Source of the DNA: Wenyingzhuangia sp. 2_MG-2023
GTDB taxonomy: Bacteria > Bacteroidota > Bacteroidia > Flavobacteriales > Flavobacteriaceae
Length of the DNA: 46,463 nucleotides
Assembly: GCF_030548295.1 (NCBI RefSeq)
Contig: NZ_JAUOSB010000022.1
Span: forward strand, 1-46,463
Reading direction: 5' to 3'
In this document: piece after piece, positions 1 to 46,463 of the stretch
Position numbering within the stretch: the stretch's first letter is position 1
How the letters are laid out: each line of letters begins with the position of its first letter
Program-made: the position numbers and the translations under genes
The notes under the pieces: model-generated
What the model was told of the DNA's origin: nothing
Database searches by the model: none
What the model saw: the letters and a program-made list of their open reading frames with translations, nothing else

Positions 1-560
1 GATAACTCAATGTCTTTTTTCATCTAGGTAATTTAAAACACAAAGAAAGTTAATTTTCAATTTAGACCCAACTTTTGAGATTGATCCGCTTTTATAAATA
101 GCTTGTCATGGAAGATTTCCGTTTGGAGAGGAATATTGCTTATTTCCTTACAAAAGCCCGTAGATGGTAGTATAAGACCTCCATATTGATCATGTGGTAG
201 AGGTTTTGGTTTGGTAGCACGGAGAATTAGCATTACGGCCAATTTTAGGGCTTGTCTAAAAAGGTGTCAAAGTTAATAATTGACATAATATTGGTAGTTT
301 CTATGATGAACGATAAAGAGGTGTAAATACATTTCAATAGTTATTTCATTGATAGAAGTACTAGTTGCTATTGTTGAATTTTCAATATGAAATTGAAGCT
401 TTTAGAGCTGTTGGTAATATTGAGTTTGTCCCTATTCTAGAAGAGCAATTTTTTTGCTCAAACACAACTTTTGAGGATGATCTGGCGAATCCTAAATCAT
501 CCTACTTCCGTTAATGAAATGCAGTGGAATAAATTGGTTTTTGCTTAAAAAAGAACATAA
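1..560. other. No intact gene; degenerate sequence
   Basis: I see no convincing gene here. A 61-codon minus-strand frame (57-242) starts only at TTG, has no recognisable domain and no promoter. A short plus-strand frame ending at 548 (…MQWNKLVFA) and an overlapping frame ending near 514 look like leftover coding ends, possibly of a transposase, but neither can be extended upstream without stops. The sequence around 248-285 (GGCTTGTCTAAAAAGG and a short TGTCAA…TTGACA inverted repeat) could be an old insertion-sequence end. That is only a suspicion. Confidence 0.4.
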
Positions 561-591
561 AAAAACTCAACTTGTGGTAAGTTGAGTTTTT
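561..591. terminator. Bidirectional intrinsic terminator
   Basis: A 13-bp perfect stem (AAAAACTCAACTT / AAGTTGAGTTTTT) with a 5-nt loop carries A and T runs on both sides. It lies 5 bp beyond the stop of the minus-strand DUF3276 gene, whose transcript it most likely ends. Confidence 0.8.
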
Positions 592-595
592 CGGT

Positions 596-961
596 CTAAA
601 TATCGTCAAAATTGATTTCTGTGAAATCGGATGATGCTATCGAATCTCCATCGGAATCATTTTCTTCTTTTTTAAAGTCTTTCTGGTGTCTTTCACTAAT
701 TACTTCTTCTCCTTTTTCGTTAATGATAAAATCAGTCGCTTGTTTCAACTGCTCCATAAACTCGGTAAAGTCTTCTTTGTAAAGGTAGATTTTGTGTTTT
801 TGATAGTGGAAAGTTCCGTCGTCATGAGTAAACTTTTTACTTTCCGTAATGGTCAAATAATAGTCTCCTGCTTTGGTCCCTCTAACATCAAAAAAATAAG
901 TTCTCCTTCCAGCTCTTAGGATTTGAGAAAAAATTTCTTCTTGCCCTTCTCTTTCTTTCAT
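596..961 (-). CDS. DUF3276 family PUR-like nucleic-acid-binding protein
   Basis: 121 aa, cytoplasmic, no signal peptide. Recognised as the Bacteroidota-specific DUF3276 family, which has the PUR-alpha-like fold of small DNA/RNA-binding proteins. Typical signs are the N-terminal GRRTYFFDVRGTKAGDYY stretch (about residues 18-35), the HYQKHKIYLYKEDF strand segment (about 52-65) and an acidic disordered tail (residues 95-121, rich in D, E and S). The length fits the family. The gene follows the ABC exporter gene on the same strand by 58 bp, but a TATATTTG box in that gap suggests its own promoter. The physiological role in this group is not established. Family call confident, function not. Confidence 0.88.
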   Translation of the reverse strand: MKEREGQEEIFSQILRAGRRTYFFDVRGTKAGDYYLTITESKKFTHDDGTFHYQKHKIYLYKEDFTEFMEQLKQATDFIINEKGEEVISERHQKDFKKEENDSDGDSIASSDFTEINFDDI

Positions 962-988
962 TTTTAGTTTGATTGTAAGTTGTCATAC

Positions 989-996
989 CAAATATA
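989..996 (-). promoter_or_regulatory. Candidate -7 promoter box for the DUF3276 gene
   Basis: TATATTTG on the minus strand matches the Bacteroidota -7 consensus TAnnTTTG and lies 28 bp upstream of the DUF3276 start. No good TTG -33 element was seen at the expected spacing. Confidence 0.45.
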
Positions 997-1019
997 TAAA
1001 ATAATTTGTTGTAGATAAA

Positions 1020-2777
1020 TTATTCTATTTCTTTTTCTTCTAGTTGTTGTTGGTAGATTTCTTGGTAGATTCCCTTACTGCTAACCAGCTCTTTGTGAGT
1101 TCCTTGTTGAGCTATTTTTCCATTATCTAACACAATAATTTTATCCGAATGTTGCGCAGCACTAATACGGTGACTCACAATTAGAGTCGTATTGTTTGCA
1201 CTAACGGATTTTAAATTGCGTAAAATCTTTTCTTCAGTTTCTGTGTCGACAGCTGACAAACAATCGTCAAACACATAGATTTTAGGATTTTTAATGATGG
1301 CTCTAGCTATGGATACACGTTGTTTTTGTCCTCCAGAAAGTGTTACTCCACGTTCTCCTAAAATGGTTTTGTATTTTTTATTAAACTCAATAATGTTGTT
1401 GTGAACTACAGCTTTTTTACAAGCTTGTACAACTTCTTCTTCGGTGGCATCTTCTTTTCCAAATCGAACATTGTTTTCAATAGTGTCAGAAAACAAAAAA
1501 GGATCTTGAGGAACAAACCCAATGTGGTTTCTCAAATGATATACATTGTGCTCTTGAATGGATTTTCCATCAACTAAAACTTCTCCAGAAGTAGGATCGT
1601 ACAATCTACTCACTAAGTTTAAAATACTAGATTTACCAGAACCTGTTTTTCCTAATATGGCCAAACTTTCTCCTGGATTTACGGTAAACGAAATGTCTTT
1701 TAAGGCCTCTATATTGGTGTCATCATACGTTAGCGAAACGTTTTTAAAAGCAATAGCACCTTGAATAGGGTCAACAACCTCTGAGTGGTTTTGAATTTCA
1801 GGTTTTTGGTCTAAAAATTCATTGATTCTTTTTTGAGAAGCTTCTGCTTGTTGAATGGTAGAAGTTACCCAGCCAACCATGGCAACAGGCCAAGTAAGCA
1901 TGTTGGTATATATGATGAATTCGGCAATTACACCTATGGATATAAAACCTTTGATGTATTGCATTCCTCCAATGTACAGAACAATAATGTTAGAAACACC
2001 AACAAGTAATATCATTAATGGGAAGAATAAAGCTTGTACTTTGTACAAATCAATGTTTTTTTCTTTGTTAGTATCAGCTATTTCCATAAAATCTTTACGG
2101 ATTGTTGCTTCAATAGCATATGATTTGATCACATTGATTCCAGAAAATATTTCTTGTGTAAATGTCGTTAATCTAGAAAGCTGTTGTTGTACAATGGTAC
2201 TTTTGTTGTTGATGCTTTTACTCAATATAAAAATGGAAACGGAAAGCACAGGAAAAGGAATCAACGTATATAAAGTTAATTTAATGTCTATTTGCACCAT
2301 TTTATAAATAGCTACAGAAAACATTACCAACATGTTGATGGTATACATTAGTGCAGGTCCTACATACATTCTAACTTTTCCTACATCTTCACTAATACGG
2401 TTCATCAAATCACCTGTTCTGTTCTTTTTGTAAAAATTAAGACTCAAACGTTGGTATTGTTGATAAATTTCATTTTTCAGGTCAAATTCAACCAGTCTTG
2501 AAGTAACTATAATAGTCTGCCTCATTAAAAAAGTGAAGAAACCAGAAAGCACTGCCAATCCTACAATGTATAATATATTGTACAACAAGTCTTGTTTTAC
2601 CATATTTAGGTCTGTGGTAATTCCTTGTGTATAGTCATTGGCTGTGTTTAGGGAGTTTTTTACGACTTCTGGAATTTTTACAGCCAAATATCTAGAAGCT
2701 ATAGAGATTAAAATTCCTAATAAGAAACGAAACCTGTATTTGTAGAAAAATTGGTTGATATATTGTAGTTCTTTCAT
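1020..2777 (-). CDS. ABC exporter half-transporter (MsbA/BmrC-like)
   Basis: 585 aa, inner membrane. About residues 15-310 form a six-helix type I exporter membrane domain. The C-terminal half is the nucleotide-binding domain with Walker A GKTGSGKS (about 377-384), Q-loop (VPQDPFLFSD), signature LSGGQKQR, Walker B IYVFDD, D-loop SAVD and H-loop SHR. The residue after the Walker B aspartate is Asp (FDDCLSAVD) where a consensus site has the catalytic Glu. This is typical of the degenerate-site subunit of heterodimeric exporters such as BmrC, and also occurs in some Bacteroidota MsbA-like proteins. No partner gene is adjacent. Substrate unknown (lipid or drug). ATG start with TATCTTCG, one mismatch from the -7 consensus, upstream near 2799-2806. 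Confidence 0.9.
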   Translation of the reverse strand: MKELQYINQFFYKYRFRFLLGILISIASRYLAVKIPEVVKNSLNTANDYTQGITTDLNMVKQDLLYNILYIVGLAVLSGFFTFLMRQTIIVTSRLVEFDLKNEIYQQYQRLSLNFYKKNRTGDLMNRISEDVGKVRMYVGPALMYTINMLVMFSVAIYKMVQIDIKLTLYTLIPFPVLSVSIFILSKSINNKSTIVQQQLSRLTTFTQEIFSGINVIKSYAIEATIRKDFMEIADTNKEKNIDLYKVQALFFPLMILLVGVSNIIVLYIGGMQYIKGFISIGVIAEFIIYTNMLTWPVAMVGWVTSTIQQAEASQKRINEFLDQKPEIQNHSEVVDPIQGAIAFKNVSLTYDDTNIEALKDISFTVNPGESLAILGKTGSGKSSILNLVSRLYDPTSGEVLVDGKSIQEHNVYHLRNHIGFVPQDPFLFSDTIENNVRFGKEDATEEEVVQACKKAVVHNNIIEFNKKYKTILGERGVTLSGGQKQRVSIARAIIKNPKIYVFDDCLSAVDTETEEKILRNLKSVSANNTTLIVSHRISAAQHSDKIIVLDNGKIAQQGTHKELVSSKGIYQEIYQQQLEEKEIE

Positions 2778-2914
2778 GGGAAAGGGGATTCATTTTTAAG
2801 TTTACGAAGATACTAGAATTTTAACATTATTGGGGTTCAAATAGAGTGCCATAGTCTGTGTAAATTTAGAAGAATATTTTTGTTAGAATTCTTCCCATTA
2901 CTTAAATTTAGTAT

Positions 2915-2922
2915 TACTTTTG
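2915..2922 (+). promoter_or_regulatory. Candidate -7 promoter box for nusB
   Basis: TACTTTTG matches TAnnTTTG and ends 29 bp before the nusB ATG. No clear -33 TTG at the usual spacing. Confidence 0.45.
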
Positions 2923-2951
2923 TGGTCGTAAAAACTATAAGTTCTTTTCAA

Positions 2952-3890
2952 ATGATTAACAGAAGACATATTCGTGTAAAGGTGATGCAATCCGTTTACG
3001 CAATGATTCATGCTAAAAGTGACAATCTTATCAAAGAAGAAAAATTTCTAAGGATGAGTATTGATAAAATGTACGATTTGTACGTATTATCTTTAGATAT
3101 GTTGGTAAGAGTTAATCAACACGCAGAAAACAATTTAGAAGCTTCTAAGAAAAAATATTTTGCGACAAAAGAAGACTTAAATCCCAATAAAAAATTTATC
3201 AACAACAAGGTAATTGCTCTTTTAAAAGAGAGTGTATCCTTGCAGAATTATATAGAAGACCACAAGTTGAACAATTGGTATTTAGATAGTTCGTATGTTG
3301 GAAATCTTTACAAGGCATTGATGACAAGTGATTTGTACAAAGATTACATGGCCGAAGAGGAAAATACCTTTAAAAAAGACCAGAAGTTTGTCATTAAGTT
3401 TTTTGAGGAATTTGTAGCTCCTAATGAAAAATTAGCGGAATACTACGAAGGTGAAAACATTAGTTGGGTAGATGATATTCCATTTGTAAATACATGGATT
3501 GTTAGAACGTTACAAGATCTAAAATCACAAAAACCCTTTGTCTTAGGAAAACTATACAAAAATTCTGATGATGAAGAATTTGCTTCTCATTTGTTTAGAA
3601 AGGTAGTGTTGAACTTGGCTATGTTTGAAAAAGAAATAGAAGACAAAACTCCTAACTGGGAAACAGATCGTATTGCCGATGTAGACATGATTCTAATCAA
3701 AATGGCAATTTGTGAATTTTTAAAGTTTCCATCCATTCCGGTAAAAGCAAGTATCAACGAATATTTAGAAATAGCAAAAGACTATTCTACAGATAAGAGT
3801 AGTGTATTTATCAATGGAGTTTTAGACAAAATTTGGAAAGATTTTGAAGAAAGAAAAATATTGAATAAAATAGGAAGAGGAACTTTGTAA
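2952..3890 (+). CDS. nusB: Transcription antitermination factor NusB
   Basis: 312 aa from the ATG at 2952 (MINRRHIRVKVMQ). The frame is open further upstream only through a TTG start that would lie before the promoter box. NusB binds boxA RNA with NusE/S10 in rRNA antitermination complexes. The protein has the long Bacteroidota architecture: an N-terminal NusB-type start (RRHIRVKVMQSVYA), a long helical insertion, then the conserved C-terminal part around DVDMILIKMAICEFL…PVKASINEYLEIAK with FINGVLDKIW. It is about twice the length of E. coli NusB, which is usual in this phylum. It is followed after 79 bp by yajC on the same strand. Confidence 0.93.
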   Translation: MINRRHIRVKVMQSVYAMIHAKSDNLIKEEKFLRMSIDKMYDLYVLSLDMLVRVNQHAENNLEASKKKYFATKEDLNPNKKFINNKVIALLKESVSLQNYIEDHKLNNWYLDSSYVGNLYKALMTSDLYKDYMAEEENTFKKDQKFVIKFFEEFVAPNEKLAEYYEGENISWVDDIPFVNTWIVRTLQDLKSQKPFVLGKLYKNSDDEEFASHLFRKVVLNLAMFEKEIEDKTPNWETDRIADVDMILIKMAICEFLKFPSIPVKASINEYLEIAKDYSTDKSSVFINGVLDKIWKDFEERKILNKIGRGTL

Positions 3891-3969
3891 AATTCCTTAA
3901 AAAATTAAAATATCCTTCTATATTTACCGTATTAAAATAAATTAAAAATAGACATTAAATAAGTTTAAA

Positions 3970-4275
3970 ATGATAGCATTACAAGAAAGTCCAATGAGTC
4001 CTATATTCTTAATAGTGATGGCAATTTTCGTAGTATTTTTTATGATCATTCCACAAGTAAGAAAAAGTAAGAATGAAAAGAAATTTAAAGCATCTTTGAC
4101 CAAAGGAACTAAAGTAGTAACTACAGGAGGTATTCATGGTAAATTGTTAGAAATTAACGAAGGTACTGTAATGATTGAAACCAATGCAGGAAAATTATTG
4201 CTAGAAAAATCAGCATTAAACATGGAATTGACCAAGCAATACAACGCACCGGCAACTCCTGAAAAGAAGAAATAA
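3970..4275 (+). CDS. yajC: Preprotein translocase accessory subunit YajC
   Basis: 101 aa. One N-terminal transmembrane helix (about residues 12-30, IFLIVMAIFVVFFMIIP) is followed by the basic RKSKNEKKF segment and a cytoplasmic domain containing KGTKVVTTGGIHGKL, the YajC hallmark. YajC associates with SecDF at the Sec translocon. The size is normal. The nusB-yajC neighbourhood is common in flavobacteria. A strong hairpin terminator follows the stop codon. A TATATTTA box at 3919-3926, one mismatch from the -7 consensus, may give it its own promoter. Confidence 0.93.
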   Translation: MIALQESPMSPIFLIVMAIFVVFFMIIPQVRKSKNEKKFKASLTKGTKVVTTGGIHGKLLEINEGTVMIETNAGKLLLEKSALNMELTKQYNAPATPEKKK

Positions 4276-4301
4276 TCAATAAGCTTTTTTAAGCAAGTTC
4301 T

Positions 4302-4340
4302 AAACGTCTTTAGTTTTTACTAAAGACGTTTTTGTTTTTA
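4302..4340 (+). terminator. Intrinsic terminator after yajC
   Basis: A 12-bp perfect stem (AAACGTCTTTAG / CTAAAGACGTTT) with loop TTTTTA is followed by a T-rich run. It starts 27 bp after the yajC stop and separates the nusB-yajC unit from ybbR. Confidence 0.88.
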
Positions 4341-4385
4341 AGAATCTATAGTGCTTTTTAGAGAGCATTTCTTATTTTAGCTACT

Positions 4386-5336
4386 ATGAAACTAGGTACA
4401 AAACCAACCCTTTTTAAGTTTAACAAAAGAAGAGATGTTGTTTTCTTTATTTTTGTGATAGCAACTTTTATTTTTTGGTTTTTAAACAAATTGTCAAAAG
4501 AATACACACAAGATATTTATTGCAATATATCTTATACAGAGCTTCCTAATAAGTTTGTGTTTCAAGAGGATCCACCTGAACAACTTGCTTTTTTGGTAAG
4601 AGCCAATGGTTTTTATCTTTTCAATGCAGCGTTTAAAAATAAGGATTTGACTGTGTCTTTAAAAAAAATTAAAAGAAAAGACAAGTTTCGTTATTATTTA
4701 TTGGGGAATGAACTCAAAAGACAAGCACATGAAAAATTCAACGATCGAATAGCTATTTTAGACGTATTAAAAGATACGTTGTTTGTTACGTTGGGAAAAA
4801 AAAGTTTTAAAAAAGTACCCATAAAACCAGATGTGAATTTGGATTACCATTCTGGATACAAATCGTTTTCTGATTATGTCATTCAACCAGATTCTATTGA
4901 AGTTTCTGGACCAGAAATGCAAATTGCTAAAATAAAACACATCAAATTAAAACCCTTTCATAAAGAAGATGTAATGTCTTCTATTGAAGAAGAGTTAGAA
5001 ATACTGAAAGCCGACATTCCCAAAGTTAGTTACAGTGAAACAAAAGTAAAACTGAGTGTTTTGGTAGAAAAAATTACTGAAAAAACAATCTTAGTTCCTG
5101 TAAAAATCATCAATACTCCCGCAAGTGAAGTGGTCATTTATCCAAAAAAAATCAAATTAAGTTGTCAGGTTAAATTGTCAGATTTTCATAAAATTACGGC
5201 AAAAGATTTCACTATTGTCTGTGATTATAAAAAAAGAAAAGACAATTATATGGAAGCTGAATTGACAGAAAGACCTACCGAAGTTACAGCAGTTAAGATT
5301 GCAAGAAACAAAGTAGAATATTTAATTTTAAAGTAA
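4386..5336 (+). CDS. YbbR-like (CdaR-type) domain membrane protein
   Basis: 316 aa. An N-terminal transmembrane helix (about residues 19-35, VVFFIFVIATFIFWFLN) is followed by an extracytoplasmic beta-rich region containing YbbR-like repeats. These are recognised by PDVNLDYHSGYKSFSDYVIQ, DSIEVSGPEMQIAKI and the related C-terminal repeat with VSYSETKVKLSVLVEKI. In Firmicutes such proteins (CdaR) modulate the CdaA cyclic-di-AMP synthase. In flavobacteria the role is unproven and no cyclase gene is adjacent here. The stop codon overlaps the coaE start (TAATG), implying translational coupling. Confidence 0.75.
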   Translation: MKLGTKPTLFKFNKRRDVVFFIFVIATFIFWFLNKLSKEYTQDIYCNISYTELPNKFVFQEDPPEQLAFLVRANGFYLFNAAFKNKDLTVSLKKIKRKDKFRYYLLGNELKRQAHEKFNDRIAILDVLKDTLFVTLGKKSFKKVPIKPDVNLDYHSGYKSFSDYVIQPDSIEVSGPEMQIAKIKHIKLKPFHKEDVMSSIEEELEILKADIPKVSYSETKVKLSVLVEKITEKTILVPVKIINTPASEVVIYPKKIKLSCQVKLSDFHKITAKDFTIVCDYKKRKDNYMEAELTERPTEVTAVKIARNKVEYLILK

Positions 5337-5920
5337 TGGTTGTTGGATTGACAGGGGGGATTGGAAGTGGAAAAAGCACCGTGTTGACTGAGTTTGAAAA
5401 ACTTGGAGTTCCTACTTATATAGCAGATGTAGAGGCCAAAAAAATAATGAATAGTTCAGAAGAAGTAAAGAGCCAAATAAAAGCTTTGTTAGGAGAAAAA
5501 GCATATTTGAATGATGTCTTAAACAGAGGGTATATAGCTGAAAAAGTTTTTAGTGATAAAAAATTATTAAAGCAGTTGAATGCTATTGTACATCCTGCAG
5601 TCCGTAAACATTTTCAAGATTTTATAAAAATGCAGACAACTCCTTACTTGGTGTATGAGAGTGCTATTTTATTTGAAAATAATACGGATGTATTGTGTGA
5701 CAAGATTGTTGTAGTTACTGCAGATTTAGAAGAAAGAATTTCAAGAGTAATAAAGCGTGATGGTGTCAGTAGAGCATCCGTTTTAGAACGAATGAACAAT
5801 CAATGGAGTCAAGAGGATAAAGTGAAAAAAGCAGATTTTATCATACAGAATAATCATGTTGAGCAATTGGAATCACAAGTGTTGCAACTACACAAACAAT
5901 TGCAAACCTACAGTCTGTAA
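5336..5920 (+). CDS. coaE: Dephospho-CoA kinase
   Basis: 194 aa, cytoplasmic. Catalyses the last step of coenzyme A synthesis, phosphorylating the 3'-hydroxyl of dephospho-CoA with ATP. The P-loop is at the extreme N-terminus (GLTGGIGSGKST, residues 4-15), followed by the family motif with IADVEAKKIMN and a central AIVHPAVRKHF. The lid-type segment EERISRVIKRDGVSRASVLERM and the terminal KADFIIQNN motif are typical. Normal length. The ATG overlaps the ybbR stop by one base, so the two genes are co-translated. Confidence 0.95.
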   Translation: MVVGLTGGIGSGKSTVLTEFEKLGVPTYIADVEAKKIMNSSEEVKSQIKALLGEKAYLNDVLNRGYIAEKVFSDKKLLKQLNAIVHPAVRKHFQDFIKMQTTPYLVYESAILFENNTDVLCDKIVVVTADLEERISRVIKRDGVSRASVLERMNNQWSQEDKVKKADFIIQNNHVEQLESQVLQLHKQLQTYSL

Positions 5921-5966
5921 TTTGATTTTTTATCAAAAAATGAGATTGTTATTATTTTTAAAATTT

Positions 5967-5991
5967 AAGCGTTTATATTTGCCAAACGCTT
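5967..5991 (+). promoter_or_regulatory. porQ promoter box inside a perfect 8-bp inverted repeat
   Basis: TATATTTG (5974-5981) matches the -7 consensus and is bracketed by AAGCGTTT (5967-5974) and AAACGCTT (5984-5991), a perfect inverted repeat with a 9-bp spacer. A TTG at 5946-5948 is 25 bp upstream of the box, slightly beyond the usual spacing. The porQ ATG follows at 6001. The arrangement could be a repressor operator over the promoter of porQ-cmk. Confidence 0.5.
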
Positions 5992-6000
5992 GTCAAAAAT

Positions 6001-7008
6001 ATGAAGTATAAAATTTTACTTTTTTTAACGTTTTTGTTTCAAAATCTGTTCTCCCAAACAGGAGGAGAATCGTTGTATTCGTTTCTAAACACTCCTACAT
6101 CACCAAAGCAAATTGCACTTGGAGGTGTTACCTTAACCAGTAGAAATGATGTTTCTCAGTTGTTGTGGAATCCTTCTTCATTGAATGAAGAAATAGATGG
6201 AGATGTTTCTATAAACTTTGTGAATTACATTGCAGATATCAATGTAGGTTCTTTGGTTTATGCAAAATCTATCAATCCTAAATATGGAATGGCTTTTTTA
6301 GGAGTGCAATATTTTGATTATGGAGATTTGGACAGAACGGAAGCTTCTGGTCCTGAAATTTTAGGGAGTTTTTCTTCTAGAGATTTGGCTTTTAGTTTGG
6401 GATATGGATATGTGTACAAAATGGTTTCGGTTGGAGCCACGTTAAAATATGTGTCTTCTAAAATAGATGTGTACACTTCTACGGCTTTGTTGTATGACTT
6501 TGGAATTACATATTTAGATCCAAATTCATCTTTTGTAGCGTCTTTGGTTGTGAGGAATTCAGGAAAACAGTTGACACAATATATAGATACAGAAGAAAAG
6601 GTAAGCAACAACGTAATTTTGGCTGTGGAGTACAGTTTGGAACATATGCCTATTAAGTTTTACGGAGCCTTGGATGAATTGAACAATTGGGACATCAGTG
6701 AATCCAATCCATCTAGAGAGAAGGTAGATTTGAATGGAGAAGTAACAGAAGAAAATATATCAGAATTATCAAATGCTTTTCGTCATTTGTCAGTAGGAGC
6801 TGAGTTATGGCCAGAAAAGAAAATCAATTTAAGAATTGGTTACAATCATCGTAGAGCTCAAGAATTTCAATTGGAAGAAGTACGTACGTCCGCAGGTTTG
6901 TCTTACGGTTTTGGGATCAATACACGTTTGATTAAGTTTGATTATGCTTTTTCAAAATTTCAAGAAGGTGCTAAGTACAGTACTTTTGGTTTGACACTTC
7001 ACTTATAA
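6001..7008 (+). CDS. porQ: Type IX secretion system outer-membrane protein PorQ
   Basis: 335 aa with an N-terminal signal peptide (MKYKILLFLTFLFQNLFSQ), then an FadL/PorV-like outer-membrane beta-barrel. Recognised as PorQ by GGESLYSFLNTPTSPKQIALGG at the mature N-terminus (about residues 21-42), LLWNPSSLNEE and the terminal strand YSTFGLTLHL. In T9SS, PorQ partners with PorZ on the outer membrane to support the attachment complex. It lies only 3 nt upstream of cmk, a conserved linkage in Bacteroidota. Its presence implies that T9SS cargo with C-terminal sorting domains is exported here. Confidence 0.9.
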   Translation: MKYKILLFLTFLFQNLFSQTGGESLYSFLNTPTSPKQIALGGVTLTSRNDVSQLLWNPSSLNEEIDGDVSINFVNYIADINVGSLVYAKSINPKYGMAFLGVQYFDYGDLDRTEASGPEILGSFSSRDLAFSLGYGYVYKMVSVGATLKYVSSKIDVYTSTALLYDFGITYLDPNSSFVASLVVRNSGKQLTQYIDTEEKVSNNVILAVEYSLEHMPIKFYGALDELNNWDISESNPSREKVDLNGEVTEENISELSNAFRHLSVGAELWPEKKINLRIGYNHRRAQEFQLEEVRTSAGLSYGFGINTRLIKFDYAFSKFQEGAKYSTFGLTLHL

Positions 7009-7011
7009 TTT

Positions 7012-7701
7012 ATGAGTTCAAAAATTATCATTGCTATTGATGGACATTCATCAACCGGAAAGAGTACTGTTGCCAAAGAATTGGCCAAACACTTAGGGTA
7101 TATTTATGTAGATACAGGAGCTATGTACAGAGTTGTAGCTTTGTATGCCTTGCAAAATGGTTTTGCAAAAGATGGAGAAGTTGATGAGTTCTTATTGACT
7201 CAGAATTTAAAAAATATAGAAATAACGTTTCAGTACAATGCTTCTTTAGGTTTTTCAGAAGTGTATTTGAATGGTGTCAATTCTGAAAGTGAAATTAGAG
7301 AAATGGAAGTTTCTTCTTATGTTAGTAAAGTGGCTGTAATTTCTGCTGTAAGACAAAAATTAGTGGCTTTGCAACAACAAATGGGAGTTGACAGAGGAAT
7401 TGTAATGGACGGTAGAGATATAGGAACTGTAGTGTTTCCGAATGCTGAACTGAAATTGTTCATGACAGCTTCTGCAAAAACAAGAGCACAACGTAGGTTT
7501 GATGAATTAGTGGCCAAAGGAAATAGTTCTGTAACTTTTGATGAAGTTTACCACAACGTAGTAGAACGTGATCAAATAGATTCAACAAGAGAAGATTCTC
7601 CTTTGGTAATGGCAAAAGATGCAATAGAAATAGATAACTCCAATCTAACTAGAAAGGAGCAGTTTGACTATATTCTATCTTTAGTAGCAACTAAAATTTA
7701 A
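7012..7701 (+). CDS. cmk: (d)CMP kinase
   Basis: 229 aa, cytoplasmic. Phosphorylates CMP and dCMP with ATP. P-loop IDGHSSTGKST (about residues 9-19), substrate motif YVDTGAMYR (about 34-42), VMDGRDIGTVVFPNAELKLF and the LID arginines in KTRAQRRFDE, ending with RDQIDSTREDSPL. Full length. Starts 3 nt after porQ, so it belongs to that operon. Its last four bases overlap the end of queE on the opposite strand, leaving no room for a terminator between the two genes. Confidence 0.95.
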   Translation: MSSKIIIAIDGHSSTGKSTVAKELAKHLGYIYVDTGAMYRVVALYALQNGFAKDGEVDEFLLTQNLKNIEITFQYNASLGFSEVYLNGVNSESEIREMEVSSYVSKVAVISAVRQKLVALQQQMGVDRGIVMDGRDIGTVVFPNAELKLFMTASAKTRAQRRFDELVAKGNSSVTFDEVYHNVVERDQIDSTREDSPLVMAKDAIEIDNSNLTRKEQFDYILSLVATKI

Positions 7702-8327
7702 GGAATATTTAAATACTTGTGTGTTTGTAAAGAAATTTTCCATTGTGGATTTTTCATCACATAATCAACAATTAAAGGAGTCATTTTTTCTTTTTTACTC
7801 CACTCAGGTTGCAAATATAAAGTACACTTAGCCGATACTTTTGCAGCTTCTTCTTCCGCAAATAGAAAATCATTCTGATTGTGAATGATCATTTTTAGTT
7901 CATGAGCTTCTGGGTAAATACCTTCTAAAGGTAATTTTGTTTTTTTAGGAGACAAACAAATCCAATTCCACTGACCACTTAAAGGGTAAGCACCAGAGGT
8001 TTCTATATGGGTTTGTAAGCCTTTGTTTTGTAAAGAAGAAGTCAAGTACTGCATGTCCCACATCAAAGGTTCTCCACCTGTAATTACAATTGTTTTTGCG
8101 TATTTATTAGCGTTTTCAACAATGATATCTGCATGTGTAGGTGGGTGTAAGTTGGCATCCCAGCTCTCTTTTACATCACACCAATGGCAACCAACATCAC
8201 AACCACCAACTCTAATAAAATAAGCAGCAGTACCAGTATGATTTCCTTCACCTTGTATGGTGTAGAATTCTTCCATTAAAGGGAGCATAACTCCTTTGTT
8301 TACAAGTTCTTTGGTTTTTAAGTCCAT
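7698..8327 (-). CDS. queE: 7-carboxy-7-deazaguanine synthase (radical SAM)
   Basis: 209 aa from the ATG at 8327 (MDLKTKELVNKGV). The open frame extends about 100 codons further upstream, but that stretch runs antisense through the promoter and the next gene and is not QueE-like. QueE converts 6-carboxytetrahydropterin to 7-carboxy-7-deazaguanine in queuosine synthesis. The [4Fe-4S] motif is CDVGCHWC (CxxxCxxC), preceded by EEFYTIQGEG and followed by VITGGEPLMW and HIETSGAYP. The ending SLQTHKYLNIP is typical of the family. A TATCTTTG box upstream suggests a monocistronic transcript. No other queuosine gene is in the window. Confidence 0.94.
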   Translation of the reverse strand: MDLKTKELVNKGVMLPLMEEFYTIQGEGNHTGTAAYFIRVGGCDVGCHWCDVKESWDANLHPPTHADIIVENANKYAKTIVITGGEPLMWDMQYLTSSLQNKGLQTHIETSGAYPLSGQWNWICLSPKKTKLPLEGIYPEAHELKMIIHNQNDFLFAEEEAAKVSAKCTLYLQPEWSKKEKMTPLIVDYVMKNPQWKISLQTHKYLNIP

Positions 8328-8345
8328 CGGTTTTCTTTTGGAGTG

Positions 8346-8353
8346 CAAAGATA
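8346..8353 (-). promoter_or_regulatory. Candidate -7 promoter box for queE
   Basis: TATCTTTG on the minus strand, 18 bp upstream of the queE start codon, supports the internal ATG at 8327 over any longer reading. Confidence 0.5.
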
Positions 8354-8448
8354 CAAGAAAATAAAGAATAAAAATTATTTGTGACAAAAAGGTTATTTTA
8401 TCAATATCCAATTCAATTTGCTTAATTTTAGGGTTCAAAATTTTTAAC

Positions 8449-9009
8449 ATGAATAAACTAGTTTCCCTTTTCCTTTTAGGAATGTTGTTGGCAGCATGTA
8501 CCCAAAACAGCAACACTATTTCACTTAACAACGTAGGTCCAATTTCTAAGACCACCACCATTGAAAATATCAAAGAGTTATTTTCTAAAGATTCTATCGT
8601 TTCTAGATTGAGCGAAGGAGATTTGGGGAATTTAAATGTGTATGTACAAGACAATGATACTCATCTAATTTACAAAAAAGGAGGAGAGCTGTTGTTATCT
8701 GTAGCACCTGTAAATCCGTTAGATTCTGTTTCTAAGATAAAAAGCGTCACGGTTTTTAGTGATGTATATAAAACAGAAGAAGGAGTTGGAATTTCTTCTT
8801 CGTTTAATGATTTGAATGTGCATCACAATATAGAGAAGTTGGAAGCAACTTTTAAATTGGTTACCGTTTTTGTAAAAGACATCAACGCTACCTTTACATT
8901 GGACAAACAAGAATTAGGAATCAAAGCGTTTACTTTAGGAGCTGTAGACAAATCACAAATTCCAGAAAACGCAAAGTTTACTTCGATGACTGTTTGGTTT
9001 GAAGAGTAA
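8449..9009 (+). CDS. Hypothetical lipoprotein
   Basis: 186 aa. A lipoprotein signal peptide is clear: basic start MNK, hydrophobic core, lipobox LLAAC (Cys17). The mature part is about 170 residues with alternating hydrophobic and charged residues, suggesting a beta-rich periplasmic or outer-membrane-attached domain. I recognise no family. It is a single gene between divergent queE and convergent folD, and a bidirectional terminator follows 20 bp downstream. Confidence 0.7.
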   Translation: MNKLVSLFLLGMLLAACTQNSNTISLNNVGPISKTTTIENIKELFSKDSIVSRLSEGDLGNLNVYVQDNDTHLIYKKGGELLLSVAPVNPLDSVSKIKSVTVFSDVYKTEEGVGISSSFNDLNVHHNIEKLEATFKLVTVFVKDINATFTLDKQELGIKAFTLGAVDKSQIPENAKFTSMTVWFEE

Positions 9010-9030
9010 TATTTAAAACGTGATAACAAA

Positions 9031-9068
9031 AAAAGAAGCCCTTTGAATTGATTCAAAGGGCTTCTTTT
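9031..9068. terminator. Bidirectional terminator between lipoprotein gene and folD
   Basis: Long stem AAAAGAAGCCCTTTGAA / TTCAAAGGGCTTCTTTT with A and T runs at the two ends. It lies between two convergent genes (stops at 9009 and 9084) and can end both transcripts. Confidence 0.88.
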
Positions 9069-9083
9069 TTTATTTAGATTTTA

Positions 9084-9959
9084 TTAGGCTCTATTTTCTC
9101 CGGCTAATAATGTGTTTTTTAGTAACATAGCAATGGTCATTGGCCCTACACCTCCAGGAACAGGAGTAATGAAATCTGCTTTGGGAGCAACAGATTCAAA
9201 ATGTACATCTCCAGCCAAACGGAAACCACTTTTCTTGGTAGCATCGTTCAAACGTGTAATTCCCACATCAATAATGGTTACACCTTGTTTTACCATGTCA
9301 CCCGTTAGGAATTCTGCAACTCCTAAAGCAACTACAATAATGTCTGCTTTTAATGTTAATTCTTTTAAGTTGGCTGTTCTAGAATGAGCCACTGTAACGG
9401 TAGCGTCACCGGCTGCTCTTTTTTGAGACATTAAAATACTCATGGGTCTACCAACAATATGAGAACGACCAATTACGACTACGTTTTTACCAGAAGTTGG
9501 AACTTTGTAACGCTCTAACAATTCCATCACCCCATAAGGAGTTGCGGGTAAAAAAGTAGGTAATTCTAAAGCCATTCGTCCTACATTGGCAGGATGAAAA
9601 CCATCTACATCTTTTGTAGGATCTACAGCCAATAAGACTTTGTGTTCGTCTATATGTTTCGGTAAAGGTAATTGAACAATGTAACCGTCAATAGCACTGT
9701 TGTTGTTCAACTCTTCAATTTTGGCAAGTAAATCAGCTTCGGTAGTATCTTCTGACAATTCTATCAAGGTAGAGTCAAAACCAACCAACTCACAAGCTTT
9801 TACTTTGGCACCTACGTAGGTTTTACTAGCACCATCGTTTCCAACAATTACAGCAGCCAAGTGAGGTGTTTTTTTACCTTGTGCTTTTAATTCTTTTACT
9901 TTTTCTGCAATTTCTATTTTGATGTCTGCAGAGGTTTTTTTACCGTCTAATATGGTCAT
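9084..9959 (-). CDS. folD: Bifunctional methylenetetrahydrofolate dehydrogenase/cyclohydrolase
   Basis: 291 aa, cytoplasmic. Interconverts 5,10-methylene-, 5,10-methenyl- and 10-formyl-tetrahydrofolate with NADP. Diagnostic motifs: [12 protein letters not shown] with the catalytic lysine region (about residues 49-60), [13 protein letters not shown], the Rossmann segment [18 protein letters not shown] and the C-terminal signature [14 protein letters not shown]. Normal length. It follows ffh on the same strand with a 98-bp gap containing an inverted repeat, and it probably shares the ffh transcript at least in part. Confidence 0.95.
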
Positions 9960-9971
9960 CTTGTTATTTTT

Positions 9972-10051
9972 AGTACTGAGTACTTAGTACACAGTAGTAA
10001 GTTTAATTGTTGCTTGTAAAACTAATTACTCAGTATTGTGTGCTGAATACT
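9972..10051. repeat. Imperfect inverted repeat between ffh and folD
   Basis: Two AGTACT/AGTATT-rich arms of about 30 bp (9972-10001 and 10020-10051) pair imperfectly, roughly two thirds matching, around a short spacer. The gap contains no gene. It may be an RNA-processing or weak termination structure between the two minus-strand genes, or a copy of a dispersed intergenic repeat. Confidence 0.5.
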
Positions 10052-10057
10052 AAAATA

Positions 10058-11404
10058 TTACATTCCTGGCATTCCGTTTTTAGCACCTTGCATCATCTGC
10101 ATCATTTTTTTAGCACCACCACCTTGCATCATTTTCATCATTTTGCTCATTTGAAAAAACTGCTTTAATAGTTGGTTTACTTCAGTGATAGAAGTACCAG
10201 ACCCTTTAGCAATTCTTTTTTTACGAGAAGCATCAATCGTTTTAGGTTCTGTTCTTTCTAAAGGAGTCATAGAATTGATAATTGCTTCAATACCTTTAAA
10301 AGCATCGTCATCTATATCTACATCTTTTAGGGCTTTTCCTGCACCTGGTATCATTCCTACCAAGTCTTTCATGTTACCCATTTTTTTGATTTGTTGAATC
10401 TGACTTAAGAAATCATCAAAACCAAATTGATTTTTTGCGATTTTTTTCTGAAGCTTTCTAGATTCTTCTTCATCAAACTGTTCTTGAGCACGTTCTACCA
10501 AGGAAACAACATCTCCCATTCCCAAAATACGATCGGCCATACGATCTGGGTGGAAAACGTCAATAGCTTCCATCTTTTCTCCTGTACCAATAAACTTGAT
10601 AGGTTTGTCTACCACAGATTTGATCGTCAACGCAGCTCCACCACGAGTATCACCATCCAATTTGGTAAGTACAACTCCATCAAAGTTTAACAAGTCGTTA
10701 AAAGCTTTGGCAGTGTTTACAGCATCTTGTCCTGTCATAGAATCTACCACAAACAAGGTTTCTTCTGGATGTACTGCTTTGTGAATGTTAGAGATCTCGG
10801 TCATCAAAGCTTCGTCAATAGCCAAACGACCCGCAGTATCTATAATTACGGTATTTTTTCCATTTGCTTTGGCATAAGCAATGGCATTTTTGGCAATTTC
10901 AACAGGATTTTTATTGTCAACTTCGGCATATACTTCTACACCTATTTGCTCTCCCACAACCTGTAGTTGATTGATGGCAGCAGGTCTATAAACATCGGCT
11001 CCAACCAACAATACTTGTCTTGTTTTTTTTGTTTTTAAATAGTTGGCTAATTTACCAGAAAAAGTAGTTTTTCCAGAACCTTGCAAACCAGCCATTAAAA
11101 TTACTGTAGGGTTTCCGCTTAAATTTACCCCAGCAGTTTCTCCTCCCATCAAATCTGTCAACTCGTCTTTTACGAGTTTCACCATCAATTGACTTGGGTT
11201 TAATGTGGTTAATACATTTTGACCAATGGCTTTTTCTTTAACACGTACAGTAAAATCTTTAGCAATTTTAAAGTTAACGTCGGCATCTAACAATGCTCTA
11301 CGAACTTCTTTTAAGGTCTCTGCTACATTTACTTCCGTTATTTTTCCGTGTCCTTTTAAAAGATGTAAGGCTTTATCTAGTTTATCTGATAAATTATTAA
11401 ACAT
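10058..11404 (-). CDS. ffh: Signal recognition particle GTPase Ffh
   Basis: 448 aa. SRP54 homologue that binds 4.5S RNA and signal peptides and targets membrane proteins to FtsY. N domain (1-~85), G domain with P-loop GLQGSGKTTFSGKLA, G3 DTAGRL, G4 TKLDGDTRGGAA and closing GTGEKMEAIDVFHPDRMADRILGMGDV, then a methionine-rich M domain ending in KMMKMMQGG…KMMQMMQ. The C-terminal Met-rich tail is typical. A TATATTTG promoter box lies 32 bp upstream. folD follows on the same strand. Confidence 0.97.
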   Translation of the reverse strand: MFNNLSDKLDKALHLLKGHGKITEVNVAETLKEVRRALLDADVNFKIAKDFTVRVKEKAIGQNVLTTLNPSQLMVKLVKDELTDLMGGETAGVNLSGNPTVILMAGLQGSGKTTFSGKLANYLKTKKTRQVLLVGADVYRPAAINQLQVVGEQIGVEVYAEVDNKNPVEIAKNAIAYAKANGKNTVIIDTAGRLAIDEALMTEISNIHKAVHPEETLFVVDSMTGQDAVNTAKAFNDLLNFDGVVLTKLDGDTRGGAALTIKSVVDKPIKFIGTGEKMEAIDVFHPDRMADRILGMGDVVSLVERAQEQFDEEESRKLQKKIAKNQFGFDDFLSQIQQIKKMGNMKDLVGMIPGAGKALKDVDIDDDAFKGIEAIINSMTPLERTEPKTIDASRKKRIAKGSGTSITEVNQLLKQFFQMSKMMKMMQGGGAKKMMQMMQGAKNGMPGM

Positions 11405-11436
11405 ATGCTGTTTTTTGCTTCATTATAGTTAAAGTG

Positions 11437-11444
11437 CAAATATA
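11437..11444 (-). promoter_or_regulatory. Candidate -7 promoter box for ffh
   Basis: TATATTTG on the minus strand, 32 bp upstream of the ffh ATG. Consensus TAnnTTTG match. Confidence 0.5.
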
Positions 11445-11485
11445 CAAGAATATCCTAAATTTTAAAGATTTTAAAAGCAACAAAA

Positions 11486-11507
11486 AACCTTCCCAAAGAG
11501 GAAGGTT
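11486..11507 (-). terminator. Intrinsic terminator downstream of msrB
   Basis: Stem AACCTTCC/GGAAGGTT with loop CAAAGA, followed in the minus-strand direction by a T run (read as AAAAAA on the plus strand just before the stem). It lies about 125 bp beyond the msrB stop. The sequence between is A/T-rich with no gene. Confidence 0.7.
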
Positions 11508-11632
11508 CAATTTGTAAAACTAAAAACAAAAACTATTTACATCTATCAAGTTTTCGATGCTTAAAAAAGCAAATCAAAAACTTATATTTTTATAAATTTA
11601 AGAAATAAATAATTGATAATCATTAACTTGTG

Positions 11633-12097
11633 TTAGTTGTCTTTGTTTTTTTTGAATACTAAAGCTGCAGAGTTTACACAATAACGTTTTCCTGTTGTTT
11701 TTTTAGGACCGTCTAAAAAAACATGTCCCAAATGTCCATCGCATATATTGCATACAACCTCGGTACGTAACATACCGTATTTATGGTCTTCTAGAAAAGA
11801 GACATTGTTGGCTATATGATTGTCAAAAGATGGCCAACCCGTACCTGAATCAAACTTGGTTTCTGAAGAAAATAGAGGAGTGTTGCAACCCGAACAATAG
11901 TAAATTCCTTGTCCGTATTCTTTGTTTAGTTTGCCACTAAAAGCATATTCAGTTCCTTTTTTTCTTAAAATAGTAAATTGCTTTTCGGTTAATTGTTTTT
12001 TCCATTCTGCTTCTGTTTTTACAACTTTTTGTTGTGCATTGCTGGCAAAAGAAATGGCAAAAATAGCTGTGGTTATAAATATTTGTATGGGTTTCAT
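11633..12097 (-). CDS. msrB: Peptide-methionine (R)-S-oxide reductase, exported
   Basis: 154 aa from the ATG at 12097, chosen because it begins a clean signal peptide (MKPIQIFITTAIFAISFASNA). MsrB reduces methionine-R-sulfoxide in proteins, here in the periplasm. Zinc-binding pairs CSGC and CNIC are present, with the core motifs SGTGWPSF, GHLGHVF and RYCVNSAALVF, whose Cys is catalytic. It is divergent from the M48 lipoprotein gene (95-bp gap). The domain is complete and there is no fused MsrA. Confidence 0.94.
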   Translation of the reverse strand: MKPIQIFITTAIFAISFASNAQQKVVKTEAEWKKQLTEKQFTILRKKGTEYAFSGKLNKEYGQGIYYCSGCNTPLFSSETKFDSGTGWPSFDNHIANNVSFLEDHKYGMLRTEVVCNICDGHLGHVFLDGPKKTTGKRYCVNSAALVFKKNKDN

Positions 12098-12161
12098 AAA
12101 TAAAGGTTTGTCTTTTGGTCGATTATACTTTCTATAGATTACGTTTTTTGTTAGCAAATAG

Positions 12162-12169
12162 TATCTTTG
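12162..12169 (+). promoter_or_regulatory. Candidate -7 promoter box for the M48 protease gene
   Basis: TATCTTTG, 23 bp upstream of the ATG at 12193. It supports this start over the longer open frame, which begins inside msrB's upstream region. Confidence 0.5.
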
Positions 12170-12192
12170 TATTTAAAATAAAAATACTTAAG

Positions 12193-12987
12193 ATGAAAAA
12201 AACAATATCGATCATAACTATATTTACTCTTTTAATTGCTTGCTCAACAGTGCCAATTACAGGTAGAAAGCGTTTGAATTTTGTATCTGATGCTTCTGTT
12301 TTACCAACTAGTTTTGCACAATACGATGCCTTTTTAAAAGAAAATAAGTTGTCTACTAACAAAACGAAAACACAGGAAATTAAAGATGTTGGAGCTAAAA
12401 TTTCTAAAGCAGTGGATTTGTTTATGAGAAAAAATGGAATGACAGCAGAGGCAGATAGTTATAAGTGGGAGTTCAATTTGGTAGAAGATGAGCAGTTGAA
12501 CGCATGGTGTATGCCTGGAGGAAAAGTAGTTTTTTATACAGGAATTTTACCTGTAGCTAAAAATAAAGATGGGATAGCTGCTATTATGGGGCATGAAGTT
12601 GCGCACGCTTTTGCAAAACATGGACAAGAAAGAATGAGTTCTAGTCAAATTCAAGAATATGGAGCAGCAGCTATTGCAATAGGAACCTCCTCTCAAGATG
12701 AAAAAACACAACAAATGTGGAACATGGCTTATGGAGTAGGGTCTCAGTTAGGAATGCTAAAATACAGTAGAACTCATGAGACAGAAGCAGATAAGTTAGG
12801 GTTGGTTTTTATGATTATGGCAGGGTACAATGGAGCAGAAGCTGTTGGTGTTTGGGAACGTATGAAAGCTTTGAGTGACGGATCTCAGCCAGAATTTATG
12901 AGTACACACCCTTCAAATGATACTAGAATTCAGACCTTAAAAGATTATTTACCAGAAGCAAAAAGACTGGCTATTCAATACAAATAA
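12193..12987 (+). CDS. M48 family metalloprotease, lipoprotein
   Basis: 264 aa. Signal peptide with lipobox LLIAC (Cys17), so it is predicted to be membrane-anchored in the periplasm (BepA/LoiP-like). The STVPITGRKRLNFVSD segment after the Cys is typical of Bacteroidota M48 lipoproteins. Zinc site HEVAH (residues 134-138), with the third ligand Glu in the later HETEADKLG motif. The C-terminal STHPSNDTRIQTL is also characteristic. Probable role is outer-membrane protein quality control (inference from family). Single gene with its own promoter box and a strong terminator. Confidence 0.92.
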   Translation: MKKTISIITIFTLLIACSTVPITGRKRLNFVSDASVLPTSFAQYDAFLKENKLSTNKTKTQEIKDVGAKISKAVDLFMRKNGMTAEADSYKWEFNLVEDEQLNAWCMPGGKVVFYTGILPVAKNKDGIAAIMGHEVAHAFAKHGQERMSSSQIQEYGAAAIAIGTSSQDEKTQQMWNMAYGVGSQLGMLKYSRTHETEADKLGLVFMIMAGYNGAEAVGVWERMKALSDGSQPEFMSTHPSNDTRIQTLKDYLPEAKRLAIQYK

Positions 12988-13014
12988 GCTAGGTTTTTAT
13001 AAAGAATAAATTTG

Positions 13015-13050
13015 AAAAATCATGTGGAGTCCACATGATTTTTTTGTTTT
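13015..13050 (+). terminator. Intrinsic terminator after the M48 gene
   Basis: A 13-bp stem (AAAAATCATGTGG / CCACATGATTTTT) with loop AGT is followed by T's. It starts 27 bp beyond the stop codon. Confidence 0.88.
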
Positions 13051-13350
13051 ACAAAGAGTTTTTAGGTTCAGCCTTTTATCCTTCAGTTGATTGTTGAAGT
13101 ATTCTCTCTATCATGTGTTTTAATAAAGTATCTTTGTATCGTATTATTTATCTGTTGATCGAATGACCTTTTCGCACTACTTCAGCGATTTGTAAAGACT
13201 TTATTTTCTGTAGTCTTTGTTTTGATTCATAAAATCCTAGTGAGCACTTAATGCCTGATTGCTAGAACACAAACAACTATCTAATCGTGGTTTTAACCTT
13301 ACGCTTTGCTTATCTCATTACTCTGCAACCCGTTTCAACCTTAAAAATAC
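13051..13350. other. Gene-free leader region upstream of the CEOS-like gene
   Basis: No convincing ORF. It contains a TATCTTTG promoter box (13129-13136), which would give a leader of about 210 nt for the downstream gene, and a small hairpin (AAAGACT 13194-13200 / AGTCTTT 13212-13218) followed by GTTTTG. I do not recognise a known riboswitch. The length of the leader is unusual for this genome. Confidence 0.5.
13129..13136 (+). promoter_or_regulatory. Candidate -7 promoter box for the CEOS-like operon
   Basis: TATCTTTG matches TAnnTTTG. It is 214 bp upstream of the ATG at 13351, so if used it produces a long untranslated leader. Confidence 0.4.
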
Positions 13351-14496
13351 ATGGCTCTATTAAAAATGGGGGTTATTGGTACTTCAAAAAAAGAAGACGA
13401 AAGACGTGTGCCTATTCATCCGGAACATTTAAAAAGACTTCCAGAGCAAATTCGCAAACAACTTATTTTTGAAAAAGGCTATGGATTGCCTTTTAATATA
13501 GAAGATAATGAAATTCGAGACTTAACTGGAGGAATCGCATCACGAAATGAACTTCTTTCAGATATTGGAAACGTAATTATAGCCAAGCCAATTTTATCGG
13601 ATTTGGAAGAAATGAAAGAAGGCGGTACAGTTTGGGGATATCCTCATTGTGCTCAACAAAAAAACATTACACAAATTTCCATAGATAAAAAACTTACGTT
13701 GATTGCGTTTGAAGATATGTATGTGTGGAGTCCAAGCGGACAAATGGGAAGACATACATTTTATAAAAACAATGAAATGGCAGGATACAGTGCTGTAATT
13801 CATGCATTGCAATTAAAAGGTATTGATGGGCATTATGGAAATCAAAGAAAAGCCATCATTTTTAGTTTTGGTGCCGTAAGTAGAGGTGCTATTTACGCAT
13901 TAAAAGCACACGGTTTTAGAGACATTACTATTTATATTCAAAGGCCAGATCATGAGGTTAGAGAAGAAGTATTGGATGTACATTATGCCAGATTAAGAAA
14001 AGGAAATAAAGACGAACCTAGATTGATTGTTGTAGAACACGATGGTTCCGAAAGACCACTGCTAGAGGTTGTACAGGAATCTGAAATCATTATCAACGGA
14101 ACATATCAAGACACCAGAGATCCTATTGATTACATTATAGAAGAGGAAAAGCACATGCTAAAACCTGGAGCTTTGATTGTTGATGTAAGTTGTGATGAGG
14201 GAATGGGGTTTTATTTTGCAAAACCAACTACATTTAAAAATCCAATTATTTCTATTGATAAGATTGATTACTATGCTGTAGATCACACACCAAGTTATTT
14301 TTGGGAAAGTGCATCTAGATCTATCTCTGCTGCGTTGATAGTGCATTTACCTTCTGTAATTTATGGTAGATCGCATTGGTACGATAATATGACTATTAAA
14401 AATGCTATCAATATAGACAAAGGGGTGATTGTAAAAGATACCATTCTTCAGTTTCAGAATCGTAAGAGAGACTACCCTCATCATTTAAACAGCTAA
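13351..14496 (+). CDS. Alanine dehydrogenase/PNT-fold enzyme, N5-(carboxyethyl)ornithine synthase-like
   Basis: 381 aa, cytoplasmic. Belongs to the alanine dehydrogenase / nicotinamide nucleotide transhydrogenase N-terminal superfamily. An N-terminal substrate domain has GTSKKEDERRVPIHPEHL (about residues 10-27) and FEKGYG, and the Rossmann segment is FSFGAVSRGAIYALK (about 171-185). The pattern WGYPHC…AFEDMYVW and the NNEMAGYSAVIHALQ stretch recall N5-(1-carboxyethyl)-L-ornithine synthase. That enzyme reductively couples pyruvate to the side-chain amine of ornithine or lysine with NADPH. An alanine or saccharopine dehydrogenase-like role cannot be excluded. It is followed after 37 bp by a methyltransferase gene on the same strand. 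Confidence 0.7.
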   Translation: MALLKMGVIGTSKKEDERRVPIHPEHLKRLPEQIRKQLIFEKGYGLPFNIEDNEIRDLTGGIASRNELLSDIGNVIIAKPILSDLEEMKEGGTVWGYPHCAQQKNITQISIDKKLTLIAFEDMYVWSPSGQMGRHTFYKNNEMAGYSAVIHALQLKGIDGHYGNQRKAIIFSFGAVSRGAIYALKAHGFRDITIYIQRPDHEVREEVLDVHYARLRKGNKDEPRLIVVEHDGSERPLLEVVQESEIIINGTYQDTRDPIDYIIEEEKHMLKPGALIVDVSCDEGMGFYFAKPTTFKNPIISIDKIDYYAVDHTPSYFWESASRSISAALIVHLPSVIYGRSHWYDNMTIKNAINIDKGVIVKDTILQFQNRKRDYPHHLNS

Positions 14497-14533
14497 AAAA
14501 CATATTTGATTTATTACAAAAGGACAAGAAATA

Positions 14534-15601
14534 ATGATTACAGATATCAAGATAAACAAACCAGAGGCTATTGTTTCTGAAAAACAATTGAGGTTGTTTA
14601 ACCAAGCATCAGATGTTAAACATACAATAAAAGCATTAGAAGCAGGAAAAGCAGTACTAATTACAGCATTTTATAGCAATGGATTGCTACTTTTAAAAGA
14701 GTTGGAGTTGCATTTGAAAAAAACGTTTCCTAACAAATCTTTTCAAGAACAACGAGCATATCGTTCAGAGTATCACAAACTATCCAATCTTATTTTAATA
14801 GAAATTGTAGATCATAAATTGATTGTAAAAAAAGCTCCTGCTATAGGTTGGTTGGAAAAATTGTATGCAGAAACAAGTGGTTTTTTATTGCCATTTGTTC
14901 AAATTCAAGGATTGAATAGTGCTTGGCAATGGTATGAAAAAGGAATTTCTATTCCTGTATTAAGAAATAAATTACATCCTTATTATGGAACTTACTTTCC
15001 AACACGTTTTGAACATTTAGAACTTTTTGACAATTGGCTAAAACGCTATGAAGGAACTAAAAAATCTGCTATAGACGTAGGAGTAGGGTCTGGAATTCTT
15101 TCTTTTCAAATGGTGAAACATGGTTTTCAGAAAGTTTATGGTACGGATACCAATCCCAATGCCATTGTTGGTTTGGAGGAATTTATGAAAGATACAAAGC
15201 TGTCTAGAAAAATAATGTTGGATTTTGCTCCTCTTTTTGGAAAATGGGAAAAACCAACGGAACTGATTGTTTTCAATCCACCTTGGTTGCCACAATCATA
15301 CAACTTAAATAGAATAGACGAGGCCATATATTACGATGAAAATTTGTTTCCTGATTTTTTTGAAGCGGCTAAAAAGAAGTTATTTCCAGAGGGAAAAATA
15401 GTACTTCTGTTCTCTAATTTGGCACAAATCACAGAGGTAACTCAAGAGCATCCTATAGAAAAAGAGTTGGCGGAAGGCGGTAGGTTTCAATTGGAAAAAT
15501 GTTTGAAAAAAGGTGTGAAAACAGCTTCTGACAAAACCAAAAGAGATCAGCATTGGAGAGCTTCTGAAGAAGTTGAACTTTGGGTCTTAACACATAAATA
15601 A
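14534..15601 (+). CDS. Class I SAM-dependent methyltransferase (NPPW motif)
   Basis: 355 aa, cytoplasmic. The C-terminal half is a Rossmann methyltransferase: motif I IDVGVGSGILSFQM (about residues 180-193), acidic GTDTNPNAI and motif IV VFNPPWLPQ. This is the NPPY-like signature of the PrmC/PrmB/RlmG group, which methylates amide or exocyclic amino nitrogens. The N-terminal ~150 residues are not recognised and may be a substrate domain. It probably forms an operon with the preceding CEOS-like gene. The target could be a metabolite or a macromolecule, and I do not assign one. The 3' end faces the DUF1275 gene with only 19 bp between stops. Confidence 0.75.
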   Translation: MITDIKINKPEAIVSEKQLRLFNQASDVKHTIKALEAGKAVLITAFYSNGLLLLKELELHLKKTFPNKSFQEQRAYRSEYHKLSNLILIEIVDHKLIVKKAPAIGWLEKLYAETSGFLLPFVQIQGLNSAWQWYEKGISIPVLRNKLHPYYGTYFPTRFEHLELFDNWLKRYEGTKKSAIDVGVGSGILSFQMVKHGFQKVYGTDTNPNAIVGLEEFMKDTKLSRKIMLDFAPLFGKWEKPTELIVFNPPWLPQSYNLNRIDEAIYYDENLFPDFFEAAKKKLFPEGKIVLLFSNLAQITEVTQEHPIEKELAEGGRFQLEKCLKKGVKTASDKTKRDQHWRASEEVELWVLTHK

Positions 15602-15620
15602 TATTTTAAAATGTACATTT

Positions 15621-16364
15621 TTAGCGTTGTTTTTTTCTGAAAATGTACTTCCTTTTTGTTTTTAAGAATTGGTATCTAAAATCATCAAAATACAAACTGA
15701 GTGCTAAAATTACTGCTCCAAAAATCAACGTATTTAGTTTTAAGTTGATTTTGGAATATAAAAAACCACCCACAAGTCCACCCATAAAAAAGAAAGAAAT
15801 AATGTAAAACCTAAGTTTGATGTTGGCTTTTAATTGATCTCTGTTTGGATGTGATTTCGGGAAAAATAAGTGAGAAATTTCAATTCCTAAATCTGTAAAA
15901 AGTCCTGTCAAATGTGTAGTTCTTACTAGGGTATTAGAAATTTTGGTAACGTAAGAATTTTGCAATCCCATAGCAAAAAGTAACAGACAAGCTATCAAAT
16001 TTGGAGAATGGATCTCTATAAAATTGCTGATTGTGGCAATGGAAATTAGAATCAAACATTCTATTGTTGTGGGGACTACATAAACATTGAATTTTTTATT
16101 TTCTTTAAACAATTCAATCAAAAAACTAGAGAAGAAAGAACCAAAAAAGAAAGAAAAAATATACAGAAAATAAACGGTTCCTTTCCAAAATTCAAAATGG
16201 GCAACATCGTTCATGAACAGTGCAAAATGTCCAGTTACGTTTGTGGTTAATTGTTTAAATGACAAAAATCCAGTAACATTAACAATACCTGCAACAAAAG
16301 ACAAAACTGTAGCAATTCTTAAGTTGTGTTTTAATGTTCTGCTTTTTCCTTGGTGTTTAAACAT
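15621..16364 (-). CDS. YoaK/DUF1275 family membrane protein
   Basis: 247 aa integral membrane protein with about six helices. Recognised as DUF1275 by SFVAGIVNVTGFL (about residues 21-33), TTNVTGHFALF and the GLQNSYVTKISNTLVRTTHLTGLFTDLGIE block (about 133-162). Function is unknown for the family. A lysine/arginine-rich C-terminus follows the last helix. ATG start. It stands alone, convergent with the methyltransferase gene. Confidence 0.9.
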   Translation of the reverse strand: MFKHQGKSRTLKHNLRIATVLSFVAGIVNVTGFLSFKQLTTNVTGHFALFMNDVAHFEFWKGTVYFLYIFSFFFGSFFSSFLIELFKENKKFNVYVVPTTIECLILISIATISNFIEIHSPNLIACLLLFAMGLQNSYVTKISNTLVRTTHLTGLFTDLGIEISHLFFPKSHPNRDQLKANIKLRFYIISFFFMGGLVGGFLYSKINLKLNTLIFGAVILALSLYFDDFRYQFLKTKRKYIFRKKQR

Positions 16365-16458
16365 AATGGTGTTTACTTCTGTTGAAAGTTAGTTTAAGGT
16401 GTTGGATTTCAGTAGTAAATAGCTGTTTTTTGATGACTTTTTAAAGTGGTTTTACTGT

Positions 16459-16767
16459 TTAGTAGTGAAGTTTTCTTAATATTTTACGATCAATATAAAA
16501 AGTTCCAAAAGGGATAAAGCAAGCTATAATAACTTTCCAAGTAGTAGTTTTAAATTTCCAATGTTGTTCAATACCTACGCTGATGGTATTGAAAACAAAA
16601 AGCAAAAATATAGCTCCGTGAATAGGACCTAAAGCTTTTGTCAAACTTGGATTGTTAAAATAATGATTCATTGGTGCGGCTATAAATATTAGAATTAATA
16701 ATGAAATACCTTCTAAGAATCCAATAATCCGTAATCTCCCAACTTTTGATTTGAATAAATGTATCAT
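16459..16767 (-). CDS. DUF3817 small membrane protein
   Basis: 102 aa, about three transmembrane helices. DUF3817 features: FLEGISLLILIFIAAPMNHYF near the N-terminus, KALGPIHGAIFLLF, and CFIPFGTFYIDRKIL at the C-terminus. Function unknown. It starts 1 bp after the stop of the preceding four-helix protein gene, so the two are co-transcribed. A paralogue is at 29562-29846. Confidence 0.88.
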   Translation of the reverse strand: MIHLFKSKVGRLRIIGFLEGISLLILIFIAAPMNHYFNNPSLTKALGPIHGAIFLLFVFNTISVGIEQHWKFKTTTWKVIIACFIPFGTFYIDRKILRKLHY

Positions 16768-16768
16768 A

Positions 16769-17227
16769 TTATCTAAAATAAGGTCTGTTTGCTAAGGGTG
16801 AAAAAGGCCAGGGAATGGCTATAAAAATGATGAACAATGCAATAGAAAACCAAAGAAGCATGGTTTTAAATTTTGCTTGATCTGTTTGTTTTCTTTTTGC
16901 AAATGCAGAACCAAGAGTTATAAAAAGTATTGCGATGGTCATTAAAATTAGATGAATCAATCCAAAAAAAAACGTATCTATTTCTTGAATTGCTTCTTTA
17001 AAATTTGACCAAAAATACTTGATGATTGGACTTTGAGCATATAGAAGAATTCCAATCATTAATTGAATATGTGCCAAGGTAGCTGTCCAATGCCTAATTA
17101 AATTGTCTGTTTTGCTAAAAGTAGTTTTTGCAATGTAGCCTTTGTACGCTTTAAAAATTGCAAAAACCAAACTTATCAACACAAACCAACGTACTGTTGA
17201 GTGAAAAAATAGAATTGCTTGATACAT
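16769..17227 (-). CDS. Four-helix membrane protein of unknown function
   Basis: 152 aa from the ATG at 17227; the slightly longer frame would need a TTG. Four hydrophobic segments: AILFFHSTVRWFVLISLVF (about 4-22), IQLMIGILLYAQ, FFFGLIHLILMTIAILFI and FKTMLLWFSIALFIIFIAIPW. Conserved-looking His residues sit at helix starts (HSTVRW, RHWTATLAH, GLIH), so a heme or quinone site is conceivable but speculative. Operon partner of the adjacent DUF3817 gene. A TATCTTTG box overlaps the region just upstream of the ATG. Confidence 0.75.
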   Translation of the reverse strand: MYQAILFFHSTVRWFVLISLVFAIFKAYKGYIAKTTFSKTDNLIRHWTATLAHIQLMIGILLYAQSPIIKYFWSNFKEAIQEIDTFFFGLIHLILMTIAILFITLGSAFAKRKQTDQAKFKTMLLWFSIALFIIFIAIPWPFSPLANRPYFR

Positions 17228-17245
17228 TATTTTTATTTTCTGAGG

Positions 17246-17253
17246 CAAAGATA
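17246..17253 (-). promoter_or_regulatory. Candidate -7 promoter box for the four-helix / DUF3817 pair
   Basis: TATCTTTG on the minus strand, 18 bp upstream of the ATG at 17227. A second similar box, TATCTTTA, lies about 11 bp further upstream. Confidence 0.5.
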
Positions 17254-17292
17254 AAGTAAAGATACTGTTTGGTATGTTTTTAGTGAAGAAAA

Positions 17293-17883
17293 TTATACTA
17301 ACGAGTGTAAATAATTATTAAGACCGTTTAAATAGGTTGTATACACAGTTGTATTGTCTTCTAATCTTCCCAGATTTCTTATACCCCAATAGCCAGAAAT
17401 CACAAAGATTGTTACCTGTTTTGTATTTGTTTCTTTGCTTACAAATCCTTTTTCAATACCTGAATTTAATGCATCGGTCATTACTTGGATCCATGTTTGG
17501 ATGATTTCGTTCAGGGCTTTGCTAAAATGAGTGTTCCAAGGAGTCATTTCTTGAGTAAAATTGGAAGCAGGACAACCATATTCTACCTTTAAAAAATCAT
17601 TTTCTAGTAAAAGGTGTTTCATTAAATTGTAGATGCCTTTCAAAGGATTTTCTTCTTTTTGAAGGTCTACAAAACTAGTTTGTAAAGTGGGTTTCATCAA
17701 TTCATTTATGATGGCCAATCCCATTTCTTCTTTGTTTCTAAAATGATAGTAAAAAGCACCTTTGGTTACTTGAGTAGTAGAAAGAATGTCTTCAATACTG
17801 GTGGTTTGATATCCTTTTGTATAGATCAAATCAAACCCTTTTTGTAAAATTGTTTGTCTTGTAGCTTCTGCTTTTTTCATCAT
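17293..17883 (-). CDS. TetR/AcrR family transcriptional regulator
   Basis: 196 aa from the first of two adjacent ATG codons (17883 or 17880). N-terminal TetR helix-turn-helix: TRQTILQKGFDLIYTKGYQTTSIEDIL…TKGAFYYHFRNKEEMGLAII (about residues 6-58). The C-terminal ligand domain resembles the TetR_C group with the ECxxxN-like GCPASNFTQEM stretch. It lies upstream of and on the same strand as the four-helix/DUF3817 pair, and downstream of the MFS exporter. Either could be its target. Candidate operator half-sites are seen at 17980-17995. Confidence 0.92.
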   Translation of the reverse strand: MMKKAEATRQTILQKGFDLIYTKGYQTTSIEDILSTTQVTKGAFYYHFRNKEEMGLAIINELMKPTLQTSFVDLQKEENPLKGIYNLMKHLLLENDFLKVEYGCPASNFTQEMTPWNTHFSKALNEIIQTWIQVMTDALNSGIEKGFVSKETNTKQVTIFVISGYWGIRNLGRLEDNTTVYTTYLNGLNNYLHSLV

Positions 17884-17979
17884 AATTATATTCAGCAAGG
17901 TCTTTTTGGTTCAAAGCTTTAATTTACAAGATTAGTGAATATAGAATAAACCTCTATAAAAATAACAATACTTTATATT

Positions 17980-17995
17980 TGACTGCTGTTGGTCA
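17980..17995. promoter_or_regulatory. Possible TetR-type operator
   Basis: TGAC-N8-GTCA inverted half-sites about 100 bp upstream of the tetR start, in the gap between it and the MFS stop. The symmetry is short, so this is only a candidate. Confidence 0.25.
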
Positions 17996-18142
17996 GATGT
18001 ATGTGTGGGTTTTAAGAATCACAATTAATTTATATTAAGGTGCTGAGAAATGCAAAAAGTATTAAAAGCTTAAAAGAAATCAATATCCATTAAAAATAGA
18101 TTTTTAGATGAATTCAATCAAGCTTTTAAAACGATGACAGTA

Positions 18143-19408
18143 CTAGAATGTAATAGAATTGTTTTTTAACGCAATTTCTTGTGGGTCAATATTTACGGTT
18201 TTTTTACTCTTTTGTTTGTTTAAATAGTTGCTTAAAGAGAATAACAAAAGCATGCAAAAACCTGCCAATAATGTGAAAATATACCAAGAGTTGCTAAAGC
18301 CTAAACCATCAACCATGTGCATACCTGCATTGTGTGCAAAAATATGTGCTACAGAAAAAGAGATAGAATAAAGTGCCATGTATTCTCCTTGGTTACCTTT
18401 TTTTGCTCTGTCTAAAGCAAATGCATTTGAAAATGGAAATGTAATCATTTCACCCAAACTCATTAGAAACATTCCTATAACTAAAACACCAACCCAAGAG
18501 CTAAGATTTAGAACCAATAGACTTAAGCCAAGGAGTAGGGTTCCAAATAGCATCAAGCCAGATTTTGTGAATTTTGTGGCTTCTAACCATTTGATCAATG
18601 GCATTTCTAATAGAAAAATAACAAAGCCATTAAAACCTAAGAGAATTCCAATTTCAAATTCTGTCAAATGATGAACATCTTTGTAGTACAGAGGCATTGT
18701 AGAAAAATATTGCAAGAATACAATTCCAAAAATCACCATAGCAATTAAAAATATAAAAAAAGCTCTGTCTTGGTAAGCAGAAGTTGGATTTTCTGTTTTT
18801 ACATCGTCCGAAACTTTGGCTTTTTTAGGATTTAAAATCTTGATAAGCAATATTGTTGCTAAAATACAAGTAACACCATCAACCCAAAACAAGCCTCCGT
18901 AACTTAATGTGGTAATGATGATACCTCCAATAGCTGGACCTGCAGAAAAACCAAGGTTGATTGCAAGCCTAATCAACGTAACAGACCTTGTTTTATTTTG
19001 TGGTTTGCTGTACGCACTAAGTGCAACAAACATTGCTGGACGAAACATATCTGCAACCAACATTACCAAAAATATACCGATGCAAAATCCTACAAAAGAG
19101 GTTAGAAATTGAAGTGCTATGAATAGAATTCCTGTAGAAATTAAGCTTCTAACCATTACTTTATAATAGCCTATTTTATCGGTCAATTGTCCGCCAAGCC
19201 AAGAACCAACCACAGAACCAAGGCCAAAAGCACTCATAATCCAGCCAATGTCTTTTAAGGTGAAATTAAGGTTTTGGGTTAAATAAAGTGATAGAAAAGG
19301 GATGACCATGGTTCCGGCTCTGTTGATCAACGTAATGAGTGCAAGCCACCACACCTCGTGCGATAGACCTTTAAAGGTGTTGATGTAATTGTGAAATAGC
19401 GTTTTCAT
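18143..19408 (-). CDS. MFS transporter, DHA1-like (drug/metabolite exporter)
   Basis: 421 aa, inner membrane, twelve predicted helices in two halves. The loop 2-3 motif A is GSWLGGQLTDKIGYYKVMV (about residues 69-87), with a typical GxxxGxxxGG-type motif SAGPAIGGIIITTLSYGGLFW in helix 5. It resembles the MdtH/YceL branch. It ends in a basic cytoplasmic tail. It is preceded by a 27-codon ORF and an intrinsic terminator (19534-19617 and 19476-19506), so its expression may be attenuated. A perfect TTCCTTA-CT-TAAGGAA inverted repeat (19425-19440) sits just upstream of the start codon. Substrate unknown. Confidence 0.9.
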   Translation of the reverse strand: MKTLFHNYINTFKGLSHEVWWLALITLINRAGTMVIPFLSLYLTQNLNFTLKDIGWIMSAFGLGSVVGSWLGGQLTDKIGYYKVMVRSLISTGILFIALQFLTSFVGFCIGIFLVMLVADMFRPAMFVALSAYSKPQNKTRSVTLIRLAINLGFSAGPAIGGIIITTLSYGGLFWVDGVTCILATILLIKILNPKKAKVSDDVKTENPTSAYQDRAFFIFLIAMVIFGIVFLQYFSTMPLYYKDVHHLTEFEIGILLGFNGFVIFLLEMPLIKWLEATKFTKSGLMLFGTLLLGLSLLVLNLSSWVGVLVIGMFLMSLGEMITFPFSNAFALDRAKKGNQGEYMALYSISFSVAHIFAHNAGMHMVDGLGFSNSWYIFTLLAGFCMLLLFSLSNYLNKQKSKKTVNIDPQEIALKNNSITF

Positions 19409-19424
19409 TTTAATGGTTTTTAAT

Positions 19425-19440
19425 TTCCTTACTTAAGGAA
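19425..19440 (-). promoter_or_regulatory. Inverted repeat at the MFS translation start region
   Basis: Perfect 7-bp arms, TTCCTTA and TAAGGAA, separated by CT, 16 nt upstream of the MFS ATG. In the mRNA this could fold and affect ribosome access, or it could be a DNA operator. The 2-base centre makes a stable RNA hairpin less likely. Confidence 0.35.
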
Positions 19441-19475
19441 CTTTTGAAAAAGTGTTTTGTTAAAAATTGGTTAAA

Positions 19476-19506
19476 AAAAAAGTCCGACTGTGAAGTCGGA
19501 CTTTTT
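19476..19506 (-). terminator. Intrinsic terminator between the small ORF and the MFS gene
   Basis: A 13-bp perfect stem (AAAAAGTCCGACT / AGTCGGACTTTTT) has an A/T run on both sides, with T8 on the minus-strand exit. It begins 27 bp after the 27-codon ORF and 67 bp before the MFS gene, all on the minus strand. It either ends an independent small transcript or works as an attenuator for the exporter. Confidence 0.85.
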
Positions 19507-19533
19507 AAATATTGGTAATAATATATTTTTACA

Positions 19534-19617
19534 TCATCGCAATACATAGCAAGCCCAACCTGTTCTCTTAGAACGAGAGGTACATAACTTTCTATAAATA
19601 GTGACGTTGGTTAACAT
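19534..19617 (-). CDS. 27-codon small ORF upstream of the MFS exporter (putative leader peptide)
   Basis: ATG…TGA, 27 residues, strongly basic, with two Cys, one Trp and a C-terminal GWACYVLR. It is framed by a TACATTTG promoter box 20 bp upstream and a perfect intrinsic terminator 27 bp downstream. This gives a short mRNA with a leader of only about 15 nt. Residues 15-18 are R-S-K-R, containing the +X+ pattern known from macrolide-dependent ribosome arrest in leader peptides. A drug-sensing leader for the exporter is therefore plausible but unproven. I saw no obvious anti-terminator pairing, so an independent small protein or sRNA is the alternative. Confidence 0.5.
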   Translation of the reverse strand: MLTNVTIYRKLCTSRSKRTGWACYVLR

Positions 19618-19636
19618 TGCTGTTTTAAATTTTTTT

Positions 19637-19644
19637 CAAATGTA
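19637..19644 (-). promoter_or_regulatory. Candidate -7 promoter box for the 27-codon ORF
   Basis: TACATTTG on the minus strand matches TAnnTTTG. The ORF start codon is 20 bp downstream. Confidence 0.5.
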
Positions 19645-19719
19645 TTTAAAATTATCCTAAGTTGCTTTCTAAAACTTTAATAATTTAGAAATGAGCATGT
19701 AAAATTAGTTTGTCAAAAA

Positions 19720-19744
19720 AAAACTGCCTTTTTGAGACAGTTTT
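19720..19744 (-). terminator. Intrinsic terminator after the 19795-20274 gene
   Basis: Stem AAAACTG/CAGTTTT with extra pairing toward the loop is followed on the minus strand by a T9 run. It lies about 50 bp past the stop of the minus-strand gene ending at 19795. Confidence 0.7.
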
Positions 19745-19794
19745 AGAGTTACTTTACAAATTTAAATTTTGTTGATGAATAGCGGTTATCGCAA

Positions 19795-20274
19795 TTATTC
19801 GTTTTTGGACAACTGTTTTTGAATCAAATTGTTCCATTGTTCAATAGACTGTAGTTCTCCACTTAACTGGTAGCTCAAATCAAAGCTATAGAATTCTAAA
19901 AGAAAGCTAGGTTTGTTTTTGTCTGTAGAAATCAGTTCTAGGTCAAGTCTATCTATTATGTTGTTGTTGCTAATAATTTTGTTGCTGCTAGAAACGTTAC
20001 AGTTTTTAATGGTAGAGAGATCAATATATTGTTGTTTTGGTCCCTCATTTGTGTTTAATTGAAAGAATAAAAAATTCTTAGTAGTATCTATCCCAATGGC
20101 GTATGCTCCACAAAGTTCATGTTGGGTTAGTTGACAATGTTGTTGTTCTGCTAAATTTTTTATAGCGTTTAACAATTGTTTTTCTTTCTTTTTCTTGTTT
20201 TTATTTGTTAAAACAAACGGCATTGCTGCTGCCGTAACGCATACAATTCCTACGATTGCTGTTCCTAAATCCAT
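19795..20274 (-). CDS. Hypothetical single-pass membrane protein
   Basis: 159 aa from the ATG at 20274 (MDLGTAIVG); the longer frame lacks a membrane-compatible start. One N-terminal helix (about residues 4-22, GTAIVGIVCVTAAAMPFVL) is followed by a very basic stop-transfer (NKNKKKKEK) and a cytoplasmic domain of about 125 residues. A Cys-Gln-Leu stretch and several Cys are present. No family recognised. It belongs to a same-strand group with the 20379-20747 gene, 104 bp upstream. Confidence 0.6.
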   Translation of the reverse strand: MDLGTAIVGIVCVTAAAMPFVLTNKNKKKKEKQLLNAIKNLAEQQHCQLTQHELCGAYAIGIDTTKNFLFFQLNTNEGPKQQYIDLSTIKNCNVSSSNKIISNNNIIDRLDLELISTDKNKPSFLLEFYSFDLSYQLSGELQSIEQWNNLIQKQLSKNE

Positions 20275-20378
20275 GTTTAAGGTGTTTGAATTTTGATATA
20301 CTAGTTGTTTACGATGTGAAAAATCACAACGCATAAAATCGTTTTTAAGACTAAAAAATTAGTTTTGAAACAATAGTA

Positions 20379-20747
20379 TTACCAAAAATTATGGAAAGGA
20401 AAAATGAGGTCAGATTTTCGATACCTGACCAATATGGTTTTTAAATAGTTGTTGTATTGTTTGAATTTTGCACCAAAATGCAATTCTAAACAAGGAAAAA
20501 CAGCCCAAAAATCATTTAAATTAGAATTGAAATTGGGAGTAGCATATTCTGTGATTACAGAAAAAGCTGTTTCAGTATTTGTAGTGTAAAAGCAAAGAGC
20601 GTTAGAAAGAGCAGAAAATTGTTTTTCTTGTTTTTCTTCTTCAATAAAATTCTTAGGAACAACTGTTTTTTGCACAGACAAACCTATACTCAAACAATAA
20701 ATTGAGATCAGAAATAAGATACTGAATAGGTTGCTTTGCTTTTTCAA
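20379..20747 (-). CDS. Hypothetical small exported or membrane protein (TTG start)
   Basis: 122 aa. There is no ATG anywhere in the frame. The only sensible start is TTG at 20747, giving MKKQSN and a hydrophobic signal or anchor (LFSILFLISIYCLSIGLSV). The C-terminal region ends in YRKSDLIFPFHNFW, an aromatic-rich tail that feels family-like, but I cannot name the family. Upstream of it is about 240 bp without a gene. Confidence 0.5.
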   Translation of the reverse strand: MKKQSNLFSILFLISIYCLSIGLSVQKTVVPKNFIEEEKQEKQFSALSNALCFYTTNTETAFSVITEYATPNFNSNLNDFWAVFPCLELHFGAKFKQYNNYLKTILVRYRKSDLIFPFHNFW

Positions 20748-20986
20748 TTTTAGATTTTTGTTACTTTAATCTTTGGATACTTAAAATCAGACTTTTTTTA
20801 TAAAAGTGCAAAGGCAAAAATAATGAAATGCAAAGATTTTTAGTGAAAAAAAATGTTGAATTTTAGAAATCTTATTTCATGTCAAACAGTCTATAGAATA
20901 TGTTCAAATTGCGTATAATAATGGACTTTAAAAAACATGTAAGTTGCCACCATCAAATAAAAATAGGCAGATGGGCATTTCTGTCA

Positions 20987-21430
20987 TCAATTCTCATAAT
21001 TTATACCATTCATTTTTAATTTCGCTTTTCCTGTTACAAAAAGAGGATATTCAAGCTCAATATCTACTATATTATCATCAATTTCAAATGTTGTTTCAGT
21101 TTTTAGTCTATCTTTTCCTACATAATGAAAATAAGTAACTAATTTATAATTACCGTTATCAAGTTTAAAATTATTGACAGTCAGCCATTTGTATTCTTTT
21201 TTATCAACAAGTTTTCCTCTGGTTAATTGATTGTCAGAATCATCATAGATTTCAATAGTTGTTGTATTGCTTCCTAAAGGCCTAGGGGCTTCATTTATTG
21301 TTATCTGTATTCCTTGAGATATCTTGGAGGTTCTGTTGTCAACTAATTGAATTTTTTTAGGTGAAATGACAACACAAGAATTACAAAATATGAAAATTGA
21401 TAGTAGAAATAGATTTTTCAAATGATTCAT
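20987..21430 (-). CDS. Hypothetical lipoprotein
   Basis: 147 aa from the ATG at 21430 (MNHLKNLFLLS); a TTG five codons earlier is less likely. Lipoprotein signal with lipobox-like FCNSC (Cys19), then a beta-sandwich-looking domain (GIQITINEAPRPLG…NTTTIEIYDD, YKLVTYFHYVG) and a short C-terminus. No family recognised. It lies downstream of the YdeI-like gene on the same strand with a 45-bp gap, and within the AT-rich accessory stretch. Confidence 0.62.
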   Translation of the reverse strand: MNHLKNLFLLSIFIFCNSCVVISPKKIQLVDNRTSKISQGIQITINEAPRPLGSNTTTIEIYDDSDNQLTRGKLVDKKEYKWLTVNNFKLDNGNYKLVTYFHYVGKDRLKTETTFEIDDNIVDIELEYPLFVTGKAKLKMNGINYEN

Positions 21431-21475
21431 TTTTAATTGGATCAATGGTTTTGAGTCGTATTGTTGTAAGGTTTT

Positions 21476-22051
21476 TTATCTAAATTGTTTAGGTTTCAAA
21501 TTGTTGCTTGCATTTTCAACAATTTCTAGAATTCTTTTTTGTCGTGTTTCTTTTCTTTTGGCAGAAACAATCCAGTACAATAAGATTTTTTTAGCTGAAT
21601 TGCTCAGACTATTAAAAAACTCCATAGAACCTTTGTAATTCAAGAACTCTTCATGTAAATCGGTTGGTATTACAAGAGCTTCAACTTCATCTAAAATTGT
21701 CCAAGAACCATTTTCTTTGGCAATTTCAATGCTTTTGTAACCTTCTTCTCTCATAAGTCCTTGTTCAATTAAGGTTTTTACTTTTTCCTTATTTACCTTT
21801 GACCAATTACTTTTTGCTTTTCTTTTGGAGAAGTATTGTCTGTACTTTTCGTTGTCTATTGTTTTTTTGGTACTATCAATCCAACCAAAACAAAGTGCTT
21901 CATCAACGGATTCACTCCAACTCAAATTAACATTAGCGGAGCTTTTCTTGTAAAAAATAACCCAAACGGATTCTTTATTTGTGTGATTCAATTCAAGCCA
22001 TTCTCTCCAGTCTTGCTGGTTAGAAGGACAATAATCTTCTGCATCTTTCAT
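21476..22051 (-). CDS. YdeI/OmpD-associated (OmdA) family protein
   Basis: 191 aa, cytoplasmic. The N-terminal WREWLELNHTNKESVWVIFYKK, the core SWSESVDEALCFGWIDSTKK (about residues 39-58) with YFSKRKAKSNWSKVNK, and the C-terminal helical FFNSLSNSAKKILLYWI…KRKETRQKRI are hallmarks of this family. Members are linked to bacteriocin or cationic peptide protection and polymyxin responses, but the biochemical activity is unknown. The gene directly follows the dispersed repeat at 22062-22131, which separates it from the DUF4435 gene. Confidence 0.88.
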   Translation of the reverse strand: MKDAEDYCPSNQQDWREWLELNHTNKESVWVIFYKKSSANVNLSWSESVDEALCFGWIDSTKKTIDNEKYRQYFSKRKAKSNWSKVNKEKVKTLIEQGLMREEGYKSIEIAKENGSWTILDEVEALVIPTDLHEEFLNYKGSMEFFNSLSNSAKKILLYWIVSAKRKETRQKRILEIVENASNNLKPKQFR

Positions 22052-22061
22052 TTTTTCTACT

Positions 22062-22131
22062 CGGTCATTTCCTAAATATACACAAACTTTTGAGGAAGTA
22101 CTAAATCCGTATTAAGTGGAGGTGTTAGGCA
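22062..22131 (-). repeat. Dispersed attC-like repeat, copy B
   Basis: A ~70-bp gene-free segment lies between the DUF4435 stop (22139) and the YdeI-like start. It aligns end to end with 44680-44753, sharing blocks such as TAAATATA, TGAG.AAG.AC.AAA, ATTAA and a terminal TGTT(A)GGC. Its end carries GTTAGGC, matching the integron attC core pattern GTTRRRY. Located at the 3' end of the ATPase/DUF4435 module. Confidence 0.6.
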
Positions 22132-22138
22132 ATAGTTA

Positions 22139-22918
22139 TTATTTAAAGAAATTTAAAATTTGATTCTTTCGTAGATTTAAATTTTTTGAATGATCAGTTC
22201 CACTAGTTGTAGTTTTAAAAATTAAATCAAAAAGCTGATCAGTACTATATTTAACTTCATTTTTCTTCCTTTGTTGGAATATTTTCTCGAAAATTTGAAA
22301 TAAGAATTTACCTCTTAAATGAGTCTGATAATTATCTTTTACCATTTGTTCTAATTCAATTTTAGCTTTTTTTACTTTTCTCTTTTCAATAAATTTTTCA
22401 GTGAATATAGTTGATTTTTTTTCCATGACTTGGTGATTTAGAATTGTAACTTCGGAGAATTTACAATCACTAACGTCTTTGTTTAGATACTTTTCAATCT
22501 CGTAAGAAAACCATTCACAAATATTATTGAGAATTTCTTTTTTAGTGTTAATTTCCTCGGGTGTTAAAAGTGAGTTTAAGAAGTTAATACCATCTTGATA
22601 TAATTCATTTTCAATTGAGTAGCCATTAGTTGTAATAAGGTCAGTATTGGTCGTTTTATCTTCTTCAAATATCCATAAATCAGAATCACATATAAAAAGT
22701 AAATCAGACTCGATTTTATCTTTTGACTCATAAACTTTCAATAAAGCTGTTCTACCATTGCATGGTAGAATATTGATATCTAAGTCATCTATTTGATTTT
22801 CAATTTGATTATATATTGATAAATCGTCTTTACCTTCTATTAAAACAGTTTTTAAACTACTTTTTTTAAGAGTAGCGATTATTATTTCTGGAGTTAAAGG
22901 TGTTTTTCTTTTAGCCAT
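22139..22918 (-). CDS. DUF4435 TOPRIM-like protein (AriB-like effector)
   Basis: 259 aa, cytoplasmic. DUF4435 features: VLIEGKDDLSIY (candidate catalytic Glu28 of a TOPRIM fold), LPCNGRTALLKV (about 51-62), FICDSDLWIF (Asp78/Asp80, the TOPRIM DxD) and NGYSIENEL (about 98-106), followed by a helical C-terminal half. In PARIS defence the DUF4435 partner AriB is a TOPRIM nuclease held and released by the ATPase AriA. That system is known to cleave host tRNA on phage signals. Here the start codon overlaps the ATPase stop by one base (TAATG), so the two are coupled. All candidate acidic residues are intact, unlike the ATPase frame. Confidence 0.82.
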   Translation of the reverse strand: MAKRKTPLTPEIIIATLKKSSLKTVLIEGKDDLSIYNQIENQIDDLDINILPCNGRTALLKVYESKDKIESDLLFICDSDLWIFEEDKTTNTDLITTNGYSIENELYQDGINFLNSLLTPEEINTKKEILNNICEWFSYEIEKYLNKDVSDCKFSEVTILNHQVMEKKSTIFTEKFIEKRKVKKAKIELEQMVKDNYQTHLRGKFLFQIFEKIFQQRKKNEVKYSTDQLFDLIFKTTTSGTDHSKNLNLRKNQILNFFK

Positions 22919-23983
22919 TAATTATTTCCTTTGTCTTCATTAATAATAATTTCTTTACTTTCATATTTTGAGTAAATAAACGGTGAGTGTGTAGCTATTA
23001 TAAATTGATTATCTTTTTTTTGTTTAAGGAGTGTAGGGAAAAGTAGTCTTTGCCAATCAGTATGTAGACTTAACTCTGGTTCATCTATGAATATTACTGA
23101 ATTATCGAAGAAAAAATTATAGCATAAAAAACTTAACATTTGTTTTTCACCAGCGGATAATTTATTAGATAGAATAGCTTCTTTGGCTTGACCTAATTCT
23201 AAGTTACCAGAGATTTTAATTGATTTTTCTTTAAAAATCTATTAAATTTGATAAAACTAGAAAAGGTCTTAGAATCTTAAATTTTTCTCCATCATTTTCT
23301 TTTACAATTTTTCGAATTCGTTCTAATGATTCTTTTTCTTTAGTATCACTATTAGCAACTATATTTAGAATATTTCTTGATTGATTGGCTTCTAATTTAC
23401 GTATCTTTTCTGAAATATCGGCATATTTATTACTCAATAAGTAATCAATATCTTCGGTAGATAATGAGGCTATAAATTTGTGATTGCTACTTGTAGAGAG
23501 ATTATCAGATATTGTATCAAGTGCTTCTCTCAATTGATTCCTTCTAAATCGTCGTCTATTTTGAGTGTTAGAATCTACACCAAACCCACCTTCTATTCTT
23601 CTAAATGTAGGAAAGAATAGTGAACCTTCTCTAGTATTATAGCTGTTAGGTAAATTCTCAAATTGACTAAAGGGTATTTCTTCTTTAATTTCTAATTCCG
23701 ATCTTTCACTTATAACTGAGAAATGAATAATTTTTTCTTGTTTTTCATTTTCTTTTAAAACTATAGTAATTTTACCTCCTTCTTTGTATTTTATTTCCGC
23801 ATATTCGAAGTACATTTCTTCAAAAATTTTATCGAAATTACCACTTACCATAAACCATAAAAGTTTTAGTAGAGTGGTTTTCCCGCAACCATTTTTTCCA
23901 GTAAGAATGTTTAAATCTTCATTGAATTCATAATAGCCACTAATTTTATTGTTTAAATTCTTTACTTCAAATGATTGTATCAT
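22918..23983 (-). pseudogene. ABC/AAA15-type ATPase (AriA-like), frame interrupted by a 1-nt shift
   Basis: Two frames together encode one RecF/SMC-like ATPase of about 354 aa. The first (23983-23231, 250 aa) has Walker A GKNGCGKT (residues 29-36). The second frame holds the signature LSAGEKQM, Walker B SVIFIDEPELSLH and switch FIIATHSPF. They are joined by a +1 shift at 23231-23240, where the mRNA reads GAU-UUU-UAA-A. Without the shift the product lacks the signature and Walker B and would be dead. Possible explanations are a sequencing indel in a homopolymer, true inactivation, or +1 slippage of tRNA-Phe at UUU before the UAA stop. Overlaps the DUF4435 start by one base. Confidence 0.82.
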
Positions 23984-24000
23984 AGGTGTTTTTTTAAATT

Positions 24001-24060
24001 TTTGGCAACTTATTATATACTTACTAAAAATAATGCCATCCTATAAAAATTAACGGACAA
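24001..24060 (-). repeat. Possible third, weaker copy of the dispersed repeat
   Basis: Gene-free sequence just upstream of the ATPase. Its left end, TTTGGCAACTTATTATATA, matches the corresponding 19 bp of copy A (44679 onward) at about 16 positions, and its right end is TTAACGGACAACACC. The middle does not align well, so this is tentative. Confidence 0.3.
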
Positions 24061-24200
24061 CACCGCTTTACAAGTACTTTTATCAGTTCTAAAAGTATTG
24101 TTTTTTAGTCAGTAATAAATACTGTTTTTATAAAAAAGCTAAGAAATGTTAATTAAGAAAAGAAGAGATAGGTCTTAGAAACTATAGAGAATGTTATAAA

Positions 24201-24239
24201 AACCAAAAACTGCCACATACTATGTGGCAGTTTTTGGTT
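24201..24239 (-). terminator. Long perfect hairpin terminator
   Basis: Nineteen-bp perfect inverted repeat (arms beginning AACCAAAAACTGCC and ending GGCAGTTTTTGGTT) around a single central base. It lies 19 bp past the stop of the minus-strand 61-aa gene, with a T run on the exit side. Confidence 0.85.
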
Positions 24240-24257
24240 GCAATGCAGTAAAATTAA

Positions 24258-24443
24258 TTACTTGTTTTCGCAATCTTCGGGCATTTTTCCACAAAATCCA
24301 CAAGGTTCTCCAGAATCGTTAAAATTGCTGTTTTGACTGGCACAAGTACCTGCAAATTTTCCGTCTTTTTTTCCCCATATTTTAATGGCAATTCCTGCAA
24401 ATGCCAAAGCTAACAATCCAAATGAAATGATAAATAGTTTCAT
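24258..24443 (-). CDS. Small membrane protein with Cys-rich C-terminus
   Basis: 61 aa. A single N-terminal helix (about residues 2-24, LFIISFGLLALAFAGIAIKIW) precedes a short tail with the pattern KFAGTCASQN…GEPCGFCGKMPEDC. I recall this pattern from a conserved small Bacteroidota family annotated only as membrane or secreted protein. Four Cys in the tail could bind a metal or form disulfides. It is divergent from the YHYH operon, with a clean TATCTTTG box upstream and a strong terminator. The neighbourhood with SCO1 hints at metal or redox biology, but this is inference. Confidence 0.8.
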   Translation of the reverse strand: MKLFIISFGLLALAFAGIAIKIWGKKDGKFAGTCASQNSNFNDSGEPCGFCGKMPEDCENK

Positions 24444-24466
24444 ATAAATATTTTTGTAACTTAGAA

Positions 24467-24474
24467 CAAAGATA
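24467..24474 (-). promoter_or_regulatory. Candidate -7 promoter box for the 61-aa membrane protein gene
   Basis: TATCTTTG on the minus strand, 23 bp upstream of the ATG at 24443. Confidence 0.5.
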
Positions 24475-24548
24475 TCAAATTTTTTCTAGGGTAGGGTTTT
24501 TGTGTTCAAGCATGTTTTAAATTTACCAACCTCATAAAATTATAGCGC

Positions 24549-25334
24549 ATGAAAATTATAAGTGTCATTAAATTGTTTGCAATGGCTACCTTAACAGGTT
24601 ATATAGCCTCTCTTAACGGAGCAGAAAAAATAGCAACAGAACCATTTAACAATGTCACAATTTTTGCAGAAACAAGTTACGACATTACACCTGTTTTAGA
24701 AAAGTTGACTGCTTTAGAAACGGTATCTTACAAAATAGTAGGAGACATGGTGTATGTGTATGCTACGGGAGTTCCCAATCACAAATCACCGTATTTTATA
24801 GATACCCAATGGGAAAAAGAAAAGTATGTAGACAATACTAGCAGAGGTTTTCATTTGAATCCTAACAGAATAGAAACGCAAGATTATGAATTTAGAATTC
24901 CGTTACATCCCAAAGAAAGTCGTGTAAAAAGAGCCACCAACATGGGGCCTATGGGAATTGCAATAAACGGAGTTCCTTTTTTCAATCAATATGCAGCAGG
25001 TGGTGCAGCATTGACTAGAGAAATTCGATCTTTTGACCAGTACAACGGACACCCAACCGCAAGAGGAAATTACCATTACCACATAGAGCCTACTTATTTG
25101 ACAGATGAATACGGTTCTGAAGCGTTTTTAGGATTGCTTTTGGATGGATTTCCAGTATATGGTCCTATGGAAAAAGGAACCGCAGTTGATGGAGATAGAT
25201 TGGATGAATATCATGGTCATTTTGGAGTTACAGCAGATTTTCCTAACGGAATTTACCATTATCATATTACACCAGATGCCCCTTATATTAACGGAGACGG
25301 ATTTTTTGGAAATCCAGGAACTGTTAGCAATTAA
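24549..25334 (+). CDS. YHYH domain protein
   Basis: 261 aa. N-terminal signal-like hydrophobic segment (about residues 5-23), so probably exported. It contains the two YHYH motifs that name the family, GNYHYHIEP and GIYHYHITPDAPY, plus GIAINGVPFFNQYAA, LLLDGFPVYGP and DEYHGHFG. The many His residues suggest a metal-binding fold. The enzymatic role is unknown. First gene of a three-gene plus-strand operon (3-bp gap to the MORN-repeat lipoprotein, then the SCO1-like protein). It lacks an obvious full-length -7 consensus. Confidence 0.9.
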   Translation: MKIISVIKLFAMATLTGYIASLNGAEKIATEPFNNVTIFAETSYDITPVLEKLTALETVSYKIVGDMVYVYATGVPNHKSPYFIDTQWEKEKYVDNTSRGFHLNPNRIETQDYEFRIPLHPKESRVKRATNMGPMGIAINGVPFFNQYAAGGAALTREIRSFDQYNGHPTARGNYHYHIEPTYLTDEYGSEAFLGLLLDGFPVYGPMEKGTAVDGDRLDEYHGHFGVTADFPNGIYHYHITPDAPYINGDGFFGNPGTVSN

Positions 25335-25337
25335 GCA

Positions 25338-25871
25338 ATGAAAAAGAAAATTGTTTTGGCAATCTTGTTGACAGTGTTGATGGCTTGTCAACAAGAAAAA
25401 AAATTAGAATATTCTCAAGATTTTGTGGAGAAAAACCGTGTGTTGTATCATTTGGAAGAACCTTACACAGGACGTGTGTACCAAAAATACAACGACACAC
25501 TTTTGAGGTTTGACAAACAGTACAAAAGTGGTTTGTTGAATGGAGTGTCTAAAAAATGGTATTCCAATGGAGTTTTGGCAGAATTTAGAGTTTACCAAGC
25601 AGGGAATAAAGTGAAAACTCACAAAGGATGGTGGTCAAATGGCAATCAAAAATTTATATTCACTTACAATGATGAAGGCGTGTATCATGGCAATGCAAAA
25701 GAATGGTTTGAAAACGGGCAATTGTACAAAGATTTTAATTACACAAATGGACATGAAGAGGGAAGCCAGAAAATGTATTTGAATGATGGAACTTACAGAG
25801 CCAATTATGTGATAAAAAATGGAGAAAAATTTGGATTGATAGGATCTAAAGGATGTGATGGTTTGAATTAA
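25338..25871 (+). CDS. MORN-repeat (YwqK-type) lipoprotein
   Basis: 177 aa. Lipobox LMAC (Cys17) in a short signal peptide. Several MORN_2-type repeats: FDKQYKSGLLNGVSKKWYSNGVLAE, THKGWWSNGNQKFIF, GVYHGNAKEWFENGQLYKDF and GHEEGSQKMYLNDG, spaced about 20-25 residues apart. Proteins of this type are often labelled toxin-antitoxin YwqK-like, but nothing here supports a toxin-antitoxin role. Located 3 bp after the YHYH gene and 10 bp before the SCO1-like gene, so co-transcribed. Confidence 0.85.
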   Translation: MKKKIVLAILLTVLMACQQEKKLEYSQDFVEKNRVLYHLEEPYTGRVYQKYNDTLLRFDKQYKSGLLNGVSKKWYSNGVLAEFRVYQAGNKVKTHKGWWSNGNQKFIFTYNDEGVYHGNAKEWFENGQLYKDFNYTNGHEEGSQKMYLNDGTYRANYVIKNGEKFGLIGSKGCDGLN

Positions 25872-25881
25872 AAAGAACAGA

Positions 25882-26520
25882 ATGAAAAAGCTAATAATAT
25901 GTGTTTTTTTAATGTTGATGGCTTGCAATTTTTCTAAAGAAAAGCAAACAGTACAAAAACTACCGTATTTCAATTCGTACGATTTGACACCAGAATGGGG
26001 AACTGAAGCAAAAAAACACCACATTGCACCTTTTCAATTTGTAAATCAAGAAGGACAAAAGGTGACCGAACAAGATTATAAAGGTAAAATTTATGTCACT
26101 CATTTTTTCTTTACCAGTTGTTCTGGAATTTGCCAAACGTTGATAAAAAATCTATCTATTTTACAAGAAAATTTTAAAAATGATGCTTCGGTCAAGTTTT
26201 TATCTCATTCTGTAACACCAGAAATTGATTCCGTTCAAAAACTAAAAGATTATGCAGAATTTCACAATATAAACAGCAAACAATGGAACTTGGTAACGGG
26301 TGATAAAAAGGCAATTTACAAACAGGCAAGAACCTCTTATTTTGCAGACGACGATTTTGGAATAACGCAAAAACCGAGTACTTTTATTCATAATGAGAAT
26401 TTTTTATTGATAGATCCAGACGGATGTATTAGAGGTGTGTATAACGGAACTTTAAGTCTGGAAATGAGCAGAATAACACGTCATGTGAAACTTTTACAGG
26501 AAGATTTTTTTAATAATTAA
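25882..26520 (+). CDS. SCO1/SenC family protein, lipoprotein
   Basis: 212 aa. Lipobox LMAC (Cys15) predicts attachment to a membrane on the periplasmic side. Thioredoxin-like fold with the copper or redox motif CSGIC (CxxxC) within FFFTSCSGICQTLIK. A distal His, in FIHNENFLLIDPDG, completes the usual CxxxC…H copper site. SCO proteins help deliver copper to cytochrome oxidase CuA or act as thiol reductases. No oxidase genes are in the window. Third gene of the YHYH operon. The association may mean a shared copper or periplasmic redox function (inference). Confidence 0.9.
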   Translation: MKKLIICVFLMLMACNFSKEKQTVQKLPYFNSYDLTPEWGTEAKKHHIAPFQFVNQEGQKVTEQDYKGKIYVTHFFFTSCSGICQTLIKNLSILQENFKNDASVKFLSHSVTPEIDSVQKLKDYAEFHNINSKQWNLVTGDKKAIYKQARTSYFADDDFGITQKPSTFIHNENFLLIDPDGCIRGVYNGTLSLEMSRITRHVKLLQEDFFNN

Positions 26521-26546
26521 AGTTAATTTTTTGACTGTTAGAGCGT

Positions 26547-26573
26547 TTGTCCCTGTGGGTTTTTGTAGATTTG
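26547..26573 (+). promoter_or_regulatory. Promoter candidate for proB
   Basis: TTG (26547-26549), a 16-bp spacer and TAGATTTG (26566-26573), close to the Bacteroidota TTG-N17-23-TAnnTTTG pattern. The proB ATG is 26 bp downstream. Confidence 0.55.
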
Positions 26574-26599
26574 TGTAAAATTTAACAAAAAAATATTTT

Positions 26600-27382
26600 A
26601 TGTACGATCAATTAATAGTTGTAAAAGTTGGAACTAATGTAATGAAGAACAAGAACAATAGAATCGTTCGCCCAGTGCTTCAAAACTTAGTCTCTCAAAT
26701 AGCTACCTTATATGAACGTAATATCATGACGATTCTAGTTTCTTCGGGTTCTGCTATTGCTGGGAAAGAAGTTATAGGGCCTTCAAAAATTAAAGATAAG
26801 TCTATTAGAAGACAAGTTTATTCTTCTATAGGTCAACCAAGAATGATGCGTTTGTATTACAATATATTCCATGATTATGGAATTAACTGTGCACAAGTAT
26901 TACCTACAAAAAGAGATTTTCAGCCTGGAGTTCACCGAGACAATATGGTGAATTGTTATATGGGCTTGTTAGAAGAGGGGGTAATTCCTGTTGCTAATGA
27001 AGACGATACGGTTTCTCTAACATCTACCATGTTTACAGACAATGACGAAATGGCAAGTTTGATTGCTGAGTTGGTAGATGCTGATAAATTGATTATTTTA
27101 ACAGATATTGACGGTGTGTATACAGGAAATCCTACCGATGAAGGCACAGAGTTGATTGAAGAGGTTACCTCTACAGAAAATTTAGACCAATACATTCAAG
27201 AAAACACCAAAGGAGAAGGTGAAGGTAGAGGAGGTATGAGGTCTAAAATTAGTGTGGCTCAAAAAGCTGCCAAAAACAACATTCCAACTTACATTGCAAA
27301 TGGAAAAACGGAAAACATCATTTTAGATATTATAGATGATGAGTATGTAGGAACCAGAATTTCTAACGATTTAGAGAAGTAG
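26600..27382 (+). CDS. proB: Glutamate 5-kinase (no PUA domain)
   Basis: 260 aa, cytoplasmic. First step of proline synthesis, ATP-dependent phosphorylation of glutamate. Amino-acid-kinase motifs: VVKVGTNVM (about residues 7-15), VSSGSAIAGK (about 48-57), VIPVANEDDTVS, TDNDEMASLIAELVDADKLIILTDIDGVYTGNP and GEGRGGMRSKISVAQKA. It is about 100 residues shorter than E. coli ProB because the C-terminal PUA domain is absent, which is usual in Bacteroidota. proA and proC are not adjacent. Its stop is 4 bp from the convergent murB stop, so the two transcripts must overlap. Confidence 0.9.
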   Translation: MYDQLIVVKVGTNVMKNKNNRIVRPVLQNLVSQIATLYERNIMTILVSSGSAIAGKEVIGPSKIKDKSIRRQVYSSIGQPRMMRLYYNIFHDYGINCAQVLPTKRDFQPGVHRDNMVNCYMGLLEEGVIPVANEDDTVSLTSTMFTDNDEMASLIAELVDADKLIILTDIDGVYTGNPTDEGTELIEEVTSTENLDQYIQENTKGEGEGRGGMRSKISVAQKAAKNNIPTYIANGKTENIILDIIDDEYVGTRISNDLEK

Positions 27383-27386
27383 TTTT

Positions 27387-28388
27387 CTAAAAAACATTCA
27401 CTTCAATTTCCAGAGAAATATCAAATTCATTTTTGATTTTTTTCTGGATTTTTTTTGCGATTTCGTGAATCTCTTTACCCGTAGCATTTCCGTAGTTTAC
27501 CAGAACCAAAGCTTGTTTGTTATGTACTCCCGCGTTTCCAAAACGTTGTCCCTTAAACCCCGCTTTTTCAATAATCCAACCTGCAGGTACTTTTACAGTT
27601 GATTCTGAAACTGGATAAAAGGGAATTTCAGGATATTGTTGTTGTAATTTTTTAAATAGAGTAATATCTATAACAGGATTTTTAAAAAAACTTCCACTGT
27701 TCCCAATTTCTTTAGGGTTTGGTAATTTACTGTTCCTAATAGCAACTACAGCATTACTAATCTCTTTTAAACTAGGAGTTGTATTTCCTTTTAATTCTTC
27801 TTGAATAGCTCCGTAAGAGGTGTTGGTTTGATGATTTTGAGTTGTTAATTTAAAAGTAACATTCACAATAATATATTTTCCTTTAGCCCAAGTTTTAAAA
27901 ATGGAATTTCTGTAACCAAATTCACATTGTTTGTTGGTAAAGGTTTCAATTTCTAAAGTATCAACATTCAACGCTTCTAGAGAAATAATGGTATCTTTTA
28001 CTTCAAAACCGTAAGCTCCAATATTCTGAATTGGGCAGGTTCCTACGTTTCCAGGAATCAAAGAAAGGTTTTCCAAGCCTCCATAATTTTGATCAATACA
28101 CCACAGCACAAATTCATGCCAATTTTCTCCTGCATATGCAGTTACTTCAATAGTATTTTCAGTTTCATTGTTAACAATTACCCCTTTTAAATTTAGGTGA
28201 ACCACTGTCTTTTTTAGATTCTGTGTCAACAACATATTGCTACCTCCACCCAATAAAAATAAATCCTTGTTTTCTTGAACAACGGTTTTTAAGTCTTTTA
28301 AGGTGTGAACAGAAATAAATCGATCAGCAGTTACATCAATACCAAACGTATTGTATTTTTTTAGAGAAAAATGGGTATTATATTGCAT
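27387..28388 (-). CDS. murB: UDP-N-acetylenolpyruvoylglucosamine reductase
   Basis: 333 aa, cytoplasmic FAD enzyme that reduces the enolpyruvyl group to give UDP-MurNAc for peptidoglycan. FAD-binding LLGGGSNMLL (about residues 45-54), LSLIPGNVGTCPIQNIGAYGFEVKD, the FGYRNSIFK active-site region, GNSGSFFKNP with the catalytic Ser, and PAGWIIEKAG. It is a type I enzyme by length. Convergent with proB. Confidence 0.95.
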   Translation of the reverse strand: MQYNTHFSLKKYNTFGIDVTADRFISVHTLKDLKTVVQENKDLFLLGGGSNMLLTQNLKKTVVHLNLKGVIVNNETENTIEVTAYAGENWHEFVLWCIDQNYGGLENLSLIPGNVGTCPIQNIGAYGFEVKDTIISLEALNVDTLEIETFTNKQCEFGYRNSIFKTWAKGKYIIVNVTFKLTTQNHQTNTSYGAIQEELKGNTTPSLKEISNAVVAIRNSKLPNPKEIGNSGSFFKNPVIDITLFKKLQQQYPEIPFYPVSESTVKVPAGWIIEKAGFKGQRFGNAGVHNKQALVLVNYGNATGKEIHEIAKKIQKKIKNEFDISLEIEVNVF

Positions 28389-28584
28389 AGCGTAAAGATG
28401 CTTTTTTAATGAAAAATAGGAATTTTGCTACTCAGATTGCTTTAAAATTGCTAAAAATAGAAATGTCCAGTAATTGTCTATCAAATTAGGATGTGTAGAA
28501 ACATTTAATAAATAGAGAATTGTGTTGATATTTAACTTTTTAAAGTTTATTTGTATTGAATGTCAAATATAAATAAATAGATAA

Positions 28585-28788
28585 ATGGATGAGCTTTATA
28601 TAACCAAAATAGTTGTCGATGTATCTCTAATTCAAAATGGTCCAATCCAATTGTTAAACACAGTAGGAGATGTTTTGTATCAAAATAACAATGTCAATTC
28701 AGCAATAGTTATAGAGACTTCTTTGTATAGGGAGGGAGCTTATATGTTAAAAGCAGGAAATATTTACAGAGCTATTTTTATTTATTGA
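28585..28788 (+). CDS. Orphan T9SS type-A sorting-domain-like small protein
   Basis: 67 aa, ATG start. The sequence from about residue 18 reads like a Por-type C-terminal sorting domain on its own: IQLLNTVGDVLYQ, then a short turn, a beta strand, and YREGAYMLKAGNIYRAIFIY, where the usual pattern is (S/E)GxYxLK. There is no signal peptide and no cargo domain, so it cannot be secreted by T9SS as it stands. Either it is the surviving 3' end of a lost cargo gene or a small protein that mimics the domain. It overlaps the convergent CBM9-like gene by 7 bp. Confidence 0.5.
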   Translation: MDELYITKIVVDVSLIQNGPIQLLNTVGDVLYQNNNVNSAIVIETSLYREGAYMLKAGNIYRAIFIY

Positions 28789-29552
28789 TCTACAAACTCT
28801 AACAAACCAAACATACTAGGCTGGTGTACATCTTTTTCTTTAACGTTTTCTACAGGAAATAAAGTAGACATGACTCTTCTTCCAATATTTTCATCATCTC
28901 TGATTTGTTTCAATGCTAAAAATGCCCACTGACTTCCTTTTTTTATTGGAAATTCATTAGAAACAGCATTAAAAGTTTCGTGTGGAATTGCCATTTCTAA
29001 AGACCATCCTTTGTCAATATCAGAATTGTTGTTCAGTGTACCATTGATAGCAACTTCTAATTTAAAATCAGGGTTAAAAGCTCTTATGGCTACATTTTGT
29101 CCTTGGTAAAAGTCATTCACAAAAACCAAATCATTGATGGCTTTGTTCGGGTTGATTTCAAAACAATAATGAATGTTTTCTCCGTTGGGAGCGGGAATTA
29201 AAAACAACTCAGCACAATCGTCTAAATAAGGTGCTCCGTCTCTTTTTGTTTCGGCAGCATTGATGAACTTATCATTCAAGTCGTAATGAACGTAAAGATA
29301 TTTTTCATCCCATAACATTCTAAATGTTGTTTTTTGTTTTTCCTCTTCTTTGTCAGTTAGATAGTAATAATCAAAAGTTCGAGCTTCTGCTTTTTCCCAT
29401 GCAGTATCGTCTAATTTACCATCAATCACAAGTTCAGAGTTTGCTTTGTGAACTTTGTAGAGAGGTCTTTCTTTTAGTGATAATTTACTCTTGTGAGAGG
29501 AAGTACAACTAACAAAAAAAACGATGATAGGTAATAAAAGATATCTTTTCAT
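28782..29552 (-). CDS. CBM9-like lipoprotein
   Basis: 256 aa. Lipobox VSC (Cys16). The mature part is a family 9-like carbohydrate-binding (CBM9/DOMON-related) beta-sandwich: VIDGKLDDTAWEKAE (about residues 42-56), TFRMLWDEKYLYVHYDLND, DDCAELFL, CFEINPNKAINDL, GWSLEMAIPHETF and a C-terminal PSMFGLLEF. Such proteins bind sugars or act with glycoside hydrolases. The DUF3817 gene upstream is 9 bp away on the same strand. GH16 lies a little further upstream, so a polysaccharide-related role is plausible. Confidence 0.85.
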   Translation of the reverse strand: MKRYLLLPIIVFFVSCTSSHKSKLSLKERPLYKVHKANSELVIDGKLDDTAWEKAEARTFDYYYLTDKEEEKQKTTFRMLWDEKYLYVHYDLNDKFINAAETKRDGAPYLDDCAELFLIPAPNGENIHYCFEINPNKAINDLVFVNDFYQGQNVAIRAFNPDFKLEVAINGTLNNNSDIDKGWSLEMAIPHETFNAVSNEFPIKKGSQWAFLALKQIRDDENIGRRVMSTLFPVENVKEKDVHQPSMFGLLEFVDQ

Positions 29553-29561
29553 GGGAGCGTG

Positions 29562-29846
29562 TTATGTTGTTTGTAAATATTTTTTATCTGCGTAAAAAGT
29601 TCCAAAAGGCAAAATAGAACAAACTAAAATAATAGCAAATTCTTTTAACGTCCATTTCATTTCGTTTTTAAGTAAAAAAGCCATGATGATGTAAGTAATA
29701 AATAACAAACCATGTGGCATTCCTAAGGTTTTTACTAAAATTTCGTTTCCTGTAAAATGTTTTAAAGGAGTTCCTACGCCTAGTAAAAGTAAGTAAGAAA
29801 CACCTTCTAATATGGCAATTATTTTGAAAGTTTTGATGTTTATCAT
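29562..29846 (-). CDS. DUF3817 small membrane protein (paralogue)
   Basis: 94 aa, about three helices, with the DUF3817 pattern ILEGVSYLLLLGVGTPLKHF, VKTLGMPHGLLFITYI and SILPFGTFYADKKYL. It is a second copy of the family seen at 16459-16767; the closing PFGTFY(A/I)DxK motif is shared. Co-transcribed with the CBM9-like gene. Function unknown. Confidence 0.86.
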   Translation of the reverse strand: MINIKTFKIIAILEGVSYLLLLGVGTPLKHFTGNEILVKTLGMPHGLLFITYIIMAFLLKNEMKWTLKEFAIILVCSILPFGTFYADKKYLQTT

Positions 29847-29911
29847 TTGATATAAGTTTGTTTCAAAGGTAGCCTAAATTTCGAAAAATCAGATTGGAAT
29901 TGATATCAAAA

Positions 29912-30850
29912 TTATTCAATAATCTCTGCTAATTGCCAAGTTCTTACCCAATCATATTTGGTAGTTCTATCTTCCCAATTACCTGTCATCCCTCCGTCTG
30001 TAGGTTCAGGGTTCCAATCGTAGGTTTCCGTAACCATTCTAAGAGACATGGGAAGGTTAAATTTTTCTATAGGATTCACTGTAAATTGATGTTTTCCGTC
30101 TAAAAAGAATAAAATTTCAGTTTCATTCTTCCACCAAGCAGCATATATATGATAATCTTTCCAGTTTTCATCAGTTTCAACTTCACCACCTTTACTACCT
30201 ATATTGGTTTCATCACAAGAGGTATTTCTACTGTGTGTGTTAGAATTCATACCGTGGTTCATTTTTTGTGCCCAAGTAGCATCTGTGGTTATTTCTCCCA
30301 CACATTCTTGAATATCTAATTCAGTAGTTCTTCTGTCACAACCTGAATTAGAATTTCGATCATTAATCAACCAAAAAGTAGAAGACATAAAAGTTTTATT
30401 GGCTTTCATTCTACATTCAAAATACATTCCGGGGCTACCATTGTGAATAGATCTTACCAAACTCCCAGCATGGGTATAAGTGTTTCCATTGACTACTTGC
30501 GAGGTGTTTAATAAGTAATTAGTAACGTTTAAGTTTCCGTTACTTAGGGTTACTGCTTCTTCTGTAAAAAGAGCTGGGGGACGACCTGCCCAAGAACTGA
30601 TTAATAAAGCCCATTTGTTACTGTCTAAAGTATTTTCTTCAAATTCATCAGATAAAAGATCTACTTTTTCCCAGATTTTGTTGTCTGGTTTTGGATCTTC
30701 GCCATTGATAAATGTAGGTTGGTCTTTTGTAGATGTTAAAATTTCTTCTTTTGATTCCACAGCTGGTGGAATGTATACGTTGTCATCGTTGTTATGGGTA
30801 CAGCTAACAAAAGTAATTAGTAGTATTAAAAAAGAGCGTAGTTTGATCAT
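29912..30850 (-). CDS. GH16 family glycoside hydrolase (agarase/porphyranase/carrageenase type), lipoprotein
   Basis: 312 aa from MIKLRSF at 30850; an ATG three codons earlier is equally possible, while the longer frame lacks a signal peptide. Lipobox FVSC (about Cys17). The beta-jelly-roll catalytic domain has the GH16 ExDxxE site, read as TELDIQEC, where the first Glu is the nucleophile and the last the acid/base. Around it are MYFECRMKANKTFMSSTFWLIND and the C-terminal MRMVTE-like LRMVTETYDW and YDWVRTWQL. The overall look fits enzymes that cut algal galactans (agar, porphyran or carrageenan), but subfamily and substrate cannot be fixed by eye. Confidence 0.85.
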   Translation of the reverse strand: MIKLRSFLILLITFVSCTHNNDDNVYIPPAVESKEEILTSTKDQPTFINGEDPKPDNKIWEKVDLLSDEFEENTLDSNKWALLISSWAGRPPALFTEEAVTLSNGNLNVTNYLLNTSQVVNGNTYTHAGSLVRSIHNGSPGMYFECRMKANKTFMSSTFWLINDRNSNSGCDRRTTELDIQECVGEITTDATWAQKMNHGMNSNTHSRNTSCDETNIGSKGGEVETDENWKDYHIYAAWWKNETEILFFLDGKHQFTVNPIEKFNLPMSLRMVTETYDWNPEPTDGGMTGNWEDRTTKYDWVRTWQLAEIIE

Positions 30851-30960
30851 AGTTACCATAATTAATAGGATGTTAAAGCTATTGTATAATGATGAAATGA
30901 AAGATGACCTATGGTTTTTTGTGAGGATGAAATGATTAAAATAGCATAGTTTTAAAAAGA

Positions 30961-30989
30961 CAACCATACAAAATGTATTTGTATGGTTG
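30961..30989 (-). terminator. Intrinsic terminator between the LETM1-like operon and GH16
   Basis: A 12-bp perfect stem (CAACCATACAAA / TTTGTATGGTTG) with a 5-nt loop. On the minus strand it is followed by TCTTTTT. It ends the DUF4494-DUF423-LETM1-like transcript. Confidence 0.8.
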
Positions 30990-31067
30990 TTTTATATTTT
31001 TTTTAAGAACTCTATTTTGATTGAACAACTAGTAGAATTATAAAAACCAAAAATGCTAAAATTAATT

Positions 31068-31436
31068 TTAAGGTTTTATTTGTTCTTTAGGTTTGTTTTT
31101 AAAATTGGAAGGGATCAAATCTATATTGCGTTTTTCTGCAGCACGAATTACAAAAGGAATGATAATACTTGCACCAGGTAAGAGCACAAAAGGAATTCCA
31201 ATTCCCGCTACTTTTAACAAATCATAAACATATATTTTTAAGAATTTTTCTTCTTCTTTACTAATGGTTCCTTTGGTAACAAAGGCTTGTATGATTGTAG
31301 TTGTTTTTTTGGTGTCACTAGCACCGTTTTTTAACCCCATAAAAAACACGTCCAAAGCATGACTTATTTTGGAGCGATTTTTATGTATGAAAATTCTAAA
31401 AAGGCGATACGTTTTACTTTTTCTTTTTGTTGTCAT
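31068..31436 (-). CDS. LETM1-like small protein
   Basis: 122 aa. A helical N-terminal half is followed by LLKVAGIGIPFVLLPGASIIIPFVIRAAEKRNIDLIPSNF (about residues 70-109). This resembles the LETM1 ribosome-binding-domain segment (…PF…LLLP…PSxF) in short Bacteroidota proteins. One hydrophobic membrane-compatible stretch, very basic ends. Last gene of a three-gene operon, starting 1 bp after the DUF423 stop. No function known. The family call is moderate. Confidence 0.6.
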   Translation of the reverse strand: MTTKRKSKTYRLFRIFIHKNRSKISHALDVFFMGLKNGASDTKKTTTIIQAFVTKGTISKEEEKFLKIYVYDLLKVAGIGIPFVLLPGASIIIPFVIRAAEKRNIDLIPSNFKNKPKEQIKP

Positions 31437-31437
31437 T

Positions 31438-31812
31438 TTATAATACGGCTAGTAAAAAAAATAACCAAGACAAAAGTAAGCATAAACCTCCTAATGGAGT
31501 GATAGGTCCTAAAAATTTAACAGGAAGTTCACGACTTTTTAAACTACAGATTCCATAAATACTTCCAGAAAACAGAAAAATACCCAAAATAGCAAAAATT
31601 ACGGATAGAGTACTGCTTATGGAGTTGAATGTTAGTGTACTACCTAACAAGACTAAAAATAATGCATGGTACATTTGGTATTTTACACCAATTTCAAAAC
31701 TGTCTAAAATATCTTTACTCCATTTTTTTTTGAGTAAGTGGCTACCAAAGGCACCTAAAACAATGGCTAAAAGTCCAAAAATACCTCCGAGTAAATAAGC
31801 AATTTGTTGCAT
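31438..31812 (-). CDS. DUF423 membrane protein (YgdD-like)
   Basis: 124 aa, four helices. The N-terminal GGIFGLLAIVLGAFGSHLL and the later KYQMYHALFLVLLG, FLFSGSIYGICSL and ITPLGGLCLLLSWLFFLL are diagnostic. Function unknown. The ATG overlaps the DUF4494 stop by one base (TAATG), so the genes are translationally coupled. Confidence 0.93.
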   Translation of the reverse strand: MQQIAYLLGGIFGLLAIVLGAFGSHLLKKKWSKDILDSFEIGVKYQMYHALFLVLLGSTLTFNSISSTLSVIFAILGIFLFSGSIYGICSLKSRELPVKFLGPITPLGGLCLLLSWLFFLLAVL

Positions 31813-32384
31813 TAGTCTTCTATAATGTCTTCAGAGTCCTCAATAACTTCTTCTTCATTTATGATTTCATCGTCTAGAGCTACAGGAGCTTCTTCTTCGT
31901 CTTCCTCAAAAGAACTTTCTGTATATACTTTGGGTTGTGCAATAGTTTCTATTGGTTCTTCTCCATCAAAAAATGGAAAAATATCAATGATAGGAGACTC
32001 TGTAATACTTGGAATAGAAAAATCAGAAACGGTGTCTGAAAATTGGTCTAACAAGTATTCATAAGCATCTTTTACATCGTTTGCTTGTACCAAAACATAG
32101 GTGTTGGTTCTGCGTTCCAATCCTTTGTCTTCGTCTAAGGTTACCAAAGAAACTTTACATTTAAACCAACGGTCTCCATGTTCACTCGGAAAAATTTCAG
32201 AGAAGTTGGCTACTTTAATGTTGGTGATTTTAAAACCTTCAGAAAGGTATTTTGCCATTTCTTCTGTAGCACGAGCTTCTGCTTCTGTAAAAGTTAAAGC
32301 ATCAAATAAATAAGGTTGATTAAAGGTTTTTACCTTTTCGTTATCATCTATTTTGCTATATTTTACTTTTACTTCGAACCACAT
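31812..32384 (-). CDS. DUF4494 protein
   Basis: 190 aa. Starts MWFEVKVKYSK; the first ~150 residues hold the DUF4494 pattern (FDALTFTEAEARATEEM, ITNIKVANFSEIF, DRWFKCKVSLVTLDEDKG, TNTYVLVQANDVKDAYEYL), and the tail is strongly acidic (EEDEEEAPVALDDE…DSEDIIED). A Bacteroidota-restricted cytoplasmic family with no known function. First gene of the operon with DUF423 and the LETM1-like gene. uvrB lies upstream with a 70-bp gap. Confidence 0.92.
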   Translation of the reverse strand: MWFEVKVKYSKIDDNEKVKTFNQPYLFDALTFTEAEARATEEMAKYLSEGFKITNIKVANFSEIFPSEHGDRWFKCKVSLVTLDEDKGLERRTNTYVLVQANDVKDAYEYLLDQFSDTVSDFSIPSITESPIIDIFPFFDGEEPIETIAQPKVYTESSFEEDEEEAPVALDDEIINEEEVIEDSEDIIED

Positions 32385-32454
32385 AATGTTTATTTTTTAA
32401 GAGTCACAAATGTAAAAACAAATCCGAATTTTGAAGAAACAAATTTAAATTAAT

Positions 32455-34440
32455 TTACAATTTACTTTTTAAAGCTTTTATTTCATCTCTTAATTTAGCA
32501 GCAGTCATAAAATCTAAATTTTTAGCTGCTTTTTCCATGGCACGTTGTTTTTCTCTAATACGGTCTTCAATAGCAGGTTTGGACAAATAATCTAAATCTT
32601 CTTCAGCAGCTAAATTATGTTGAATTTCTTGGTAGTTGGTACCTTGATTGTCCGTTAAATTGTTTCCAAAATCTTTTTTAATCTGAGTAGGAGTAATGTT
32701 ATTTTCTAAATTATAAGCAATTTGTTTTTCACGTCTTCTGGCAGTTTCATCTATTGTTAACTGCATACTCTTGGTAATTTTATCAGCATACAAAATAGCC
32801 ATTCCGTTTACGTTTCTTGCTGCTCTACCTACGGTTTGAGTGATAGATCTGTGCGAACGTAAAAAACCTTCTTTATCGGCATCTATAATAGCTACCAAGG
32901 AAACTTCGGGTAAATCCAATCCTTCACGAAGTAGGTTGACACCAATCAATACATCAAACAAGCCTTTACGTAAATCTTGCATAATTTCTACACGTTCCAA
33001 CGTATCTACATCGGAATGTATGTAACGACAACGGACTTGAATTCGGGTTAAATATTTGGCCAATTCTTCAGCCATTCGTTTTGTCAAAGTGGTCACTAAT
33101 ACACGTTCATCTACCTCAATACGTTTGTGAATTTCTTCAATCAAATCATCTATTTGATTTTGGCTAGGACGTACTTCAATAATAGGATCTAACAATCCTG
33201 TTGGTCGAATGACTTGTTCTACCACCACACCATCAGATTTTTCTAGTTCATAATCTGCAGGAGTAGCAGTTACATAGATGACTTGGTTTTGAATGGCTTC
33301 AAACTCTTCAAATTTTAGCGGACGGTTGTCCATAGCAGCGGGCAAACGGAAACCAAATTCCACCAAATTTTCTTTTCTAGAGCGGTCTCCACCATACATG
33401 GCATGGGTTTGTGGAATGGTTACGTGACTTTCATCAATGACCATTAAAAAATCATCTGGAAAATAATCTAGTAAACAATAAGGTCTTTCCCCGGGATTTC
33501 TTCCATCTAAATACCTAGAATAATTTTCAATCCCGCTACAATACCCTAATTCACGAATCATTTCCAAATCAAATTCGGTACGTTCTTTCAAACGTTTGGC
33601 TTCTAAAGGTTTTCCTATTTCGTTAAAATAATCGTATTGTTTCATCAAATCGTTTTGAATCTGATGAATGGCTCCTTGCAATACATCTGGAGAGGTTACA
33701 AACAAATTGGCAGGATAAATATCTAAGGTTTCAAAACGTTCTATGACCTGTTTGTTTTCTAAATCGTAGGATTCTATGTCTTCAATTTCATCACCAAAAA
33801 AATGAACTCTGTATGCATATTCACCATATGATGGAAAAATAGTCACCGTATCTCCTTTTACTTTAAAGTTTCCACTTTTCATATCTGCTTCGGTACGAGC
33901 ATACAAACTTTGTACTAGCTGATGTAAAAATTTGGTTCTGCTAATTTGTTGATCAACATTAACGGTAATGACGTTGTTTTTAAATTCAACAGGGTTTCCC
34001 ATACCGTAGAGACAAGAAACGGAAGCTACGACCAAAACATCTTGTCTGCCACACAAAAGAGAAGAAGAAGTGCTTAAACGCAAACGTTCAATTTCCTCAT
34101 TAATAGACAAATCCTTTTCTATATAAACTCCTGTAGAGGGAATAAAAGCTTCAGGTTGGTAATAATCGTAGTAAGAAACAAAGTATTCTACGGCATTGTT
34201 TGGAAAAAAATTCTTGAATTCAGAATACAGTTGAGCAGCCAACGTTTTGTTATGAGCCAATACCAAGGTTGGCTTTTTGACTTCTTGAATAACATTGGCA
34301 ACCGTAAAGGTTTTACCAGATCCCGTTACACCTAGTAGTGTTTGGTACTGATCACCATTGTTTACACCTGCAACCAATTCCTTAATAGCATTGGGTTGAT
34401 CTCCTGTGGGAGAATATTTAGAAACCACTTTAAAATCCAT
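32455..34440 (-). CDS. uvrB: Excinuclease ABC subunit UvrB
   Basis: 661 aa, cytoplasmic. Damage-verifying helicase-like subunit of nucleotide excision repair. Walker A GVTGSGKTF (about residues 38-46), the beta-hairpin YYDYYQPEAFIPSTGVYIEKD region (about 91-111), helicase motif DESHVT, motif VTTLTKRMAEEL, the QTVGRAARN arginine motif and a C-terminal UVR domain (EKQRAMEKAAKNLDFMTAAKLRDEIK) that contacts UvrC. Full length. Transcribed with, or just ahead of, the DUF4494 operon. Confidence 0.97.
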   Translation of the reverse strand: MDFKVVSKYSPTGDQPNAIKELVAGVNNGDQYQTLLGVTGSGKTFTVANVIQEVKKPTLVLAHNKTLAAQLYSEFKNFFPNNAVEYFVSYYDYYQPEAFIPSTGVYIEKDLSINEEIERLRLSTSSSLLCGRQDVLVVASVSCLYGMGNPVEFKNNVITVNVDQQISRTKFLHQLVQSLYARTEADMKSGNFKVKGDTVTIFPSYGEYAYRVHFFGDEIEDIESYDLENKQVIERFETLDIYPANLFVTSPDVLQGAIHQIQNDLMKQYDYFNEIGKPLEAKRLKERTEFDLEMIRELGYCSGIENYSRYLDGRNPGERPYCLLDYFPDDFLMVIDESHVTIPQTHAMYGGDRSRKENLVEFGFRLPAAMDNRPLKFEEFEAIQNQVIYVTATPADYELEKSDGVVVEQVIRPTGLLDPIIEVRPSQNQIDDLIEEIHKRIEVDERVLVTTLTKRMAEELAKYLTRIQVRCRYIHSDVDTLERVEIMQDLRKGLFDVLIGVNLLREGLDLPEVSLVAIIDADKEGFLRSHRSITQTVGRAARNVNGMAILYADKITKSMQLTIDETARRREKQIAYNLENNITPTQIKKDFGNNLTDNQGTNYQEIQHNLAAEEDLDYLSKPAIEDRIREKQRAMEKAAKNLDFMTAAKLRDEIKALKSKL

Positions 34441-34486
34441 AGTGTAAAATTATGGAATGTATTTGAAGCAGAAAGCATGTTTTTAT

Positions 34487-34520
34487 AAAAAAAGAGAAGC
34501 TGTATAGCTTCTCTTTTTTT
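34487..34520. terminator. Terminator after the PhoD-like phosphatase gene
   Basis: A 15-bp perfect stem (AAAAAAAGAGAAGCT / AGCTTCTCTTTTTTT) with loop GTAT, 19 bp past the phosphatase stop on the minus strand. Its A/T runs make it usable from both sides. Confidence 0.87.
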
Positions 34521-34538
34521 AGTAGTTGTGTTTGCTAA

Positions 34539-36230
34539 TTAAGAGAAAGTAACTGTGTGTCCAACTATAGTTGCGTATGATTGAGATAAAATGGTATCTA
34601 CAAAAATCCATTCAGAAGTTACTTCTGTATTGGTAAAAGTAGTCATGACAAATCCTCTTCTTGAAGCATCAAAATAATTCAAATCGTCTATCAAAGTAGT
34701 TAAGGCACCTTCAAAAGCAGTAAGTGTTTCTGCGCTAGGATTTCCTAAATATTGTTCAAAACCAGGAGAACTGATTCCAGCAGTTGCAATTTCTATTCCT
34801 ACTTCTGTTTGATCTTGTTTGGTTAATTTGCTACTCCATCCGTTGTGTGTGTCTCCTGCAAATGCAATTACTTTCTTATCACCCAAAGCATTGTAAATTA
34901 ATTCTCTTTCTACAGGATATCCATCCCAAGCATCTAGGTTGTAAGGTATAACGGTAAGAATTCTTGTAATTTCTTCGGTAGTTAAAGTAGGGTCTCCAGC
35001 TTGGTATCTCATTTTTATTTGAACCAATTCAGCTAAAATAGTATTGAAATTAGCAGTTCCAAAAGCAGCCAATAAATCACCAGGAATGTACATTTTTCCC
35101 ATCAATACCTGCTGTCCTAAAACTTGCCACTTGCTAGTACTTGTATTCAATTGCCCTAGCAACCAATCACGTTGTGTAGTTCCTAACAACGTTCTGTTTG
35201 TATCAAAAAGGGCATATTGAAAAGCAGCTCCGTCCAAACCGGTAGCGGTGTAATAATCTGCTAAGTCTAATTGCTTGTCACGTCCTATAACACGAGTGTC
35301 TAACATGATCAAATCTACCAAATTCCCTAAATTAAAGGTTCTGTAAATCAAACTTTGGTTGTCAGCATCCAATCTAGAAAAAGGCAAAAATTCGCTATAG
35401 GCTTGCAAAGCATTGTTTTTTCTAGTTTCAAAAGAACCTTCGCTAGCAGAATGGTTTTCAGCACCATCTTTGTAAGTATCGTTGGCTACTTCGTGGTCAT
35501 CCCAGACACAGATAAAAGGCTTTTTTTGATGAGCCAATTGCAAATCTGCATCTTGTTTGTATTGTTTGTAGCGAGTTCTGTAATCTTCTAAAGAAACAAT
35601 TTCGTGTTCTGGTTGGTGAAAACGGTTTAAAAATGCGTTTTCATCCGAACTACCATAACCACCCGCTTGGTATTCGTAAAAGTAATCACCTAAATGTACA
35701 ATGATGTCAGCTTCTGAATTTGCCATGGCATTGTATACATTAAAAAGTCCTGCCTGAAAATTAGAACAAGAACAAACTGCCAACTTTAAACTAGAAGCAT
35801 TTTCTGGCAAAGTAATGGTTTCTCCAATTGCTGAGGTTTGTTTGTCCTCTTTGTTAACAAAACGGTAGTACAATTTCAATCCTTCAGAAAGATCAGTCAA
35901 CTCAATAGCAATAGTGTTATCTCTAGATGTTTCTGTTACAACAGATCCATTTCTTAAAATATCTGTAAAATCTATATCTGTAGCAACTTCCCATAGTATT
36001 TCTTTGTTGGCTGCGTTGTAACGAGTCCAAATAATTACTTGAGATGAAGTAGGGTCAAAACTTCCAACTCCTTGTTGAAAATTGGTACTTGTATAACCTT
36101 CAGTATTTACGCTGCTATCTGTAACGTCATCATCACTACAACTGATAAAATTAGGAGCTAAAAGAATTCCCCCCGTAGCCATTAAAGCATTTTGAATAAA
36201 TTGTCTTCTACTGTTGTTGTTTTTTGTCAT
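34539..36230 (-). CDS. PhoD-like alkaline phosphatase/phosphodiesterase
   Basis: 563 aa. Exported: N-terminal twin-arginine motif SRRQFIQNAL plus a hydrophobic stretch, ending near a lipobox-like FISC, so possibly also lipid-anchored. The PhoD metallophosphatase domain has an N-terminal Ig-like part and the active-site motifs AVCSCSNFQAGLFNVY (metal-binding Cys region), DIIVHLGDYFYEYQAGGYG, CVWDDHEVANDTY and GDTHNGW. PhoD enzymes release phosphate from phosphomono- and diesters using Ca and Fe. Divergent from the TonB receptor and phytase genes, forming a phosphorus-scavenging locus. Confidence 0.92.
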   Translation of the reverse strand: MTKNNNSRRQFIQNALMATGGILLAPNFISCSDDDVTDSSVNTEGYTSTNFQQGVGSFDPTSSQVIIWTRYNAANKEILWEVATDIDFTDILRNGSVVTETSRDNTIAIELTDLSEGLKLYYRFVNKEDKQTSAIGETITLPENASSLKLAVCSCSNFQAGLFNVYNAMANSEADIIVHLGDYFYEYQAGGYGSSDENAFLNRFHQPEHEIVSLEDYRTRYKQYKQDADLQLAHQKKPFICVWDDHEVANDTYKDGAENHSASEGSFETRKNNALQAYSEFLPFSRLDADNQSLIYRTFNLGNLVDLIMLDTRVIGRDKQLDLADYYTATGLDGAAFQYALFDTNRTLLGTTQRDWLLGQLNTSTSKWQVLGQQVLMGKMYIPGDLLAAFGTANFNTILAELVQIKMRYQAGDPTLTTEEITRILTVIPYNLDAWDGYPVERELIYNALGDKKVIAFAGDTHNGWSSKLTKQDQTEVGIEIATAGISSPGFEQYLGNPSAETLTAFEGALTTLIDDLNYFDASRRGFVMTTFTNTEVTSEWIFVDTILSQSYATIVGHTVTFS

Positions 36231-36400
36231 GTCGATATTAGTTTGTTTTTGGTAAAGTTCTAGTTAATAAGGAAACTTGAGGTTAGTAGATTCTTATGAT
36301 ACTATTATGCTCTCCGTTTGTGATGTTAAAAAATTGTGTGGGATAAAATTTGATTTTTCTAGTAAAACCAATCAATTGTAAAGAACAGTTATTACGATAA

Positions 36401-36485
36401 CTTACAATTAACAGTTTTAAAACCTTTTTTTGATTGTAAGATGATTGTATCGTAACGTTAACATATGTATAGAGTAATAAGTTTG
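36401..36485 (+). promoter_or_regulatory. Promoter/operator region of the TonB receptor-phytase unit
   Basis: In the divergent gap, TAAGTTTG (36478-36485) matches the -7 box, 26 bp before the receptor ATG. Upstream are CTTACAAT (36401-36408) and ATTGTAAG (36433-36440) as a perfect inverted pair, and CGTAACGTTAAC at 36451-36462 about where an activator would replace a -33 element. A phosphate-starvation (PhoB-type) site is a reasonable guess, but the Bacteroidota Pho box is not something I can confirm here. Confidence 0.35.
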
Positions 36486-36511
36486 TTGCCAACTAAACTA
36501 AAAACTAAACA

Positions 36512-39247
36512 ATGAAAAATTTTTATTTAACAAGTATTTTCTTGCTAGTCACACTGGCAAGTTTTGCTCAAAAAGGAATCATTCGCGGACATGTGTTTGA
36601 TGAAAATAATTTGCCTTTACCAGGAGCTGTAATTACGATTGAATCGTTAAACACTAAAACAGTTTCAGACTTTGATGGAAACTTTATCCTTTTAGGATTG
36701 AAAGAAGGAGCCTACAAAGTAAGTACTTCTTATTTAGGTTACGAAGATATGACCAAAGAGGTAACGCTAGGTGAAAAAACAGAAATGGTAAATTTTGTTT
36801 TAGAAGTTATTGTAAATAGTTTGAATGAAATTGTTCTAAAGGGAAGTAACGGTAGAGGTCAAGCAAAAGCGTTGAACAAGCAGAAAAACAATATGAATGT
36901 AACCAATGTTGTTGCTGCAGATCAAGTAGGGAAGTTTCCAGATGCAAATATTGGAGATGCTGTAAAACGTATTCCGGGTATTGCTGTGCAGAATGACCAA
37001 GGTGAAGCTAGAAATATCATCGTAAGAGGTTTGGCAGGACAGTTGAATTCGGTAACGTTAAACGGGGAAAGAATTCCATCTGCAGAAGGAGATAACAGAA
37101 ATGTGCAAATGGATTTGATTCCATCGGACATGGTACAAGCAGTAGAAGTAAACAAGGTAGTAACTCCAGACATGGAAGGAGATGCCATTGGAGGTTCTGT
37201 AAATTTGGTGACACGTGCTGCATCTGCAAGAAGAATTACTGCTACAGTTGCTTACGGACAAAACCCAATTAGAGAAGGATTGATTCACAACTTTTCTACA
37301 GTTTTAGCAGATAGATTTTTTGACAACAAATTAGGAGCGGTGATTAGTGCTTCTTCTCAGTCTAACGAATTTGGTTCTGACAATGTGGAGTTTGAATGGG
37401 ATAAAAATGACAATGATGAATTGGTGGTTAAAGAACACGATATTAGACGTTATGATTTGACAAGACAAAGACAAAGTATTGCGTTAAATTTAGATTATAA
37501 GATTAACAATGAAAACACCATTTATTTCCACTCTGTATTAAACAATAGAAAAGATTGGGAAAACAGGTATAGAGTACAATTTAAAGATGTGGAGTCTAAA
37601 GACAATCCAATGTTATATTCTACAGAAGTAGTAAGAGAAACCAAAGGAGGTTTGAAAAAAGATGCTCGTTTGGAAGAACAGCAAATTCAGAAATTTGCTT
37701 TGAATGGAGATCATATTTTATTTGGGATTGTTAAAGCAGATTGGAAAGCAAGTTATTCTAAAGCTTCTGAAGAAAGACCAGATGAAAGATACATTTCTTT
37801 TAGTCAAGAAGATGTAGAAGTAAGACAAAATTTAAACAACACCAAGTATCCTTACATGGTGCCATCTAACGGAGATTACAATGATCTTTCTAAATTTGAT
37901 TTGGATGAAATCACAGAAGAAAATCAATATACATCTGAAGAGAATTACAGTTTTAAAACAGATTTTGAATTTCCGATTATAAAATCAGGAACGTATACAA
38001 ATACGCTTAAAACAGGTTACAAATTTCAACAAAAAGACAAATTAAGGAACAATGACTTTGCAGAATATGAGCCTGTTTCAGATTTGGAAAATATTTCTTT
38101 TGTAGACAAAACATTGAGTGATTTTGAGCCTGGAGAAAGATATGTATTGGGTAATTTTGCTTCTAAAGAATACTTAGCTTCTTTAAATTTACAAAACCAA
38201 ACGTTGTTTGACAGAGAAGATGTTATAGGAGAATACGTACCCGGAAACTATAAGGCTACGGAAAAAATCAACGCTGTTTATGCTATGATTACGCAGAATT
38301 TGAGTGAGAAATTATCTTTGCTAGCAGGTTTGCGTATAGAAAATACAAACATTGATTATACGGGTTATAAAATTGACGTAGAAACTGCTGAAACTATAGA
38401 TGATGCTGAAAAAATCAACCAAACAAAAGAGTATACCAATGTAATGCCTAACTTACAATTTAAGTACAACTTTACAAAAAACACCATTGCTCGTTTGGCT
38501 TATTCTAACACCATTGCTCGTCCTAATTATTACGATTTGGTTCCTTATTTAAACATCAATTCTGATGACAATGAATTGGAAGCGGGAAATTCAGCATTGA
38601 AAGCTACAGAAGCTAGAAACTTTGACTTGATGTTTGAACACTATTTTTCATCGGTAGGAATTGTCTCTTTTGGATCCTTCTATAAAAACCTAGACAACTT
38701 TATTTTTAACTATTCTGAAAATGATTATTTAGATCCAATTTCTGGAAATACATATGAGAGTTATTCTCAGCCAAGAAATGGTGACGAAGCAACTGTTTTT
38801 GGATTGGAAACATCACTACAAACCAAATTGAGTTTTATTTCTGAAAAATTAGAAAACGTAAGTCTTTATGTAAACTATACCTACACAGATTCAGAAGTTG
38901 AATTAGAAGGTAGAGGAAAATTAGCATTGGCAGGAGCTGTTAAAAACATGTTCAACACTTCATTGGCTTACGAAACTAGAAAGTTAACAATGAGAGCTTC
39001 TTTAAACTATGCTGGTGATTATATTGATGAATATGGAAGTGAAGCGTTTGAAGATAGGTATTACGATTCTCAAATGTTCTTAGATATTAACGGAAACTAT
39101 GAACTGTCTAAAGGATTAAGATTTTTTGCTGAGTTAAAAAACTTAACCAATCAACCTTTAAGATATTACCAAGGTTCTAAAAATTATACCATGCAAAATG
39201 AGTATTACGGTATGAATTGGAATATCGGTTTAAAATACAATTTCTAA
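36512..39247 (+). CDS. TonB-dependent outer-membrane receptor
   Basis: 911 aa. Signal peptide (MKNFYLTSIFLLVTLASFAQ), then a CarboxypepD_reg-like domain (about residues 24-96, IRGHVFDENNLPLPGAVITI and SDFDGNFIL), the plug domain (about 125-240, ADQVGKFPDANIGDAVKRIPG and IIVRGLAGQLNSVTLNGER) and a 22-strand-type barrel ending in the aromatic LKYNF. Plugs of this kind belong to the group of TonB receptors that neighbour phytases. Immediately downstream is a beta-propeller phytase, so inositol phosphates or their breakdown products are the likely cargo. A terminator hairpin sits between the two genes. Confidence 0.93.
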   Translation: MKNFYLTSIFLLVTLASFAQKGIIRGHVFDENNLPLPGAVITIESLNTKTVSDFDGNFILLGLKEGAYKVSTSYLGYEDMTKEVTLGEKTEMVNFVLEVIVNSLNEIVLKGSNGRGQAKALNKQKNNMNVTNVVAADQVGKFPDANIGDAVKRIPGIAVQNDQGEARNIIVRGLAGQLNSVTLNGERIPSAEGDNRNVQMDLIPSDMVQAVEVNKVVTPDMEGDAIGGSVNLVTRAASARRITATVAYGQNPIREGLIHNFSTVLADRFFDNKLGAVISASSQSNEFGSDNVEFEWDKNDNDELVVKEHDIRRYDLTRQRQSIALNLDYKINNENTIYFHSVLNNRKDWENRYRVQFKDVESKDNPMLYSTEVVRETKGGLKKDARLEEQQIQKFALNGDHILFGIVKADWKASYSKASEERPDERYISFSQEDVEVRQNLNNTKYPYMVPSNGDYNDLSKFDLDEITEENQYTSEENYSFKTDFEFPIIKSGTYTNTLKTGYKFQQKDKLRNNDFAEYEPVSDLENISFVDKTLSDFEPGERYVLGNFASKEYLASLNLQNQTLFDREDVIGEYVPGNYKATEKINAVYAMITQNLSEKLSLLAGLRIENTNIDYTGYKIDVETAETIDDAEKINQTKEYTNVMPNLQFKYNFTKNTIARLAYSNTIARPNYYDLVPYLNINSDDNELEAGNSALKATEARNFDLMFEHYFSSVGIVSFGSFYKNLDNFIFNYSENDYLDPISGNTYESYSQPRNGDEATVFGLETSLQTKLSFISEKLENVSLYVNYTYTDSEVELEGRGKLALAGAVKNMFNTSLAYETRKLTMRASLNYAGDYIDEYGSEAFEDRYYDSQMFLDINGNYELSKGLRFFAELKNLTNQPLRYYQGSKNYTMQNEYYGMNWNIGLKYNF

Positions 39248-39265
39248 ACAATCTAAAAATTCATA

Positions 39266-39300
39266 AAAATGCCTATATTCTACTATAGGCATTTTTTGAT
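39266..39300 (+). terminator. Hairpin terminator between receptor and phytase genes
   Basis: A 12-bp perfect stem (AAAATGCCTATA / TATAGGCATTTT) with loop TTCTAC and a T6 tail, 18 bp after the receptor stop and 10 bp before the phytase start. It probably sets a lower phytase level by partial read-through. Confidence 0.85.
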
Positions 39301-39309
39301 ACAACAATT

Positions 39310-40344
39310 ATGAAAAAAAAGATACTAGTTTTAAGTGTGATTTTGGTAGGAATGGTTTCTTGTCAAAAAGCTTTAAAAAATAAAAAATTGGTTTTTGCTG
39401 TACATGCTGTGACAGAAACTACTCCTGTAAAAACAACCGATGACGCTGCTGATGATATGTGTGTATGGATTCATCCTACAGATGTAGAAAAATCAACAAT
39501 CATTGGAACCAATAAAAAACAAGGTCTGTGCGTTTACAATTTAAAAGGAGAGTTGTTGTACAACTACTTAGTAGGAAAGGTGAACAATGTAGACGTAAGA
39601 GATGGTTTTGACTACAAAGGAGAAAAAATTTCGGTGGTTACCGCTTCTAACAGAAGTAACAATACCGTTACGGTACACAAAGTAAATAATGATGGAACTT
39701 TAGAAGATCTTGTTCAAGAACCTATAAAGTCTAACCTTGCAGAAATTTATGGTTTGTGTATGTATCAAACCTCAAATGAAACTTTTGTTTTTCTTTCTGG
39801 AAAATCTGGAGGTGTAGAAAAATGGAAGTTGGTGGCAACAGAATTTGGTGTTGTTGGAGAGTTGTTAACAACCATCCAAATTGGTTCACAAACAGAAGGA
39901 ATGGTTGCAGATGATGTGTTTGGCTTTGTTTACATTGCCGAAGAAGACGTGGCTCTTTGGAAATACAACGCAGATGATTTGACCAAAGAAAGAGTTTTAG
40001 TGGCTAAAACAGATGAGGTAAATTTAAAGGATGATTTTGAAGGAGTAACTATTTATAAAAAATCAAAAGATACAGGTTATTTGATTTTATCGTCTCAAGG
40101 AAACAATTCTTATGCTGTTTTTGATAGAGTCTCTAATCAATACATAAAAAGTTTTACGATTGAAGAAGGTCATATTGATGGAACCAACGATACAGACGGA
40201 ATAGATGTAACTTCGGTAAGTTTTTCTAACTTTCCCAAAGGCTTTTTTATCGCACAAGATGGACAAAATAAAGATGCGGATGTAATTAGCAATCAAAATT
40301 TTAAAATAGTTGATTTTAAAGATGTTTTAAAAGGTTTGGAATAA
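39310..40344 (+). CDS. Beta-propeller phytase (3-phytase), lipoprotein
   Basis: 344 aa. Lipobox MVSC (Cys19), so surface- or periplasm-anchored. Six-bladed BPP family: TDDAADDMCVWIHPTDVEKSTIIGTNKKQGLCVYNLKGE near the start (about residues 43-82, the DAADDPxxW calcium and phosphate site), NNVDVRDGF, EIYGLCMY, QTEGMVADD…GFVYIAEEDVALWKY, DFEGVTIY and DGIDVTS. Calcium-dependent enzymes of this type release phosphate from phytate. It lies 62 bp after the receptor. I see no promoter in the gap, so it depends on receptor transcription passing the terminator. Confidence 0.93.
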   Translation: MKKKILVLSVILVGMVSCQKALKNKKLVFAVHAVTETTPVKTTDDAADDMCVWIHPTDVEKSTIIGTNKKQGLCVYNLKGELLYNYLVGKVNNVDVRDGFDYKGEKISVVTASNRSNNTVTVHKVNNDGTLEDLVQEPIKSNLAEIYGLCMYQTSNETFVFLSGKSGGVEKWKLVATEFGVVGELLTTIQIGSQTEGMVADDVFGFVYIAEEDVALWKYNADDLTKERVLVAKTDEVNLKDDFEGVTIYKKSKDTGYLILSSQGNNSYAVFDRVSNQYIKSFTIEEGHIDGTNDTDGIDVTSVSFSNFPKGFFIAQDGQNKDADVISNQNFKIVDFKDVLKGLE

Positions 40345-40363
40345 TGTCTGTACTTTTATCCAT

Positions 40364-40391
40364 AAAAATCCGCTATTCTAAGCGGATTTTT
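40364..40391 (+). terminator. Intrinsic terminator after the phytase gene
   Basis: An 11-bp stem (AAAAATCCGCT / AGCGGATTTTT) with loop ATTCTA and a T run, 19 bp past the phytase stop. Confidence 0.87.
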
Positions 40392-40425
40392 TTATGTTCG
40401 TAGGTGAACTTATTCGTTGAAAAAA

Positions 40426-40899
40426 ATGGAACCAAGAATAGAAATTTTAGAAGAGAAAAAGCTGATTGGAAATACAAAAGTGATGAGTATTGCTAATAAT
40501 AAAACCAAAGAGCTTTGGAGTGGTTTTGCTCCCAGAATTCAAGAAATAGAACAAAGGGTTTCTAGTGATAAAATTTCTATGCAAATTTACAATGATCTAT
40601 TGTATTTTAAAACGTTTGACCCTTATCAAGAATTTTTAAAATGGGCTGCTGTAGAAGTAGAAAATTTTAACAACGTTCCCGAAAATATGGACATGTTTGT
40701 TTTAGAAGGAGGAATGTATGCCGTTTTTGATTACAAAGGATTGAGCAATGATTTTAGTGTTTTTCAATATATTTTTACAGAATGGTTGCCCAATTCAGCA
40801 TATGAATTAGATAAAAGACCTCATTTTGAAGTTTTGGGAGAAAAATATCAAAACAACGATCCAAATTCTGAAGAGGAAATATGGATTCCTATCAAATAG
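40426..40899 (+). CDS. GyrI-like small-molecule-binding domain protein
   Basis: 157 aa from the ATG at 40426; a TTG three codons earlier is possible. A single GyrI/AraC-effector-binding (SOUL-like) domain: RIEILEEKKLIGNTKVMSIANNKT at the start, MFVLEGGMYAVFDYKG (about residues 97-112), FQYIFTEWLPNSAYELDKRPHFEVL and the terminal EEEIWIPIK. Such stand-alone proteins bind small hydrophobic ligands; some hydrolyse cyclopropane toxins. No DNA-binding domain is present. It follows the phytase terminator and is probably independently transcribed. Confidence 0.85.
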   Translation: MEPRIEILEEKKLIGNTKVMSIANNKTKELWSGFAPRIQEIEQRVSSDKISMQIYNDLLYFKTFDPYQEFLKWAAVEVENFNNVPENMDMFVLEGGMYAVFDYKGLSNDFSVFQYIFTEWLPNSAYELDKRPHFEVLGEKYQNNDPNSEEEIWIPIK

Positions 40900-41061
40900 A
40901 CTGACTAGAATTGTAATTGTTTTCAACTATTTAAATCAATCATTCTTGTTTGAGGTTCTGATTTTGAAGGCTTTTATTTTTAACGGTTTGTATGTAATGA
41001 ATAGAAGCAATCGTTTTTAACAAATCAAGATATCAAGTACCAAATTAACGTTATCTACGTA

Positions 41062-41724
41062 TCAAATTAAAAAGTTTTGAATTTTGTGTGCAATTAACAA
41101 TGAATTTGTTCCTGTTACTTTTTCATATTCAGATACTGTAAAGCTTTTGGTGTTTTTAAAATATTGTAGCACGTTGTTTTTTTTCTTTGCATCATGTTCA
41201 TCCATTCCTAAGTTAAAGATTAGTGAAGATTTTTTAGTTAAAAGTCTGGATAAATTGGAGCAAAATGTTACAGAATAAAATTGACTTGGTACTCTGTTGT
41301 CTATAAACAAATCTACAATTATCAAGTCAAATGTATCAGTACAGACATTTACAAAATGATATGCATCTTGGTTTACTATTTTTAGATTGTCAGAACTAGA
41401 AATAGAAAATTCCTGTTGCGCAATTTCAATAATTTTAGGATCTAATTCAACAGCAACTATTTTTTTAGTGTAACTAAATTTTTTGTTGAGAGAAGTAATG
41501 ATACTTCCACCACCGAGCCCTAATAACAAAATGGAATTTACAGCTGTTAAATCAACCTTAGAAATTCCTGTTTCTAATATTTTTTGCAAGGATCCAAAAG
41601 AGTAATTGGCATTTTTACTATCAAGCAATTTTTTTCCATTAACGAATGTTACTTCTAACATTCCGTTGTATTCTGAATTTACTTTTGTTGTTTGTGGCCA
41701 AATAAAACTGAGTAGTCTTTTCAT
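41062..41724 (-). CDS. Spermidine-synthase-like class I methyltransferase
   Basis: 220 aa, cytoplasmic. Motif I SILLLGLGGGSIITSL (about residues 65-80), acidic IVAVELDPKIIEIAQQEF and DLIIVDLFIDNRVPSQFYS place it among spermidine-synthase-like methyltransferases. The upstream YNGMLEVTFVNGKKLLD is also typical of that group. It lacks the conserved gatekeeper segment I would expect in a true polyamine synthase, so the substrate is uncertain. Stand-alone, with gene-free sequence on both sides. Confidence 0.78.
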   Translation of the reverse strand: MKRLLSFIWPQTTKVNSEYNGMLEVTFVNGKKLLDSKNANYSFGSLQKILETGISKVDLTAVNSILLLGLGGGSIITSLNKKFSYTKKIVAVELDPKIIEIAQQEFSISSSDNLKIVNQDAYHFVNVCTDTFDLIIVDLFIDNRVPSQFYSVTFCSNLSRLLTKKSSLIFNLGMDEHDAKKKNNVLQYFKNTKSFTVSEYEKVTGTNSLLIAHKIQNFLI

Positions 41725-41987
41725 TTTTTAATTATTGACAATACCAAATAAAGAAGAATAAGCTTTTTACTAGTGGTTGTATTGCCTATCAAATATAGAA
41801 AATCAAGAGCTAATATAAATTTCTATTTGTTGAAAGTTGTTGTTGAGTAATTTATCTCGTTCAATATAGGTATTAATCAATTTGTGGCGTGTGTAATTGT
41901 TGTTTACAGTTTTGGCTAGGCTTCAGCAGTGTGGATTGTAAAATTGTTGAGGTTTTAGAGAACACCATCAGCTTAGAGTTATTTTTG

Positions 41988-44525
41988 CTAGTCTGAAATG
42001 GTATTTCCTTCTTTATCAATATAAAAAGTTTGACCATCTAATTCAACCAATGCTTTTCCATCAACAAATGGCTTTGCGGAAGTATATTTTATTTTAGAAA
42101 TTGTTTTACCTGTGTAATGAACATAACCGTATTTTGTATAAGTTCCAAATACAGCTCTCCAAGCTGTAGAAGTACTTACAATAGCAATTCCGTCTATAAA
42201 TTTTGGGATGTTATGAAATTTTAGTTCTGATACAATTTTTCCTTCGTTGTTAATAATTACATAATATTTACCTTTTTTCAAGATAGCATATCCATTAATA
42301 GGATTGAAAGAACTTGCCAAATTAGATTTATTTTGACTGATCTTTTTTCCGTTTTTATCAATAAAATAAGTTTTGTCTTTTCCGCCTCCCATAAAAGAAT
42401 CGTTTCTTGTATATCTTTTTACTTGGGCGATACCATTTTTAAAAGGTGTTCCTGTATCAAATCTTTCTTTAACAGCAATTTCATTTTTTTTATTAATATA
42501 ACAGGCTTGGTATTTAGGATCTATATACAAACTATTTGATAAAATCCATTTTCCTTCTTTAACCTTTTTTTTCACAAAAGCTAAATCTTCTGAAAACGAA
42601 TCCGCTTCGGAGTATGCAAAAGGAATAACTAAATTTCCTTTGGAGTCCGTGTATCCCCATAGTTGTGTTGTTGGATCTTGAATAGCAGCGAGTCCTTCTG
42701 ATAGATTGCTAGCTCCTAGATATTTAATAGGAATCACAATTTCACCCAGAGAATTTATAAATCCATACAATCCATCTTTACTTACTAAAGCAAGCCCTTC
42801 ATTAAAATCTGTGACAGAATTGTAATTTGAAACTTCTAGTATGGTCTCTCCCTTTTGATTGATAAAGAATATTTCATTATAATCTCTAACATGTATCAGC
42901 TTTAAATTTTCGTGACTATCCCAGTTGTAGTTTTCGTGTACCAAATTCAACAGTGTGTTTCTTATAATATCGCTTCCGTATTTAGATTTTTGCTCTTCAT
43001 AAATTCGTTGCTGATTTAAAAGATCCTTATAGCTATCTAGTGTTTCTTTGTAAGCATTTTTATAAGTACTATTTTTACTGTCTAAAAGAGTAATCTTTTT
43101 AAGAATTGCTAATTTATCGATAAGTTCAATATTAGTTAATTGTGACTTTTCATAAAGCCAAGCAGTATTCTTAGGATTTTTTTGGAGAGCTAGTTCTAAA
43201 AAATAAGGAGCATTTTCTTTAAACTCATCGTATCTACTTTTTGATTTTCGTTTGTATGCATCATAATATATTTTGCTCGTGTTTTTTTTTCTGTTGTTAA
43301 CAAATTTTTGTTTCCCAGGGTCATCACAATAGTTTCTATTTCCTAGTATAATATTTGCTGCATCTTCAATCATACAATCTGCAAATTCATACTTTTCTAG
43401 GTAATATGTTTCTGCTTCTTCTGACACTGCTAGAATGGCTGCTTTAAAAGCTTCTTTTTTTTGAGGGAGATATTTATTCTTTAATTTTTCTGCTATTTTT
43501 GATAATTCTTTTTCTTTTTGTCTTTCTAAATTTTGACGTGCTTCACGCTCATTTTTTTCAAGTTTTCTTCTAGCCATTACTATAGCGGTTGTCGCTAATA
43601 ATTCTCCTACGGCAGCTTGAGTTTCATTTTTTGCAGCGGCTAATACTTGGGTTCTTGATGTGGCTAATTCTCTTTCTAGGTCTCTAGATTTTCTATCAAA
43701 AACAATTTCTAACTGTCTTTGTTTTTGTTTAGCCTCTCTGATAATACCGTCTACATTTGTTGAGTTTATCTGAGAAAGACTAGATATTTGATTTATATAA
43801 TCTTGTTCTTTTGCCCAATTGTTAGATATTTCGGTAAATTGAGTGGTTAAGGTATTACCCAAATTTTTTAAGGCAGTATTATAATTCTCACTTGCAGCAT
43901 TTTGTTTGGCTATAAAATTTTGAGCATCTGCAAGTTGCTTTTCTTTAGCTGTTCTTCTAATTTGCTTTTCATCGTTTATACTATTTGAAGGGGAGTTTAT
44001 GATGGTAGAGTTTTCATTTTTAGAAAGTTCTGATGGTTGAATTTTTGGATCCTCATTTAAATTATCCGTATCACACAAACTCAATTTATTAGCAAAAGTA
44101 TGAAGGTAGGCATCAACGTGAACTATTGTTCCGGGATTGGCCTTTATGCGATTGATTTCAGATTGAGTAATAAATGCTTGACCTGTTAGTTGTTCGGCAT
44201 TTGCAGTAAAATGTCCTTTTTTTATAGCTACTTGTGAACTTTTATAAATAGGATGGGTTTTTATTGCTTTCAGAATTGCTCCGTTCACTTTTCTCCACCA
44301 AATATCATCTCGTGGTATACAAAGTTCTTGCGGCGGAAAGTAAGCAGAGTAAAAATGGTATTGTAATGTTTCTCCATTTTCATTTTCTCCAATTACAGAA
44401 GTCCAAGCTCCAATACCGTGTTTTTCTTTAATTCCAGATTTTGAATAACATTCACATTTTGTTTCTTGAGAAAATAAATTAGTGTTGAAAAAGATAATAA
44501 AATTTATTAAAATTAATTTTTTCAT
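41988..44525 (-). CDS. Large exported WG-repeat protein with coiled coil
   Basis: 845 aa. Signal peptide (MKKLILINFIIFFNTNLFSQ). The N-terminal ~150 residues form an unrecognised Cys-containing domain. Residues about 185-360 are Lys/Glu/Gln-rich and predicted coiled coil, with an Ala-rich segment (ELLATTAIVMARRKLEK). After a TPR-like stretch (YFLELALQKNPKNTAWLYEKSQL) the C-terminal third carries WG repeats: YGFINSLGEIVIPIKY, WGYTDSKGNLVIPFAY, YFIDKNGKKIS, YGYVHYTGKTISKIKY and FYIDKEGNTIS. WG repeats form beta-propeller-like binding surfaces. No homologue with known function comes to mind. It lies upstream of the arfB-side repeat. Confidence 0.8.
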   Translation of the reverse strand: MKKLILINFIIFFNTNLFSQETKCECYSKSGIKEKHGIGAWTSVIGENENGETLQYHFYSAYFPPQELCIPRDDIWWRKVNGAILKAIKTHPIYKSSQVAIKKGHFTANAEQLTGQAFITQSEINRIKANPGTIVHVDAYLHTFANKLSLCDTDNLNEDPKIQPSELSKNENSTIINSPSNSINDEKQIRRTAKEKQLADAQNFIAKQNAASENYNTALKNLGNTLTTQFTEISNNWAKEQDYINQISSLSQINSTNVDGIIREAKQKQRQLEIVFDRKSRDLERELATSRTQVLAAAKNETQAAVGELLATTAIVMARRKLEKNEREARQNLERQKEKELSKIAEKLKNKYLPQKKEAFKAAILAVSEEAETYYLEKYEFADCMIEDAANIILGNRNYCDDPGKQKFVNNRKKNTSKIYYDAYKRKSKSRYDEFKENAPYFLELALQKNPKNTAWLYEKSQLTNIELIDKLAILKKITLLDSKNSTYKNAYKETLDSYKDLLNQQRIYEEQKSKYGSDIIRNTLLNLVHENYNWDSHENLKLIHVRDYNEIFFINQKGETILEVSNYNSVTDFNEGLALVSKDGLYGFINSLGEIVIPIKYLGASNLSEGLAAIQDPTTQLWGYTDSKGNLVIPFAYSEADSFSEDLAFVKKKVKEGKWILSNSLYIDPKYQACYINKKNEIAVKERFDTGTPFKNGIAQVKRYTRNDSFMGGGKDKTYFIDKNGKKISQNKSNLASSFNPINGYAILKKGKYYVIINNEGKIVSELKFHNIPKFIDGIAIVSTSTAWRAVFGTYTKYGYVHYTGKTISKIKYTSAKPFVDGKALVELDGQTFYIDKEGNTISD

Positions 44526-44679
44526 GTTTTTAGTATTTATTATAATTTTTCATGTTATTCAATTATTTCGGTCAAACTTATTAGTGAGCAAAAGGAGTAA
44601 ATCCTTTAAGTACAGCTACTAATATGAAGTTTTATTTAGATGTGTATTTCTAATTTTACAAATCCAAACGAACAAAATT

Positions 44680-44753
44680 TGGCAATTTAGTAAATATAAG
44701 CAAAACTATGAGTAAGCACCAAACCTCATATTAATTTTAGCGAGTGTTGGCTA
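44680..44753 (-). repeat. Dispersed attC-like repeat, copy A
   Basis: A gene-free segment 40 bp beyond the arfB stop aligns with 22062-22131 over its whole length (shared TAAATATA, TGAG.AAG.AC.AAA, ATTAA and a final TGTT.GGC). Both copies sit on the 3' side of minus-strand genes in the same orientation. From memory the sequence resembles intergenic repeats found in many Flavobacteriaceae, often behind mobile or accessory genes. Confidence 0.6.
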
Positions 44754-44793
44754 TTGCGTTTTTCTAATTCAGTATCTTTTAAATTTAGAATTT

Positions 44794-45198
44794 TCAATCT
44801 GATTTAGGTGGTTTTCGTAAGTTTTTTATTGAAGACTGTCTTTTCTTGTTTTCAGTTTTTCGTTTTACAGATGCTTTGGTAGGTTTTGTTGCTCGTCTAA
44901 TTTTTGGACGGATTAAGTTTGCTTTCAGTAAAGTAATTAAACGTTCTGTAACCAAATCTTTATTTCTATGTTGTGATCTAGTTTCTTCGCAACTCAAACT
45001 AAGTATTTGCTCTTTGTTAATTCTGTTTTTTAGCTTTAACAGAATTATTTCTTTTTCTCTTAGATTAAGAGCTTCGCTATTGTTGATATTAAATAACACT
45101 TCTATTCTAGAAGATACTTTGTTGACATGTTGTCCACCTGCTCCAGAACTTTTACTAGCTTTAAAACTTAACTCGCTTATTAATGTTTGTAGGTCCAT
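44794..45198 (-). CDS. arfB: Peptidyl-tRNA hydrolase ArfB (YaeJ)
   Basis: 134 aa. Rescues stalled ribosomes by hydrolysing peptidyl-tRNA in an empty A site. Class I release-factor-like domain with the catalytic GGQ (residues 21-23) in SSGAGGQHVNKVSSRIEV. The C-terminal tail is long and basic (RRATKPTKASVKRKTENKKRQSSIKNLRK) and inserts into the mRNA channel. The sequence is complete. A 63-bp internal segment (45066-45128) is repeated at 46325-46387. Confidence 0.95.
   Translation of the reverse strand: MDLQTLISELSFKASKSSGAGGQHVNKVSSRIEVLFNINNSEALNLREKEIILLKLKNRINKEQILSLSCEETRSQHRNKDLVTERLITLLKANLIRPKIRRATKPTKASVKRKTENKKRQSSIKNLRKPPKSD
45066..45128 (-). repeat. Direct repeat, arfB-internal copy
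   Basis: 63 bp within arfB (around residues 24-44) that recur at 46325-46387 with a single mismatch, in the same orientation and 1259 bp apart. Confidence 0.9.
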
Positions 45199-45323
45199 AA
45201 ATAAATTAGGAGTTTATTCTTCTTTTTATAGGGCTTCTAAAATAGATGATGAGAAATAAATTTCAAATCAAGAAACCTTTTTTGATAAAAATAAATTAAA
45301 AGAGTTTTGTTACAAAGTAAAAA

Positions 45324-45473
45324 GCAAGAAAACTAGCATTAATAGCGGATGATAATAAGTTGCTTAAACAGTGTTTTGCCATTGCTAAATCCGGTAGGAC
45401 TTATGATGAAATTTTTGTTTTTTACCTCAGTTCTTGGTTGGCTAATGTTTTTTATTTAGCTCTTTTATACTAG
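45324..45473 (+). pseudogene. Remnant of an IS110-like transposase C-terminus
   Basis: An open frame without start codon, stopping at TAG 45471-45473. It encodes about 49 residues beginning ARKLALIADDNKLLKQ and continuing CFAIAKSGRTYDEIF. The NKLLKQxFAIAKSG…YDE pattern is, as I recall it, the C-terminal end of IS110/IS116-family transposases. The frame is cut off upstream by TAA at 45318, and the N-terminal DEDD domain is absent from the window. It overlaps the 3' end of the zeta toxin gene on the opposite strand. Confidence 0.5.
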
Positions 45474-46050
45474 GAATGTATTCTTCAAGATATTCAGGAA
45501 AATCATTTTTTAATATAAATTGTTCTTCTTCAATTGTAAATAAGTGACTTGGGGTATCATTGTATTTACTTGTTTCAAAAAGAGTAACGGAATCGAAAAA
45601 CTTCCAATTTTCATTTAAATGTTTAAAACCTAATTCATATCTTTCTTTAACTTCATTATCTGGTACAAAATGACCACCATTTTCAAATCTAATACGAACT
45701 CTTTCCTTTGCTTTTTCAATTGAATCTAAGCAAAAGAAAACTATTTCAATTCTATAATTTTCAGATTTAAAAATCTTAGGCCAATACAGTGGAGTAGAGT
45801 TGAAGTTTGTTTCATAACAGAAATCAGCTCTGTTTTTAATAGAAGATTTTATTGTATTTTCAAGATCTTTTCTAGCAAGATTATGAGCCATTCTGTCTCT
45901 AAATTCAGTATCAATTAGTGATTCGTACTTTTCTTTATAGACTTTGTCATAATCATAAGCTTTTGTTTCTCCTTCAGTGAAAGCTTTTGAGAAAGAAGAT
46001 TTTCCAGAACCGTTACAACCAGCAATTACTAGTAATATTGGTTTATCCAT
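45442..46050 (-). CDS. Zeta-toxin-like P-loop kinase
   Basis: 202 aa, cytoplasmic. Walker A GCNGSGKS (residues 11-18) in VIAGCNGSGKSSFSKAF, then YDYDKVYKEKY and DFCYETNFNST with acidic and aromatic positions like those of zeta/PezT toxins, and a basic helix with KERVRIRFENGGHFVP that fits the zeta Arg-rich lid. Zeta toxins phosphorylate UDP-GlcNAc or other UDP-sugars and poison cell-wall synthesis. A housekeeping ATP-binding role is possible. The start overlaps by 8 bp a 53-aa gene that is probably the antitoxin. Confidence 0.82.
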   Translation of the reverse strand: MDKPILLVIAGCNGSGKSSFSKAFTEGETKAYDYDKVYKEKYESLIDTEFRDRMAHNLARKDLENTIKSSIKNRADFCYETNFNSTPLYWPKIFKSENYRIEIVFFCLDSIEKAKERVRIRFENGGHFVPDNEVKERYELGFKHLNENWKFFDSVTLFETSKYNDTPSHLFTIEEEQFILKNDFPEYLEEYIPSIKELNKKH

Positions 46051-46204
46051 TAAATTGTGGTCCTGGTGTAGGATTAGGGTTTAATTTTCCTTCTGCAAGT
46101 TTTTCTTCATAGACACGAATTTCTTCTGAAATTCTAGGAAGCTCATCTTTTAATCTATTTTTCAGATTAGATATATAATTTTGTATGTCTTCTTTTTTAG
46201 TCAT
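46043..46204 (-). CDS. Putative 53-aa antitoxin of the zeta-like toxin
   Basis: ATG at 46204 to TAA ending at 46043. Short and charged: MTKKEDIQNYISNLKNRLKDELP at the start, then helical IRVYEEKLAEG and a Pro-rich end NPNPTPGPQFNG. The stop overlaps the toxin start by 8 bp (ATGGATAA), a tight toxin-antitoxin-like arrangement. No family recognised. A TAAATTTG promoter box lies so close (46209-46216) that the mRNA may be nearly leaderless. Confidence 0.75.
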   Translation of the reverse strand: MTKKEDIQNYISNLKNRLKDELPRISEEIRVYEEKLAEGKLNPNPTPGPQFNG

Positions 46205-46208
46205 ACTG

Positions 46209-46216
46209 CAAATTTA
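46209..46216 (-). promoter_or_regulatory. Candidate -7 promoter box for the antitoxin-toxin pair
   Basis: TAAATTTG on the minus strand ends 5 bp before the antitoxin ATG, implying a very short or absent 5' leader. Confidence 0.4.
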
Positions 46217-46248
46217 CAAAAATTTTATTTCTAAAAATATCGCTCGAA

Positions 46249-46325
46249 AATATTTGCTAACGGTTGTGGTTAGGATTAGTACGGGGAGAAAAGGAGCAGA
46301 GCCTTTTCGAGCATGGACTAAGCCT
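46249..46325. repeat. Possible attC-like element upstream of the toxin module
   Basis: The sequence starting TTGCTAACGGTTGTGGTTAGG and containing a GAAAAGG…CCTTTTC stem (46288-46294 / 46302-46308) looks like the variable-stem repeats that flank mobile genes in Bacteroidota. It does not align well with copies A and B, so this is a resemblance from memory only. Confidence 0.35.
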
Positions 46326-46387
46326 AAGAGCTTCGCTATTGTTGATATTAAAAAACACTTCTATTCTAGAAGATACTTTGTTGACAT
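46325..46387 (-). repeat. Direct repeat, displaced fragment of arfB
   Basis: 62 of 63 bases match 45066-45128. The fragment carries no start or stop context of arfB and cannot be expressed as part of it. The rest of the window (46388-46463) holds no gene I can recognise. Confidence 0.9.
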
Positions 46388-46463
46388 TGTTTTGACCCCT
46401 ATAAAACAAGAGTAATCTTTTAAATTTCGGATTATTAATTAAGCTGCTTTATTTTTAGTTAAA

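Follow-up and report, generated by a model that had tools for sequence, protein, structure and literature searches.

Anti-phage defence by PARIS depends on two proteins, AriA and AriB (PDB 8ux9, 8v45-8v49), in which an AAA_15/AAA_21 ATPase is found beside a DUF4435-type TOPRIM protein. In the published description the system is recognised by an ATPase matching AAA_15 (at least 32 bits) or AAA_21 (at least 27 bits) with an adjacent DUF4435 protein (at least 27 bits); AriA and AriB are described there as both required, deletion of either as non-toxic, and Ocr as the trigger (PMC9122126). The mechanism of PARIS and the non-toxicity of the single deletions are taken here from that description and a later one (PMC9122126, PMC12409363). 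Several other defence systems share parts of this architecture. For example, the ABC ATPase core is common to OLD class 1-3, Gabija, retron and Septu PtuA ATPases, and OLD proteins have a TOPRIM domain as well. The nuclease partner of PtuA is PtuB, a different nuclease. In OLD and GajA, unlike PARIS, the TOPRIM domain is fused to the ATPase.

A pair of the PARIS type is present in Wenyingzhuangia sp. 2_MG-2023, a member of the Flavobacteriaceae, on a stretch of 46,463 nucleotides (contig NZ_JAUOSB010000022.1) that is referred to below as the window. By fold, active site, partner and gene order this pair is PARIS-like, and we regard it as belonging to a compact branch of such pairs and as probably decayed, not as a working PARIS system.

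Gene order, motifs and the ATPase frame

Both coding regions occupy positions 22139-23983 on the minus strand, where an earlier note on this DNA had placed them (Table 1), and the Walker A, LSAGE, Walker B and E28/D78/D80 motifs that it had listed are all present. The overlap of 1 nt that it had reported between the two genes also holds, for the start codon of the TOPRIM gene and the stop of the downstream ATPase frame. Two parts of its description were not confirmed, namely the DUF4435 identity of the TOPRIM protein, as judged by the Pfam profile, and a single ATPase of about 354 aa, the latter being the length obtained by reading across a frame break; the LSAGE signature and Walker B sit in a frame other than that of the 250-aa piece with Walker A.

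Table 1. Features of the PARIS-like pair and its edges in the window.
Feature	Position	Strand	Remarks
AriB-like TOPRIM (DUF4435-type) gene	22139..22918	-	259 aa, intact; E28, D78, D80; TxGYSIEN motif (97-104)
AriA-like ATPase, N-terminal piece	23231..23983	-	250 aa from ATG at 23983; Walker A GKNGCGKTT; halts at TAA 23231-23233 at the frame break
AriA-like ATPase, C-terminal piece, other frame	22918..23235	-	105 aa open; LSAGE signature, Walker B FIDEPELSLH, THSP; first ATG/GTG/TTG is M at 23139
Frame-break site between LSNLI and IKIS	23221..23239	-	19 nt vs 8 codons (24 nt) in 31/32 aligned relatives
Half attC-like repeat (R' side)	22073..22134	-	just after TOPRIM stop; first part of ~200-nt unit
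Repeat B, ~150 nt, dispersed in genome	24006..24165	-	ends in attI-like TATATAATAAGTT just upstream of ATPase

In the alignment of 32 relatives, the one that departs from the spacing of eight codons at the break columns has seven, and the window falls 5 nt short of the other 31. This deficit shifts the reading frame ahead of the signature and Walker B, and no full sensor would be made from the gene. It is also unlikely that the two pieces form a split but working ATPase, because the downstream frame offers no start codon until the signature motif has been passed. Searches of the organism's own genome gave one match to the TOPRIM protein and one to the N-terminal ATPase piece, both in the window, and no second copy of either. 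With the ATPase frame broken and no such second match, the functional defence pair proposed in the earlier note is not supported.

An error of sequencing or assembly, concealing an intact and working compact PARIS, is an unlikely source of the break. Such an error would be in keeping with a draft assembly of 253 contigs, with an intact TOPRIM gene and with ATPase pieces that jointly retain the conserved motifs; on the other hand, a shortfall of 5 nt relative to a spacing that 31 of 32 aligned relatives share is unlike the slip of one base in a homopolymer, and two neighbouring genes (260 and 333 aa) are equal in length to those of four genomes of the genus, so that the contig is not generally error-ridden. 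The window copy is a probable pseudogene of a compact PARIS branch, inactivated in this genome, to which we give a probability of about 0.78. The TOPRIM gene left behind would be expected neither to harm the cell nor to defend it, because the published deletion of ariA is non-toxic and abolishes defence.

Kinship with PARIS

Of the Pfam profiles AAA_15/AAA_21 and DUF4435, suggested in the earlier note as a check, those for the ATPase alone gave a match. AAA_15 is matched above its cut-off of 32.1 bits by both pieces (36.8 bits for the N-terminal and 46.1 bits for the C-terminal one) and AAA_21 by the C-terminal piece (54.5 bits; cut-off 27), which is what the published rule asks of the ATPase. 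These scores, and the recurrence of the pair elsewhere, go beyond what chance would give. Pfam DUF4435 does not match the window TOPRIM protein at E<=1, and the adjacent DUF4435 protein of at least 27 bits is accordingly absent; the only Pfam match of this protein is OLD-like_TOPRIM, below cut-off (18.9 vs 23.2 bits). PADLOC profiles, including that of AriB, gave no match to it up to E 10, and for the C-terminal ATPase piece the PtuA profile PDLC00289 ranked slightly above AriA (2.2e-20 vs 5.6e-20). A housekeeping RecF/SMC identity of the ATPase, which the earlier note had named as fatal to its own reading, was rejected: the two pieces reach 21.1 and 17.4 bits with SMC_N, far under the cut-off of 40, although one relative, L010, passes it (51.9 bits).

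Comparison with solved structures places the pair beside PARIS. In a sequence search of these structures AriA was the best match of both ATPase pieces (E 5e-7 and 3e-13), and AriB was retrieved from the PDB (E 7e-5) by a profile that combines the window TOPRIM with three relatives. The predicted model of the window TOPRIM (pLDDT 92.5, folded with a 32-row alignment) has AriB 8ux9_A as its sole PDB match at E<=0.001 (9.3e-5), with a modest Foldseek TM-score of 0.47 and an rmsd of 10.6. For the ATPase the AriA fold was recovered on a model of L011 (pLDDT 80.9), an intact relative that stands in for the window copy; the 15 matches at the head of its list are chains of AriA entries, the best at 7.7e-18. 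The active-site E and DxD of AriB are present as E28, D78 and D80, which are invariant in 35 of 35 aligned TOPRIM rows, as are G29 and D32, and this conservation would fit a tRNA-cutting enzyme of the PARIS kind. Together with relatives that are themselves adjacent pairs matching AriA and AriB profiles, these data support the kinship with PARIS. The differences from the described system are the length of the ATPase (464 aa in the PDB AriA vs 347-394 aa in 26 intact loci), a window TOPRIM under the DUF4435 cut-off and a window ATPase that is broken.

It is improbable that the pair acts instead as a DNA nuclease of the OLD/Gabija type or in some defence other than PARIS. The OLD-like character of the Pfam TOPRIM match and the additional matches of the ATPase to PtuA and GajA profiles would agree with such a function, but the structure matches are led by AriA and AriB, and ATPase and TOPRIM are encoded here by two genes whereas OLD classes 1-3 are described as holding both domains on one protein (PMC10568477). 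The nearest neighbours with a Pfam match, OmdA downstream and YHYH upstream, are, as far as the neighbours were classified, neither helicase nor nuclease.

A compact branch of PARIS-like pairs

Searches with the single TOPRIM sequence gave no relative in the genome-contig and viral-contig collections, and when run on samples of 299 and 395 genomes they recovered the organism's own genome alone. Relatives were obtained from plasmid and phage records and then by means of alignment A1, which yielded 33 genome loci; a TOPRIM profile applied to a sample of the phylum matched 7 of 390 genomes including the own one, the six others partially (E 4.5e-13 to 8e-4). The TOPRIM alignment of 35 rows (A4) omits L039, which is cut, and L041, and alignment A5 omits L012, L015, L039 and L041. 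In 30 of the 33 loci the TOPRIM start is adjoined by a single uninterrupted ATPase frame that includes the signature and Walker B, the exceptions being L015 and L039, cut by a contig end, and L012, with an in-frame stop. The latter locus, from a Cytophagaceae MAG, thus has an interrupted ATPase as well (4917-5984), its stop following SAGEK.

Counted from the first start codon, 26 of the intact ATPases are compact (347-394 aa) and four are long (419-428 aa); one intact compact pair is that of Sphingobacterium corticibacter (L016). The longer PARIS-like pairs (L010 of a P2-type phage, L040, L042 and L043) share the two-gene layout and the core motifs with the compact ones and differ from them in ATPase length and in the lack of the FFPTFRRIEGGF-type motif; in the trees of both proteins they are separated from the rest with 100/100 support, and L009, with an ATPase of 408 aa, falls on the compact side. 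In L010 the longer pair (4680-6783) is carried as cargo between GpV and GpS of the P2-type Escherichia phage. The TOPRIM tree joins the window protein with a Saprospiraceae sequence (90/79) within a group of nine Bacteroidota/Chlorobiota sequences (97/86). Besides the genome loci, pairs were found on a Lichenicola plasmid, in an Acinetobacter record and in the P2-type phage, and the compact form extends to Pseudomonadota, Cyanobacteriota, Chlorobiota and a Poribacteria MAG.

Across the family the AriA profile of PADLOC (PDLC04164) matches 32 of 32 ATPases, as do many PtuA models, and the AriB profile (PDLC02983) matches 33 of 35 aligned TOPRIM proteins at E<=0.01, the window one not being among them. 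DUF4435 is matched at E<=0.01 by 24 of 35 TOPRIM proteins and at the level of the published rule by two (L012, L013) of the ten near relatives checked. Six of 30 upstream ATPases (L019, L021, L022, L028, L034 and L041) gave no match to the canonical Walker A pattern; the first five, a subgroup of Bacteroidota, read GKNGSSKT in place of the usual glycine before the lysine.

A compact size is normal for a broad PARIS branch, because 26 of the 33 loci hold uninterrupted pairs with ATPases of 347-394 aa and the structure models of the window TOPRIM and of the L011 ATPase match AriB and AriA. Taken as a whole, the earlier interpretation of a compact or divergent Bacteroidota variant of PARIS stands in its PARIS kinship and in the compact size, is too narrow in its taxon, given the four further groups named above, and is not supported as to function. 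For the intact compact pairs we infer, by analogy with the described system, a PARIS mechanism. In these relatives the ABC-type, AriA-like ATPase would be a sensor that holds the AriB-like TOPRIM protein inactive; a phage protein would bind to this sensor, the freed TOPRIM protein would dimerise and cut host tRNAs with two metal ions, and this cutting would stop translation and phage growth.

The relatives also make it hardly credible that the window gene is rescued by a programmed +1 frameshift (TTT then TAA) giving full ATPase at a low rate. The stop does directly follow a TTT codon within a run of T, a slippery context that presumably resembles known +1 frameshift sites, but the single uninterrupted frame seen in 30 of 33 loci means that no such site is conserved, and the shifted product would be two residues short where spacing is nearly fixed.

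Integron-like surroundings

The surroundings of the probable pseudogene, as distinct from the pair itself, have features of integrons. In common with these are attC-like sites with complementary boxes, an attI-like end after a tyrosine recombinase and co-oriented cassettes; the differences are a recombinase under the cut-off of the IntI model with part of the model skipped, an attC-like unit of ~200 nt and a pair without a matching box. Complete units, which begin with a box ending AAC and close with GTT, follow the genes of mostly co-oriented arrays on contig C181 of genome G000 (the whole of L056) and in genome G228 (L078, positions 3163-12001, and L079; G228:C3). Five stretches contain 35 first boxes and 34 unit ends, which gave 30 paired cassettes. 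For 22 of these, at least 5 of the 7 positions after GTT agree with the reverse complement of the cassette's own R' box, and 8 fall short; 2000 shuffled pairings gave a mean of 3.6 and a maximum of 12. The complementarity of start box and R' box that characterises integrons is therefore found in the arrays of the genus. Two cassettes of L078 (6470-7270 and 9292-10092) encode an identical protein of 266 aa, suggestive of a cassette that was duplicated recently.

The array of G228 is preceded by a tyrosine recombinase (L078, positions 3163-4383; 407 aa; Phage_integrase 136 bits), after which comes TATATAACAAGTT. None of the seven genomes of the genus exceeds the cut-off of the IntI model TIGR02249 (265 bits); the best match that the own genome offers consists of two stretches (111 and 94 bits) with model positions 182-241 skipped, and matches below cut-off occur also in all 14 control genomes. 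The recombinase of the own genome (L085) was not observed next to an array, the only repeat-B match there being a weak one (E 0.006). The attC-like unit matches 112 of 299 genomes of the family including the own one, many over part of its length, and was found in three of seven genomes reached through the loci (Maribacter, Tamlana and a Tenacibaculum MAG); in none of L056, L078 and the window did an Rfam family reach its gathering score. The contig end of the window has two attC-like units, one nearly complete (44590-44751) and one partial (46259-46328), near genes for a Zeta-toxin-like protein (45442-46050) and an RF-1 domain protein (44794-45198).

A DNA search of the seven genomes of the genus matched repeats at both edges of the pair, while none of the six other genomes gave a match to the pair itself. 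Beside the conserved right flank, the left neighbour is a different gene in the five genomes read. The small accessory island of the earlier note is in this regard partly supported, by the absence of the pair from those six genomes and by the varying flank neighbour. Copies of repeat B were read at eight loci (L057-L063, L066), and six of them end in TATAACGAGTT, like orphan attI sites. Among seven attI-like ends tested, those of L057 and L061 lead into a unit whose box is complementary (with a weak core in L057), three leave less than 500 nt to look in, and L058 and the window have none. No complementary box with an R' core was found within 3,900 nt on the downstream side of the window's attI-like end, and the pair itself lacks the start box after GTT, complementary to its own R' box, of an integron cassette. 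A cassette origin of the pair is plausible and is put no higher than that, because the attI-like end of the window has no unit with a complementary box. That compact PARIS pairs are generally carried in arrays was considered and rejected, with none of 27 having an exact 10-nt GTT-box flank pair (expected 0.03) and no attC-like unit at E<=1e-3 in L011-L043. As a tentative picture, the genus and more than one third of the sampled family genomes may hold an integron-like capture system with a non-IntI recombinase and attC-like sites of ~200 nt, and a compact PARIS pair may have entered at a scattered attI-like site and then decayed, leaving half an attC-like site.

The pair itself is of modest significance; it reveals a compact PARIS branch that is spread over several phyla. 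The cassette context, if it holds, would carry more weight. It follows from the near relatives checked that the Pfam rule defining PARIS would miss eight of ten, and the window illustrates that two genes read by eye can hide a broken sensor. No recognised description of these arrays or of the compact branch was found in the literature covered, which is weak evidence of absence given that subscription journals and preprints were mostly outside it. Integrase genes in the Bacteroidetes/Chlorobi group were reported already in 2008 (PMC2426708), which counts against full novelty, and the IntegronFinder 2.0 paper names one complete integron in Bacteroidetes proper, that of Salinibacter ruber (PMC9024848). 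Because the repeat matches 112 family genomes as against one complete integron named, a large store of mobile accessory genes, possibly including defence genes, may be unrecognised in the family if the cassette context holds.
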